46,570 nt of DNA, taken from a virus. The position numbers and the translations under genes were made by a program. The stretch covers positions 1 to 46,570 of IMG/VR virus record IMGVR_UViG_3300048918_000239. The stretch is one strand, 5' to 3'. Below the pieces are notes generated by a model. It was not told where the DNA came from and ran no database searches. It saw only the letters and a program-made list of their open reading frames with translations. Numbering within the stretch: position 1 is the stretch's first letter; the number at the start of each line of letters is the position of its first letter. Positions 1-46,570 of this stretch are shown here, one piece after another.

Positions 1-2
1 AA

Positions 3-1547
3 CTTGCCGAGGCGCGGAGCAAGAAATCCTTCGTCGAGCTCGATTTCAAGGAATGCTATTTCTTCTGCGCGCCGCAGCGCCAGCGCACGATCTCGTCGAT
101 GACCGAGCCGTCGCAGCAACGCATGCTGGATGCCGCCGAACTGAACACCGACGAGGCCTTCATTCTCGCGCAGGACTTCGTCACCGAGGTCATCACCGCA
201 TTCATGCCGGAATCGGTGCCGTGGTGCGAGCGCGGGCCCGGAATGGATCTGCAGCCCGGCGCCTGGGACAAGGTGAAGGACCAGGTCAAGAAGGACGACG
301 AGGCGATCTTTTCCGCCATGAAGGCCTCGAACCTTTATCCGGAAATGGCGAAGGCCTTTTATCCGGACCTGCCGATCGGCACCGTCGGCGCATGGATCGA
401 CCGGCCGCATCCGGCGGCGCCGATCAATGTGGCGGCGATCCCGCTGCGCGAACTGGAAATCAATCTCGGTCCCTACGGTGAAATCGACGACCGGTTCGCC
501 GTGCGCTACACCCGGAACTGCTACGTCCGCGAACTCGTCGGCGAGGATATCTGGGGCAAGATCGACCCCCGCATCCGCGAAAAGATGGAGAAGAAGCCGC
601 AGGTCCGCACTCAGGTGGTGTGGGGCTTCTGGCGCATCTGGGAGGAAAAAGGCGACGAGGTCTGGCAGCATGTCGTGTTTGTCGGCAACGATCTTGTCCA
701 CGACACGGTCCTGAAAGGCGAGGGCTGTTGCCCGCTCTGGGTTGCCCGCTTCAATCCGTCATCGGACTGGCCGCACGGGATCGGTCCGATGATCCAGGGT
801 CTTCCGTCGTTCCGCCAGATCGACGAACTCGAATCCATGCTGATCGAGAACGCCGAGCTCGCGCTCGTCCCGCCGGTCACTTATCCATCCGACAGCTTCA
901 CGAACATCGAGCAGGGCCTCGAGCCGCGCATGGCCTATCCGATCCAGCCGGGGACCGAGGGCGCAGTGAAGCCGATCTACAAGGTTCCGCCGGCGGCGCC
1001 CGGCACCTATGCCTACGAGGACAAGCTCAAGAAGCTGCGCAAGCTGTTTTACGTCGACCATCCCGAGCAGACCGGCGATACCCCGCCGACCGCAGCCCAG
1101 TGGTACGACGAGATCGCGCGCTCGCAGCGCCGGCTCGGTATCCCCGGTCTGTCGTTCTGGCGCGAGGGGCCGGCGAAGATATTCCAGCGCTTCCAGTATT
1201 TGCTCGAACAGTCCGGCGCGATCAAGCCGCTCAAAAACGGCGATGGTCGCGCTGTCGCCACGTTGCCGCGCAACCCGACCCAGGCCGCAGCCGAAATGCA
1301 GGACGTGGCTTCGGCGATGAAGATGATTTCGTTTGAAGCTCAGACATTCCCCGAGGAATTCAAGGCGAATGTCGACGGTCGCGCCACCATGGATGCGCTG
1401 AACCAAAAGACCCGGACCAACCCGCTCATCATCATGCGTAAGAAGGACGATGTGGCTGCAGCCGTGGGCCAGATCGCCAAGCTGATGGCCGGTCACGCGC
1501 CGCAACCCGGCGCGCCTGACCAGCCGCCAGGACCGCCGCCCGCATGA
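3..1547 (+). CDS. Portal (head-tail connector) protein, 5' end missing
   Basis: The reading frame is open from the first complete codon at base 3, so the gene begins before the window; 514 residues are present. The sequence resembles the T7 gp8-like head-to-tail connecting protein family: an aromatic region near the edge (CYFFCAPQRQR), a serine-threonine stretch, and a long alpha/beta body ending in a proline-rich tail. The portal forms the dodecameric ring at the capsid vertex through which DNA is packaged and ejected. Its stop overlaps the next start (ATGA at 1544). An ATG at 46527 at the other end of the window is probably the missing start. Family assignment rests on sequence feel and on position before scaffold and capsid, and is strong. 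Confidence 0.88.
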   Translation, partial: LAEARSKKSFVELDFKECYFFCAPQRQRTISSMTEPSQQRMLDAAELNTDEAFILAQDFVTEVITAFMPESVPWCERGPGMDLQPGAWDKVKDQVKKDDEAIFSAMKASNLYPEMAKAFYPDLPIGTVGAWIDRPHPAAPINVAAIPLRELEINLGPYGEIDDRFAVRYTRNCYVRELVGEDIWGKIDPRIREKMEKKPQVRTQVVWGFWRIWEEKGDEVWQHVVFVGNDLVHDTVLKGEGCCPLWVARFNPSSDWPHGIGPMIQGLPSFRQIDELESMLIENAELALVPPVTYPSDSFTNIEQGLEPRMAYPIQPGTEGAVKPIYKVPPAAPGTYAYEDKLKKLRKLFYVDHPEQTGDTPPTAAQWYDEIARSQRRLGIPGLSFWREGPAKIFQRFQYLLEQSGAIKPLKNGDGRAVATLPRNPTQAAAEMQDVASAMKMISFEAQTFPEEFKANVDGRATMDALNQKTRTNPLIIMRKKDDVAAAVGQIAKLMAGHAPQPGAPDQPPGPPPA

Positions 1548-1900
1548 TCACCGACGACAAACCGCTCAGCCCAAACGAACAGGAAGCGAACGCCTTGAAG
1601 GCGATTGCGCGCACGGAGGATGGCGCTTTGCTTCATCGATATCTCAGGCGTGTTTTGGAAGGCGTATTTGACTTCGAAACGGATGGTGCGTTGCGAGCCC
1701 ACAATGGCCGACGCACGTTGGCGCGTGACCTGATGCGGCTCATGGCCGAGGGAATTGATGACCGACGCACCGACCAATCCGGCGATCCCATCCTCGCCCG
1801 CGCCAGCAGCGGCGGCACCCCCGTCGCCGCCCGCCGCGGCGCCGGCCGCCGCATCACCGCCGACACCCGCACCGCCTACGACGCCGACCGCGAGCGCTGA
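1544..1900 (+). CDS. Small conserved-type phage protein between portal and scaffold
   Basis: A 118-residue protein starting at an ATG that overlaps the portal stop (ATGA), which implies translational coupling. The first 75 residues look like a genuine folded helical domain (rich in Leu, Arg and Glu, with LLHRYLRRVLEG near residue 30). The last 48 residues are Arg, Gly and Ala rich and share DNA with the start of the scaffold gene in another frame. I do not recognise a function. Small helical proteins in this position occur in many podoviruses. The tail after residue 75 may simply be what the scaffold's proline-alanine codons force in this frame. Confidence 0.6.
   Translation: MITDDKPLSPNEQEANALKAIARTEDGALLHRYLRRVLEGVFDFETDGALRAHNGRRTLARDLMRLMAEGIDDRRTDQSGDPILARASSGGTPVAARRGAGRRITADTRTAYDADRER
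1685..1695 (+). promoter_or_regulatory. Late-module 11-mer GGTGCGTTGCG, copy 1
   Basis: Exact copy of the dispersed 11-mer, lying inside the preceding small gene and 73 bases before the scaffold ATG. Bases 1686-1691 (GTGCGT) can pair with 1711-1716 (ACGCAC). Being inside a coding frame, this copy is the weakest candidate on position, but it precedes the scaffold and capsid module as the other copies precede theirs. Confidence 0.5.
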
Positions 1901-2546
1901 CCAGCGGCCCGAGTGGATCCCCGAACAATTCTACGATGCCGAGAAGAAAGAGATCAAAGGCGCTGATCTGCGCGCCCATCTCGACGAACTCACGACCTTC
2001 AAGGCTGCCGAGGATTCACGGAAACTGACGCTCCCCGCCACGCCGGAAGCCTACGAACTCAAGCTGCCCGAGACCTTCACGGCACCGGAAGGCATCGAGG
2101 TCAAGCTCGACCCGAACGACCCGTTGATGAAAACCGCGCGCGAAATGGCGCACGCCAAAGGCTGGTCGCAGGCCGATTTCTCCGATGCGCTCGGAGTCGT
2201 GGCTGCCCTGAAGGCTGGCGAGGCCGCTCAGTACGAGGCGCTGAAAACAGCGAACCTCGCAGCCCTCGGCTCCAAGGGGCCGGAACGCATCGACGCCGTC
2301 ACCTGCTGGCTGAACGCCAACTTTGGCGAGGCCGAGGTCAAGCCGGTGCTCGCGACGCTCGCCACCACCGCGCACGTCACGATGTTCGAGAAGATCATTT
2401 CGAAGCTGTCGTCGCAGGGAAGCGCTCCGTTCTCGCAGACGGGACGCGACGTCAACACCGGCAAGGTAGACGACGCCACTTGGGACAAGATGAGTTACTC
2501 GGAAAAGAAAGCGTACACGGCGAAACATTCAAGCAAAGCAGCTTGA
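1758..2546 (+). CDS. Capsid scaffolding (assembly) protein
   Basis: Starts at ATG 1758 behind GAGGG; a TTG three bases earlier is less well spaced. The 262-residue product has a disordered Pro-Ala-rich N-terminus (about residues 8-45), a charged helical middle, and a basic C-terminal end containing the segment KMSYSEKKAYTAKH. That plan (disordered acidic or proline-rich start, helical core, basic capsid-binding tail) is typical of podoviral scaffolds, which guide capsid protein into procapsids and then leave. It lies directly between portal and major capsid genes, the standard position. The assignment comes from architecture and synteny more than from a motif. Confidence 0.78.
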   Translation: MTDAPTNPAIPSSPAPAAAAPPSPPAAAPAAASPPTPAPPTTPTASADQRPEWIPEQFYDAEKKEIKGADLRAHLDELTTFKAAEDSRKLTLPATPEAYELKLPETFTAPEGIEVKLDPNDPLMKTAREMAHAKGWSQADFSDALGVVAALKAGEAAQYEALKTANLAALGSKGPERIDAVTCWLNANFGEAEVKPVLATLATTAHVTMFEKIISKLSSQGSAPFSQTGRDVNTGKVDDATWDKMSYSEKKAYTAKHSSKAA

Positions 2547-2565
2547 TCGACAAGGAACCTGAGCA

Positions 2566-3510
2566 ATGGCTGTCAACAATCTGATCACCGTCGCCGAATA
2601 CGCGAAGTCCTTTGAGAAGGAGGACCTGCGCCGGCCGATTATCGAGATGTTCGCGAAGTCGACCGACATCTTCGATGTGTTGCCTTTCGAAGGCATGGTT
2701 GGATCGGTGTTCGTCTACTACCGGCAGGCCGTGCTCCCGACCCCTCAGTTCCGGGCGATCAACGAATCCTCGTCCAGCGGGCACGGCACCATCACGCCGC
2801 TGCAGGAAACCAGCGCGATCATCGACCACGATATCGACGTCGACCGCGCGATCGTCGATCGGCACGGACCCGAACGCCGCAATTACGAAGAGCAAATGGG
2901 CATCACCGCCTTCGGCCAGCTCTGGGCGACCACCTTCATCAAGGGTGACCAGTCGACGAATCCGCGCGTGTTCAATGGCATGCAGGTTCGAGCCAACAAG
3001 TATTCCCGCGACATCCACAACTCCGCCTCGTCCGGCGGCGCTGCGCTTTCGCTGGCCAACCTCGACAAGGCGATCAACGCGGTGAACAACCCCACCCACA
3101 TTCTGGCGCCGTATGCTTCGCGTCCGTTATGGATCCAGGCGGCACGTACCCAGACGCTTTCGGGCTTCGTGATCCAGACCTGGGACGAAATCGGCAAGCT
3201 CAAGATGAGCTACGGCGGCCTGCCGCTGCTGTGGGGCTATCCGAAGGACGATCATCCCCCGATGCTGGACTTCACCGAAGTCGGCTCCGGCGGCGGCTCG
3301 GCGGTTACCGCCTCGCTTTACGTCATGTCAGTCGGCGAGGGCAAGCTTCGCGGCCTGCAGATTCGCCCGATCGAAGCGCGCGACATCGGATTGCTGCAGG
3401 ACGGCAAGACCTATCGCACGCATCTGTCGTGGGACGTCGGCTTGGTCGACGAACACAAATACTGCATGGCCCGGCTCGATAGCTGGACCAATGCCGCGAT
3501 CGTCGCTTAA
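2566..3510 (+). CDS. Major capsid protein
   Basis: A 314-residue protein with an AAGGA ribosome site 10-15 bases before the ATG. The sequence has the look of an HK97-fold major capsid protein from podoviruses of the BPP-1 type: an N-terminal helical segment (EYAKSFEKEDLRRPIIEMFA), a Ser-Gly loop near residue 68, a long acidic-basic spine region with the motif DHDIDVDRAIVDRHG, and a C-terminal beta-rich domain ending with RTHLSWDVGLVDEHKYCMAR. It builds the icosahedral shell around the scaffold encoded just upstream. Length and gene order fit. Identification is by family resemblance and context. Confidence 0.88.
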   Translation: MAVNNLITVAEYAKSFEKEDLRRPIIEMFAKSTDIFDVLPFEGMVGSVFVYYRQAVLPTPQFRAINESSSSGHGTITPLQETSAIIDHDIDVDRAIVDRHGPERRNYEEQMGITAFGQLWATTFIKGDQSTNPRVFNGMQVRANKYSRDIHNSASSGGAALSLANLDKAINAVNNPTHILAPYASRPLWIQAARTQTLSGFVIQTWDEIGKLKMSYGGLPLLWGYPKDDHPPMLDFTEVGSGGGSAVTASLYVMSVGEGKLRGLQIRPIEARDIGLLQDGKTYRTHLSWDVGLVDEHKYCMARLDSWTNAAIVA

Positions 3511-3528
3511 CGCACAAGGATCAGGACC

Positions 3529-4011
3529 ATGAGCTTCCCGAACGATCGCACTTATGACTTCGACGCCAATCTGGTCACCTCCAACCAGGCGGCGGCATAC
3601 ACCGCCAGCGGCTTCGCACAGGCCAACGGCGCCAACGGCATCCTCGACCTCGGCGGCAACCAGGGCACCAGCCCGGTAGAGCTCGCCCGGATGGATGCCT
3701 GCATGGTCTGCGATGTCACCGCGTTTGACATCACCAGCGGCAACGAAACGTACAAGATGATCGTTCTCGGTTCGAACGATCCCGCATTCGGCTCCGGCAA
3801 CGTCGTGATGCTTGGCGAGATCGAGATCGGCAAGGGTACCTCCCTCGATGGTCTCGATATGCTCGACAGCGTGATCGGGCGTTATGAGATCATGTTCTCG
3901 AACCAGGTGGCCGGCACCATTTACGAATTCGTCGGCCTCTACCTCGTGATTGGCGGCACCACGCCGTCGCTCAACCTCTCGGCCTTCATGGCCAAACTCC
4001 CGATGATTTGA
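3529..4011 (+). CDS. Bbp16-like capsid cement (decoration) protein
   Basis: A 160-residue, beta-rich protein immediately after the major capsid gene. It has an N-terminal arm followed by an Ile-Leu-Asp-Leu-Gly strand near residue 40, then alternating strands and loops rich in Gly, Val and Ile. The position and pattern match the Bbp16 family of cement proteins in Bordetella phage BPP-1 relatives, which sit on the outside of the capsid and stabilise it at local symmetry axes. No enzymatic motif is visible. The alternative is another minor head protein of unknown role. The ATG at 3529 has AAGGA about ten bases upstream. Confidence 0.68.
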   Translation: MSFPNDRTYDFDANLVTSNQAAAYTASGFAQANGANGILDLGGNQGTSPVELARMDACMVCDVTAFDITSGNETYKMIVLGSNDPAFGSGNVVMLGEIEIGKGTSLDGLDMLDSVIGRYEIMFSNQVAGTIYEFVGLYLVIGGTTPSLNLSAFMAKLPMI

Positions 4012-4021
4012 GGAATACGTC

Positions 4022-4354
4022 ATGAAGAAACTTGTCAGAGACAGAAATCCCGACAAAGGCGCGCCCGAACTGATCGAGATGAGCGCGGTCGACGCCCACC
4101 ACGCGGTTCTCGCCGACCCGAAGCGCTACAGCATTGAAGAGGATCGGCCGGTTCTGCCGCCGCTGTCTCTCGAGCAGCGCATTGCCCGGATCGAGAACCG
4201 CCTTGGACCGGAGACGCCCGAGGAAATCGAGCACCGCAATCGCCGCAACCGGGAAATTGCCGAGCGCGCTTCCGAGGAACGTGAAGCCCGGAAGGCTGAG
4301 CGCCAGCCCGTTGAGCCTGAGCTGTCTGAAACCGGCGATGGGAGCGTCGAGTGA
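4022..4354 (+). CDS. Unknown charged head-region protein
   Basis: A 110-residue, very charged protein (Arg, Glu, Lys) with a predicted coiled-coil-like stretch at about residues 50-95 (EQRIARIENRLG, then EIEHRNRRNREIAERA). Near residue 25 it carries the pattern DAHHAVLADPKRY, and the next gene product carries the related DAAHALTVDPQRY, so the two adjacent proteins may share a small domain. Its stop overlaps the next gene's GTG start. No function recognised; the location suggests a head-completion or structural accessory role. Confidence 0.7.
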   Translation: MKKLVRDRNPDKGAPELIEMSAVDAHHAVLADPKRYSIEEDRPVLPPLSLEQRIARIENRLGPETPEEIEHRNRRNREIAERASEEREARKAERQPVEPELSETGDGSVE

Positions 4355-4800
4355 CCGTCCGCATCCACCCGAAATACGTCAAGGCTAACGATCACGTCAC
4401 GCTTTGGGACGTCGGCCCGGTTCGACCCGTCGCACCGGTGGCGCCCGAGGCGCCGGCCCAATCCAAGGATCTCAAGGGCGCCGATCTCGCGCTGGCGCAG
4501 ATCCACTACGAGGACGCGCTGGAAGACTACAAACTGGCGCTGCGATCCTATGGCGCGGCCAAGATCGAGCACTCGAAATGGCATCAGGCCAACGGCGGCC
4601 CGCTCAAGGTCGAGCAGTGGTCGACCGATGCCGCCCACGCGCTGACCGTCGATCCACAGAGGTATTTCCTCGAACTGCCGAAGGGCATGAAGCCGGGCAA
4701 GGCCCAGGCAGAGGCCGATCGCGTTGCGGAAATGTCGGAAGCCGAATTGAGCGAAGCGCGGGATAAAGACCCGCAGTTTGGAAAAGGAACGCAGCGATGA
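4351..4800 (+). CDS. Unknown head-region protein, GTG start
   Basis: A 149-residue protein starting at GTG 4351, whose last two bases lie in the previous stop codon (GTGA). It has a Pro-Val-Ala-rich linker near residues 22-40, a helical segment (ALAQIHYEDALEDYKLALRS), then the DAAHALTVDPQRY pattern shared with the preceding protein, and a Glu-Ala-rich helical end. The stop overlaps the next ATG. No function recognised. The repeated DxxHAxxxDPxRY pattern suggests an ancient duplication or a common binding partner. Confidence 0.7.
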   Translation: MTVRIHPKYVKANDHVTLWDVGPVRPVAPVAPEAPAQSKDLKGADLALAQIHYEDALEDYKLALRSYGAAKIEHSKWHQANGGPLKVEQWSTDAAHALTVDPQRYFLELPKGMKPGKAQAEADRVAEMSEAELSEARDKDPQFGKGTQR

Positions 4801-5381
4801 AGAATTTACGTGTACTGCTGGCATTGGGCGTCGCCGCTTTTGCGGCGCTGTTCGCCACCATCCCTGCCGACGCAGCACAGCAAATGCTCTGCTCGAACAC
4901 GCCGAATGCGCGCCAGGTCACCAACTATTCGTCAACCGCGTCTCCACAGCCGACCTACAATCTGAATGCCCGCGGGTGTGCCCTGATTGCGCAGGCCGAC
5001 ATCGGGTATTTCCTGACGCAAGGCTACACCGTCCAGTCAAGCGACAACGCCGCTCTCTTCACCACCGGCGCGCTACCCGCTTCTGGCACCGCCGACATTG
5101 TCGGTCCATCCATCCCGGCCGGCGCATACCTCCAACAGATCATTATTCAGAACACCACGGCGAACGCGGTTACGGGCGGGGTCTCGATCGGCACCACCGC
5201 AAACGGCACCGATGTGGTTGCGGCTCAGGCCTGCGCGGCCAACTGCCTTGTGTTCGTGACCGACGCTACCCTGCTCAAACGCGTATTCTCGACCACGACG
5301 GCAACGACGCTGCATATTGCGCCCGTCACATCGTCGAACACAGCAAACCTGACCATTTCCTTTCTCTACGCCTATTTCTGA
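4797..5381 (+). CDS. Signal-peptide-bearing beta-rich head-region protein
   Basis: A 194-residue protein with a clear Sec-type leader: basic MKNLR, a hydrophobic Leu-Ala-Val-Phe core, then an Ala-x-Ala site ending ADAA near residue 28. The mature part is Thr, Ala, Asn and Val rich with no charged clusters, like beta-sandwich decoration or head-fibre domains. It contains several cysteines (LCSN, RGCAL, QACAANC) that could form disulphides if exported. It is the last gene of the head operon, coupled by ATGA overlap to its neighbour and followed by a terminator. A bacterial export signal on a presumed virion protein is odd; whether it is cleaved cannot be told. Confidence 0.7.
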   Translation: MKNLRVLLALGVAAFAALFATIPADAAQQMLCSNTPNARQVTNYSSTASPQPTYNLNARGCALIAQADIGYFLTQGYTVQSSDNAALFTTGALPASGTADIVGPSIPAGAYLQQIIIQNTTANAVTGGVSIGTTANGTDVVAAQACAANCLVFVTDATLLKRVFSTTTATTLHIAPVTSSNTANLTISFLYAYF

Positions 5382-5406
5382 TTGGGCTCACCGCGACGCG
5401 ACTGAA

Positions 5407-5429
5407 GGCGGCCTACGGGCCGTCTTTTT
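5407..5429 (+). terminator. Rho-independent terminator after the head genes
   Basis: A seven-base-pair stem (GGCGGCC at 5407-5413 with GGCCGTC at 5418-5424, including one G-U pair) closes a TACG tetraloop and is followed at once by five T residues. It lies 26 bases after the last head gene and 3 bases before the dispersed 11-mer, so it marks a boundary between transcription units. Confidence 0.85.
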
Positions 5430-5432
5430 CGT

Positions 5433-5443
5433 GGTGCGTTGCG
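5433..5443 (+). promoter_or_regulatory. Late-module 11-mer GGTGCGTTGCG, copy 2
   Basis: Exact copy placed 3 bases after a strong terminator and 40 bases before the tail adaptor ATG. A short hairpin follows (GTGCC 5448-5452 with GGCAC 5458-5462), with the likely ribosome site GAGG overlapping the loop and right arm. The terminator-then-element order argues that new transcription, or a processed transcript, begins around here. Confidence 0.7.
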
Positions 5444-5472
5444 GGCGGTGCCCGTGAGGCACACGGTCGGCC

Positions 5473-6156
5473 ATGTCCTTCGAATGGCCTATCGACAAAT
5501 TGGGTGTGATCAACTCGGCTCTTTCGCAGACCGGGGACAATCAGGTCGCGACTGCGGATGACGGGTCCGACGAGTGGATTACCTGTTCGCCGGCCTATGA
5601 GGACGCCCTTCCGGCGATGATCGAGGGGCATCCTTGGTCGTGGACCTCGGATGTCCGCGTGCTACCGCCTGCTGCGAACGCTCCCGACGACGACCAATTC
5701 GACACCGCCTGCAACCTGCCGGCCGATCTCGTGCACCTCGTTTGGGTTCGCCTCAACGACATGCCGTGCGTATGGGATATTCTGGACAACCAGCTTGTCG
5801 TCAACGCCATGGGCGGGCCGCCGGCGCCGCCAGCCGGCACCGTGACGCCCGCGGTCATCACGATCAAAGGTGCGTTCTCGACGAATTCCGATCCGACGTT
5901 TGCGACCCCACTTTTCGTGTCGGCACTCAAGCGCTTCGTCATGTCCGGAATCTACCGAGGCTTGCACGAGGATGTGGCGACCGCTGTTGCGATGACCGCC
6001 GAGGGAACGCGTCTCCTGGCTGAGGCCAAGTCACGCCACGACATGCAGAAGCCGAAGCGGGCGATGTTCAATTCGCGCATCACCGCCTCGCGCCGTATCC
6101 GCCGACCGTGGCCGCCGGTCCCTGGCGGCTGGGGTGGCACGGGCATCCCCGGCTGA
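5473..6156 (+). CDS. Tail tubular protein A (adaptor), T7 gp11-like
   Basis: A 227-residue protein. The N-terminal third (INSALSQTGDNQV, then a segment ending in PAMIEGHPWSWTSD) matches the common pattern of podoviral tail tube A or gatekeeper adaptor proteins, in which several helices pack below the portal and an early helix carries the INxAL motif. Later helices contain LFVSALKRFVMSGIYRG. The protein forms the ring that joins portal to nozzle. It is directly followed by the nozzle gene, the canonical pair. The C-terminal 30 residues are Arg, Pro and Gly rich and look disordered. Confidence 0.82.
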   Translation: MSFEWPIDKLGVINSALSQTGDNQVATADDGSDEWITCSPAYEDALPAMIEGHPWSWTSDVRVLPPAANAPDDDQFDTACNLPADLVHLVWVRLNDMPCVWDILDNQLVVNAMGGPPAPPAGTVTPAVITIKGAFSTNSDPTFATPLFVSALKRFVMSGIYRGLHEDVATAVAMTAEGTRLLAEAKSRHDMQKPKRAMFNSRITASRRIRRPWPPVPGGWGGTGIPG

Positions 6157-6166
6157 AGGGTGACCC

Positions 6167-8674
6167 ATGGTTCAGAAAATCCTCGGGGCCCAGCGCGACT
6201 TTTCCTATGGCGAAGTCGACGTAGCTCTCAAACGATCTGACGATCACCCCGCGCGCAAGGCCGGGCTGCGCCAGATGGCGAACGCTCGCATCCTGAATTC
6301 CGCCGCGGTCCAGAACCGGCCGGGGCGATCTGCGCTGTTCCCCATCACCAATAGCGGAACGCGGACCGAGGAATTCACGATCTCATCGGGGAACATCTTC
6401 AAGATTTGCTTCGGCCCCGCCAGCATCCAGATCATCAATTCAGTAGGCGCCGTTGTGCAGGCCTTTACTACGCAGGGCAACGGCGCCGCGCTGCCATGGG
6501 CCTCAGCCGCCGATATCCAGTTAATAGACTACGCCATTTTCAATTTGACGATCACGATCTGTTTCGGCCACTCCATGCGGCCACAGGTCATTACCTATGA
6601 CGGCGTCTCGACGTGGTCGATTGCCGACTACATCGAGGCGATCCGCGCCGGCGGCCAGAAGCGCACGCCGTTCTATCGCATTTCGCCGCAGGGCATCACC
6701 ATGGTGGTGAGCGGAACATCCGGCATCGTCAATATAGCATTCTCAAATCCTGTTCTTGTCCCTGGGCACGTCGGCACGCGGTTTCGATATTGCGGGCGCC
6801 AACTAACGGTCAAAACCGTCACCAGCTCCACCACCGGCACTGCTACCGTCAATGAGACGCTGCCGCCCGCTCAGAGCCTAGTCATCAGCAATACGGTTGG
6901 GGTCTTCAACATCGGCGATGAAATCATAGGGGCCACCACCGGCGCCCTCGGCGTACTAACCGCCAGCGCCAGCCAGCAGACTATAGTTTTTGGTTTCGCC
7001 GTCGTTCCAATAAGCAATTTCCAAGTCGGCGACACCGTCACCGGGGGCACGTCAGCCGCGACCGGCATCGTTACCGCAGTAAACGTTGGGCTTAGTCCCG
7101 GAAACAGCTTCGTATTTAACATCGTGGTATCGCTCTCGACCGGAACGCTGTTTCAGTCCGGCGAGGTAATCACCGGCCCGCACGGAAGTGGCACGAACGT
7201 GTCTGTAAGCAGCGGGCTTGTGCAGGTTCAGTTGCTGCAAAAAGATTCCGGCAACGTCGCGTCATTCTCCGCGAGCGAAACCATCGCTGGGCCATCGGGA
7301 ACAGCTACAATTTCTTCAATCGGTGCGCTTGCGCCCCAAGCGGTTGAAGAGTGGGAAGATGAAGTCATAAACACGCTTCAGGGCTTCCCGGGATCCTGCT
7401 TTGTCGATCAGTTTCGCCTCGGTTTCTGCGACTTTCCAACGGTGCCGGGCGGTATCGGCTGGTCGGCGATCAACTCGCCAAACGATCTATATGCCGAAGA
7501 TGCATCCTCTCCCGACAACGCGATCTTTGAAGTCGCACCGGATAAGGTGCGGGTTTTCTACGTCGTGCCGGGAATGGAAAGTTCTGAATTCGTTTTCACG
7601 GATCGCAAACTCTATTACATCCAGATCAACGCCACCAGCCCGCTCAAGCCCGGTAGCGTCGGCTTTCAAATTTTGTCGAGCGACGGATGCGCTCAGGTCA
7701 AGCCGCGCCCTTCGCAGGAAACGATCCTTTACGCGAATGCTGGCAAAAACAGCGTCATGGCGGTGACCGCGCCTGGTAACTACTACCGGCCATTTGAGAC
7801 CAAGGCGCTGAGCGAATTTCACGAGCATCTGTTTTCCAACATCGTCGCGATCGCCGCGCCGACGGCGGATGGCACATTCAATGAGCGCTACGCCTACGTG
7901 ATGAACGGCAACGGTTCGATCGTCATCGGTAAATACACGGTGCAGAGCGGGCAGTTCGCCGGTGCTGTCGGTTGGGGGCCGTGGTCGGGCGGTGGGAGCG
8001 TTTCGTGGGTCGCGGCTTGGAATGCCGACGTCCTGTTTACGACGAGCTATTTTGGTGTCGGCCTCTGCGAAGTTCTTGACGATACGCAATACCTGGATGG
8101 CGCGGTTAGCGTGAACAATTTGCCTGCGGCTTTCACTCCTCCCGGCGGCAAGGGTCCTTTGTATCTGCTCTATCCCGGCCAGAGCGTGACGCTGATGGAT
8201 CAGGTCACGCGCGCGATGGGCACTTACCATGTCGACGCCAACGGTTTCATCGTTCCACAGTTCAACGGTGGCGAAAACCTGTCGATCGCTTCACTGGTCG
8301 CCGGCCAGCCATGGACGATGACGGTCGAGCCGTTCTGTCCGGACGCCAATCCCGGCACGGACATGGGCCAGCGGATGTTCAAGAGGCGCGTGTCTCGCTT
8401 CGCGGCGAACGTCGTCAATTCGACTGGCTTCCTGATGGCTCGTTTGTTCTCCGGCCCTATCACGCCGACCTCGCCAGCGCTTGGGACCATCATGAACCAG
8501 CACCGCGTGCCTACCTGGAATCAGGGCGACGACGCGACCAAGCCGCCGCCACTGCGAGAGATCACCGAGCGCATGCGCCCGATCGGCCGCTCGTTCGATC
8601 CGCGTGTCGCGATCATCAAGGATTCGCCGGGCCCGTTGTTGATTGCGGAGCTCGGAATGGAGGCAACGATATGA
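6167..8674 (+). CDS. Tail nozzle protein (tail tubular protein B), T7 gp12-like
   Basis: An 835-residue protein starting at ATG 6167. Early residues (YGEVDVALKRSDDHPARKAGLR) and the following segment on mapping names and original values are typical of tail tubular protein B, the hexameric nozzle at the tip of podoviral tails. The middle (about 210-390) holds Gly, Thr and Val-rich beta repeats, probably an inserted decoration or carbohydrate-facing domain. The later part has the Trp-rich beta-propeller-like segments expected of the family. The stop overlaps the next ATG. The inserted Gly-Thr repeats make it longer than a minimal nozzle. Confidence 0.82.
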   Translation: MVQKILGAQRDFSYGEVDVALKRSDDHPARKAGLRQMANARILNSAAVQNRPGRSALFPITNSGTRTEEFTISSGNIFKICFGPASIQIINSVGAVVQAFTTQGNGAALPWASAADIQLIDYAIFNLTITICFGHSMRPQVITYDGVSTWSIADYIEAIRAGGQKRTPFYRISPQGITMVVSGTSGIVNIAFSNPVLVPGHVGTRFRYCGRQLTVKTVTSSTTGTATVNETLPPAQSLVISNTVGVFNIGDEIIGATTGALGVLTASASQQTIVFGFAVVPISNFQVGDTVTGGTSAATGIVTAVNVGLSPGNSFVFNIVVSLSTGTLFQSGEVITGPHGSGTNVSVSSGLVQVQLLQKDSGNVASFSASETIAGPSGTATISSIGALAPQAVEEWEDEVINTLQGFPGSCFVDQFRLGFCDFPTVPGGIGWSAINSPNDLYAEDASSPDNAIFEVAPDKVRVFYVVPGMESSEFVFTDRKLYYIQINATSPLKPGSVGFQILSSDGCAQVKPRPSQETILYANAGKNSVMAVTAPGNYYRPFETKALSEFHEHLFSNIVAIAAPTADGTFNERYAYVMNGNGSIVIGKYTVQSGQFAGAVGWGPWSGGGSVSWVAAWNADVLFTTSYFGVGLCEVLDDTQYLDGAVSVNNLPAAFTPPGGKGPLYLLYPGQSVTLMDQVTRAMGTYHVDANGFIVPQFNGGENLSIASLVAGQPWTMTVEPFCPDANPGTDMGQRMFKRRVSRFAANVVNSTGFLMARLFSGPITPTSPALGTIMNQHRVPTWNQGDDATKPPPLREITERMRPIGRSFDPRVAIIKDSPGPLLIAELGMEATI

Positions 8675-9147
8675 ACGGGGGATCATCGGGCGGCTCGGGC
8701 TCTGGCGCGTCGGGCACCTCAATTGCAAGCGTCGGACTGCAGACATACGCCACGCTGCTTCAGGCTCAGGGCACCGCGACCGCCGATACCTATCAGGCGG
8801 ACCGTCTCACCACAGCCGCCGAATATGGCGACCTAAAAGCCACGCAAACCGGCGCGCAGATGACGCGCAATCTGAACACCACGCTCGGCAATATCGACGC
8901 GGTGCGGGCTGCTGCGCATGCCGATCCTAACTCCCCAACTGGCGCAGCTTTCCGCGACAATCAGGAGGCGATTGGCAATAGCCAGCGCGAGATCGCCGTG
9001 GGCAACATTGAGGCGCAGGCGAACCAGGAGCGTAGCGACGCTGCATTCTATCGTCAGGCCTCGTCATCCGCGTTGCTATCCGGCGATATCTCGGCCGCCG
9101 CTGGCGTTGCCAAAGCAGCTGCCAGCCTACCAATGTTCGGAGCCTGA
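8671..9147 (+). CDS. Small internal virion protein (T7 gp14-like position)
   Basis: A 158-residue protein starting at ATG 8671 behind GGAGG with 7-base spacing; the frame is open further upstream, but that part lies inside the nozzle gene. It has a Gly-Ser-rich start, a long Ala, Gln, Thr and Asp-rich helical body (YATLLQAQGTATADTYQADR) and an Ala-rich end. Position between nozzle and two giant internal proteins, together with the helical Ala-Gln composition, fits the smallest ejection protein of T7-like phages, which inserts in the outer membrane. No motif proves this. Confidence 0.65.
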   Translation: MNGGSSGGSGSGASGTSIASVGLQTYATLLQAQGTATADTYQADRLTTAAEYGDLKATQTGAQMTRNLNTTLGNIDAVRAAAHADPNSPTGAAFRDNQEAIGNSQREIAVGNIEAQANQERSDAAFYRQASSSALLSGDISAAAGVAKAAASLPMFGA

Positions 9148-9150
9148 CCG

Positions 9151-12100
9151 ATGGTCGATCTCGCCACCGTTGGAAATCAGGTAGTCACCTCGACCGCGCC
9201 AACGTCTGCAATTACGCCGGGCGTGATCGAGCAGCAGGCGAACCAGCGCGCAAAGGCGCTGGGGCAGGTTGCTGACGACCTGATGGACGTTTCGACTAAG
9301 CTTGCCAAAAATCAGGCCGCCGAGGACCTGATGAACCAGAAGGTCACGCGGAACGCCGACGGGTCGGTCAACGTCGAAAATCCGGTCTCGGCACCGCTGA
9401 TCTTTGGCGATGCCGGAAAGGCGTTTACCGACGCCGTAAAGGTCGGCACCATTGCGCAGCACGGCAATTCGCTGTCGCAGGACTTCGCCGACCTGCATAC
9501 AAAATATCCCACCGATCCCGCGGCGTTCAAGGCAGCCGCGCAGGCACATCTCGATAAGACCGCGCAGACCGTCACAGGGCCAATTGGAGAGGCCGTACAG
9601 GCGGAAGGCCAGCAGCTTCTAACGCAGCATTTCAACGCAATCACCTCGACCGCAGCAACCAACAATATCGAGAACCAAAAGAAGTCGATCACTTCCCAGA
9701 TCGAAGACCAGAAGAATACCGCGATAGCGCTGGCCCGGCAGGGCGGCACCGACACGCCTGAGTTCAAACAAGCCGTCACGAAGATGAATTTGTCCTACGA
9801 CGCGCTCGGGACAAATCCACTGTTCAAGACGCCGCAGGATCAGATCGATCTCGAAAAGAAGAACACTGCCGGTCTGTTGCAGGGCGAGGCGTTGGTCGCG
9901 CATGTCGATTCCACCTTCAACAAGCGCGGCAAGGTCGAAGCCCAGAAGGCTCTTGAGGAGGGCATCCTCAACAACCCGAACCTGCGCGAGGTGGATCGCA
10001 GTAGGCTCTACACGCAAGGCCTGTCTCGACTTGCCTACCTGACCGCTGACGCGAAGATCAATATTGATGCGAACCGGGCGATCACTACCGAGTTCGAGAC
10101 CAATCTCGCCAACGGCAAGGTGAAGGCCGAGGACCCGGCGGTCGGCCTCGCCATCAAGCGTGCAACGGACATCGGCGATACTGAGGGCGCCCAGCGGATC
10201 ACGGCCGCTGCCGCGGTCCAGCAGCATATGCGCGCGGTCAATCCATTGCCGGATGCGATCAAGGCCGAGGTCCTTGGTGTGCCCACCGGCGCGGTCAATA
10301 CGGCGATCCCGGCCGAGGGCAGGGCGCTGCTGAACACCATTGCCGCCACCGAATCTGCCGGCCGCTATAACGTCCGGTACGGCGGCAACACGCCCAAGAC
10401 CTTCCAGGATTACGGCGACCATCCGCGCGTTGCCGAGCCGATCACGTCGGGACCAGACGTCGGCAAATCCTCGAGCGCGGCCGGACGCTATCAGTTCGTC
10501 GCGCCGACCTGGGACGCCCAAAAGGCAAAACTCGGCCTGAAGGATTTTTCACCGGAAAACCAGGACCTCGCCGCGTGGGATCTGGCGCAGACCGAATACA
10601 AGAACAAAACCGGCAAGGACCTGCTGACGACCCTGAAGTCAGGCCAGACCGCCGACGTCCTGCCCACGCTATCCGGCCAATGGTCTTCGCTGCCCGGCGG
10701 TCGTCAGCCCGCAGGCCGGTTCATGGCGCCGTCCGCGAACGGTGGCGCCGGCTTCACGGCTGAGGACGTGCAGCGCAATCCATTCCTGTTGTCCGCCTAT
10801 GTCCGCACGTTGGCGGCCGATCCCGAATTGCGTGTGCAGGCGGCCAAGCAATCGGCCGAGGCTATCGGCAAAGCGCTCGATAACGGCATTCTGCCGTCCC
10901 CGGCCGCTGTGGCTGAGGTTAATCAGGCGGCGGCTCTTTACCCCGAAAAGATGGGTAAAACAGCAGACGAGATGAATGGTCGGCTTCAGGGCCAGAAGAT
11001 CGCGCAGTTGCCGCAGGAGCAGCAGGCGCAAGTCACCGAGGCCTACAAGCGCGCCACCGATGGGCAGGACGTGCACCACATCAACGTGGCCGCGGCGGCG
11101 CTCGACCAGGTCACCAAGTCTAACAAGAACATGGACGAGCACCCCTACGACGAGGCCGCGCGCCGGGGTTGGACGCAGCCTGCCGCCCCGATCGATCCCG
11201 CGCAGCCTGACGGCATCGCGCCGGCGCTGGTGCAACGCGCATCGCTGTCGGCTCGGATCGGCGGCATGAACCACACGCCGAACCCGCCGCTGCTCGACAA
11301 GGACGAGGTCCCGAAACTCCAAACCGCGCTGCAGGGTCCGCAAGGACCGGCGGTGCTGGGATCGATCGCGCAAGCGCTCAAGCCGCAGGAAATGCAGACC
11401 CTGCTGGAGGAAACCGCTTTCCGGGACAGCGTGACCGGCATGTCGCGATCCGGCGATCCGGCCAAGATGAACGCTGCCTATTCGTTCATGGACGGACTAC
11501 AGAAGCAGAACCCGCTGCAATTCGAGAAGCAGTTTCCCGACGGGCTGAAGGACCTGCGCGCCTGGCAGAGCAATCTTGCCTTCTATCCGCCGGACGAGGC
11601 CGCCAAGCGTCTGATGCAGGCCTACGACCCGGCGCTAGTGTCGGGGCGCAAGGCCGCGAACGAAACGGCCGACGACGCCCTGAAGAACGTCTCGCCGGAC
11701 AAGGTGGTCTCGAAGTTCTCCACCGGCTTCGGCCCGATCGGTACCGGTGCGCGGGCACCGGTTTCGGACATGGCTGGCGCGGCATCCGGCGCGCTAAAGG
11801 CCGACTACGACCTCAACTACCGCGAGGGCTTTATCCGCACCGGCGACGCTGGCGCGGCCGACAAATTCGCGATGGAGAAGCTGAACCTGAAATATGCGGT
11901 TTCGCCGACCAACGGCAACCGCGTGATGGCGAACGCGCCGGAGCGGTATTACCCGGCGATTGCGGGTTCCTACGACTGGATGGCAAAGCAGCTTGACGAT
12001 GCGGTAGGCGCGGCGGCTGGCGTCGCGGGCGCGGTCATGCGTAGCCGCGCGCTGTCCGGCGGCGAAAGCGACGAAGGCATTTCCGAGACCGAACTGCGCG

Positions 12101-12726
12101 GCGAGCGGCAATACACCGCCCCGCGCGCGCTGGTGGCCGACGAACAGACCGACCGCGACATCGCGAACAAGAAGCCGCCGAGCTATCAGGTGATGTTGCA
12201 GGACCCGAACGGGCGATGGTCCGCGATGACCGCGCCGCCGGTCAGTGAGGCGAATCTACAAGCGGCAGATGCGGCGATGAAGCTGACCCCACAAGAGAAG
12301 GCGCTTTATCAGCGCCACCTTACGAATCTGACCGGACCCGGTGGCGTGGATAATCCCGACGGTAGCCGCTCAACGTTGTTCCAAACGACTGTCGAGCATG
12401 ACGGGAAGTTTTACACGATCCCGACCGTCTACGATGGCAAAATCCTTTGGGATAAGAACGCGCCCGATAAGGCCGCCGCGGCGGTCGCGAAGACCGCGCA
12501 AATCGGCTGGGACAAATTCCCGTCATATAAAACCGAGGATCAGGCCGAGGCGCGCTACCAGCAGATGCATACATTCATGGAGAAGGACACGCAGATATAC
12601 CGCGCTTCCGGGACGCTGCAGCGCTTCCGTTTCGATCCGACCGGTCCGTATCAGGAGCGCGCGGACAATGCCGAGCGCATGCGCACCGCTCAGAGTTTTG
12701 ACAATGCCGGCAGGGTGCAGCCGTAA
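9151..12726 (+). CDS. Internal virion protein with embedded lambda R-like lytic domain
   Basis: A 1191-residue protein. Residues about 389-525 closely resemble the lambda R endolysin transglycosylase: a catalytic-type glutamate (Glu401 in ATESAGRYN), then DYGDHPR, SSAAGRYQF, KLGLKDFSPENQDLAAW and WSSLPGGRQ, all in lambda R order. The flanks are helical and Ala-Gln-rich, as in ejection proteins. The C-terminal 120 residues contain a Gly-Pro-Gly-Gly segment followed by TTVEHDGKFYTIPTVYDGK, a small domain seen on other phage internal proteins. The likely role is to be ejected with DNA and cut peptidoglycan so the ejection channel can cross the periplasm. The stop overlaps the next start (TAATG). 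Confidence 0.85.
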   Translation: MVDLATVGNQVVTSTAPTSAITPGVIEQQANQRAKALGQVADDLMDVSTKLAKNQAAEDLMNQKVTRNADGSVNVENPVSAPLIFGDAGKAFTDAVKVGTIAQHGNSLSQDFADLHTKYPTDPAAFKAAAQAHLDKTAQTVTGPIGEAVQAEGQQLLTQHFNAITSTAATNNIENQKKSITSQIEDQKNTAIALARQGGTDTPEFKQAVTKMNLSYDALGTNPLFKTPQDQIDLEKKNTAGLLQGEALVAHVDSTFNKRGKVEAQKALEEGILNNPNLREVDRSRLYTQGLSRLAYLTADAKINIDANRAITTEFETNLANGKVKAEDPAVGLAIKRATDIGDTEGAQRITAAAAVQQHMRAVNPLPDAIKAEVLGVPTGAVNTAIPAEGRALLNTIAATESAGRYNVRYGGNTPKTFQDYGDHPRVAEPITSGPDVGKSSSAAGRYQFVAPTWDAQKAKLGLKDFSPENQDLAAWDLAQTEYKNKTGKDLLTTLKSGQTADVLPTLSGQWSSLPGGRQPAGRFMAPSANGGAGFTAEDVQRNPFLLSAYVRTLAADPELRVQAAKQSAEAIGKALDNGILPSPAAVAEVNQAAALYPEKMGKTADEMNGRLQGQKIAQLPQEQQAQVTEAYKRATDGQDVHHINVAAAALDQVTKSNKNMDEHPYDEAARRGWTQPAAPIDPAQPDGIAPALVQRASLSARIGGMNHTPNPPLLDKDEVPKLQTALQGPQGPAVLGSIAQALKPQEMQTLLEETAFRDSVTGMSRSGDPAKMNAAYSFMDGLQKQNPLQFEKQFPDGLKDLRAWQSNLAFYPPDEAAKRLMQAYDPALVSGRKAANETADDALKNVSPDKVVSKFSTGFGPIGTGARAPVSDMAGAASGALKADYDLNYREGFIRTGDAGAADKFAMEKLNLKYAVSPTNGNRVMANAPERYYPAIAGSYDWMAKQLDDAVGAAAGVAGAVMRSRALSGGESDEGISETELRGERQYTAPRALVADEQTDRDIANKKPPSYQVMLQDPNGRWSAMTAPPVSEANLQAADAAMKLTPQEKALYQRHLTNLTGPGGVDNPDGSRSTLFQTTVEHDGKFYTIPTVYDGKILWDKNAPDKAAAAVAKTAQIGWDKFPSYKTEDQAEARYQQMHTFMEKDTQIYRASGTLQRFRFDPTGPYQERADNAERMRTAQSFDNAGRVQP

Positions 12727-15700
12727 TGCCATTCTTTGATGAAGGCGCCGATCCTCTCGACCCGCCCGCAGTAAATCCGGGCGGCCGCATGCCGACGGGT
12801 ATCAATCCGCCCGATCCGTACAGCGGTCCCTCGAGCGAACAGGTCTACGGCGCGGCGTTCCGACAGAATAACCCGGTGGTATCCGTGCTGGACGCGATCA
12901 CTAGGTCGCGGCCGGACATGACACCGGTCGAGGGCTACGACCCGGTGAAACGGCTGACCGGAACCAAGGATGACGATCTGATTGAGCAATCGCTCGCTGA
13001 CGTGAACCCGGCACAGACCGACGCGCGGATTGCCAAGAAGGAAGCCGAGGTCAAGGACCGGCAGACATTGGCGGCTTCCGGCTGGTTCGGCACCGTGGCT
13101 TCGATTGCCGCCGGCGCCACCGACCCGTCGTGGTTCATCCCGATCTTGGGCGAGGTGAAGGCCGGCGCCGAACTCAGCGTCGCCGCGCGCGCGCTTCGTG
13201 GCATGGGCGAGGGGCTGGCGAAATCCGCCATCTCGGAAACCGCGCTGCAGAACTCGCAGGTCACCCGCACGGCATCCGAAAGCGCGGCCAACATCGCCAC
13301 GAACACGCTACTGATGGGCATCATCGGCGGCGGCATGGCGGCGCTCAATCCGGTCGAGCGGACGGCGGCGAAGGACGGGCTTGAGGGCATCCGCAACGAT
13401 CTTTCGCCGGGCAAGCCCGTGCCTGACCCGGGCATGGCGGCAACGACGCCGGAGCCGGAATTGCCTTTCACCGACAAGACAAGCATCGTGCCCGACGGCA
13501 CGCCAGAGCCGAAAACCCTGACCTCGAGCCTGTCCGCCGCCGCATCCGACGAACGCACCATGAAACTGTCGCGCATTCTGCTGCCCGACAACCTGATGAA
13601 CGCGCTCAAAGAGGTGCCGGTGCTCGGCAATGCGCTCGATTATTCGAGCCGTGTCCTGATGAACTTCTCGCCGACGCTGCGGGTGTTCTCGTCGGATTCG
13701 CTGGTGGCTAAACGAGCGATGGGCGATCTGGCGGAAACGTCGCTCCGGTTCACCCAGGCGGACAGCGGCATCACCACCGCGCGCGGCGGGGTGCCGATCG
13801 ACCGTCTCGTCAAGATGCAGACCAACGAGGGCAGGCTGACGAATAGCCAGATTTTGCGCGATCAGTTCATCAAATACCGGGAGTTGTCCGACACCCGCGC
13901 GCCGATCATTGCCGCCGGGATGCAGGACTTCCGCGGCAAGGCGCCGGGGAAATTGTCCTTTGATGACTTCAAGACCGAAGTGTCGGGCGCGATGACCAAC
14001 GGCGACGTGCACGCCATCCCCGAGGTGCAGCAGGCCGCCCAGCAAATACGCCAGCAGGTGCTTGAGCCGGTCAAGCGGATGGCCCAGCGCACCACCGGAC
14101 CAGACGGCAAGCCGATGCTGTCCGAAGAACTGGAACCGCCGAAGGGCGACAAGTCGTTCTTTCCGCGCGTATGGAACAAGGAAAAGCTGGCGGCCCGTTA
14201 TAACGATGCCAAAAAGGTATTTGCCGACTGGCTGGAAGGCGAGCAGGGGATTAAGGCGGCGGCGAAGGAGCGTCTGATCGGCCATGCCGGCCGGTTGGAA
14301 GCAGCCGAGGCGCGCATCGCTGCGCTCGACAAGCGGATCGAGGGCCTGCCTGAAAGCAGCAAGGCCCGCGCCGATCTCGAATACGACATGCGCCTCGAAA
14401 TGGAGAAGCGCGACGGCATCCGCAAACAGGTCGAAACCGAACTGCAGAACTGGCAGGGCGACGCGAGCCGCGCTGCGAAGGCAGCCATCAAGCGGCGGGA
14501 TGCGGAGGCACGCGAGCCGGACATGCCCCGGCTGCGCGCCGCCGATCCGGAAGTCGACGCCGCCGTGCGCCGGATCATCGCGTCCGACCGCGACCTGTCG
14601 CGCGAGGAACTGGAAAGCCGCGCCGCTGAGATTTTGAACCGGATCAACTCGTCGCCAGATGGCCGATTGCCCTACGACATCGGCAGCGGTGGTCCGCAGG
14701 TTGGTCCGCCGAGCGAGGGGCAGCAGTTGCGAGGCTCACTCAACAACCGCGATTTTGCCATCCCGACGTCCCTCGTGAAGGACTTTATCAACACCGACAC
14801 CGAGCACGTTATCGCGTCGCATCTGCGCACCACCATTCCGGATATCCATCTGACCGACCGCTTCGGCGATGTCGAGATGCAGGACGTGTTCCGCAAGCTG
14901 GATGACGAATACGACGCCAAGATCGCGGGCGCGAAAACGGCCAACGCGCAGACCAAGCTCGACCAGGAGAAGAAGGCGATGGTCCGCGACCTCGCCGCAA
15001 CCCGCGACCGCATCCGCGGCACCTACGGCTGGGAACTCGCCAAGACCCAGCCGAACGCAGCCCGTATCGCCAATGCCGCCCGGTCCTTCAACCTGATCAC
15101 CGACCTCGGCACGTCGGTCTTTAACCGCATGACGGATTCGATCAACGCCGTCTACCGCCACGGCTTCATGAACGTGCTCGGGGACGGCTACATGCCGTTT
15201 TTCAAGGGCATGGTCGGGATGGGTGACGGCTTTTCCAAGTCGGCCAGGCAATCGATGAAGGACATGGGCGTCGGGATCGACAGCGCCATCGGCCACATGT
15301 CGCATCAATGGGGCGACGTGATCGACAATTTTGCGCCGAAGTCCAAATTCGAACGCGCGCTGGCATGGTCCGCCGACAAGTCGATGCTGCTCAACCTGCA
15401 CGGCCCGTGGACCGACGGCATGAAAACCGTGGCCGGGACGGTGGCGGCGGCCGATTTCCTGCGCACCGCGGAGCGGATCGCCGGCGGGTCCGCCACCAAG
15501 GCCGATATCCAGCGCATGGCCCAGGCCGGCATCGACCAGAACATGGCGGGCCGGATCTGGGAAACCTACAAGGACGGTGGCGGGCAGGAGTTCGGCAAGG
15601 GCACCCACGTCGCCAACACCGCCGACTGGAAGGACACCCACGCCCGCGACGTGTTTGCGGCTGCGATCGCCCGTGACGCCGACATGGCGGTGCTGACCCC

Positions 15701-16319
15701 CGGCGCCGAGAAGCCCCTGTGGATGTCCGGCCCGGTTGTCTCGCTGCTCGGCCAGTATAAATCCTTTGTCGCGGCGGCCCATGAGAAAGTCCTGATTTCG
15801 AACCTGCAGCAGATGGACGCCCGCACCCTTCAGGGACTCGTGGCGAGCCTCGGGATGGGCATGATCTCTTATCGGGCCTATACCCTGTGGTCGGGCGCGC
15901 CGACCTCTGACCGCCCGCAGGACTGGATCAAGGAAGGCATTTCGCGCTCGGCCATCCTCGGCTGGTTTACCGAACTCAACTCGATCCAGGCCAAGTTCAC
16001 CGGCGGGCAGACTGACATGTTCCGTGCCATCGGCGCCGACAAGCCGTTGTCCCGCCGCCAGAGCAACGGGGCGCTTTCCGAGCTGCTGGGCCCGACCTAT
16101 TCGAAGCTGGAAGGCATCGCCGGAGGCATCAACGATGCCTCGCACGGGACCTGGACGGCGCAGGACACTCACAAATTCAGGCAGGCGATTTTCCTGCAAA
16201 ACCTGTTTTTCGCGCGCCGGCTCTTCGATGCGGCCGAGGACGGTTTCAACAACCAGATCGGCGTCAAGCCGTTGAACCGCGAACCGGCGTGGCCCGGGGC
16301 GACCCAATCCACCCACTAA
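12726..16319 (+). CDS. Giant internal virion (DNA ejection) protein
   Basis: A 1197-residue protein coupled by TAATG overlap to the preceding ejection protein. It is long and mostly helical, with Ala-Gly-rich amphipathic stretches (for example around residues 120-160 and 190-210), a highly charged coiled-coil-like section around 500-600 (KERLIGHAGRLEAAEARIAA), and repeated Ala-Met segments toward the C-terminus. These features and the position match the largest ejection protein of T7-like phages (gp16-type), which lines the transenvelope channel. I see no peptidoglycan-cleaving motif here; that activity appears to be in its upstream partner. Confidence 0.78.
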   Translation: MPFFDEGADPLDPPAVNPGGRMPTGINPPDPYSGPSSEQVYGAAFRQNNPVVSVLDAITRSRPDMTPVEGYDPVKRLTGTKDDDLIEQSLADVNPAQTDARIAKKEAEVKDRQTLAASGWFGTVASIAAGATDPSWFIPILGEVKAGAELSVAARALRGMGEGLAKSAISETALQNSQVTRTASESAANIATNTLLMGIIGGGMAALNPVERTAAKDGLEGIRNDLSPGKPVPDPGMAATTPEPELPFTDKTSIVPDGTPEPKTLTSSLSAAASDERTMKLSRILLPDNLMNALKEVPVLGNALDYSSRVLMNFSPTLRVFSSDSLVAKRAMGDLAETSLRFTQADSGITTARGGVPIDRLVKMQTNEGRLTNSQILRDQFIKYRELSDTRAPIIAAGMQDFRGKAPGKLSFDDFKTEVSGAMTNGDVHAIPEVQQAAQQIRQQVLEPVKRMAQRTTGPDGKPMLSEELEPPKGDKSFFPRVWNKEKLAARYNDAKKVFADWLEGEQGIKAAAKERLIGHAGRLEAAEARIAALDKRIEGLPESSKARADLEYDMRLEMEKRDGIRKQVETELQNWQGDASRAAKAAIKRRDAEAREPDMPRLRAADPEVDAAVRRIIASDRDLSREELESRAAEILNRINSSPDGRLPYDIGSGGPQVGPPSEGQQLRGSLNNRDFAIPTSLVKDFINTDTEHVIASHLRTTIPDIHLTDRFGDVEMQDVFRKLDDEYDAKIAGAKTANAQTKLDQEKKAMVRDLAATRDRIRGTYGWELAKTQPNAARIANAARSFNLITDLGTSVFNRMTDSINAVYRHGFMNVLGDGYMPFFKGMVGMGDGFSKSARQSMKDMGVGIDSAIGHMSHQWGDVIDNFAPKSKFERALAWSADKSMLLNLHGPWTDGMKTVAGTVAAADFLRTAERIAGGSATKADIQRMAQAGIDQNMAGRIWETYKDGGGQEFGKGTHVANTADWKDTHARDVFAAAIARDADMAVLTPGAEKPLWMSGPVVSLLGQYKSFVAAAHEKVLISNLQQMDARTLQGLVASLGMGMISYRAYTLWSGAPTSDRPQDWIKEGISRSAILGWFTELNSIQAKFTGGQTDMFRAIGADKPLSRRQSNGALSELLGPTYSKLEGIAGGINDASHGTWTAQDTHKFRQAIFLQNLFFARRLFDAAEDGFNNQIGVKPLNREPAWPGATQSTH

Positions 16320-16323
16320 CCGT

Positions 16324-16334
16324 GGTGCGTTGCG
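16324..16334 (+). promoter_or_regulatory. Late-module 11-mer GGTGCGTTGCG, copy 3
   Basis: Exact copy starting 4 bases after the stop of the giant ejection protein and 61 bases before the next start. GGTGCG (16324-16329) can pair with CGCACC (16351-16356). A second hairpin (CGGCGG 16361-16366 with CCGCCG 16377-16382) then presents AGGGA in its loop, 8 bases before the ATG pair. Confidence 0.7.
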
Positions 16335-16384
16335 ACCGGTTCCCCATGGCCGCACCCTGCCGGCGGATCACAGGGACCGCCGCC

Positions 16385-16741
16385 ATGATGAAACGCCTCG
16401 CCGCCGCCAGCCTGTTTCTCGCGCTGTCCTGCCTTGGGGCTTTTGCCTCAACCTGCAATGTCACCGAATTTCTGCTTTACGCGCCCGGCGGCGTGCAGGT
16501 CGCCGATCTCGACTCGCTCGTCACCGACCAATCCCCGATCACGACATCTGGCACCACCGCACAGTCCGCCGCCTTTAGCGGCGACACCAAGATGATCCAG
16601 ATTTCGTGCGATACGCAATCGGCAATGGCCTACGGGAGCAACCCGACCGCGACCACCAGCAACATGACGATCCCGGCCGGCAGCTTCATCTATTTCAAGG
16701 TCACAGGCGGCAAGAAAGTCGCCTTCATCCTGCGGCCGTAA
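16385..16741 (+). CDS. Small exported-type beta protein of unknown role
   Basis: A 118-residue protein from ATG 16385 (a second ATG follows at once). The frame is open further upstream, but that part overlaps the leader element. It begins with a signal peptide (MMKRLAAASLFLALS, core to about residue 20, then AFA before STC). The mature part is about 95 residues, Thr, Ser and Gly rich, with two cysteines and strand-like spacing ending in YFKVTGGKKVAFILRP, resembling a small beta-sandwich. It heads the module containing the SGNH esterase. It could be a decoration, tail-tip or fibre-accessory protein; no family recognised. Confidence 0.65.
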   Translation: MMKRLAAASLFLALSCLGAFASTCNVTEFLLYAPGGVQVADLDSLVTDQSPITTSGTTAQSAAFSGDTKMIQISCDTQSAMAYGSNPTATTSNMTIPAGSFIYFKVTGGKKVAFILRP

Positions 16742-16744
16742 GTC

Positions 16745-18088
16745 ATGAACCGTCGCGAACTTCTTGCAGGCGCGGCGATGCTGGCCGGAGCCGGTCAAGC
16801 AAATGCATTCGGCATCGGCAAGCTTGGCGCGCGCGGCGGCATGGGCTCTCTCGGTAACCTTGGGGGAGCGAGTAGCCCCCCGCTGGCATACCCGCAAAAC
16901 TACGCTGAAATCGGCGATAGCATTCCGTGGGCGCAGTCCGGCGTGGCAAACAATTCGATTTGCCAGATTGGTCAATGGATCAATGGGTTCAGCGCGGGCC
17001 GAATCAAACTCGTCCAGGGGTTTAATCAGGGCGTAGGAGGCCAGACTTCGACAACCATCGCGGCGCGATATACGTCGTCATTGACATCGCTGAACGCCAA
17101 AATAGTTCTTGCGAATGGCGGCATTAATGACCTCGGCGCCGATGTGGCGGCCACTACCATTCTTACCGCCTGGGACAGCATGATTTCTCAGGCTGCGGCG
17201 CTCGGACACTATCTCATAGTGCTGCCGCCGATGCCAACGCTTCAACTTACTGGACCGCAAGAAACGCAACGTCAGCTTGTTGTTGCCGGCCTGAATGCGC
17301 GGGCTTCCTCAACCGTTCGGGTGATCGACATCACCGGGTATAATTACACTACGATGGATTATGCCCAGCAGGTCGGCGGAAATCGTATCCATCCGAATAT
17401 TGTTGGAGCGCAGTGGTTAGGAGCGAAGGGCGCGGCGATCGTTGCGACAATCGTCAAGCCGGCGACGGGCCTGGGTACAGGGTTACTTGCTGCGACCGAT
17501 CCGCTCAATAAAGCCACCAACGGCTATATGTCGGGCACTGGCGGCGCGCTGGCGGGCATCGCGACGGGTTCGCTTGCGGACAGTTGGACGGCTGCTGCGA
17601 CGACGCAGGGCAACGTCACGATGGCCTTGAGCAAGGTAGCGAGGGCGGCGGGAGGTAGTTGGCAGCAGGTACAGATCGGCGGCACATTTATCCCTTCGAC
17701 CAATAGCGTGAGCCTTCAACTGAACGGCAATACGCTCACCGGATTTGCAGCCAATGATATGGTTGTGATGATGATGGACATGCAGGTGGACGCGGGGGCC
17801 GTGAACGTGGACGGCATCAGCGTTAGCGGCCTGCTTTTCGAGACTGGATTTGCGAGCAATTTCTTCACGCAGGTCTACTACGTCAACACTACGGAGCACC
17901 AGGGCGGCTATGGCACGCCCGTCTCGAATTATATTGTGCAGTCCGAGCCGTTCAATCTTGCGGCCGGAAAAGTCCCCGGCACCTTGAACATTTTTGTTAC
18001 TCCGAACCTGAATCAAGACGCCGGCTCAGGTGCCGCCTGCGCAATCACCTTCCGATTAGGTAGCGTAGGGATCAAGAAATATACATGA
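16745..18088 (+). CDS. SGNH/GDSL-type esterase with twin-arginine-like leader
   Basis: A 447-residue protein. Residues 1-21 form a leader with MNRRELLAGAAMLAGAG and an AxA-type end (QANA), resembling a twin-arginine signal. The SGNH blocks follow in order: GDS with Ser59, a block II glycine in GVGGQ near 97, GGIND with Asn128, and IHPN with His216. The residue three before the His is Asn213 rather than the usual Asp. Residues about 230-447 are a beta-rich domain with no charged clusters, probably for trimerisation or carbohydrate binding. Such esterases remove acetyl groups from surface polysaccharide during adsorption. Codon use looks more AT-rich than in the neighbouring ejection genes, suggesting acquisition. 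Confidence 0.8.
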   Translation: MNRRELLAGAAMLAGAGQANAFGIGKLGARGGMGSLGNLGGASSPPLAYPQNYAEIGDSIPWAQSGVANNSICQIGQWINGFSAGRIKLVQGFNQGVGGQTSTTIAARYTSSLTSLNAKIVLANGGINDLGADVAATTILTAWDSMISQAAALGHYLIVLPPMPTLQLTGPQETQRQLVVAGLNARASSTVRVIDITGYNYTTMDYAQQVGGNRIHPNIVGAQWLGAKGAAIVATIVKPATGLGTGLLAATDPLNKATNGYMSGTGGALAGIATGSLADSWTAAATTQGNVTMALSKVARAAGGSWQQVQIGGTFIPSTNSVSLQLNGNTLTGFAANDMVVMMMDMQVDAGAVNVDGISVSGLLFETGFASNFFTQVYYVNTTEHQGGYGTPVSNYIVQSEPFNLAAGKVPGTLNIFVTPNLNQDAGSGAACAITFRLGSVGIKKYT

Positions 18089-18213
18089 CCGGCCCCTCCC
18101 TCGGCATCTGTGGCATTGCATGCCTCGATCTGTGGGTTTTCACGCTCTGTTGGCTATTCGGCTAGTCCCGCGCTCTCTCAGGGGCAGCTTGAGGCTGCGG
18201 TGGCGAGCTTGAG
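18089..18213 (+). repeat. Intergenic stretch with imperfect direct repeat
   Basis: The stretch of about 125 bases after the esterase stop holds no gene I can support. It contains a small dyad (GGCAT/ATGCC near 18110-18123) and GCAGC..GCTGC (18185-18199). The unit AGCTTGAGGCTGCGGTG at 18186-18202 recurs as AGCTTGAGGGTGCGTTG at 18207-18223, so the second copy runs into the late 11-mer and the 11-mer may have arisen or been copied by local duplication. Confidence 0.5.
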
Positions 18214-18224
18214 GGTGCGTTGCG
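18214..18224 (+). promoter_or_regulatory. Late-module 11-mer GGTGCGTTGCG, copy 4
   Basis: Exact copy 41 bases before the tail-fibre ATG. It is followed by a hairpin (GGCAGG 18232-18237 with CCTGCC 18245-18250, 7-base loop) that ends 4 bases before the start codon and may limit ribosome access. Confidence 0.7.
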
Positions 18225-18254
18225 GTGCCCGGGCAGGCGTTCATCCTGCCGCCC

Positions 18255-20708
18255 ATGACCTTGATCCGCCGCCTGATCCTCGCATTCGTCCTGATGGCCG
18301 GGATTGCCCCGGCAATGGCCCAGGCTCCCGCGCCCGTACCGGCGCTTCCTGACACCGAGCGGCGAACCTCCTATTCGATCACCGGCACGACTTGCGCATG
18401 TAACGTCAACTTCGCGCTATATGGTGACGGCACCGATTACCAGAATTGGGTCGAGGTTTATCTGAACGGCACCCGCGTCAACTACAATGACGCGACGTTC
18501 GGATGGACGATCACGAGCCCGTCAGGGACGATCGGCAGCCTCGCGCTCCCGATCACCGACGCGAAGCTGACCTTCAATTCCGTGCAGACCGGCGTCGTTC
18601 AGATCGTTGGTGCCCGCCGTCCACGGCGCGTCTCGCAGTTCAGCGAAAATCAGGGCGTTCCGGCGCGCAACCTCAACCAAGTCCTGACCGACATCATCGC
18701 GCAGAACCGCGAGATTTGGGACAAGACGAGCGACATGACGGGGCGCGGGTTATTCTTCGCGCCCGGCAACACGACGGGTCCGATGCCTTCGCCGTCGTTG
18801 TGTGCGAGTGCGTTCCTGTCCTTCGACGCAACCGGTCTAAATCCGCAATGTCATGCGGGCGGCCCCGGGTCGGGAAATGTCGTTGGGCCAGCCACCTCGA
18901 TCATCGGCGACGTCGCGCTGTTCAGCAACACGACCGGCAGCGGGTTGCAAGATGGCGGCCCGATCCGCACCGGTATCACAACCCCCGTCACGCTCTACGT
19001 CAATCCATCCTCAACGACCGCCGCAAGCTGCAATGGATCATCCGGCGGCATCGGCAGCGATAGCAACGCCGGCACGTTGGCTGCGCCGTTCCTAACGCCG
19101 AACCATGCGATCAATGTTGCCCTGACAAACTACGACGTTCGCCAGTCACAGGTTACGATCCAGTATTGCGACAACAACGTCACGGGCGCGACCTATCCTG
19201 TCGCGCAGATGAACGCGAACATGGTCGGCGCTGTCAGCGACAACGGGGCGAGCGGCGCTCAACTGATTATTCAGGGCAATAGCTCTACCCCATCTAACGT
19301 GATTGTGCAGGGAGCAGCCGGCGCCAACGGCATCAGCCTGATCGGCGTCACGTCTCCGATCCTCGTTCGGAATATGCAGATCGGAGCAACGCTGATTGGC
19401 GGGGCCACGACTGGCCACGGTATCGGGGTCGATGCACACAGCATGTTGCTCTACTCGAATATCGTGTGGGGTTTCACCAGCACCAGCTATGCGCACGTCG
19501 CCGCGACATACGGCTCTTTCGTCGAACAAGAGGGTGTCGAGAAAATCATCGGCGGCGCCGCGCTGCATTGGTACGCGGATCGCGTCAGCCAGATACTGTT
19601 GACCGGCCAAACGATCACATGCACGGGCACTCCTGCGTTTGCGTCGTCGTTCGTCGCAATGTTCAATGGCTCGGTCTTTACGCTGAGCGGGTCGTCGTTC
19701 TCTGGCTGCAGCGGCGTCACCGGCACACGCTATCAGCAGGATTTTACGTCCTCCTTCGGATCGAGCTCAACCGATCCAAACTCGGTATTTCCCGGCAACG
19801 CCAACGGCAGCGTGGCGATTCCGTCGTTCTATTATTCCGGTATTGTCGTAGGCAATGGCGGTCCTCCGACCGGTGCATCCTCGCCGATGACGACAATGCC
19901 GGCATTGAACGGTGATTGCACGCTCGTGCTCTCGACAGGGGTGATCACCTGCATCAAGACGAATGGATCGGCGTTCGGCGCGCTTGCAACGGTGACGCCA
20001 GGAGCCGGCGTTGCGACGGCGCTTGCGATTGCGCCCAATACTGCGGGCGGCTTCATCACCTATCCGCAAGCCGCCCCCAACATTCAGGTGTTCACGTCTG
20101 GCACCAACGCGACCTACACCACGCCGACCAGCCCGTCCCCCGTCTATCTCGAAATCGAATTTGTAGGCGGTGGCGGCGGCGGTGCCGGATCAGGAACGTC
20201 ACCAGGGGCCGCTGGGGCTGGCGGGAACACCTGTTGGAATACGAGCGGAACGGCATGCTCGTCCCCGCTTTATCAGGGAACTGGCGGCGGCGCTGGTGCG
20301 ACTGGAACGTCTGCTGCCGGCGGGGGTGTTGCTGGATCATTGTCGTGCGCCGACAGTCAGACGGGCGGGACGGGCGGCGCAGCTACGGGTTCGACTTCGG
20401 CGCCTGGCGGGATGGGAGGGGTATCTCGCTATGGTGGCGCTGGCGCGTTTGGGCCGCCGGCAGGCAACGGGCTTGCGGCGATAGCCAATACTGGTTCGGG
20501 CGGTGGCGGCGCAGGTGACAACGCAACCGCGAACACCGGCGGTGGCGGCGGCGCCGGCGGATGGTGTTACGCGATTATCTCGTCACCGGCGGCGAGCTAC
20601 GTCTACACGGTCGGCGCCGCTGGCGCCGCTGGTACGAACGGGACCGGCGGTACGTCAGGCGGGGGCGGGGCTGCCGGAAAAATCCGCGTCATCGCGCATT
20701 TCGACTAG
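18255..20708 (+). CDS. Tail fibre with T7-type head and glycine-rich tip
   Basis: From ATG 18255 the product is 817 residues; a GTG at 18225 in frame lies too close to the leader element. Residues 1-22 look like a signal peptide (MTLIRRLILAFVLMAG, then AMA), unusual for a fibre. Residues about 35-150 match the T7 gp17 N-terminal tail-attachment domain: a Tyr-Ser-Ile-Thr-Gly strand, VYLNGTRV, and RNLNQVLTDIIAQNREIWDK. A long beta-helix-like shaft follows. Residues about 640-817 form a Gly-rich tip (GGGGGGAGSG, GGGGAGD, GGGGAGGW) like polyglycine-II adhesin sandwiches that bind receptors. Stop codons overlap those of the convergent oxygenase gene. Confidence 0.84.
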   Translation: MTLIRRLILAFVLMAGIAPAMAQAPAPVPALPDTERRTSYSITGTTCACNVNFALYGDGTDYQNWVEVYLNGTRVNYNDATFGWTITSPSGTIGSLALPITDAKLTFNSVQTGVVQIVGARRPRRVSQFSENQGVPARNLNQVLTDIIAQNREIWDKTSDMTGRGLFFAPGNTTGPMPSPSLCASAFLSFDATGLNPQCHAGGPGSGNVVGPATSIIGDVALFSNTTGSGLQDGGPIRTGITTPVTLYVNPSSTTAASCNGSSGGIGSDSNAGTLAAPFLTPNHAINVALTNYDVRQSQVTIQYCDNNVTGATYPVAQMNANMVGAVSDNGASGAQLIIQGNSSTPSNVIVQGAAGANGISLIGVTSPILVRNMQIGATLIGGATTGHGIGVDAHSMLLYSNIVWGFTSTSYAHVAATYGSFVEQEGVEKIIGGAALHWYADRVSQILLTGQTITCTGTPAFASSFVAMFNGSVFTLSGSSFSGCSGVTGTRYQQDFTSSFGSSSTDPNSVFPGNANGSVAIPSFYYSGIVVGNGGPPTGASSPMTTMPALNGDCTLVLSTGVITCIKTNGSAFGALATVTPGAGVATALAIAPNTAGGFITYPQAAPNIQVFTSGTNATYTTPTSPSPVYLEIEFVGGGGGGAGSGTSPGAAGAGGNTCWNTSGTACSSPLYQGTGGGAGATGTSAAGGGVAGSLSCADSQTGGTGGAATGSTSAPGGMGGVSRYGGAGAFGPPAGNGLAAIANTGSGGGGAGDNATANTGGGGGAGGWCYAIISSPAASYVYTVGAAGAAGTNGTGGTSGGGGAAGKIRVIAHFD

Positions 20709-21436
20709 AGCCACTTCCAGAACGAGGGTTTGATCGCAAACCGAAACTCGCTCGATATTCTTTCTATTTCGTTCGCTATTGGCTGTGTCCGGTGCAGCGT
20801 GAAGTGGCTGAAGATTAGAATGTCGCCTGGGTTCAAAACCGCCGTCGCGATCTCATAATTTTTCTCGACATCTTCATGGGCCGGATTGTCGTGCCTCTCA
20901 TAGTTGACGGGCCGGTTCTTCCAGTCCCGGTTGGACCCGACCGCGATCTGCAGAGATGATCGTTCTTCACCAACGGATTCCGACGGCACCCAGCAGTTAA
21001 AACAGTCACCCGATTCCATCGTCTGAACGGCGTGCGCGTCGCGGTGCCAGACAACGTAGGCAGAGGATTTCCGCCCCTGCCGACGAATCGCGCTTTTGCC
21101 TTCGACATAAGATACGCGGCCGAACAATGATCGGCCTAATCTGCCTAGATGACTCGCAAGGCCGTCGGGCAGGTTGAGACGATGGCGGAGCACGCCCTGC
21201 TGGATGAATTGATAATTAGAAAACATCCCAAGTTCCAGTTTGAAGGCGTCGTGGGCCTCTGGACTTTCGGACATCTCATCGAAGGCTCGGAAGGCCGCCA
21301 GCCATTGATCTCGTGCCGCGCCCAGGTCTTTGAGGTGGATTGCATCGCGGACGATCAACGCGCCCGCATGCTCATAAGCGGCGCGGGCTTTGGTGAGCCC
21401 TGAACAGGCGACTTCCGGGATGCTCATACCCGCCAT
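20705..21436 (-). CDS. Phytanoyl-CoA dioxygenase (PhyH)-like Fe(II)/2-oxoglutarate oxygenase
   Basis: A 243-residue protein read leftward between two rightward late genes. It has the cupin metal triad: His131-x-Asp133 in WHRDAH and a distal His215 in FTLHRTQP, with Arg227 twelve residues later as a candidate 2-oxoglutarate contact. LNPGDILIFSH before the distal His is typical of PhyH. The family hydroxylates small molecules, fatty acyl chains or amino acids using oxygen and 2-oxoglutarate; the substrate is not predictable. Start chosen at ATG 21436 (AGGT upstream); ATG 21427 is possible. The frame is open further upstream only as antisense to the endolysin. It looks like a moron gene, possibly expressed in the lysogen. 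Confidence 0.85.
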   Translation of the reverse strand: MAGMSIPEVACSGLTKARAAYEHAGALIVRDAIHLKDLGAARDQWLAAFRAFDEMSESPEAHDAFKLELGMFSNYQFIQQGVLRHRLNLPDGLASHLGRLGRSLFGRVSYVEGKSAIRRQGRKSSAYVVWHRDAHAVQTMESGDCFNCWVPSESVGEERSSLQIAVGSNRDWKNRPVNYERHDNPAHEDVEKNYEIATAVLNPGDILIFSHFTLHRTQPIANEIERISSEFRFAIKPSFWKWL

Positions 21437-21501
21437 TAGCACCGCTACCTGACCGCGAACAGGTCCGAACCTTCCGTTGCTGGGGATAGCGGGTAGTCGA
21501 G

Positions 21502-21512
21502 GGTGCGTTGCG
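21502..21512 (+). promoter_or_regulatory. Late-module 11-mer GGTGCGTTGCG, copy 5
   Basis: Exact copy in the divergent gap between the leftward oxygenase and the endolysin, 58 bases before the endolysin GTG. Here its own GTTGCG (21507-21512) can pair with CGCAAC (21520-21525) around a 7-base loop. Confidence 0.7.
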
Positions 21513-21526
21513 GCGTTGGCGCAACC

Positions 21527-21557
21527 GTCCATCGTGTGCCCGAAACGGGAGATGGAC
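21527..21557 (+). promoter_or_regulatory. Hairpin sequestering the endolysin ribosome site
   Basis: GTCCATC (21527-21533) pairs perfectly with GATGGAC (21551-21557). An inner CCCG (21539-21542) pairs with CGGG (21546-21549) around an AAA loop. The only good ribosome site for the endolysin (GGGAGA) lies in this fold and the GTG start follows 2 bases later, so translation of the lysis enzyme may be gated by RNA structure. Inference from base pairing only. Confidence 0.5.
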
Positions 21558-21559
21558 CG

Positions 21560-22138
21560 GTGGCGGACCTCGACAAACTTAAGGCTGCAAATCAGGCCCG
21601 ATGGACGGCCTGCCACATCCTGCCGGAATGGCTGCGGATCCTCGACACCGTCTCCCATAACCTGGTGAACCAGAAGGCCCGCTATCAGACCGTGGAGGCC
21701 AAAACCGGCGTCCCGTGGGCCGTGATCGCCGTCATCCACCAGCGCGAATCCTCGCAAAGCTGGAACGCCTCGCTGGCGCAGGGCGACCCGTGGAACCGAG
21801 TTTCCGTGCATGTCCCGAGGGGCAGGGGACCGTTCACGTCCTGGGAAGCTGCCGCCGAAGATGCGCTGGTCGTCTGCCCGCCGCACGCCGCGGCCTGGCA
21901 TGACTGGTCGATCGCCGGCGCCCTGACGCTGCTCGAGCAGTACAACGGTGTCGGCTACTTCCTGCACGGGATGCCGTCGCCCTACATCTGGTCGGCCACC
22001 GATCAATATCACCGTGGCAAGTACGTCGCTGACGGGCATTTCGACCCGAACGCCGTCGACCACCAGACCGGCTGCGCGGCGCTGCTTCAGCGCATGACGC
22101 TGATTGACCCGAGCATCAGCGGGGAATGGCACCCGTGA
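21560..22138 (+). CDS. Endolysin (lysozyme-like muramidase)
   Basis: A 192-residue protein from GTG 21560, chosen because GGGAGA sits 8 bases upstream; the frame extends further back through the leader with no ribosome site. It is a helical muramidase-like domain: VPWAVIAVIHQRESS with the catalytic-type Glu63, then SLAQGDPWNRVSVHVPRGRG and a Trp-Glu-rich helix. The same order (Arg-Glu-Ser-Ser, GDP, VPxGR) is known to me from phage and rhizobial lysozyme-like proteins. No signal peptide, so export to the wall depends on a holin. It opens the lysis cassette and its stop overlaps the next GTG. Confidence 0.8.
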   Translation: MADLDKLKAANQARWTACHILPEWLRILDTVSHNLVNQKARYQTVEAKTGVPWAVIAVIHQRESSQSWNASLAQGDPWNRVSVHVPRGRGPFTSWEAAAEDALVVCPPHAAAWHDWSIAGALTLLEQYNGVGYFLHGMPSPYIWSATDQYHRGKYVADGHFDPNAVDHQTGCAALLQRMTLIDPSISGEWHP

Positions 22139-22638
22139 TCCGCATCCGCTTCGTTACGGAAGATGACCGGCTGTCCGCACTGATCCGCACCCAGGCGGGG
22201 ATTTCGATGCCGTTCACGCCTTCCCATGCGGAGGCGCTTTCGCAGGACGGCAAGTTTTACATCGGGCAGCATTTTGATGGCGGCATGCTGGCTCGCCCCG
22301 TCGGCTACAACGACGCCCGGCTGATGACGCTGCCGGACGGCACCAAATCGTCGCGCATCGTGGAACTGCCTTGCTCGCCCGAGCAGGAGGCTTCGTTCTA
22401 CGGCTACGTCACATCCAAGATCGGGATGCCCTACGACTGGAAATCCATCCTCAGTTTCGCGGCCCCGGACATCAACCTGCACACGCCAGGCACGCTGATC
22501 TGTTCGGCGATCATGGTGGCGGCTTTGAGGGCTGCCCCGGCGCCGTTCTTCCAATGGCCGCTGACCGTGCCGTTCCATCACATCTCGCCTCGGGACCTGT
22601 TCCTGATGCTCTCAAGCCACGTCGAAATTCCACACTGA
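22135..22638 (+). CDS. Permuted papain-like (NlpC/P60, YiiX-type) protein
   Basis: A 167-residue protein. GTG 22135 overlaps the endolysin stop (GTGA) with GGGGA nine bases before; ATG 22126 is an alternative with no spacing for a ribosome site. His31 in FTPSHAEAL near the N-terminus and Cys123 in TLICSAIMVA toward the C-terminus, with GMPYDWKSIL between, give the permuted His-then-Cys order of YiiX-like NlpC/P60 hydrolases. The family cleaves peptide or acyl bonds, sometimes in peptidoglycan. Within a lysis cassette an amidase or peptidase helping the endolysin is plausible, but the substrate is unknown. Confidence 0.62.
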   Translation: MIRIRFVTEDDRLSALIRTQAGISMPFTPSHAEALSQDGKFYIGQHFDGGMLARPVGYNDARLMTLPDGTKSSRIVELPCSPEQEASFYGYVTSKIGMPYDWKSILSFAAPDINLHTPGTLICSAIMVAALRAAPAPFFQWPLTVPFHHISPRDLFLMLSSHVEIPH

Positions 22639-22648
22639 GGACAAGACC

Positions 22649-23425
22649 ATGAACCAGACCCTTTTCCTGTCTCAGCTTCGCGTCATCATCCTGGTCGGCA
22701 TCGCGTATGCGGCCGGCAAAGGCTGGCTTTCCCCTGCGGACAGCACTGCGCTTACGTCTGTTCTCGCGCCACTTGGCGTCATCATCGGGCCGTGGCTCTG
22801 GTCGATCTACAGCAACTTCAATTCGAAGCTGGTTCCAAAGGATAGCGTCGTGATCGAGCCGCACACGCCGTCAGACGCGGCCGCGCCCGTCGGGGCAAAT
22901 GTCGCAGGCAAGGTGATCGCTGTTCTGCTTGTCGCCTTCGCGCTATCGTTTCTTGTGGCAATTCCTTCGGCGATGGCTCAGGCGCCGAAGCCTCGGCCGC
23001 AGATCAACTTCCCGATCGACCCGCTGGGACTGAACAAGCCCGGCGCGCAGACCGGCGATATCGGCTACGACCTTTTGAAAGCCCTCGACGCAAAGCTGCT
23101 GCCCGATCTGCAATATGCATTGCTACTCGCCAAGGCCACCAGCTCGAACGTCACTGCCGGTTGCTATCAGGCCTGGATCGACATGATCACGGTCCAGCAG
23201 ACCGCGGTGAAGGATTCGACAGGCGCCGAGATTGCCACACCCGATCCGCATCTGGTCACAGACTTTGAACGCATGGTCGAACTCCGCAACGCGCTACAGC
23301 CGGATTCGAAGTTCATGGTCGCGTGTTCGCCCGTCGCCAACATGGTGAAGCAGGACGTCATCAAGTTCATGGGCATCATTATATCCGGCGGCGCCGGCCT
23401 CGCAACGATGGTTCCGGGTCTCTGA
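22649..23425 (+). CDS. Holin-like membrane protein with long C-terminal domain
   Basis: A 258-residue protein with hydrophobic segments at about 8-25, 38-55 and 90-112, and a hydrophobic end (FMGIIISGGAGLATMVPGL). The first 70 residues (LVGIAYAAGKGWLSP, then a PLGVIIGPWLWSIYS segment) resemble small phage holins of the Pam3-gp28 type. The third segment ends in PSAMAQ, like a signal cleavage site, and is followed by about 140 residues that would lie in the periplasm. It may be a fusion of a holin with an exported domain. The position after the endolysin supports a lysis role. Confidence 0.62.
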   Translation: MNQTLFLSQLRVIILVGIAYAAGKGWLSPADSTALTSVLAPLGVIIGPWLWSIYSNFNSKLVPKDSVVIEPHTPSDAAAPVGANVAGKVIAVLLVAFALSFLVAIPSAMAQAPKPRPQINFPIDPLGLNKPGAQTGDIGYDLLKALDAKLLPDLQYALLLAKATSSNVTAGCYQAWIDMITVQQTAVKDSTGAEIATPDPHLVTDFERMVELRNALQPDSKFMVACSPVANMVKQDVIKFMGIIISGGAGLATMVPGL

Positions 23426-23433
23426 TTGCGGCG

Positions 23434-23799
23434 ATGACCGAACGCCCCGTCCACGACGTGTCTTATGAACTCGGCGGCATCAAGACGGCGCTCGAAACCA
23501 TCACGCGTACGCTATCCGAAAACCGGCTGGCAGACGCCACCTACCGGACTGGCATTCGTGAGGAAATGGGAAAGCAGCGCGACGCTATCAATGAGGTCGG
23601 CAACGATCTGGTGATAGCGAAAAACGACATCGCCGACATGAAGCCGAAAGTCGAAAGCCTCAATCAGCGGGCGCTCATGTCTAAGGGGGCGGCCAATCTA
23701 GCCATCTTGATCGGGAAAGTCGGTCACGTCATCACCGCAGGCATCGGCGGGATCATCGCCTTGCTGGTCGAGCGCTGGCTTCGCGGCTCGCCTCACTAA
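23434..23799 (+). CDS. Small coiled-coil protein with C-terminal membrane anchor
   Basis: A 121-residue protein from ATG 23434; the frame continues upstream only inside the previous gene. Residues 8-85 are helical and coiled-coil-like (ELGGIKTALETITRTLSENR, then EEMGKQRDAINEVGNDL). A single membrane segment lies near the C-terminus (VITAGIGGIIALLVERWL). I recall similar proteins from rhizobial phages under DUF1515-like names, function unknown. Between holin-like and RlpA-like genes it may be a second holin component, an antiholin or a spanin-like part, but nothing in the sequence decides. Confidence 0.65.
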   Translation: MTERPVHDVSYELGGIKTALETITRTLSENRLADATYRTGIREEMGKQRDAINEVGNDLVIAKNDIADMKPKVESLNQRALMSKGAANLAILIGKVGHVITAGIGGIIALLVERWLRGSPH

Positions 23800-23808
23800 G
23801 GAAATACC

Positions 23809-24216
23809 ATGACCATCCGCGGCTTCATCGTTTTCGCGCTCGCCATACTTGCGCTGTTCACCGTCGCATCTCACGCCCGCGCGCAGGACAACAACCCGTT
23901 CTCGGGCGCGCGATCAATCACGGTCGACATGCACCGGGTCGAGACGTGCACCGCCAGCCAGTACGGCACGGGCGACGGCTACGGCGGCAAGCGCACGGCA
24001 TCCGGCGAGATCATGCGACCGTCAGCGCTCACAGCGGCTCACAGGACGCGGCGGCTGGGATCAAGCGTCACGGTGACCAACGTCAGCAACGGGCGCGCGG
24101 TGAACGTCCGGATCAACGACAGGGGACCATTCGTGAAGGGTCGGTGCATCGACCTATCTCGGGCCGCGGCCAACGCTATCGGGATGGGCGGCCTGGCGCG
24201 GGTGACGGTCGAGTAG
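23809..24216 (+). CDS. RlpA-like double-psi beta-barrel protein, secreted
   Basis: A 135-residue protein with a signal peptide (MTIRGFIVFALAILALFTVA, cleavage after SHARA). The mature part matches the RlpA double-psi beta-barrel: CTASQYGTGDGYGGKRTASG, then LGSSVTVTNVSNGRAVNVR, INDRGPFVKGRCIDLSRAAA and a closing Ile-Gly-Met-Gly turn. RlpA enzymes are lytic transglycosylases acting on stripped glycan strands; the Asp of NDRGPF is the usual catalytic-type acid. It would act in the periplasm at lysis, giving the phage a wall enzyme independent of the holin. Last gene of the late unit. Confidence 0.85.
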   Translation: MTIRGFIVFALAILALFTVASHARAQDNNPFSGARSITVDMHRVETCTASQYGTGDGYGGKRTASGEIMRPSALTAAHRTRRLGSSVTVTNVSNGRAVNVRINDRGPFVKGRCIDLSRAAANAIGMGGLARVTVE

Positions 24217-24222
24217 ATCGTT

Positions 24223-24423
24223 CTAAAAACCGACTGGCCGGGCCCATCTATCCGGTCCAAGCGATGCGAGAACCTGCTGCGGCGTCTCTTTCACGCTGAT
24301 GCTGTTCTCGTGATCAAAGTAAATACCGGTGGATTCTCCGTGACGCTCGACGTGCGTGATCATGTCTGCGTTCACGAAAGTGTCTCGGTTGTCGACCGCA
24401 GTCAGCTTTATAAAGAAAGCCAT
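24223..24423 (-). CDS. Small FlbD-like conserved protein
   Basis: A 66-residue protein from ATG 24423 (GGAAGGA 8 bases upstream; a TTG three bases earlier is also in frame). The pattern FIKLTAVDNRDTFVNADMI, then HVERHGESTG and VKETPQQVLA, resembles the small FlbD-like or VNP-type proteins common in alphaproteobacterial phages and plasmids. Function unknown. It is the last gene of the leftward operon, with its stop only 6 bases from the convergent RlpA-like stop. Confidence 0.72.
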   Translation of the reverse strand: MAFFIKLTAVDNRDTFVNADMITHVERHGESTGIYFDHENSISVKETPQQVLASLGPDRWARPVGF

Positions 24424-24426
24424 CAA

Positions 24427-24660
24427 TTATCCTTCCATTTTTCGGTGTAACGCCTTCATCATTCCGATCCTGGCCATCATGGTCGGACCTTCCTTACTCT
24501 CAGCCGCCAAGATCAATGCCTCGCCAGCCGCTTGCCATTCCGGTAACTCCCGGGTCTTCTTCGGCAGCTTCATAATGTATGCCGCAGCCTCTTCCAGAGT
24601 GACAAGCTCTCGTCCCTTCGGCAGCGGAATCGGATCGTCGAACGCGCGGGACCAGGGCAT
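24427..24660 (-). CDS. Conserved rhizobial-type hypothetical protein
   Basis: A 77-residue protein. The segments FDDPIPLPKGRELVTLEEAA and LPEWQAAGEALILAAES followed by GPTMMARIGMMKALHR match a small conserved protein I know from many Bradyrhizobium genomes and prophages. Function unknown; the fold looks helical. Its start overlaps the stop of the next upstream gene by one base, in keeping with the coupled operon. Confidence 0.78.
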   Translation of the reverse strand: MPWSRAFDDPIPLPKGRELVTLEEAAAYIMKLPKKTRELPEWQAAGEALILAAESKEGPTMMARIGMMKALHRKMEG

Positions 24661-24896
24661 CAGCGGCTCGTGCCCATCTTACCCAACACGAAATGCGGCC
24701 TGACATCCGCGCCTCGCTTCCCGCAAGCCTGACACACGAACTGCGGCTCAATATCCGAAAGCCTGACAGCATCACCCCACTGTCTGCTATCCATGACGAT
24801 ATGGTGCGAGCATTTAAAATCGGCGCAGTAAACGAGGATCTCGGTCGGGCCGGATTCCCGCATTTCGCCGAAAGTGATCTTAACGGGCCGTTTCAT
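24660..24896 (-). CDS. Conserved zinc-ribbon-like hypothetical protein
   Basis: A 78-residue protein with two cysteine pairs: CADFKC with HH just after it, and CQACGKRG. MDSRQWGDAVRLSDIEPQFV between them is a pattern I recall from Bradyrhizobium and Rhodopseudomonas hypothetical proteins. A small zinc-binding domain is likely. No partner or activity can be predicted. Overlaps the neighbouring start by one base. Confidence 0.75.
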   Translation of the reverse strand: MKRPVKITFGEMRESGPTEILVYCADFKCSHHIVMDSRQWGDAVRLSDIEPQFVCQACGKRGADVRPHFVLGKMGTSR

Positions 24897-24966
24897 TCCG
24901 GCATTTTAGCGGCGCCGGGGAGAACGGGCTAGGGCGATGATTGCCCACGACCGAGGTACTGGGGCG

Positions 24967-25176
24967 TCAGGCCCGCTTAATCGCCTCGATAGCTTGGTCG
25001 AAGGCCGCCATGATGCACTCCGACCCGACCGGAGTTCGCACTTGGTGGCCGAAGCAATCATGGTTCCAGGCTGCACCGCAGGTTATAAACTCAAACCCAA
25101 CGTTGACGGTTGGTCCGCCGCAATACGGGCACGGAACACCTTCTTCCATTGCGGGCACAAAGTTGCTTACGGTCAT
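24967..25176 (-). CDS. Small zinc-ribbon protein
   Basis: A 69-residue protein with AAGGTGA 8 bases before its ATG. CPYCGG near residue 16 and later CGAAWNHDCFGH give a two-part cysteine-histidine site. The C-terminal helix is short (AAFDQAIEAIKRA). Part of a series of small CxxC proteins in this operon. Function unknown. Confidence 0.72.
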   Translation of the reverse strand: MTVSNFVPAMEEGVPCPYCGGPTVNVGFEFITCGAAWNHDCFGHQVRTPVGSECIMAAFDQAIEAIKRA

Positions 25177-25194
25177 GGCACTTTCACCTTTCGC

Positions 25195-25287
25195 TTAATC
25201 TCGATACCACCACTTGCAAATAGCCGCCCATAGACCAAACACCAGAAGAATGGCGAGCATCGCAGCTATAAGTTCAAATCCGCTCAT
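25195..25287 (-). CDS. 30-residue single-pass membrane protein
   Basis: From ATG 25287 with GAGGA eight bases upstream, the product MSGFELIAAMLAILLVFGLW plus ten more residues is one transmembrane helix with a short basic-aromatic tail (KWWYRD). The longer open frame upstream lacks a better ribosome site and overlaps another gene. Function unknown; tiny membrane proteins in early operons can act on host envelope enzymes. Confidence 0.55.
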   Translation of the reverse strand: MSGFELIAAMLAILLVFGLWAAICKWWYRD

Positions 25288-25300
25288 GCTCGTTCCTCGC

Positions 25301-25492
25301 TTAGGAGCGATAAGCTGCGCGCAGGACCGTCTCTGCGTGCTCGCGCCACTTCTTCTGCTCTGACTTCGGCACCGTATCCCAAGCCCGCGTAATGCGACCG
25401 GCCATTTGGCGCTCGCGTAGCGCTTTCGCGCCCCGATCAATCTCAGCATCGGTTGGGGTTTTGGTGTGCAACCCGAAAACGTCAGCTACCAT
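25301..25492 (-). CDS. Small helical hypothetical protein
   Basis: A 63-residue protein with an ideal AGGAG 8 bases before ATG 25492. The body is helical and charged (TPTDAEIDRGAKALRERQ, then VPKSEQKKWREHAETVL). The phrase about workers of this shape (K/R followed by WREHAETVLRAA) is common in rhizobial phage proteins of unknown function. No motif for an activity. Confidence 0.7.
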   Translation of the reverse strand: MVADVFGLHTKTPTDAEIDRGAKALRERQMAGRITRAWDTVPKSEQKKWREHAETVLRAAYRS

Positions 25493-25519
25493 TTCTAATC
25501 TCCTATAAACGATCTCTGC

Positions 25520-26044
25520 TCAACAGTGCTGAAGCGCGGCGCGGTTGGCAAACCACGGCACATCCCAAGCGGTGATTGGTTCATCGTAGCCCGTCATCTG
25601 CGGGTGTTTTGGGTGCTTGTCGGCATTGATGCCGATGGTGTGGAGAGGATGGCCGGCCGCATCGGCGAGCCGTACGATGTCCTTCCAGCGCCCGCGTAGC
25701 GTTTCTGGCAGCTTCGCTAGCTGCCCCCACCCGACGACCACCTTAGACGCCCGCGCCATCATGGTCTTCAGGTGCTCGTCATTGTCCGGGCCTATGGGGT
25801 CAGCAACCTCTCGAAGCCGCTTCACGTCCGTCGATCGGTAGGCAAATTTATTGCCAACCAGGATCGATCCGAAGCCGTTCGCCTTGGCAAACCCTATGCA
25901 CTTCTTGATTGTCTGGTCGTCAATGTCGGCGTCGGCGGTCGATGGGTTGACCATGATGAACATCAGCTCCGGGCCATCTCCGAAAATGCGGCCAAGTTTA
26001 TAGCGGTATTTCTTGCAGTTCGAAATGGATGCGGTTCGGATCAT
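25520..26044 (-). CDS. DUF1643 family protein
   Basis: A 174-residue protein matching DUF1643 throughout: CKKYRYKLGRIFGDG at the start, then LMFIMVNPSTADADIDDQTI, a lysine-cysteine helix, GFGSILVGNKFAYRSTD, a segment ending in ASKVVVGWGQ, and the closing Pro-Leu-His-Thr. The family occurs in phages and bacteria, sometimes near nucleotide or DNA-modifying genes, with no proved activity. The strict conservation of MVNPSTA suggests an enzyme pocket. Length is normal for the family. Confidence 0.83.
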   Translation of the reverse strand: MIRTASISNCKKYRYKLGRIFGDGPELMFIMVNPSTADADIDDQTIKKCIGFAKANGFGSILVGNKFAYRSTDVKRLREVADPIGPDNDEHLKTMMARASKVVVGWGQLAKLPETLRGRWKDIVRLADAAGHPLHTIGINADKHPKHPQMTGYDEPITAWDVPWFANRAALQHC

Positions 26045-26076
26045 GCGTCAACTCGCCTCGGTTAAAAGGTCATCGG

Positions 26077-26298
26077 TCAGGACTGTGAAGGGCCCGCGGG
26101 CAGCGGCTGCCAATGTGAAAACCACTCTACCGGCCGATAGTCGCCATCGATCCAGACCATGCCATGCTCGTGAGGAGATATTGATCCGATAGCGCACGAG
26201 TGAGCGGCCTTGGGCGCGTTTCTGCCAATAAACCAAAGCAGGACCGTCTTATCCAGGGGCGGCGGCGTGTTCGCATCGATAGGCTCCCAGTTACTCAT
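26077..26298 (-). CDS. DUF551-like small protein
   Basis: A 73-residue protein with GGAG 8 bases before its ATG. It opens WEPIDANTPPP, has the Val-Leu-Leu-Trp strand, and ends in WFSHWQPLPAGP, the signature layout of DUF551-type phage proteins (WxPI... HWxPLPxPP). Function unknown. The family is spread among phage early genes. Confidence 0.78.
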   Translation of the reverse strand: MSNWEPIDANTPPPLDKTVLLWFIGRNAPKAAHSCAIGSISPHEHGMVWIDGDYRPVEWFSHWQPLPAGPSQS

Positions 26299-26321
26299 GC
26301 TCGATCTCCATTCGCCAAAGC

Positions 26322-27383
26322 TTAACTACCACCAGAAGTGCGGCGTCGATGCGCCACACGACCAATTATAGTGCTCGCAACTTTGCCGGTCGCACCGCGC
26401 GCATACTTCTGCGTCTGGTTGATGTCGGCGTGTGTCGCGGCGTGCTTGATATGCTCGATAGGGATGCCGGCCTCCGTGGCCTCGGTGATACCGCCGGCAC
26501 GAGAGTCCATATTGCGGACCGTCTTTGGCACACCGGCCTTCGTGGCAACCAGGCGCCACTTGCGCCGAAACTCGGCGGCACGGAATGGTAGTCCAGTTAT
26601 ATTATTTAGGATGACGGGGCCGCGTGCTGGCAACTCTTGGCGATCGATTACCTCTTCGCCAGTGTCTGGATCAGCCCGAACGCTCTCCGGAAATTCCAGC
26701 TTCAGTTCCTCCATGACCATCGGCGCGAGCTTCAGGTCAAATTCGATGGGCTTCTGCCGCTTGCTGGTGATATGGCGAAGGATCAAATTTTCGTCGATCT
26801 CCTGCCATGTGATACCTCGCAGCCACTTCTCGCCTTGATGTGTGACGTTAGATTCGCCGGGTTCGTCGAGCGGCACCCACTCGCCTATGACATCTTTCTG
26901 TCGCAGGATTACTTCGTATTGGAAGGCGTTCGCGAGCGCGATCGTATCCCAGCCGAACCAGTAATGTGCAGTGCTTCGGACGGCCACGACCTGGTCTGCT
27001 GTCAGATAATCCGTCCTGGGCAGCGGCGCTGCAAATCTCAGCTTGTTCAGCACGACGCAAAGACGCTCGCACTCCGGATCTTCGAGCATGGTCAGGCCAA
27101 ACCGGCAAAGGGTCCGTAGCTGGCTCATGAAGGAGTGCGCCATTGCCGTCTTGCCGCCGCCGAGCCAATCCATGTGCCAAAGTCGTATCTCTCTGGCTCG
27201 AATGGCGTTCAGCTCGAAGTGACCATGGCTTGCCGCCAATCGCTTCAGCAACGTTTCTTGGTTCTTTCGGACGTGAAAACGCAGCTTGTGAAAGGTTGAA
27301 ACAGGGTCCGTCCGATAGGTCTGGATCAGCTCGCCGAGAGTGCGACGTTTCGAATTAGGCACTTCTGGATTTTGCTCAATCAT
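26322..27383 (-). CDS. Divergent tyrosine recombinase (second integrase)
   Basis: A 353-residue protein. C-terminal residues fit the tyrosine recombinase core: Arg161 (ILRQKDVIGEW), Lys208 (TSKRQK), Arg295 in NMDSRAGGITEA, His318 in AATHADI and nucleophile-type Tyr327 in QTQKYARG. The usual His of the HxxR box is Met292 here. N-terminal residues 15-110 look like a helical core-binding domain. Related proteins with an SRAGG box are known to me from Bradyrhizobium prophages. It may be an integrase in its own right or a partner or control factor for the canonical integrase upstream. Transcribed with the early operon. Confidence 0.78.
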   Translation of the reverse strand: MIEQNPEVPNSKRRTLGELIQTYRTDPVSTFHKLRFHVRKNQETLLKRLAASHGHFELNAIRAREIRLWHMDWLGGGKTAMAHSFMSQLRTLCRFGLTMLEDPECERLCVVLNKLRFAAPLPRTDYLTADQVVAVRSTAHYWFGWDTIALANAFQYEVILRQKDVIGEWVPLDEPGESNVTHQGEKWLRGITWQEIDENLILRHITSKRQKPIEFDLKLAPMVMEELKLEFPESVRADPDTGEEVIDRQELPARGPVILNNITGLPFRAAEFRRKWRLVATKAGVPKTVRNMDSRAGGITEATEAGIPIEHIKHAATHADINQTQKYARGATGKVASTIIGRVAHRRRTSGGS

Positions 27384-27542
27384 ATCAATCGGGCCTCTTT
27401 TGAGGGTTAGGAAGAGTAACGCATTGTTAATAATCTATTTTCCGGTAACGCGTCTTATAGATTCTACCATAAGAAACGCCTGTGCCGCAGCGGTTTCCTG
27501 CATCGTTAGGCACTTCTGCCAAAATCATTAGGCAGTGCATGT
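27384..27542. other. AT-rich intergenic region, candidate attP
   Basis: A 159-base gap between the two recombinase genes, clearly AT-richer than its surroundings. It contains direct repeats of TTAGGCA (27506-27512 and 27529-27535), an imperfect dyad around them, and further AT-rich tracts near 27426-27480. No gene is supported on either strand. The position beside integrase genes suits attP with arm-type sites. The actual crossover core cannot be read without the bacterial site. Confidence 0.4.
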
Positions 27543-28574
27543 TCATTTTCTGTCCACCAGCTTGCTCATGCCTGCGCGTGCGAGCTTCTTCTGATCGGCG
27601 GCTTTCGTGTAGCGCTCGACCTCCTTCAAGGTCTTGTGGCCGGACACGGCGGCAATTTGTTTGTCGGTTGCGTCGTGCTCGGCTAGGCGCCGCATAGCGG
27701 CCTTCCGGAGCCCGTGAGAGACACAGCGTGGAGGGAGGCCCGCGCCCTTGATGGCCGCGCGCATCAGCGCCGATAGCGTGGCTCGCTTGATGGGGCGCCC
27801 GTGAGGGTCGCCGATGAGGTTCAGGCCGTTCGCCTTGTAGGCTTTCATGGCCCTTTGAAGTTCCGGGGCGATCGGTATCCATACCTTGGCGCCGGTCTTC
27901 TCCTGGACAACGTGGATCATGCCGTCAGAGATGTCCGCTCGCTTCATCTTCGCCACGTCTCCGACGCGCTGGCCGGTATGGAGGAGCAATGCATAGGCGA
28001 GCCGCTGGCGCGTTCCTGGACGCCATTTGGCCTCGAACTGGTCCAGTTCGGCATCGGTCCATGTATGGTGCTCGCCGACCTTGAAAGCCTCGATCGCCAG
28101 AAATGGATTGTCCTTCCGACGCTTCAGCTTGATCGCCAGCTTCATCACACGGCGCATCACCGAGAGGGTCAGGTTCCCCATTCCCGGCCGGCTCTCGCCG
28201 ATCTTGTTGATGATCTTCTCGGCGTTCTCGGCCGTCATCAGCGTGGCCGACCTGTGGCCGTGTTCCCTGGAAACCGGGTCGAGCGCGTAGCGGTAAAGCT
28301 GGCGGGTTGAAGGCTTCCGGTCGGTGAACAACCTAGATCCGTAGAAGTCGATAATCAGCTTGGCGAGCGAATCCTCGTGGACTGTCAGTTTCGCTGCGGC
28401 CGGTTTGGCGGCGAGATAGGCGGCATAGGCCGTCATGAACTCTTCGGAACCGATCTCGCCGGGGAGCGGGCCTAGCTGTTTGCCGCCCTTGCGGAAATAT
28501 CGGCGCTTTTTCCCGGTGTGATCGACATATTCGTTCACGTACCTGAGCTTAAGGTTTGCCACGGGAATCCCCAT
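27543..28574 (-). CDS. Tyrosine-type site-specific integrase
   Basis: A 343-residue protein from ATG 28574 (a GTG three bases earlier is in frame). All catalytic residues are visible in order: Arg203 in LLHTGQRVGDV, Lys226 in EKTGAK, His287 and Arg290 in SHGLRKAA, His313 in SGHKTLKEVE and Tyr322 in RYTKA. Residues about 60-150 are the helical core-binding domain. The first 30 residues are basic with an aromatic strand, like an arm-binding domain. It should integrate and excise the phage genome at attP, probably in the adjacent gap. Canonical length. Start overlaps the upstream stop. Confidence 0.93.
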   Translation of the reverse strand: MGIPVANLKLRYVNEYVDHTGKKRRYFRKGGKQLGPLPGEIGSEEFMTAYAAYLAAKPAAAKLTVHEDSLAKLIIDFYGSRLFTDRKPSTRQLYRYALDPVSREHGHRSATLMTAENAEKIINKIGESRPGMGNLTLSVMRRVMKLAIKLKRRKDNPFLAIEAFKVGEHHTWTDAELDQFEAKWRPGTRQRLAYALLLHTGQRVGDVAKMKRADISDGMIHVVQEKTGAKVWIPIAPELQRAMKAYKANGLNLIGDPHGRPIKRATLSALMRAAIKGAGLPPRCVSHGLRKAAMRRLAEHDATDKQIAAVSGHKTLKEVERYTKAADQKKLARAGMSKLVDRK

Positions 28575-28762
28575 CACGCGTCATCCCAGGATGCTGCGAG
28601 GGCTTTTTCCCGATTGTCCACGGTCTGAGGGCCGTTTTCCCCATCTACCGCGATCGAGCCGTCCGGATTGACCGTGATCCGGCGCACCTTCAGGCCGGCG
28701 CTTTCCGCCGCCTTTACGGCGCGGCGCACTTGGGCTTGGGTGAATGTAACAGCGCGGGTCAT
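28574..28762 (-). CDS. Small conserved protein upstream of integrase
   Basis: A 62-residue protein from ATG 28762; a TTG six bases earlier is also in frame. MTRAVTFTQAQVRRAVKAAE, then GLKVRRITVNPDGSIAV is a pattern I know from many rhizobial prophages, often beside an integrase. The position and size would suit an excisionase-like or DNA-binding factor, but no helix-turn-helix is obvious and that role is a guess. Its stop overlaps the integrase start. Confidence 0.75.
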   Translation of the reverse strand: MTRAVTFTQAQVRRAVKAAESAGLKVRRITVNPDGSIAVDGENGPQTVDNREKALAASWDDA

Positions 28763-28819
28763 GGGCAAAACATCAGGGTTTGGGGCTTTTCTTGCAACCA
28801 GAATTTTGACATCGCGACA

Positions 28820-29041
28820 TCACGCCGGGGCTTTGCGCTCTTGGGTGCCGGTTTTGTTCTCGTGCGAAGTCACCGTGGATGCCGTGCGGGCGTTCCATAT
28901 GTCACTCGCTTGCGCCTTGGTGTAGTAGTTTACGGTCTTGCACTGGCAGACGGTGCATCGCACTAACCAAGTATCAGGATGGATTGCCTCGCATAGCTCG
29001 GCACCGCCTCCGCAGAACGGGCACGGCAGAAGATCGCTCAT
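28820..29041 (-). CDS. Lar-like restriction alleviation family protein
   Basis: A 73-residue protein opening MSDLLPCPFCGGGAEL, with a second pair CTVCQC and the family's closing pattern of Tyr-Tyr-Thr-Lys, Ala, and IWNART. This is the Lar (restriction alleviation) zinc-ribbon family. In the Rac prophage Lar modifies type I restriction; many family members have no tested role. The C-terminal 20 residues are disordered. Its start overlaps the stop of the next upstream gene. Confidence 0.8.
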   Translation of the reverse strand: MSDLLPCPFCGGGAELCEAIHPDTWLVRCTVCQCKTVNYYTKAQASDIWNARTASTVTSHENKTGTQERKAPA

Positions 29042-29658
29042 GGCCTCACCATCGAAATCAGAAGGTCGCGAAATTCGTCCGGCGTGCTGTTGCGGATTTT
29101 AGTCTTATCCTTGCCGCCGACCATCGCCATCATTCCGATGCGGCGCGCTTTCTCGTAGCCGTACTTGGCGAGCGCAGTTGGGTGCAGGCGCTGTTCGCAC
29201 GGTCCCCAGCGCAATTCCGGGAGAGTAATACCGTGCGGAGCTAGACCACGCGCATAAAGCCAAGTCGGCTTGCCGGCGAAGTGGCCATAGTGGCCCTGGT
29301 AGACGCAGCACGTCCAGCCGCCCTCGAAGTCCGCCGGTATCCATCCGCCTTCGCGGGGCGGCCGGTTCAGATTGAACGCAGCCCAAGCATGACTGTCGGC
29401 AGGGTGTTCCAGGACGCCGCCCCAGCGACGTACAGCAGCCAGAGCGGCGGCAAAGCAGCCATCGTCGGCGCCAAGCTCAAACTGATGAGGCTTCCTGGTA
29501 GACCCGTGCCAGAACCGTCCCCAGCGCTGGCAGGGAGGGTGAGCTATGACCGGGTGAGGGCCGGTGTACTGCCTGGCGTCCCGTCCGATGTCCCATGGAT
29601 CAACATGAGGAAGATCGGAATAGGCGCCATCGGCTTCAACGTAGAGGGCTGCGATCAT
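29038..29658 (-). CDS. PPCQ-motif protein, possible degenerate cytosine methyltransferase
   Basis: A 206-residue protein from ATG 29658. It has AHPPCQRWGRFW at residues 39-50, like the Pro-Cys-Gln nucleophile loop of C5-cytosine DNA methyltransferases, and a later LEHPAD, close to the ENV or ENP motif position. However, the N-terminal AdoMet-binding strand motif is not recognisable and the protein is only half the usual size. Conserved Trp, Gly and His in GGWTCCVYQGHYGH and a TWLYARG box suggest a distinct phage family. I do not know its function; a modified or minimal methyltransferase fold is an inference. Confidence 0.7.
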   Translation of the reverse strand: MIAALYVEADGAYSDLPHVDPWDIGRDARQYTGPHPVIAHPPCQRWGRFWHGSTRKPHQFELGADDGCFAAALAAVRRWGGVLEHPADSHAWAAFNLNRPPREGGWIPADFEGGWTCCVYQGHYGHFAGKPTWLYARGLAPHGITLPELRWGPCEQRLHPTALAKYGYEKARRIGMMAMVGGKDKTKIRNSTPDEFRDLLISMVRP

Positions 29659-29912
29659 CACGCCTCACCCTCACGGTAAGCCGGAGGGAGCGGGCCATAC
29701 TCGGGCGGCTGTGGAAAATCATTCCAGCATTTCCCGTCGCCATCTTCAGGGCCGGCACCGCGCTCGCTGAGCGGCATTTCGTCGAAACAGCCGTCGCATA
29801 GCCAGCTTCCGTCTGCCATGACCCGAAGGTTGTCGCGTGCAAAGTATCCGCACATCTCTGGATTGTTATCTGCGCAAGATGTGCAGCAATACATAATCTT
29901 GGCATTGCTCAT
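29658..29912 (-). CDS. Small cysteine-rich protein
   Basis: An 84-residue protein from ATG 29912, which overlaps the upstream stop (ATGA). The open frame extends further upstream but only inside the neighbour. CCTSCADNNPEMCG and LCDGCFDEM supply at least four cysteines in CxxC style, so a zinc site is likely. The tail is Gly-Pro-rich. Unknown function. Confidence 0.7.
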   Translation of the reverse strand: MSNAKIMYCCTSCADNNPEMCGYFARDNLRVMADGSWLCDGCFDEMPLSERGAGPEDGDGKCWNDFPQPPEYGPLPPAYREGEA

Positions 29913-30130
29913 GCCCCGCTCCCACGTTCGGTGGAGGTCACCGAGTGGCTGTGGCGTACCCGCATTTCCTGATCGACCACCATCCAAACGGTAACTCCGT
30001 CAGCGGCATCGTCGTCAGGGTCCAGACCACGACGGGCGCATTCCTCGCGAGCCTCGATCTCGCGCTCTTGCTCGGGCGTGATGTCGTGGTATCCGGAATC
30101 AATCAGGTGGTCGCCAAAGGTGATACCCAT
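29909..30130 (-). CDS. Small acidic hypothetical protein
   Basis: A 73-residue acidic protein with a segment running from Thr-Pro-Glu-Gln through REIEAREECARRG to LDPDDDAAD, and an unstructured end. Start ATG 30130 overlaps the upstream stop (TGATG) and its own stop overlaps the next start, so it is locked into the coupled operon. No family recognised; acidic surface could mimic nucleic acid, which is only a thought. Confidence 0.65.
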   Translation of the reverse strand: MGITFGDHLIDSGYHDITPEQEREIEAREECARRGLDPDDDAADGVTVWMVVDQEMRVRHSHSVTSTERGSGA

Positions 30131-30981
30131 CACTTTTTCTCCGCTGAAACGGGACCAAACGCATCAACGGTGCCGCAGCGCAGACATCGCCACGACTCGC
30201 CGAGATGGGCGTCAACGCTGCTGGGGGATCCGACGTTAGGATATTTTGCGTCCGGGTTTAAACCGGACGTGGCCATCTTCTTGCGCATGCAAGGGTTTGT
30301 TTTGCAAACTTCGGCCGAAAAGCCGCAGTCGCACTCAGTCGATGGGACTGAGGATGTCGTTCTGGCCGGGCCAAGGTAACTAGCGTGCGGCGGCACGTAG
30401 TCCATTTTGAGCGGATAGACTAAGACCCAGCGCTTCAGTTCATCATCCCAATAAGCGCGCGTCTTGAGCGAGATGTCGAACGCATGGTCGCCGCCGGCAT
30501 CCTTGGGAGCCTTGCTCATGGGTATGCGCGCTGGTGCCTCGGCAGCCGCTTCTCGCAACCCGTGGCGCGCCGCGGCGAATGCTTCGGCGTCAACAGATTC
30601 AGAACCGCCGCATGCATCGAAAACGGAAAGATATTTGAGAATCGCAAGACGCATCCATTCGGCTGGAAGGGCTTCCGATCCTTGGGCAGCCGCAGGGCCT
30701 ATCAATCCGCCGATCCGGCCATGGTTCGGGTTGCGGCTGTCATAGAGAGGGTCAGTCGGTCGTTGGGCAGGAGCGGGGATGCGGCGATTCCAAGCGGCCA
30801 CCGCGTCATCGTGTGTTTCGCATGACGTAGAGCAACTTGCTCCGCAATCGCTGCAAATGACTCCCCATTCCGTTGCTTCGATGGATGAGGCCATGCCCAC
30901 TCGGCAGCTTCCGCAGAACGGACAACCCAGCAGTTCTTCCCTCTCGTTCATTTTGCACCTGGGGTTGGGGAGAGGGGTCAT
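30130..30981 (-). CDS. Lar-like zinc-ribbon fused to a larger unknown domain
   Basis: Up to 283 residues from ATG 30981 (overlapping the upstream stop, ATGA); ATG 30951 with AGGTG close by gives 273 residues and puts the zinc ribbon at the N-terminus as in Lar proteins. CPFCGSCRV and CSDCGAS with the AVAAWNRR close form a Lar-type ribbon. The rest has an Ala-rich helical part, a Trp-rich strand pair (RAYWDDELKRWVLVYP) and a further cysteine cluster near the end (CDCGF, CKTNPC, CLRCGT). It is larger than ordinary Lar proteins and may join two zinc domains. Confidence 0.7.
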   Translation of the reverse strand: MTPLPNPRCKMNEREELLGCPFCGSCRVGMASSIEATEWGVICSDCGASCSTSCETHDDAVAAWNRRIPAPAQRPTDPLYDSRNPNHGRIGGLIGPAAAQGSEALPAEWMRLAILKYLSVFDACGGSESVDAEAFAAARHGLREAAAEAPARIPMSKAPKDAGGDHAFDISLKTRAYWDDELKRWVLVYPLKMDYVPPHASYLGPARTTSSVPSTECDCGFSAEVCKTNPCMRKKMATSGLNPDAKYPNVGSPSSVDAHLGESWRCLRCGTVDAFGPVSAEKK

Positions 30982-31466
30982 TTGACCCTCGCAAATTCGC
31001 CGTGCAGCTCATTGGCGGCTTTGATGTATGCTTCGTGGGCAAGCTCCGGCGTCGGAAATTCGCCAAGGTGCAACCGTTTGCCATTTTTCATGATCTTCGC
31101 GACATACAACCCCGTGGCCTTCCTTAGATGAATGCCCTTGAAGCCGGTTTGCCTTCGCGGCTGCCTGTTGGTGCTGTTCTGGCTGTGCGTGGCGTTCCGA
31201 AGGTTCGCAATCCGGTTATCGTGACGGACTCCATTAATGTGATCTAAGGGACCGACAGGGTAAGTGCCGTTCACCCAAAGCCAGGCCAATCGATGGGCGC
31301 GGATTTTGATGCCGTCGATTTGGATGTTGAGATACCCGCGCATATCCGAGCCGGCAACGCTGCCCTTTTCCCTGCGTCCAGCATCATCTTTCCATCGAAA
31401 GATGCCTGTGGACGGGTCGTAATCGAGTAATTCGCGCAACCGTTCCAGCGAGATGCTATCCGGCAT
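30978..31466 (-). CDS. HNH homing endonuclease with AP2 domain, copy 1
   Basis: A 162-residue protein from ATG 31466 with GGAG 6 bases upstream. The N-terminus has an NUMOD-like strand block (YDPSTGIFRWKDD). The HNH core follows: AHRLAWLWVNG, LDHINGVRHDNRIANLR and SQNSTNR. Residues about 112-162 are an AP2-type DNA-binding domain (TGFKGIHLRK... LHLGEFPTPELAHEAY). Such free-standing genes spread by cutting alleles that lack them. A second copy of the same architecture lies 220 bases upstream in the operon. It probably contributes nothing essential to the phage. Confidence 0.88.
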   Translation of the reverse strand: MPDSISLERLRELLDYDPSTGIFRWKDDAGRREKGSVAGSDMRGYLNIQIDGIKIRAHRLAWLWVNGTYPVGPLDHINGVRHDNRIANLRNATHSQNSTNRQPRRQTGFKGIHLRKATGLYVAKIMKNGKRLHLGEFPTPELAHEAYIKAANELHGEFARVK

Positions 31467-31689
31467 TATCGTCTCCAATTTTGCGCGTGGCCTCGTGGGA
31501 GGCTGGCGCGGCGACGGCCAATATACGATCCAGAATGTGCCACGCAGCGTTGATGTTGCTTTCTTTCGCGGCCTCGCTGAGCTGATCGTTCTTGCCGCCG
31601 ATCAGCATTTTGGCTTCTTGCAGTCCTTGATAAATCTCTTCCGCAACCGGCTCCTGCGTCCCGGCCTCATGGGAGGTGGGTTTCGTCAT
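31456..31689 (-). CDS. Small hypothetical protein between homing genes
   Basis: A 77-residue protein from ATG 31689 with GGAGG 7 bases before it. Helical and acidic (PVAEEIYQGLQEAKMLIGG, NAAWHILDRILAVAA). Overlaps the downstream HNH gene by 11 bases and the upstream HNH stop by four. No family recognised. It may be the original resident gene between two invading endonuclease genes. Confidence 0.68.
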   Translation of the reverse strand: MTKPTSHEAGTQEPVAEEIYQGLQEAKMLIGGKNDQLSEAAKESNINAAWHILDRILAVAAPASHEATRKIGDDNAG

Positions 31690-32213
31690 GATTTTGCCTC
31701 CGGGAAATTGAGGACAGCGAACTCCCCGTGACATTTGATGGCGAGCAAATCATAGGCTCTGGCGGCTTCTTCTGCGGTCAGATAAAGGGCGCTATTAAGC
31801 CGCTGTCCTCCAACCCTGACGCGGGCATAAAACGTTTTGTTGCCGCCTCGGGTGGTCTGATGGACGCCGCGAAAGCCGGTCTTGTTGACCGGGCGTATCG
31901 TGTTGGCCCTATTCTGGCTCGGGGTCGCGAAGCGTAAATTCTCTCGCCGATTGTCCAGCCCATCGCGGTTTGCGTGATCGACCTCTCCAGGGAAATCAGG
32001 ATTGCCGTTCCCGATGATGACGCGATGCATCAGGAGAAATTTCCCATTCTTTCTGGATTGCCCAGCGTAGACCTTGTTATCGGTTTTCTTGTGTTTTGCG
32101 TGCCACGCGCCGTCCCCAATGAGATGCAAGTCCTCAAGGTCAACGAGAGCGTAATAGCCATCAGTCAGGGGCACGCGAACCGGCCCAGCATTGCAAAGAA
32201 TGGCTCCGATCAT
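31686..32213 (-). CDS. HNH homing endonuclease with AP2 domain, copy 2
   Basis: A 175-residue protein. HNH elements: LLMHRVIIGNG, GEVDHANRDGLDNRRENLR, and SQNRANT. Residues about 115-170 form the AP2 block (TGFRGVHQTTRGG, then an LTAEEAARAYDLLAIKCHGE helix). It shares architecture with the copy 1 protein but has a different N-terminus and only moderate identity, so these are separate arrivals or old duplicates. Coupled by overlaps on both sides. Confidence 0.88.
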   Translation of the reverse strand: MIGAILCNAGPVRVPLTDGYYALVDLEDLHLIGDGAWHAKHKKTDNKVYAGQSRKNGKFLLMHRVIIGNGNPDFPGEVDHANRDGLDNRRENLRFATPSQNRANTIRPVNKTGFRGVHQTTRGGNKTFYARVRVGGQRLNSALYLTAEEAARAYDLLAIKCHGEFAVLNFPEAKS

Positions 32214-32482
32214 TTTAGGCTCCTGGTTGGAGAGAGGGCGAGGATGGCGTCGGCGATGTTTGCTCCGATGGCTTTGACGTTAGCCGCAAGCATTTCGCTG
32301 TCCGTTATCGTCTTGTGAAAATCGCGAGCAACGGCGGCACATTCCCCCCTCGCCAGCGTACCGGGTTGAGAGCGGGCTCTGACAACGGCGGCACGCGCCG
32401 ATTTTGCCCATTGCGGCTTGGAATCCTCGACGTATCGCGCGGCATCCAAGAGCATTTCAAGCGGGTCCAGAGTGTTCATCAT
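32210..32482 (-). CDS. Small helical hypothetical protein
   Basis: A 90-residue Ala-rich protein, ATG 32482 or 32479. Segments LDPLEMLLDAARYVEDSKPQ and NVKAIGANIADAILAL are amphipathic helices. No cysteine motif or membrane segment. Overlaps both neighbours. Function unknown. Confidence 0.65.
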   Translation of the reverse strand: MMNTLDPLEMLLDAARYVEDSKPQWAKSARAAVVRARSQPGTLARGECAAVARDFHKTITDSEMLAANVKAIGANIADAILALSPTRSLK

Positions 32483-32670
32483 GACAACGGTCCGTTATTA
32501 AATTCGTGAACGATGCGCTCGGCTTCTTCTCGGATCATGTGAAGGGAAACGACTGTGGCGACCAAACCGCCGTCCTTTTTGTCTGTTGTATCTACGCTCA
32601 AAACGGCAAATGGCTCCGGCGACGGATTCCTAAGATCGCTCAGTACGTACCAAGTTGTTCGGTCGGTCAT
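32479..32670 (-). CDS. Small hypothetical protein
   Basis: A 63-residue alpha/beta protein (TTWYVLSDLRNPSPEPFAVL, then LHMIREEAERIVHEFN). Strand-helix order resembles small phage proteins that report time of expression rather than enzymes. Starts by ATGA overlap with the upstream stop. No family recognised. Confidence 0.66.
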   Translation of the reverse strand: MTDRTTWYVLSDLRNPSPEPFAVLSVDTTDKKDGGLVATVVSLHMIREEAERIVHEFNNGPLS

Positions 32671-32927
32671 TTGCCGCTCCCTTGCGAGCTTCCCACATCA
32701 CTCGCAGACTGCGGCGCGTCTGTTATCGTGATCTGCCTGCAATCGACGTACTCGCCGAAGTGCTTCCACAAACGCTCAATGTCGTCGTCTGTGTTGTGCG
32801 TAAACACCATGGTTTTCTTCTCGGTCACCAGCCAGTTTACGATGGCCGCGCGGCGAGTTTCCGCGATAGTGTTGACGTAGATGCGCGCGCCTGGCGCAAG
32901 CACAGCCCATCCGGTTGCTTCAGTCAT
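32667..32927 (-). CDS. Small hypothetical protein
   Basis: An 86-residue protein from ATG 32927 with GGAA six bases before it; the frame is open further upstream only as a shadow. Strand-rich (GWAVLAPGARIYVNTIAETR, AAIVNWLVTEKKTMVFTHNT), then a Trp-Lys-His-Phe helix and an unstructured Ser-Gly tail. No recognised family or active site. Confidence 0.65.
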   Translation of the reverse strand: MTEATGWAVLAPGARIYVNTIAETRRAAIVNWLVTEKKTMVFTHNTDDDIERLWKHFGEYVDCRQITITDAPQSASDVGSSQGSGK

Positions 32928-33195
32928 GGGGTGTTTCCGTGACCCGGGGTGACTGCTTACGTGGTTGGCACCAATCGCAGCGGCGCGCACAATCGGCACA
33001 GCCGCCGTCAGGATCAATGCAGGCGAACTCTTCAAAACAACAATAGACGATGCCTTCGCCGCCGCAGTTCGGACATTCATCCTCGTAGTCGTCGTGATAG
33101 TCATCGAAAGACGGGCCGTGATCCTCGCCGGTCAACTGGCGAAGCTTCTCGCCGTCCGCCTCAAGCGCGCGCTGCATCTCTTTGTTAAAGCTCAT
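32920..33195 (-). CDS. Small cysteine-rich zinc-binding protein
   Basis: A 91-residue protein with GGGAG nine bases before its ATG. Acidic first half (DDYHDDYEDE) then CPNCGGEG, CC, CADCARRCDWC, which gives seven or more cysteines arranged like a DnaJ-type or treble zinc site. Overlaps the next gene by eight bases. One of several CxxC proteins in this operon; role unknown. Confidence 0.72.
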   Translation of the reverse strand: MSFNKEMQRALEADGEKLRQLTGEDHGPSFDDYHDDYEDECPNCGGEGIVYCCFEEFACIDPDGGCADCARRCDWCQPRKQSPRVTETPHD

Positions 33196-33213
33196 GGTGT
33201 GGCGCTCCCACGA

Positions 33214-33684
33214 TCAGACTGGTGAATAGCGGCGCTCATGCGTCACCTCGAATAGGGTTTTCGGTTCAGTCGGATGTTTGTCGGTCCTCCCGCGCGAGGG
33301 CCGCGACCATGAACCGCCGCTGGTCTGCCCGATCATGCGCCAGCCGGCTGCGTTGAGTGTGCCACCGGTTTCGCTGGCGAGGATGTAGGTACCGATACGT
33401 TGAAAGCCGAGCGCGAACGCAGCTCGTGCCGACGCCCCGTAGAGGAAGCTGCAAGCGTTCCTGGTGCCGTCCGTGCAGAGCCGGGTAACTTCCGCCGTCA
33501 CGCCGTCGTCGCGCATACGCGCCACGGGACGACCGACAATCGCCACGCCAACCAGTTTGTCACCCAAGACGGCGCCAATCGAGAATAGATGTCCGATCAC
33601 CGGCTTGTGGTGCCGATGGTGCTCCGTGACGAAAGCGTTCGCCTCAGGCAATTTAACCCGGATATGGCGCAATTTCTGCGTCAT
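33214..33684 (-). CDS. XF1762-like acetyltransferase-fold protein
   Basis: A 156-residue protein: ANAFVTEHHRHHKPVIGH, LVGVAIVGRPVARMRDDG, VTRLCTDGTRNACSFLYGAS, GTYILASETGGTLNAAGWR. This order matches the XF1762-like phage family with a GNAT-like fold, in which the RPVAR block and NACSxLY are strongly conserved. Substrate unknown. The C-terminus is basic. It sits just downstream of the recombination genes. Confidence 0.78.
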   Translation of the reverse strand: MTQKLRHIRVKLPEANAFVTEHHRHHKPVIGHLFSIGAVLGDKLVGVAIVGRPVARMRDDGVTAEVTRLCTDGTRNACSFLYGASARAAFALGFQRIGTYILASETGGTLNAAGWRMIGQTSGGSWSRPSRGRTDKHPTEPKTLFEVTHERRYSPV

Positions 33685-33733
33685 TTCCGCGCTTCCTCTG
33701 GCTGAGGGCGCGTGAGTGCAAGACAGCGGCGCG

Positions 33734-34717
33734 TCATGCCGGCACCTGTTCCGCGGTCGGCTTGTGCCGGTTGTCCATCGCGGCCTTGAGAGATTTTTTC
33801 AAATGCACGGGCACGGTGTTCCACGTCTCGCGCAATGACTCGACGCCTTGCAGCGCCGCCGTTGCCAGCTTCGAATCCCAGGCCATTAGATCGTCGGAAA
33901 TATCGTCAGCCGCCCCGGCCTGGGGCTGGTGGTCCGGGGATGCCGGAGCGGCTGACCTCGCCGCAGTGGTCGCGGCACGCGGCGAAGCTGATCCACCTTT
34001 CGCCCATCGAGCAAATGCGGCCCCCATTTCCTCGGACAGAGGTTTGCCTTGCTCGATAAATGGCGAAAGGTAGTTCGGAAGTTTGATGATGAAGTCCTCG
34101 CCGATCTTGTCGGACTTCCACACGGGGACGCCGTCGGCGCGCGGCGGCAAGATGCATGTCAGGTCGAGTGTGTGGATGATTTCGAGCGGCGCCACCGGTT
34201 GCCAGCCGATGTTGACGACAACCTTCTTGCCGTTCACGACGTCCTGCTTGGTCTTTTCGCGGGCGCGGAACGTGAAGATCAGCGGCGTCTTGATCTTGAG
34301 GATGCCTGAGATCAGTTTCTTGCGTGCCGCCTTCGGCTTGGCCCATGCGGCCCATTCGTTGTTGCCCATCCTCGGCACCATCTCGTCATGCCATTCGAGA
34401 TAGGCTTCGTGCTCGTCGGACGCGCTATCGACGATGATTGCCGCTGGTTTGGATGCGAGCTGCGCGTGGATGGCGTCGAGAAACACATCGGACCGAGCGT
34501 TAACGGGCATTTCGACGATGTTGAACGGGATGATGTCGTTATACTTACGCGCGCGTCCGCCTTCGGTGTCGAGGACGACGATATCGCCACCACGAACCGA
34601 TTGAATGCCTTTCGCAACCTTGAGGCTGGAAAGCGTCTTGCCACCACCGGGCGGCCCGATCATGCCAATCAGTAGAGGCTCTTCGGAGCGTGTAGCCGGT
34701 ACAGCGTGATAATTCAT
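33734..34717 (-). CDS. RecA-like ATPase (Sak4-type recombination protein)
   Basis: A 327-residue protein. Walker A is GPPGGGKT at residues 21-28, Walker B-like AAIIVDSASDE near 95, and a following Arg-Glu-Lys segment may sense ATP. The C-terminal 90 residues are Ala-Pro-rich with a helical tip. The fold is the P-loop RecA/AAA_24 type used by phage single-strand annealing or strand-exchange proteins. It overlaps or nearly touches the exonuclease gene next upstream (1-base gap), so the two form an exonuclease-recombinase pair, as in many phage recombination systems. Sak4 naming is inferred from this pairing and length. Confidence 0.75.
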   Translation of the reverse strand: MNYHAVPATRSEEPLLIGMIGPPGGGKTLSSLKVAKGIQSVRGGDIVVLDTEGGRARKYNDIIPFNIVEMPVNARSDVFLDAIHAQLASKPAAIIVDSASDEHEAYLEWHDEMVPRMGNNEWAAWAKPKAARKKLISGILKIKTPLIFTFRAREKTKQDVVNGKKVVVNIGWQPVAPLEIIHTLDLTCILPPRADGVPVWKSDKIGEDFIIKLPNYLSPFIEQGKPLSEEMGAAFARWAKGGSASPRAATTAARSAAPASPDHQPQAGAADDISDDLMAWDSKLATAALQGVESLRETWNTVPVHLKKSLKAAMDNRHKPTAEQVPA

Positions 34718-34718
34718 C

Positions 34719-35624
34719 TCAGCCTGCCATCACTAATTTGGGATCGCCTTCGAACTCGCCGGACAATTCCCGTTCGAGCCACTGCTTTTCTTTGTAGGTC
34801 GGATAATCTGGCGTGACGCTGCGGGACGGATACCCGAGCCAGCGGCCGGTTTCGTTCGCGACGCGCCACAGGTCCGCGCCGACGGAAACCTTTTTGCGGC
34901 CCATGGTCAGCCAGTATTCGTTCATGCGCATCACGGTGAGTGCGTGTGGCTCGTCGGCTTCCTGGGCGATGAAACGATAAAGGCGGCGGCCGGCGCCATC
35001 CGGGTCGAGCACATCGAGCCCGCGCTCGATAAATGCCGCCTGGATGTGCCAGCCTGCCGCCTCTGCGCGAACGCCGATGACATGCGGGGCGACTGACATG
35101 CTTGTCGACTTATAGTCATCAACGGTACGCAGATCGTCGTGCAGCCAGTCGATCAGGCTGCGAAACCAAATGCCATCTTCCTCCCATGCGATCATCACTT
35201 CGCCCGATCCGCCAGAAAATGCGTCGTGATCTTCGTGGTTCTTGAGTTGCGACCATGCGTCGGCCACCATGTCGGTTGCCTGCTCGAACTGATGCGCCAG
35301 CACGGCGATACGCCCTTGGTCCGCGGCCCTCTCGCGAGCTTCCTGCGCTTCCTTCTTGCGCCAGTCGGCAAATTGAACGACCTCGATCTCCTTGCCGCGG
35401 CCGAGGATCAGCCGATGCGCGACGTTGCCGATGTCGAACTTGGTGTCGTCGTCGTGCTGGAAATTGGGATTGAGCCGGGGACATTCGGTCCAGGCATGCT
35501 TTGCCGAGCGTTCGAGCAGGATCTTGCACAGCGATTGCGTGAGGGACGGCGAGGGGCAGGGGTCCGCTCGATAGTCGGCCTCGGAAATGCCGCGATAGAT
35601 GCCGGGCTTGTCGATCTTAAGCAT
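34719..35624 (-). CDS. PD-(D/E)XK-type exonuclease, DUF3799-like
   Basis: A 301-residue protein from ATG 35624. It opens with KPGIYRGISEADYRADP, the standard start of DUF3799 or RecE-like nucleases, then SPSLTQSLCKILLERSAKHA, KFDIGNVAHRLILG, and a nuclease core: Asp-containing SLIDWLHDDLRTVDDYKSTS, where D and K fit the D..(D/E)xK pattern, and WHIQAAFIERGLD (QxxxY-like helix). It degrades one strand of double-stranded DNA to start recombination and pairs with the ATPase just downstream. Length typical. Confidence 0.85.
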   Translation of the reverse strand: MLKIDKPGIYRGISEADYRADPCPSPSLTQSLCKILLERSAKHAWTECPRLNPNFQHDDDTKFDIGNVAHRLILGRGKEIEVVQFADWRKKEAQEARERAADQGRIAVLAHQFEQATDMVADAWSQLKNHEDHDAFSGGSGEVMIAWEEDGIWFRSLIDWLHDDLRTVDDYKSTSMSVAPHVIGVRAEAAGWHIQAAFIERGLDVLDPDGAGRRLYRFIAQEADEPHALTVMRMNEYWLTMGRKKVSVGADLWRVANETGRWLGYPSRSVTPDYPTYKEKQWLERELSGEFEGDPKLVMAG

Positions 35625-35763
35625 TCGCTTCAACCCTCGCCAAAGCATCGTCGATCTGTTGCAATAGTTGCGCGACCTCAGTTCGCAGCCGGCGCAGCTT
35701 CGACACCATGTTGCCGATGTTCGGCGCGTTCTGACGGTCGATGAGGACGCGCGGCTTGGTCAT
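35617..35763 (-). CDS. 48-residue coiled-coil protein
   Basis: From ATG 35763 (ATGA overlap with the tiny membrane gene upstream) the product MTKPRVLIDRQNAPNIGNMV, then a helix of heptad-like Leu, Val and Ile (SKLRRLRTEVAQLLQQIDDA), forms a short coiled coil. The longer frame upstream is Arg-His-rich and unsupported. Overlaps the exonuclease start by eight bases. Function unknown. Confidence 0.62.
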   Translation of the reverse strand: MTKPRVLIDRQNAPNIGNMVSKLRRLRTEVAQLLQQIDDALARVEANA

Positions 35764-35882
35764 CCGACGACCCCGATGAGCACCGCCCAAATGCTGTGCC
35801 CGTTCACGATGATTGCCGCGCCCATGATGATCGCGATGACGACGACGGCTTCGGCTGCGATGGCTGCTGCGATTGGGGTCAT
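35760..35882 (-). CDS. 40-residue membrane protein
   Basis: This gene fills the 116 bases between its neighbours exactly: ATG 35882 overlaps the upstream stop (ATGA) and its TGA overlaps the next ATG (ATGA). The product begins MTPIAAAIAAEAVVVIAIIM and continues with a second hydrophobic stretch (VNGHSIWAVLIGVVG), giving one or two membrane helices. No family recognised. The perfect double overlap is the main evidence that it is translated. Confidence 0.62.
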   Translation of the reverse strand: MTPIAAAIAAEAVVVIAIIMGAAIIVNGHSIWAVLIGVVG

Positions 35883-36172
35883 TTGCCGGCCTCGATGGTT
35901 GCCAGAATGCGATCCGACGCATCGATCACGCCCTGCAGGCGCGCCGCGGCCGCTACGGTCTGAGCGTACTGCTCGATGAGCTTGGCGCCCTCGCCGATGT
36001 CCTTCATCCCGCGGACGTAGACGGCGACCTCGAGGGCGGTTGCGATCGGCGGGGAGAGGCGGGAGGGAACGTCGGCCGGCGGCTCAAAGCCCCGGTCGCC
36101 TGGGCGCGGTTCGTGCTTAGCGAGATCGCGGGCGCGATCCCAGCGCTGGTCTTGAGTGGGGCGATAGCTCAT
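35879..36172 (-). CDS. Small hypothetical protein
   Basis: A 97-residue protein. The first 40 residues are basic and Pro-rich (RDLAKHEPRPGDRGFEPP); the rest is a helical Ala-rich domain (GAKLIEQYAQTVAAAARLQG). Coupled by ATGA to both neighbours. No recognised family. Confidence 0.66.
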   Translation of the reverse strand: MSYRPTQDQRWDRARDLAKHEPRPGDRGFEPPADVPSRLSPPIATALEVAVYVRGMKDIGEGAKLIEQYAQTVAAAARLQGVIDASDRILATIEAGK

Positions 36173-36432
36173 GCGCTCCTCGCCATGTTCGTGTGAACGG
36201 CGCGGACAAGCGAGCGATCAACGGGCAGGGGCTTCGTCCAACGCCCCTTCCACTGGCTGCTGATCAGCTTGCGCACCAGCACATGCTTGCCGTCACCAGC
36301 GTGGCCGACGAACTCGGCGTAGCAGCGGCCGAAACGCCGGTGCGGCTGGTTCAGGGAAAGCGCCTGACCGGGGATGGCATGATCGATGCTGGGAAGGAGG
36401 GTTTTGCGGTTGTCGTTCGCTGGCAGGGCCAT
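36169..36432 (-). CDS. First gene of the leftward early operon
   Basis: An 87-residue protein from ATG 36432 with GGAG 7 bases upstream; a TTG at 36444 is a poorer start. It begins MALPANDNRKTLLPSIDH and has strand-rich basic middle residues (RCYAEFVGHAGDGKHVLVRK) and a basic end. It resembles small DNA- or RNA-binding early proteins, but no named family. It is the first gene after the leftward promoter, so it is expressed earliest and strongly. Confidence 0.68.
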   Translation of the reverse strand: MALPANDNRKTLLPSIDHAIPGQALSLNQPHRRFGRCYAEFVGHAGDGKHVLVRKLISSQWKGRWTKPLPVDRSLVRAVHTNMARSA

Positions 36433-36458
36433 GTGACGCTCCAAATCGATATGGAGCG

Positions 36459-36487
36459 TTGTTACGCCTAGCGCAACAGTCTGTCAA
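36459..36487 (-). promoter_or_regulatory. Leftward early promoter (PL-like)
   Basis: On the minus strand a perfect TTGACA (36487-36482), a 17-base spacer and TAACAA as a weak -10 (36464-36459) lie 27 bases before the first gene of the leftward operon. The 19-bp operator at 36460-36478 covers the -10 and most of the spacer, so a bound repressor would block polymerase. Confidence 0.72.
36460..36478 (-). promoter_or_regulatory. Operator copy A
   Basis: Read on the minus strand as TGTTGCGCTAGGCGTAACA. It matches operator B at 17 of 19 positions and the half-sites TGTTGC and GYAACA shared by copies B, C and D. It overlaps the leftward promoter. Confidence 0.75.
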
Positions 36488-36493
36488 TTTATT

Positions 36494-36512
36494 TGTTGCA
36501 CTTGGCGTAACA
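36494..36512 (+). promoter_or_regulatory. Operator copy B
   Basis: TGTTGCACTTGGCGTAACA, centred 34 bases from copy A and in the opposite orientation. It lies just upstream of the leftward -35 box, so repressor dimers at A and B could cooperate. Same half-sites as the other three copies. Confidence 0.75.
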
Positions 36513-36522
36513 AAATTGAGGG

Positions 36523-36939
36523 TTACGCTATCCCGCGGCTTTCGCAGAACATTTTGGCGTGCCGGAGAACCGTAACCGAAATAATGGCCTCCATCGCTTG
36601 GGCCGTCTCGGCTTCTGTAGGCGCCGGACTCCTCGCCCCCCGGTTGGTTAGATAGCTTTGCCATCCCCGTGCGACCTGATCGTCGACCGCAGGGCCGTAA
36701 ATGCGCTGGAACTCGCCGTTGTTGGCATCCACATATTCGCGCTGTTTGTGGGAAAGCCGGACATTATCCGGAAGGGACTGCTCTGCGTACAACCGCTTGG
36801 CCGTGGCTGTAATGCTGCCGGTTTCCTTGAAAATGGCGGAGGCATCAGCCGTGGCCACGGAGGCGCGGCGAGCCCAATGGACCGCGTAGGTGACGATGAG
36901 GGCACCAAAGACCAGAAACAGCGTCAGGACGGCGCGCAC
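36523..36939 (-). CDS. Membrane-anchored protein coupled to the repressor
   Basis: A 138-residue protein from GTG 36939, three bases after the repressor stop. Residues 1-22 are one hydrophobic helix (MRAVLTLFLVFGALIVTYAV) followed by WARR, giving an N-terminal anchor with the rest outside or in the periplasm. The soluble part is helical and polar (SITATAKRLYAEQSLPD, VRLSHKQREYVDANNGEF). Sharing a transcript with the repressor implies expression in the lysogen, so a superinfection-exclusion or conversion role is a reasonable guess, not a demonstration. Confidence 0.7.
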   Translation of the reverse strand: MRAVLTLFLVFGALIVTYAVHWARRASVATADASAIFKETGSITATAKRLYAEQSLPDNVRLSHKQREYVDANNGEFQRIYGPAVDDQVARGWQSYLTNRGARSPAPTEAETAQAMEAIISVTVLRHAKMFCESRGIA

Positions 36940-36942
36940 GAC

Positions 36943-37281
36943 TTACGCCGCGGCTGTTTGGGCCATTAATTCGAGCATGCGGACGGCCTGGTCCCGCGTC
37001 GCCCGGTCCATCTTGTTTAGCAGATCTACGACGTGCCCCTCTTTCTCAGGATCCATCTCCAGCAGCATTGCCCGAGTTACGTCGAGTGCCGCTGCGATCG
37101 CATTCAGGATCGGCTCACTGAAGGGCTGTTCACCTGTCTCGATGCGGGAGAGGCTGGCGTAGCTCACCAAGGGATCGCCGCCGGGTTCAATTTCGAGGCG
37201 TTCGGCCAGCTTCCGCAGCGAAATGCCGCGTTTTTCGCGCCATTGGCGGATATAGTGCTGACCTTGCAGGGTTTTTGCCAT
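36943..37281 (-). CDS. Lysogeny repressor (XRE-family, CI-like)
   Basis: A 112-residue protein from ATG 37281; the frame is open much further upstream but that part crosses the operators and the divergent gene. The HTH domain covers residues 10-70: YIRQWREKRGISLRKLAERL, then SYASLSRIETGEQPFSEPIL and LDVTRAMLLEMDP. A C-terminal helical segment (VDLLNKMDRATRDQAVRML) probably dimerises. No cleavable peptidase domain, so induction would not be by RecA-driven self-cleavage. It faces the Cro-like gene across two operator copies, the classical immunity arrangement. Confidence 0.84.
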   Translation of the reverse strand: MAKTLQGQHYIRQWREKRGISLRKLAERLEIEPGGDPLVSYASLSRIETGEQPFSEPILNAIAAALDVTRAMLLEMDPEKEGHVVDLLNKMDRATRDQAVRMLELMAQTAAA

Positions 37282-37314
37282 GAAGGCGATGCTGTCACGA
37301 TTCCTGGGGACCGT

Positions 37315-37333
37315 GGTTGCGCCTGATGCAACA
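37315..37333 (+). promoter_or_regulatory. Operator copy D
   Basis: GGTTGCGCCTGATGCAACA, 34 bases before the repressor ATG. It differs from the TGTTGC..GYAACA consensus only at its first base. Together with copy C it fills the divergent control region and may regulate the repressor's own promoter. Confidence 0.68.
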
Positions 37334-37339
37334 AGGCGC

Positions 37340-37369
37340 TTGACGGGACTGTTGCACTCCATGTAACAT
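37340..37369 (+). promoter_or_regulatory. Rightward promoter (PR-like), probably leaderless
   Basis: TTGACG (37340-37345), an 18-base spacer and TAACAT (37364-37369). The sequence from -35 to -10 is nearly the same as in the leftward promoter (both have ACTGTTGC in the spacer). The expected start lies about 7 bases after the -10, on or beside ATG 37376, and no ribosome site is visible, so the mRNA is probably leaderless. Confidence 0.7.
37350..37368 (+). promoter_or_regulatory. Operator copy C
   Basis: TGTTGCACTCCATGTAACA, overlapping the spacer and -10 of the rightward promoter and ending 8 bases before the Cro-like ATG. Same half-sites as copies A, B and D. Confidence 0.75.
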
Positions 37370-37375
37370 TCCATC

Positions 37376-37594
37376 ATGAGCAACCATCCGCTTCGATCAT
37401 ATCGGGAAGCATCCGGACTGAGTCTGGATGAGCTTGCAGCGCTTGCGGAGACATCCAAGGCCTCTTTGTCGCGGATCGAAACACGCGAACAGGTGCCCTC
37501 GCTGGGCCTCGTGGAGCGCCTTGTTAGAGTGTCCGGCGGCGCCCTCTCGGCAAATGATTTTGTCAGTTTGCCAGCGGAAGAAGCCCGCGCATGA
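37376..37594 (+). CDS. Cro-like HTH regulator
   Basis: A 72-residue protein, little more than one XRE helix-turn-helix domain: LRSYREASGLSLDELAALAE, TSKASLSRIETREQVPS, then LGLVERLVRVSGGALSANDF. It is divergent from the repressor and shares operator copies with it, which fits a Cro-like role in shutting off repressor synthesis and opening the lytic pathway. The predicted promoter leaves no room for a 5' leader. Alternatively it could be the CII-type or second repressor; size favours Cro. Confidence 0.8.
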   Translation: MSNHPLRSYREASGLSLDELAALAETSKASLSRIETREQVPSLGLVERLVRVSGGALSANDFVSLPAEEARA

Positions 37595-37713
37595 CCTCGC
37601 GGAAACCGATAAATAATCGCCATTCCCACCCCCTGCGCGCTTTCTCGCAGGATGTGGTCGGCGACGGTTTCGTGTCACGGGATTTATTTCACCGCATAAC
37701 GTTAACGGCCCGT

Positions 37714-37800
37714 TCAGCCGAACAGCCAAATTGCCAGAGCGATGAGCAGCAGGACGGCCATCGCGATCAGCGTGCGCCGGCCGATGCGGTTCAATCTCAT
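37714..37800 (-). CDS. 28-residue membrane peptide (tentative)
   Basis: In the otherwise gene-poor stretch 37595-37838 the minus strand encodes MRLNRIGRRTLIAMAVLLLI followed by ALAIWLFG and a stop: a basic start and one perfect transmembrane helix. GGAA lies about ten bases upstream. It would be transcribed against its neighbours. Short basic-hydrophobic peptides like this are common in rhizobial genomes. It could be chance; only translation evidence can decide. Confidence 0.35.
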   Translation of the reverse strand: MRLNRIGRRTLIAMAVLLLIALAIWLFG

Positions 37801-37815
37801 TTCCAGTTTCCAGTG

Positions 37816-37826
37816 GTTGCGTTGCG
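37816..37826 (+). promoter_or_regulatory. Variant of the late 11-mer with one inserted base
   Basis: GGTTGCGTTGC with the following G reads as the 11-mer GGTGCGTTGCG carrying an extra T after GGT (full variant 37815-37826). It lies 13 bases before ATG 37839. It is the only near copy in the early-right region and may be a weaker or diverged version. Confidence 0.4.
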
Positions 37827-37838
37827 TAGGGGGCTTTC

Positions 37839-38132
37839 ATGCACGGAGTATCGCCGCGGGGGCGCGGCGCCGGTAGCGAACTTATCCACACAATCGCCGA
37901 AGCCAGCGAACAATCGTTCGGTTCGACAGGTTCGGTACTTTCCTCAATCGCCAGAATGCTTTGGCCGCACAAGACAGCAGCAAACATTGCGGCTGCGACC
38001 AATTGTTCGGTGCGAGCAGCCGAGATGTACCTCGCCGGCGACCGTGACTGGTCCGGCGACGCAATCGCCGCCATCGTCGCCGAAATCCTCAGCCGTCACA
38101 AAATGCGAAACGTCAAAATCCGTCCACGGTAA
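37839..38132 (+). CDS. Small helical protein, possible DNA-binding
   Basis: A 97-residue protein with AGGGGG about six bases before its ATG. Residues 40-90 (MLWPHKTAANIAAATNCSVR, AAEMYLAGDRDWSGDAIAAI) resemble a short helix-turn-helix with a RTAERWLAG-like phrase that occurs in rhizobial prophage proteins near replication genes. It probably binds DNA. The competing open frame 37591-38151 on the same strand has no ribosome site and an unlikely composition. Confidence 0.68.
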   Translation: MHGVSPRGRGAGSELIHTIAEASEQSFGSTGSVLSSIARMLWPHKTAANIAAATNCSVRAAEMYLAGDRDWSGDAIAAIVAEILSRHKMRNVKIRPR

Positions 38133-38207
38133 GTGTCGGCGAGCATTCTGATTTTGTAACTCTGCGTCGCGCGCGCCAGCGAATGGTTGCAAAGTCGAGG
38201 CCATCCA

Positions 38208-38762
38208 ATGGCAGGAAAGAAAAACGGCGCCGAAGTTGGCCCGGGGCACAACAGCCAATTGACCGATGAAGAAAAGCGCGCGCTGACGCTGCATCACAAG
38301 CGGAAATACGAAGCCGCGGATGCGCTGGTGGAAAAGGCGAAGGCCGATCGCACCGCGATTGCCGATCTCGCCAAATCCGACCTGGGCAAGGGCGCTCTCG
38401 CCGACATCAAAGACATGATCATCGCCGACAGCCCGAAGAAAATGAAGGCTGTCCTCGAGCGCGCGCAGAAGCTGGCGCGGTGGGCTGGCCTGAAGGTTGG
38501 ATCGCAGCCGGAATTGTTCGAGGCCGCGCAGGTCGATCACCACGAGAACGGCAAGACCGCCGGCATGTCGGGCGACACCTGCGAGCCGCCGAAGAACCTC
38601 GCCCAGGACGCAGCCCAGCTTTGGATCTCTGGCTGGCACGAGGGGCAGACCGTGCTCATGGCTGCGTTCAAGAAGAAGCGGCCGGTGGATGCGCCGACGG
38701 CTGACCCGGCGCAGACCGATCTCAAGGACCGAACGGACTTGCAGCCCGCAGGCAATGCCTGA
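38208..38762 (+). CDS. Helical protein with C-terminal ribosome-modulation-factor-like domain
   Basis: A 184-residue protein from ATG 38208 (GAGG 8 bases upstream). Residues 20-110 are a charged helical region (GPGHNSQLTDEEKRALTLHH, later KKMKAVLERAQKLARWAGLK). Near 125-165 AGMSGDTCEPPKNLAQDAAQ then LWISGWHEGQTVLM matches the plan of ribosome modulation factor (G..AG..G...C.P......WL.GW.EG). RMF pairs ribosomes into inactive dimers. Phage proteins with this end are known; their function is not. The stop overlaps the RusA start. Confidence 0.68.
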   Translation: MAGKKNGAEVGPGHNSQLTDEEKRALTLHHKRKYEAADALVEKAKADRTAIADLAKSDLGKGALADIKDMIIADSPKKMKAVLERAQKLARWAGLKVGSQPELFEAAQVDHHENGKTAGMSGDTCEPPKNLAQDAAQLWISGWHEGQTVLMAAFKKKRPVDAPTADPAQTDLKDRTDLQPAGNA

Positions 38763-39211
38763 TGGACGCCGTGGCCATGCCATCGATGACAGACCCGCCG
38801 TTCGCGGCGCCGCCGGACATTATTCTGGACCTGCCGGCGCCGCCGTCCGTCAACCGCACTCGTCGTGTGGATTGGGCGGCGGTGAAGCATGTCAAGGCAT
38901 GGCACAACGTCGCTGATGCCTATGTCCTGGCCGCGAAAGGCAGGTCGAACAGCCCGCTGAAGCTTGTCAAAATCCCCCGGTTCGAACTGCGGGTGGTTCT
39001 CTCGAACGAAACCAAGATCGACATCGACAACGGTCTGAAGGCGCTAATCGACTACCTGCGCAAGATCGAACTGATCGAGGACGATTCCCCGAAGCATTTG
39101 CGGCGCCTGGTGGTCGAATTTGGCCTCGCTCCATTCGGCTGTCGGGTGACGGTAAAGCCACTGCCGCCTCAATCGATCGGCGACATCTTAGATGGATTGG
39201 ATCGGAAATGA
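38762..39211 (+). CDS. rusA: RusA-like Holliday junction resolvase
   Basis: A 149-residue protein. LDLPAPPSVNRTRRVDWAAV starts the domain; the catalytic region is KIDIDNGLKALIDYLRKIEL then IEDDSPKHLRRLVVEF, with the clustered Asp residues (DIDN and EDD) that bind metal in RusA. The enzyme cuts four-way junctions formed in replication and recombination so packaged DNA is linear. The N-terminal 15 residues are disordered. Start ATG overlaps the upstream stop (TGATG); stop overlaps the methyltransferase start. Confidence 0.87.
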   Translation: MDAVAMPSMTDPPFAAPPDIILDLPAPPSVNRTRRVDWAAVKHVKAWHNVADAYVLAAKGRSNSPLKLVKIPRFELRVVLSNETKIDIDNGLKALIDYLRKIELIEDDSPKHLRRLVVEFGLAPFGCRVTVKPLPPQSIGDILDGLDRK

Positions 39212-39786
39212 CCATCGCTGAGACCCATCCGATCAATGCCAAGGCATGGGCGCGCGACCCCGGCGAGCATTATGTCGAGCCGCATTGGTGCAGCGAGCGC
39301 CTGTTTGCTGTCGAGAAATTCAAGGATTCGATCTGGGATCCATGCTGCGGTTTTGGCCGCATCCCTGAAGCGGCGGAAGAGGCCGGGCTGATCGGAATCG
39401 GCACCGACGTCATGCATCGCGGGTGGCGCCGGCAGTCCACGATGATGGACTTCATGGAGTTCAAGGCGCCGCTGTCCGAGAATATCGTTTGCAACCCGCC
39501 GTTCAACATCGCGGGCCGCTTCATGAGACACGCCCTCGATATGATTGGCGTAGAAAAGATCGCCATGATCTTTCCCACCGCGCGCCTTAATGCGGCTCAC
39601 TGGATCAAGGATACGCCGCTCGCGCGGGTTTGGCTGATGACGCCGCGGCCGTCGATGCCGCCGGGCAGCACGATCACGGCCGGCGAGAGACCTGGTGGCG
39701 GCAAGATGGATTTCTGCTGGCTGGTCTGGGAGCGCGGGTTTCAAGGCGATGCTGGTCTGCGCTGGTTGCGGAGGGATGCCGCATGA
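39208..39786 (+). CDS. DNA N6-adenine-type methyltransferase
   Basis: A 192-residue protein. AdoMet motif I is IWDPCCGFGRIPEAAEEAG; the catalytic NPPF (VCNPPFNIAGRF) is the (D/N)PPY/F box of amino-methyltransferases. Helix after NPPF and the hydrophobic strand KIAMIFPTARL complete the core. Compact size suggests a single-domain phage enzyme without a separate specificity domain. It probably methylates phage DNA, giving protection from host restriction or marking replication. Coupled by ATGA to RusA. Confidence 0.82.
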   Translation: MTIAETHPINAKAWARDPGEHYVEPHWCSERLFAVEKFKDSIWDPCCGFGRIPEAAEEAGLIGIGTDVMHRGWRRQSTMMDFMEFKAPLSENIVCNPPFNIAGRFMRHALDMIGVEKIAMIFPTARLNAAHWIKDTPLARVWLMTPRPSMPPGSTITAGERPGGGKMDFCWLVWERGFQGDAGLRWLRRDAA

Positions 39787-39959
39787 CCGCCGAGGACCGC
39801 CGTTTCCGAGCCGAGAAGGCCGACAGAGCGCTTGATCTCCACGACAAGGGCCTGCCAGCCGCCCAGATTGCTGAACGGCTTGGTGTGCGGCCAGCCAATA
39901 TCGCCGGAATGCTGCAGCGGGCCCGACAGCGGCGTGAGAAGGCGGAGGCGCAAGCGTGA
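39783..39959 (+). CDS. 58-residue HTH protein
   Basis: From ATG 39783 (ATGA overlap with the methyltransferase) the product is one small helix-turn-helix: RALDLHDKGLPAAQIAERLG, then VRPANIAGMLQRARQRR. Resembles the DNA-binding part of resolvases or small regulators. It could adjust expression of the replication genes. The frame further upstream is inside the methyltransferase gene. Confidence 0.68.
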   Translation: MTAEDRRFRAEKADRALDLHDKGLPAAQIAERLGVRPANIAGMLQRARQRREKAEAQA

Positions 39960-40591
39960 GCCGTCCGTGGATGCCTCTGTACGTCGCCGACTATCTGCGC
40001 GACACGCGCCGGCTCACCGCAGCCGAGCATGGCGCCTATCTGCTTCTCATCATGGAATACTGGACCGCCGGAAGCCTGCCGGATGATGACGGTCAGCTTT
40101 CGCGGATTGTCGGCATGTCCGCGGCGGAATGGCGCAAGACAAGGCCGATCGTGCAGGCGTTCTTTCAGGAAGGTTGGCGCCACCAGCGCATTGATGACGA
40201 AATCGCCAAAGCCGAGGCCAAGCACGAGCGGCGGTCTGAGGCTGGCAAACGCGGCGGCATTGCTTCAGCAAACGCCAAGCAAAATCCAAGCAATGCTAGC
40301 AGCAATGCTCAAGCATCTTCTTCACAACCACAAAAGAAAGATGCGGCTGTCGCCGCCCCTGATCCCGAGAAGGAACTGTTCGAGCGTGGCCGCCAGGTGC
40401 TCGGCAAGCAGGCCGGCGGACTGATCAGCAAGCTCCTGACTGCCAAGCAGAAAAACATCCCGCTCGCTCGAGCGGCGATCGAACAAGCATCAACAAAATC
40501 AGACCCGCGCGAGTACATCGGCCGCATCGTGAACGGCTCGCCGTCCGCGGGACAGCCGAACTGGCTCGACGGCATCGAGGGAGTGATTTGA
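39956..40591 (+). CDS. DUF1376 replication-associated protein
   Basis: A 211-residue protein from GTG 39956 (GTGA overlap). Residues 1-90 match DUF1376: WMPLYVADYLRDTRRLTAAE, then GAYLLLIMEYWTAGSLPDDD and a Trp-Arg-Lys-Thr-Arg helix. This is a winged-helix-like domain seen at the start of phage replication initiators. The middle is Asn, Ser and Gln rich (a linker), and the C-terminal helix resembles part of a loader. Directly before a DnaB-type helicase, it probably plays the role of lambda O or a helicase loader. Confidence 0.85.
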   Translation: MSRPWMPLYVADYLRDTRRLTAAEHGAYLLLIMEYWTAGSLPDDDGQLSRIVGMSAAEWRKTRPIVQAFFQEGWRHQRIDDEIAKAEAKHERRSEAGKRGGIASANAKQNPSNASSNAQASSSQPQKKDAAVAAPDPEKELFERGRQVLGKQAGGLISKLLTAKQKNIPLARAAIEQASTKSDPREYIGRIVNGSPSAGQPNWLDGIEGVI

Positions 40592-41433
40592 TGGGAGAAG
40601 TTGTGGAATTACCTGACATTTCGGTGCCGGCCGGGCTCTACACGCTGGCCGACCTGCCGCAGCGAGGATCCGTTGCCAAGCAGGCATTCGGCTCGGGCTG
40701 GCCTGAACTCGACGAGATTTTCAAGTTCTACCTTGGCCAATTCCTGGTCGTCACGGGCATTGCGAGCCACGGCAAGTCGACGTTCATCCTCAACATTCTG
40801 CTGAAATTGGCGCTTGATCGCGGCGTCGGATCGTTCCTGTACGTGCCGGAAAACGAGAGCCATTTGCTCGAAAAACTGCGGCTGATCTGGCCCGGCAGCG
40901 AGAAGGCGTTCCAGCATTTTTGCCGCTCGCAATGCACGATCCAGTCGGCGATTCCGCATGCGCAGTACGAGCCCGCGCACACGATCGATTGGGTGCTGGG
41001 CCGTGCCGAATGGGCGGTGACGCATCGCAACGCCGAGATCGTGCTGATTGATCCCTGGAACGAACTCGACCGCGCGCGCCGGCGGGACGAGCTGATGACG
41101 GATTACATCGGCCGCTGCCTGATGCTGATCAAGGATTTCTGCCGCTCCCTGAACGCCGTGGTGATCGTGGTCGCACATCCGACAAAGGCCGTGGGCCAGA
41201 ACGGCGGGCGGGTGGTCAGCCTCGCCGACATCGAGGGATCGATGAACTGGTACAACAAATGCGACAACGGCCTGATCGTGGTCCGTGAGGCCGGCAACAC
41301 CGCCAAAGTCATCAGCGCCAAGGTGCGCGAGATCGGCGCCGGCAAGCTCGGTACCTGCCATTTCACCGTGGATCCTTTAACCGGCCGGTACGCGCCGCAA
41401 TACGGGAGCGACTCCGATGTCATGCAATTCTGA
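40591..41433 (+). CDS. DnaB/Twinkle-like replicative helicase domain protein
   Basis: A 280-residue protein from ATG 40591 (GAGGGAG 7 bases before; TTG 40588 is in frame). Walker A is GIASHGKST at residues 56-64; Walker B is IVLIDPWNELD; VVIVVAHPTK and EGSMNWYNKCDNGLIVVR are the H3 and H4-like motifs of the RecA-type helicase core. There is no primase half, so this equals the helicase part of T7 gp4 or Twinkle. It unwinds the phage origin after loading by the DUF1376 protein. The usual N-terminal DnaB domain is missing. Confidence 0.87.
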   Translation: MGEVVELPDISVPAGLYTLADLPQRGSVAKQAFGSGWPELDEIFKFYLGQFLVVTGIASHGKSTFILNILLKLALDRGVGSFLYVPENESHLLEKLRLIWPGSEKAFQHFCRSQCTIQSAIPHAQYEPAHTIDWVLGRAEWAVTHRNAEIVLIDPWNELDRARRRDELMTDYIGRCLMLIKDFCRSLNAVVIVVAHPTKAVGQNGGRVVSLADIEGSMNWYNKCDNGLIVVREAGNTAKVISAKVREIGAGKLGTCHFTVDPLTGRYAPQYGSDSDVMQF

Positions 41434-41623
41434 GGTTCGACGGAGGCAGATTTCAACGCTGGTCGGTGACGTCGCGGATGCCGAGCAGTCGTTCCGCGAC
41501 CGCGGTGTCGAACTCGCCGACGAGGACGAGTGGATGATGCTGCGCGACATCGTGGCCAGGATCGAGCGCAAACTGCTGGCCAACATGCCGAGCCAACCAG
41601 CGCAGAGCGAGGCGGCGGAATGA
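41417..41623 (+). CDS. Small helical protein overlapping helicase end
   Basis: A 68-residue protein starting at ATG 41417 inside the last 17 bases of the helicase gene. Sequence QISTLVGDVADAEQSFRDRG and WMMLRDIVARIERKLLANM form two helices. Its stop overlaps the next start (ATGA). No family recognised. Confidence 0.6.
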   Translation: MSCNSEVRRRQISTLVGDVADAEQSFRDRGVELADEDEWMMLRDIVARIERKLLANMPSQPAQSEAAE

Positions 41624-41964
41624 CGATGGGCTGGTACTTGGTTTCGTATGCGCGCAACGGCGGATATGCCGAGGCCGACGATTGTGGGGGCCGCCGGCTG
41701 GAACGCCTGGTATCAGGCAATGGCGGACGGGCTGTGGTGATGAACCGAAATACCCGAGAGCGGGAACGGTTGCGGGCTAAACGGCGCGATCCGGCCTATT
41801 TGCAACGCCAGCGCATCAATCGCGCGGCTCAAATGGCTGCGATGCGCCTTGAGCGAGGCCGAGGCATGAACGGCGAATGTTGGGATTGCACCGAGAGGGC
41901 CGCAAAAGATCATATTTACTGCGATCGATGCTTGGAGCGCGAACGCAAAAGGCGCTCGAAATGA
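41620..41964 (+). CDS. Arg-rich protein with C-terminal zinc motif
   Basis: A 114-residue protein from ATG 41620 (ATGA overlap). Residues 45-85 are very basic (RERERLRAKRRDPAYLQRQR), and the end has CWDCTERAAKDHIYCDRC, a compact CxxC...CxxC zinc site. This plan (basic helix plus zinc ribbon) suggests nucleic-acid binding. An internal ATG near residue 40 could be the real start. Unknown function. Confidence 0.6.
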   Translation: MTMGWYLVSYARNGGYAEADDCGGRRLERLVSGNGGRAVVMNRNTRERERLRAKRRDPAYLQRQRINRAAQMAAMRLERGRGMNGECWDCTERAAKDHIYCDRCLERERKRRSK

Positions 41965-42518
41965 CCACGGAAGTCACCAGCTACACCGAGTTGATCGCGG
42001 GGATCGAGGCCCAGCGGTGTGCGCTGGGGATGCGCTCGATCGACTTCGATGATTTGTGCGGCTTTGCGCCTGGAATCTGGGGAAAGGTGTCCGGACTGCT
42101 GCAGGTCAAGCGGCTCGGGCCCGAGAAACTGTTCGACGCACTCCGCGGCGCCGGCCTGCGGCTGCGGCTCGAGGTGGATCCTGAGCAGCAGGAAAAGATG
42201 AAGCGACGCATCGAGCAGAACTTCAATCCGAGACAGGCAAATCAAGCCCGCCACGGACACGCTTCTACACCGCTTAGTACAGCAGTTCTGAGCCGTGTTT
42301 TTAAGCCTTTAGGGCGCAAGGGCGGCAAGAAGCGCTGGGAGCGCGTGAGCAAGAAAGATCGTTCCGCTCACGCCACCATGATGATCAACACGCGCTGGAA
42401 AAAGAAGCGAAAGCGGGACAAGGCTGCTCATCGTCGCCGGCTGCGCGAACGGGAACGATTGGTCAATTCAGGGAGCTTGCCGCAACTGCCGGCGCCTGCG
42501 GCTGTTCCAGCATCTTGA
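41961..42518 (+). CDS. HTH-like protein with long basic tail
   Basis: A 185-residue protein from ATG 41961 (ATGA overlap). Residues 8-75 are like a divergent XRE domain: IAGIEAQRCALGMRSIDFDD, then LCGFAPGIWGKVSGLLQVKR. From about 110 the sequence is extremely basic (KPLGRKGGKKRWERVSKKDR, KKKRKRDKAAHRRRLRERE). It likely binds DNA. I recall similar proteins from rhizobial phages near replication genes. The last 56 bases overlap a convergent gene. Confidence 0.65.
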   Translation: MTTEVTSYTELIAGIEAQRCALGMRSIDFDDLCGFAPGIWGKVSGLLQVKRLGPEKLFDALRGAGLRLRLEVDPEQQEKMKRRIEQNFNPRQANQARHGHASTPLSTAVLSRVFKPLGRKGGKKRWERVSKKDRSAHATMMINTRWKKKRKRDKAAHRRRLRERERLVNSGSLPQLPAPAAVPAS

Positions 42519-42756
42519 GAGTGTTCGTCAGCGCCTCGATGAGGTTGCGAGCAGCGCCAGGACTGCAGCGCAGCCGGGCGCTGGTAGCGAGATGGACGTG
42601 GACGCCAGTCTCACCAACTATAGGGATCAGGTGGCGCGCAGCCAGTTCGAGCTGGATCGCGCCGCCCATGTGACCTTGGGCCGCAACGATATCGAAATAA
42701 ACGTAGGGCGCGGTGGGGATATTGTCATAGGGCGGGATCGGCGGTTGGTCTGTCAA
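42463..42756 (-). CDS. Conserved rhizobial-type protein, TTG start
   Basis: A 97-residue protein. The start is taken as TTG 42756 because AAGGAGG lies 5-6 bases before it; no ATG is as well placed, though the frame continues upstream. It has an Ala-Pro-Tyr-Val-Tyr-Phe-Asp strand, then HMGGAIQLELAARHLIPIVG, ATSARLRCSPGAARNLIEAL and a helix ending in MLEQPQAPA. I know this family from Bradyrhizobium genomes; function unknown. It lies opposite to the replication genes and overlaps the previous gene by 56 bases. Confidence 0.72.
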   Translation of the reverse strand: MTDQPPIPPYDNIPTAPYVYFDIVAAQGHMGGAIQLELAARHLIPIVGETGVHVHLATSARLRCSPGAARNLIEALTNTLKMLEQPQAPAVAASSLN

Positions 42757-42826
42757 ATCGGCCTCCTTGGCTGGTTGAGAATGCAACCTACCATTGCGCG
42801 GCCCAGGAAGCGCAGTCAGTGGCGAT

Positions 42827-43123
42827 CTATCCCCGATTTCCCGCAGATCGATCCATTGCCGCGGCTATCTCCTTGCGCATCTGCTCTTTCGAGGGACGCC
42901 GCCGCGCCGGCAGGTCATCGGCGATTCGCTGCGCTCGCGTCCGCTGCCGGGCGATATAGGCCATCCGGCGCGCCTCAATGTCGACGCCGGCCAGCCGCAG
43001 CCATTTCGAGATAGCTTGGCGCGAGGCATCGCAAATCAGCACCGCTTCGCGCACCGAAACCAGGTCGCCGCGGCGGAATAGCGTGACGATGTGCGATCGG
43101 AGCGGATGGCGGCGCGCTGGCAT
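42827..43123 (-). CDS. HTH protein opposite to the terminase genes
   Basis: A 98-residue protein from ATG 43123. It contains a clear helix-turn-helix (SVREAVLICDASRQAISKWL) followed by RLAGVDIEARRMAYIARQR and a basic Arg-Pro-rich tail. The same plan is known to me in rhizobial phages. It is divergent from the terminase small subunit gene and may control it or the late element at 43230. It could also be a host-gene regulator. Confidence 0.68.
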   Translation of the reverse strand: MPARRHPLRSHIVTLFRRGDLVSVREAVLICDASRQAISKWLRLAGVDIEARRMAYIARQRTRAQRIADDLPARRRPSKEQMRKEIAAAMDRSAGNRG

Positions 43124-43229
43124 GGTTGCGACAAGGTGTAAACGTTCATATTCGACGCGCAACGCCCTGGTTTGATCCGGGCATCAAGGCGGAATGAGAG
43201 AAACGCCCGTAATTGCTGCATAAGTCCTT

Positions 43230-43240
43230 GGTGCGTTGCG
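43230..43240 (+). promoter_or_regulatory. Late-module 11-mer GGTGCGTTGCG, copy 6
   Basis: Exact copy in the 225-base divergent gap between the HTH gene and the terminase small subunit, 119 bases before the terminase ATG. The rest of the gap holds no gene I can support. No -35 and -10 pair is obvious immediately upstream. Confidence 0.7.
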
Positions 43241-43348
43241 CGGCCATCGAACCAAGCGCATCAATCCCGCGCGTCCCGCATCGCGCCCGCGTTCCTTCCA
43301 CAGCGAGCCTGCGAGCGAGGACCATGAGGAAGGCCAAGGGCCGACGAC

Positions 43349-43816
43349 ATGCCATCAGCCAGCGTTGCAGTTCCGATGGATAATCGGCCGCCCAGCGTCC
43401 CTGACGAGCCAAAACCCGTCAAAGAGCCCCGCATTTCCAAGCGAATGCGGAAAGTGCTTACGGCGCTCGCAACCAAGGGCATGACCCAGCGCGAGGCCGC
43501 GAAACAAGCCGGAATGAGCGAAACCTATCTCTCGACCGCGTTGAGGAAACCGGAAATACAGATGTTTGTCGCTCGCGCGATCAGGCAAAACGTCGCCATT
43601 GGCGCGCTGCGAGCATCTTCCAGGATCGTGGATCTCATCGACGCCGGCTCCGAGCACGTGAGCTTGGACGCATCGAAGCACATCCTGGCGATCGAGGGCG
43701 TAAAGCCGAGGCAAGACGCTCAAGTGAATGTAAACATTGAGCAAAAGGCGGGTTACGTCATCGTGCTGACGCGGAGAGCGGATGAGCCGTCAGTCATCGA
43801 TGTGACACCGGACTGA
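43349..43816 (+). CDS. Terminase small subunit-like protein
   Basis: A 155-residue protein. Residues 30-75 hold a helix-turn-helix (RMRKVLTALATKGMTQREAA, KQAGMSETYLSTALRKPEIQ) as in terminase small subunits and Nu1-like proteins. The rest is helical with a Gly-Val-Lys-Pro segment (LAIEGVKPRQDAQ) and a beta-strand end. It recognises the packaging site and loads the large subunit, encoded two genes later. Position and size fit. Confidence 0.78.
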   Translation: MPSASVAVPMDNRPPSVPDEPKPVKEPRISKRMRKVLTALATKGMTQREAAKQAGMSETYLSTALRKPEIQMFVARAIRQNVAIGALRASSRIVDLIDAGSEHVSLDASKHILAIEGVKPRQDAQVNVNIEQKAGYVIVLTRRADEPSVIDVTPD

Positions 43817-44069
43817 CACACGCATGCAGCAACGCATTGAAAACAAACGAACTTATTTTCCCATATCAGGAAAGTGCACTCATGGCGCATGAGCGCACAA
43901 TGCGGAGGGTGCCGGCGGGTCCTCCTTCGGCGAGATCGCTCCTGGGCGAGGCCGGGGGGAAAAATCGGTCGCGAGTAGTCGAGCTCCCCTTTCCCCCTCG
44001 CGATTTCCTTTCTGACCTTCGTGTGTCTGGAATTTTTGTTTCCCCTCAAATCTCGCGGGAAAAATTAAC
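43817..44069 (+). other. Noncoding stretch with inverted repeats, possible packaging site
   Basis: A stretch of 253 bases between terminase genes with no convincing gene; an open frame from a TTG at 43837 has poor codon quality and no ribosome site. It contains GGGGGGAAAAATCGG then TCGCGAG (about 43955-43976), and later CTTTCCCCCTCGCGATTTCC (about 43988-44007), which mirror each other in part. Such dyads next to terminase genes suit a pac or cos region, but no enzyme site can be proved. Confidence 0.4.
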
Positions 44070-44375
44070 ATGCTGACGGTCTTTGAGAAAATCCCCGACC
44101 TATTCGTGCAGCACTACGACTCTTCGTTTCAAGTTTGGGCGCGCGAGTTCAGAAAGCGCGGGACGCGGTGCGCGATCCCGTTCGATCGGGTTCCGGGCAC
44201 GCCGGTGATTTTGGGTCCGGATGGAAAACCGTCGTGGAAGGGTGCGTGGTTTGTGGCTGAGGTTGATCGGTCGAACCCGCAGACGCCGAAGGTGGTGATC
44301 AAGCCAGAGGACGAGTTTGCCGAAAGCCTGGTCGAGCGCCACACCCGCGAGATGGCGGGACACTGGCTGTCGTGA
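44070..44375 (+). CDS. Small protein before the terminase large subunit
   Basis: A 101-residue alpha/beta protein (IPDLFVQHYDSSFQVWAREF, PFDRVPGTPVILGPDGKPSW, VKIPEDEFA-like end). Its stop lies inside the GTG start of the large terminase (GTGA), so the two are translated together. It may help packaging. No family recognised. Confidence 0.68.
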   Translation: MLTVFEKIPDLFVQHYDSSFQVWAREFRKRGTRCAIPFDRVPGTPVILGPDGKPSWKGAWFVAEVDRSNPQTPKVVIKPEDEFAESLVERHTREMAGHWLS

Positions 44376-45922
44376 TCGAGCGCGACCCGCAGACTGGCTT
44401 TCCGATCTTTCGGCCTGACGGCGACGTGCTCTGCGATTTTATGGAAGATCGAAAATCGCGCGTGAAGATCATCCAGGGACCGGTCGGGAGCGGAACCTCG
44501 TCGGCGTGCTGCATGCACATCTTCCAGCGGGCGCTGGCCCAGCCGCCGCAGCACGATGGCCGGCAGCGATTCCGGGTGCATGTGCTGCGCGAGACCTACG
44601 CCAAGCTCGAGGAAACCACGATCCAGACGTGGAAGGACTGGTTCCGGCCGGGGACTGGCGCCGGCGAGTTCGGGATTTTCTACGAGACCCGGCCATATAG
44701 GCACGAGATCCGGGTCGGCCCGCTCGAACTCGACGTGACGTTCGTGGCGATGGAGGACATCCGGGACGCCAAATCGTTCTTCATGTCGCTGGAAACGTCG
44801 CTGATCTGGTTCAACGAGGTGCAGTTCGCGCAGTACGAGGTTTTCAGCGAGGCGGTCGGGCGCGTGTCGCCGCCGCGGTTTCCAGCGGTGAAGGATGGCG
44901 GCTGCGCCTGGGGCGGCCTGATCGCCGACACCAACGCGCCGCCGGCGGATCACTGGCTGCCGATCATGCGGGGCGACGTGCCGCCGCCGGACTGGATGAG
45001 CGAGGAAAAGCGCAACGCGCTGAAGAAACCGGCCAACTGGGGCTTCTACATGCAGCCACCCGGATTGTTGGAAGATTTTGACGAGAAGGGCCGGCTGCTC
45101 GGCTACAAGCCAAACCCAGCGGCCGAGAATTTGAAATATCTGGCGCCGGGCTTCTACGAGGAAAAGATCGCCGGCAAGACCAAATCGTGGATCGATGCCA
45201 ACATCATGAACCGGTCGAGCGTCGTCACCGACGGCAATCCGGTCTATCCGCAATTCCGCCGCGATGTGCACGTCAGCGACAAGCCGCTCGAGGTCATCCA
45301 GGGCGTGCGCGTGGTGGTCGGGCTCGACTTCGGCCGGCAGCCCGCGGCGCTGATTGGGCAATGCCTCCGGGGCGACTGGTTCATCCAGCGCGAATTCATC
45401 GGCCGCGACGTGTCGGCGGTGGAGTTTGCGCCGGCGCTGAAGGCCTACCTTGCCCAGCATTATCCGGGTTTCGAGTTCAATTTCTGGGGCGATCCTGCCG
45501 GCGCGCACCGGGGGCAGGCCACCGACAAGACACCGTTCATGGTATTCGCCGAACACGGCATGACGGTATTGCCGGCGCCGAACCCCCAGAACCAGCATAG
45601 CGTGCGATGGGAGGCTGTGAACGGCGTCCTGATGCGCCGATCGTCCGACGGCTCGCGCTCTTCCGCGCTGCTGGTCGATGGCACGAAATGCCCGACCTTC
45701 ATCACCGGCATGTCCGGCGGCTACTTCATGAGGCGCATCCGCGTCTCCGGCGAACGGTACGCCGACGAGCCGGAGAAGAACCAGTACAGCCATATTTGCG
45801 AAGCCGGCGAGAACGCCTTTCTCGGTGGCGGCGAGGGCAGGGCGGTGACGATGGGGGGCCAGCCGAGCAAGCCGATGCAGGTCTGGAAAGGCCGCAAGAC
45901 CATGCGCCGCGTGACGGCGTGA
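44372..45922 (+). CDS. Terminase large subunit
   Basis: A 516-residue protein from GTG 44372. N-terminal ATPase: GPVGSGTSS at 36-44 stands in the Walker A place but has Thr where the Lys of GKS/T is expected; Walker B-like SLIWFNEVQ with Glu149 follows. C-terminal RNase H-like nuclease: VVVGLDFGRQPAALIG and FNFWGDPAGAHRG provide the Asp residues for two metals. It pumps DNA through the portal and cuts concatemers. Length is typical. The missing Lys is striking; in several terminase lineages another basic residue supplies the function. Confidence 0.92.
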   Translation: MIERDPQTGFPIFRPDGDVLCDFMEDRKSRVKIIQGPVGSGTSSACCMHIFQRALAQPPQHDGRQRFRVHVLRETYAKLEETTIQTWKDWFRPGTGAGEFGIFYETRPYRHEIRVGPLELDVTFVAMEDIRDAKSFFMSLETSLIWFNEVQFAQYEVFSEAVGRVSPPRFPAVKDGGCAWGGLIADTNAPPADHWLPIMRGDVPPPDWMSEEKRNALKKPANWGFYMQPPGLLEDFDEKGRLLGYKPNPAAENLKYLAPGFYEEKIAGKTKSWIDANIMNRSSVVTDGNPVYPQFRRDVHVSDKPLEVIQGVRVVVGLDFGRQPAALIGQCLRGDWFIQREFIGRDVSAVEFAPALKAYLAQHYPGFEFNFWGDPAGAHRGQATDKTPFMVFAEHGMTVLPAPNPQNQHSVRWEAVNGVLMRRSSDGSRSSALLVDGTKCPTFITGMSGGYFMRRIRVSGERYADEPEKNQYSHICEAGENAFLGGGEGRAVTMGGQPSKPMQVWKGRKTMRRVTA

Positions 45923-45923
45923 G

Positions 45924-46379
45924 ATGGACCCGATCATCCTGAAAGCGTCTGAGCCGATGCGCTGGACGATCGTTTTCCACCGGAAGGCCGAAAGCTGGTT
46001 CTTCGGCCTGATCGCGATGGGCAGGTTCAAGCACGTCTCTGCGTTCGCCTGGCTGCCCGACGTGCAGCGGTGGCTCGTCTACGACGTCGGCTTCCGGCGG
46101 ACCCGCATCTTGGTTTTGCCTGACACCGCCGAATCCAAGGCTCATCTAGCCCACGTCATCACCGGCAACGCGATCGTCACGATGCCGGTGCGCGCTGACG
46201 CCTTACCGGTGATGCGCCTCGGCTTGTTTTGCACAAGCGCGGTCAAGCACTTGATCGGGCTCGGCGGGGGTGCGTTGCGACCCGATGCCCTTTTCGCGTC
46301 CTGTCTGCGTCACGGAGGTGAATTGTCCGACGATGCAGGCCCAGCAAATTGCTCAACCAGTAGATCCCAACCTGGCTAA
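45924..46379 (+). CDS. Second permuted papain-like (NlpC/P60-type) protein
   Basis: A 151-residue protein. His37 in GRFKHVSAFAWL followed by a strand pair (RWLVYDVGFRRTRILVLP) and Cys103 in GLFCTSAVKHLIG give the permuted His-then-Cys order also seen in the lysis-cassette protein at 22135-22638. The C-terminal 20 residues are disordered and overlap the next gene. Proteins like this occur between terminase and portal in many podoviruses; activity unproven. It could trim a virion component or act on the wall during entry. Confidence 0.65.
   Translation: MDPIILKASEPMRWTIVFHRKAESWFFGLIAMGRFKHVSAFAWLPDVQRWLVYDVGFRRTRILVLPDTAESKAHLAHVITGNAIVTMPVRADALPVMRLGLFCTSAVKHLIGLGGGALRPDALFASCLRHGGELSDDAGPANCSTSRSQPG
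46269..46279 (+). promoter_or_regulatory. Late-module 11-mer GGTGCGTTGCG, copy 7
   Basis: Exact copy inside the end of the preceding gene, 64 bases before the small gene that leads into the portal. Like copy 1 it is within coding sequence but precedes a head module. Confidence 0.6.
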
Positions 46380-46527
46380 CGAACAGCAGCAGGCGCAGCA
46401 GCAGCAAATTTCGACGCTGCAGACGCAGGCTTTGGGCGACACCAACGCGCTGATGGCTCGCTACGGAACCAAGCTCGCGCTGTCGGGCCTTCCGACGTCG
46501 CCGGTGCCAACCGTGGCGGCGCGCTAA
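46333..46527 (+). CDS. 64-residue Gln-rich protein before portal
   Basis: From ATG 46333 (GGAGGT 13 bases upstream, a loose spacing; GTG 46318 is in frame). The sequence MQAQQIAQPVDPNLANEQQQ, then a Gln and Thr-rich stretch and DTNALMARYGTKLALSG, is a small helical head-associated protein. Similar short Gln-rich proteins precede portal genes in podoviruses. Its stop overlaps the next ATG (TAATG). Confidence 0.68.
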   Translation: MQAQQIAQPVDPNLANEQQQAQQQQISTLQTQALGDTNALMARYGTKLALSGLPTSPVPTVAAR

Positions 46528-46570
46528 TGGCGAAAATACCAGCACCGAAGGCGCCGGAAAATCCGCTCTC
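46527..46570 (+). CDS. Probable start of the portal gene, cut by window end
   Basis: ATG 46527 overlaps the previous stop and opens MAKIPAPKAPENPL before the window ends. Gene order (terminase, small protein, portal) makes it the expected portal N-terminus. It cannot be joined directly to base 1: the frame of the portal body starts at base 3, so at least two bases, and probably some tens of codons, are missing between the window ends. Confidence 0.6.
   Translation, partial: MAKIPAPKAPENPL

Follow-up and report, generated by a model that had tools for sequence, protein, structure and literature searches.

The locus raises the question of why one 11-base word, GGTGCGTTGCG, recurs on a single strand of a viral genome ahead of its late genes. 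The window analysed here is a whole IMG/VR contig of 46,570 bases. The virus is a podovirus; its TerL is of the BcepC6B type, and portal, capsid and tail genes were also found. It is probably temperate, since the window carries two integrase genes and a CI-like repressor. Prophage forms exist among the TerL relatives, one of them in Bradyrhizobium sp. Arg816.

The seven exact copies listed in the original prediction were all recovered, on the + strand and in late units (Table 1). No copy was found on the - strand of the window, and the reversed-word control also gave zero. The word is the 11-mer with the highest count in the real window. When the window was simulated 60 times with a third-order Markov model, no run gave an 11-mer with seven copies; the maximum was six in two runs and usually three to four. 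The inner 9-mer has an expected count of 0.235 in the window, and none of the flanking columns is conserved across all seven copies. The modules first assigned to the copies hold as far as placement before late units is concerned; the assignment to the portal gene needs amendment, as the copy at 46269 adjoins a small ORF (start 46333) and the portal start lies near 46527, with the gene running over the contig end.

A total of 40 relatives were collected via TerL and their contigs oriented TerL-forward. The core GTGCGTTG was found 116 times in forward and 10 times in reverse orientation in 17 contigs, the window included, and this core or its one-base shift is among the most over-represented 9-mers identified de novo in most of them. 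Held-out relatives contain 63 forward and 3 reverse cores, the more distant and mostly marine relatives (TerL 41-45% identity) 92 and 13, and the isolate Mwe-JY08 7 and 1. The motif precedes TerS in relatives as well, and the marine copies are likewise located before TerS-like genes, after TerL and further downstream. The motif signal is absent from BcepC6B, Pelagibacter phage Hodr and MEP301. In the most distant among the 17 contigs, the major capsid proteins, where detectable, are only 22-28% identical, so conservation of the word does not extend to what surrounds it. A search of related phages for a motif conserved in position and not in surroundings had been proposed as the check, and motif and position are indeed kept. 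The bases flanking the core are genome-specific (-1 is always T in contig G010, +8 always T in G014), which is expected if one trans factor reads every copy of a genome. A Bradyrhizobium host genome contains 233 core copies against 218 of the reversed control. This lack of enrichment denotes that the word is not a host-wide signal, and a host-wide promoter type was rejected.

Two further observations were made on the relatives. The mostly marine set L089-L156 has kept TTTGTGCGTTG at equivalent late positions; its early genes appear to be encoded on the other strand, and no LatA homolog (see below) was detected. Mwe-JY08 (PP395640.1, L158) has Microcystis as recorded host, yet shares promoter, LatA and gene order with alphaproteobacterial phages; its true host may be an associated bacterium.

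The claim that no consistent -35/-10 pair is visible proved wrong: if the motif is taken as the -35 element, (C/G)AnnnT follows at fixed spacing in five of the seven window copies and in most copies of the relatives. This second element lies 27, 28 or 29 bases downstream of the core in most copies (EM score 904 versus 626-659 in controls). Among held-out copies, which were unused in discovery and less than about 80% similar to the discovery copies, 42 of 64 possess it at 27-29 where about 4 are expected; in other prophages the figure is 13 of 17, with an expectation of about 1. In the marine relatives the score is only modestly above controls (314.7 versus 268.6-299.8), and about half of the copies have TG at offsets 25-26, the place of an extended -10 TGn. 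Taking the A of ATG as +1 yields a sigma-type geometry with TTG at -35, AnnnT at -11 to -7 and C at -1. The second element thus has the A at -11 and the T at -7 of a sigma-70-type promoter. On the -35 side, TTG lies 16-18 bp from the -10 if the box is read TTGCnn; in comparison to TTGACA, the ACA is absent and an upstream GTGCG is fixed. The predicted -10 is GC-rich and far from TATAAT, and its strict form is missing in two of the seven window copies, those of TerS and portal, which have imperfect -10 elements. Scans for consensus sigma-70 promoters and terminators gave no clear excess over shuffles, which for sigma-70 is explained by the distance of these promoters from TTGACA/TATAAT. No tandem upstream copies of the box were seen. 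Both elements, with their spacing, strand, position and conservation, are established by sequence statistics.

Of the 116 copies, 7 come directly after an intrinsic terminator, and these belong to the tail unit or to a late gene close to it; for random positions the figure is 23 of 4,000. The terminator originally noticed just before the second copy of the window was confirmed as a hairpin with a T run (Table 1). A terminator directly before a copy means that transcription must restart there, and this fits a promoter rather than an RNA element.

The start codons are placed in the same frame of reference. ATG occurs at offsets 39-42 in 55 of the 116 copies against a background of 1.7 per offset, and 47 of these 55 have C at -1. 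Mean anti-Shine-Dalgarno energies were -2.5 kcal/mol for motif-led starts, -2.8 for random ATG and -5.5 for operon-internal starts (p = 1.5e-8). These ATGs are genuine gene starts, because homologs of tail tube, TerS, fibre and scaffold genes begin there across genomes, and two annotated CDS of Mwe-JY08 begin at offset 40. With an ATG at the predicted +1 and no Shine-Dalgarno sequence, many of the late mRNAs should be leaderless. Within the window, the tail and fibre genes fit leaderless starts, and short leaders are present at the scaffold, secreted-protein and lysis units. Alphaproteobacteria can translate leaderless mRNAs, and 171 of them, all AUG, were mapped in Sinorhizobium meliloti (PMC3616915). 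The predicted phage mRNAs would share with them the ATG at +1 and the missing Shine-Dalgarno sequence; unlike in the S. meliloti set, one promoter type is predicted to provide leaderless starts repeatedly throughout an entire phage late regulon.

Table 1. Proposed late promoter elements and associated features in the window
Feature	Position	Strand	Basis and remarks
Late promoter upstream (-35-type) element, scaffold/capsid unit	1685..1695	+	Exact motif; relatives have motif at same position; within end of ORF 1544-1900
Predicted -10 element CACGTT, predicted +1 near 1726	1714..1719	+	(C/G)AnnnT at offset 28
Intrinsic terminator just 5' of tail-unit promoter	5405..5432	+	Hairpin and T run; six relatives have similar ones at the equivalent copy
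Late promoter upstream element, tail tube unit	5433..5443	+	Exact motif; relatives
Predicted -10 element CACGGT	5462..5467	+	(C/G)AnnnT pattern
Tail protein gene (phrog_394), predicted leaderless mRNA	5473..6156	+	ATG is predicted +1 (5473/5474); ATG offset 38-42 in homologs
Late promoter upstream element, secreted small protein (ATG 16385 or 16388) and lipase/esterase gene (16745-18088)	16324..16334	+	Exact motif
Predicted -10 element CACCCT, predicted +1 near 16365	16353..16358	+	(C/G)AnnnT pattern
Late promoter upstream element, fibre unit	18214..18224	+	Exact motif; relatives
Predicted -10 element CATCCT, predicted +1 near 18254	18242..18247	+	(C/G)AnnnT pattern
Fibre-like protein, 817 aa, predicted leaderless start	18255..20708	+	ATG offset 40; 39-41 in homologs of relatives
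Late promoter upstream element, lysis unit	21502..21512	+	Exact motif; likely start GTG 21560; holin-family protein 22649-23425
Predicted -10 element CATCGT, predicted +1 near 21542	21530..21535	+	(C/G)AnnnT pattern
LatA, candidate late activator, 185 aa	41961..42518	+	N-terminal lambda-repressor/XRE-type DNA-binding domain, basic helical C-terminus; HMM homologs, model, motif linkage
Late promoter upstream element, terminase small subunit gene (43349-43816)	43230..43240	+	Exact motif; before TerS in relatives too
Imperfect -10, GCATCAAT, TerS copy	43258-43265	+	Read downstream of copy 43230
Late promoter upstream element after TerL, before small ORF (46333) and portal gene	46269..46279	+	Exact motif; same position in relatives including marine; strict -10 pattern absent

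Several features of these genomes are worth recording separately. Two tyrosine-integrase-like genes adjoin each other on the - strand of the window (26322-27383 and 27543-28577), and homologs in related contigs were found for the first only. The portal gene spans the contig ends (46527 to 46570 and 1 to 1547) and its frame is broken if the ends are simply joined; the genome is therefore probably circular or permuted, with a few bases missing at the join. In the fibre-like protein (18255-20708) and its homologs in G001-G006, a signal-peptide-like stretch (MTLIRRLILAFVLMAGIAPAMAQ...) precedes a tail-fibre-type N-terminus (VPALPDTERRTSYT), and the G007 homolog begins without this stretch. It would be unusual for a virion fibre to carry a secretion signal. 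Moreover, a small gene of about 200 aa, ending ...GISRRTWYRRR..., lies just 5' of TerS with its own leaderless-type late promoter in three relatives (G002:4573, G005:13512 and G014:3505), and gave no PHROG match.

A candidate for the protein that reads the box was found at the end of the early genes. In each of the 16 contigs extending to this region, a syntenic HMM homolog of this protein, LatA, precedes the first late promoter, and further homologs were found in a Bradyrhizobium prophage, one MAG prophage, one other contig and Mwe-JY08. LatA was not assigned by Pfam, PHROGs or NCBIfam. Its AlphaFold model (pLDDT 88.7) consists of an N-terminal four-helix domain of the lambda-repressor type and a basic helical C-terminus, and the best Foldseek matches, HipB and C.Esp1396I, have probability 1.00 and target TM up to 0.87 with a best E-value of just 0.0098. 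The modelled structure thus gives LatA a predicted lambda-repressor-type helix-turn-helix fold. A palindromic site is expected for a dimeric XRE protein, but the box is not palindromic.

The linkage between LatA and the box extends beyond the TerL relatives. A LatA search of 149 Bradyrhizobium genomes revealed 28 further loci, mostly prophages with other terminases; 26 of them are in genomes without the window-type TerL, which occurs only in G017, G033 and G155, the last with two loci. Within 260 bases before to 1,000 bases after the LatA stop, the exact core is present on the same strand at 17 of the 28 loci and on the opposite strand at none, whereas about 0.4 would be expected by chance from the host density of 233 in 9.7 Mb, both strands. 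Most of these copies fall within the latA 3' end, and since two reading frames are involved, a conserved peptide does not account for them. These Bradyrhizobium prophages usually have a single motif copy followed by an ordinary leader. At the other 11 loci the exact motif was not found nearby. No motif was found in the DNA searched of L089, or of L086, which has a weaker LatA-like match. A separate case is the TerL relative L207 (G155:C108), in which LatA lies a short way upstream of TerL; it has no GTGCGTTG in 20 kb and may use a changed box. A single-sequence LatA scan of viral contigs gave no relatives, as LatA evolves fast. A class-wide search of 385 genomes yielded only the known prophage and two weak partial matches, and Mwe-JY08 was the only match among annotated phages. 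The same kind of statistics underlies the start-codon placement, the missing Shine-Dalgarno sequences and the LatA linkage.

Taken at this level, GGTGCGTTGCG is very probably the -35-type half of a bipartite late promoter that would be used by the host polymerase, most likely under activation by LatA, and often with leaderless products. The promoter would consist of the box GTGCGTTGC, the core of GGTGCGTTGCG, 18-20 bases, (C/G)AnnnT as the -10, and a start about 7 bases on. Transcription would begin at the predicted +1, with the host polymerase presumably as the enzyme, and at many genes the ATG itself would be +1 and give a leaderless late mRNA. LatA would be made from the end of the early operon; its linkage and fold suggest that it binds the GTGCG(TTGC) box, most likely to recruit or redirect the host polymerase. 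The late units, each with its own promoter copy (terminase, portal, scaffold/capsid, tail, fibre and lysis), would be switched on together by LatA. Of the readings first offered for the word, that of a late promoter read by an unknown factor has strong support from the second element at -10 spacing, the start codons at the predicted +1, the terminators at tail copies and the conservation. With moderate confidence, we further propose LatA as the first member of a family, as yet unnamed, of late activators in phages, which take over the host polymerase's -35 contact via a 9-bp box, serving up to nine promoters with mostly leaderless mRNAs, with the box kept in terrestrial prophages, Bradyrhizobium prophages with other terminases, and marine relatives.

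A real promoter might instead be read by another factor, such as a phage or host alternative sigma factor or a different phage activator. LatA would then only lie nearby and might, for instance, regulate the early-late switch at other sites. Marine relatives retain the motif with LatA undetectable, and the genome-specific -1 and +8 bases fit any trans factor. However, the window ORFs scanned, which include only part of the small ORFs, gave no sigma or RNA polymerase family match above the cut-off, and the motif lies beside LatA at 17 of the 28 Bradyrhizobium loci that were found via LatA alone. We regard this possibility as unlikely, and it is the one that survives best. An element acting at the RNA level in late leaders, whether for antitermination, processing or enhanced translation, is much less probable. 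It would suit copies that are mostly intergenic, on a single strand and ahead of late genes, but the motif lies upstream of the predicted +1, its tail-gene copy directly follows an intrinsic terminator, start codons without Shine-Dalgarno sequences lie 40 bases downstream, the second element, CAnnnT at a fixed spacing, is not a pairing partner, and Rfam gave no match. The antitermination, RNA-processing and RNA-leader options that had stood beside the promoter are accordingly not favoured, and an RNA element downstream of the transcript start was rejected. Still less credible is a repressor operator or an architectural or packaging site: a short DNA word does adjoin the gene of an XRE-type protein, yet it occurs before late units only, in strict orientation and at fixed distance to a -10-like element and start codon. 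The coding of a conserved peptide, suggested by copies within ORF ends (1685 and 46269, in the 3' end of the upstream ORF, and LatA 3' ends in other prophages), is close to negligible and refuted for the whole set, as reading frames differ, intergenic copies exist, and the word is conserved in relatives whose TerL identity is 38-45% and whose GC ranges from below 0.4 to 0.7.

The LatA promoter proposed here displays likeness to several known systems. In MotA-dependent middle promoters of T4, which work by sigma appropriation through MotA/AsiA, a phage box stands in for the -35 element next to a sigma-70 -10. This MotA box, TGCTTtA, has its centre at -30 and lies 12 +/- 1 bp from the -10 (PMC2988021). 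Both systems combine what is here presumably the host polymerase with a non-palindromic phage box of about 9 bp that replaces the -35, a host-type -10, TGn in about half of the promoters, and a small phage activator made early. Unlike the MotA box, GTGCGTTG spans roughly -40 to -33, leaving about 19-21 bp between its end and the -10; the MotA DNA-binding domain is a double-wing while the LatA model is a lambda-repressor-type/XRE helix-turn-helix, and MotA serves middle genes whereas the present promoter serves late genes. Membership in the MotA/AsiA family was rejected on box spacing and activator fold. As with lambda Q and pR', the candidate regulator gene closes the early operon and is followed immediately by the late genes, and the other Bradyrhizobium prophages usually have a single late promoter beside latA. 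However, lambda Q is an antiterminator at one promoter, and the present system has as many as seven to nine promoters, each separate, at which no antitermination site was apparent. LatA has no Pfam match to the Q families, and a Q-family protein was rejected with LatA lacking Pfam, PHROG and NCBIfam assignments. The lambda CII promoters likewise pair a lambda-repressor-like DNA-binding fold with a TTGC-containing -35 region. CII requires two TTGC repeats ten bases apart, whereas the present box has a single TTGC with no second conserved one upstream or downstream. A phage RNA polymerase gene had been reported absent, and no match was found among the early genes scanned or the large late ORFs; a T7-type single-subunit polymerase promoter was rejected on this ground and because a 9-bp box with a separate CAnnnT replaces the contiguous form of about 20 bp. 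In gene order and TerL homology the virus resembles short-tailed phages with BcepC6B/BPP-1-type terminase and portal, and BcepC6B differs in being without the motif. Among the papers listed on phage late promoters with leaderless mRNA, none described this system, and of the 420 literature matches to the word, none of the 20 listed was about phages.

The analysis offers a late-gene switch for a widespread and almost uncultured group of alphaproteobacterial phages. Transcript starts are predicted to the base, annotated start codons are corrected, and a testable activator gene that is covered by no family library is named. The motif can be used for finding late units and prophages of this type in metagenomes. 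Moreover, structural genes of short-tailed phages are predicted to be launched from leaderless mRNAs, which would make leaderless translation under high expression testable.
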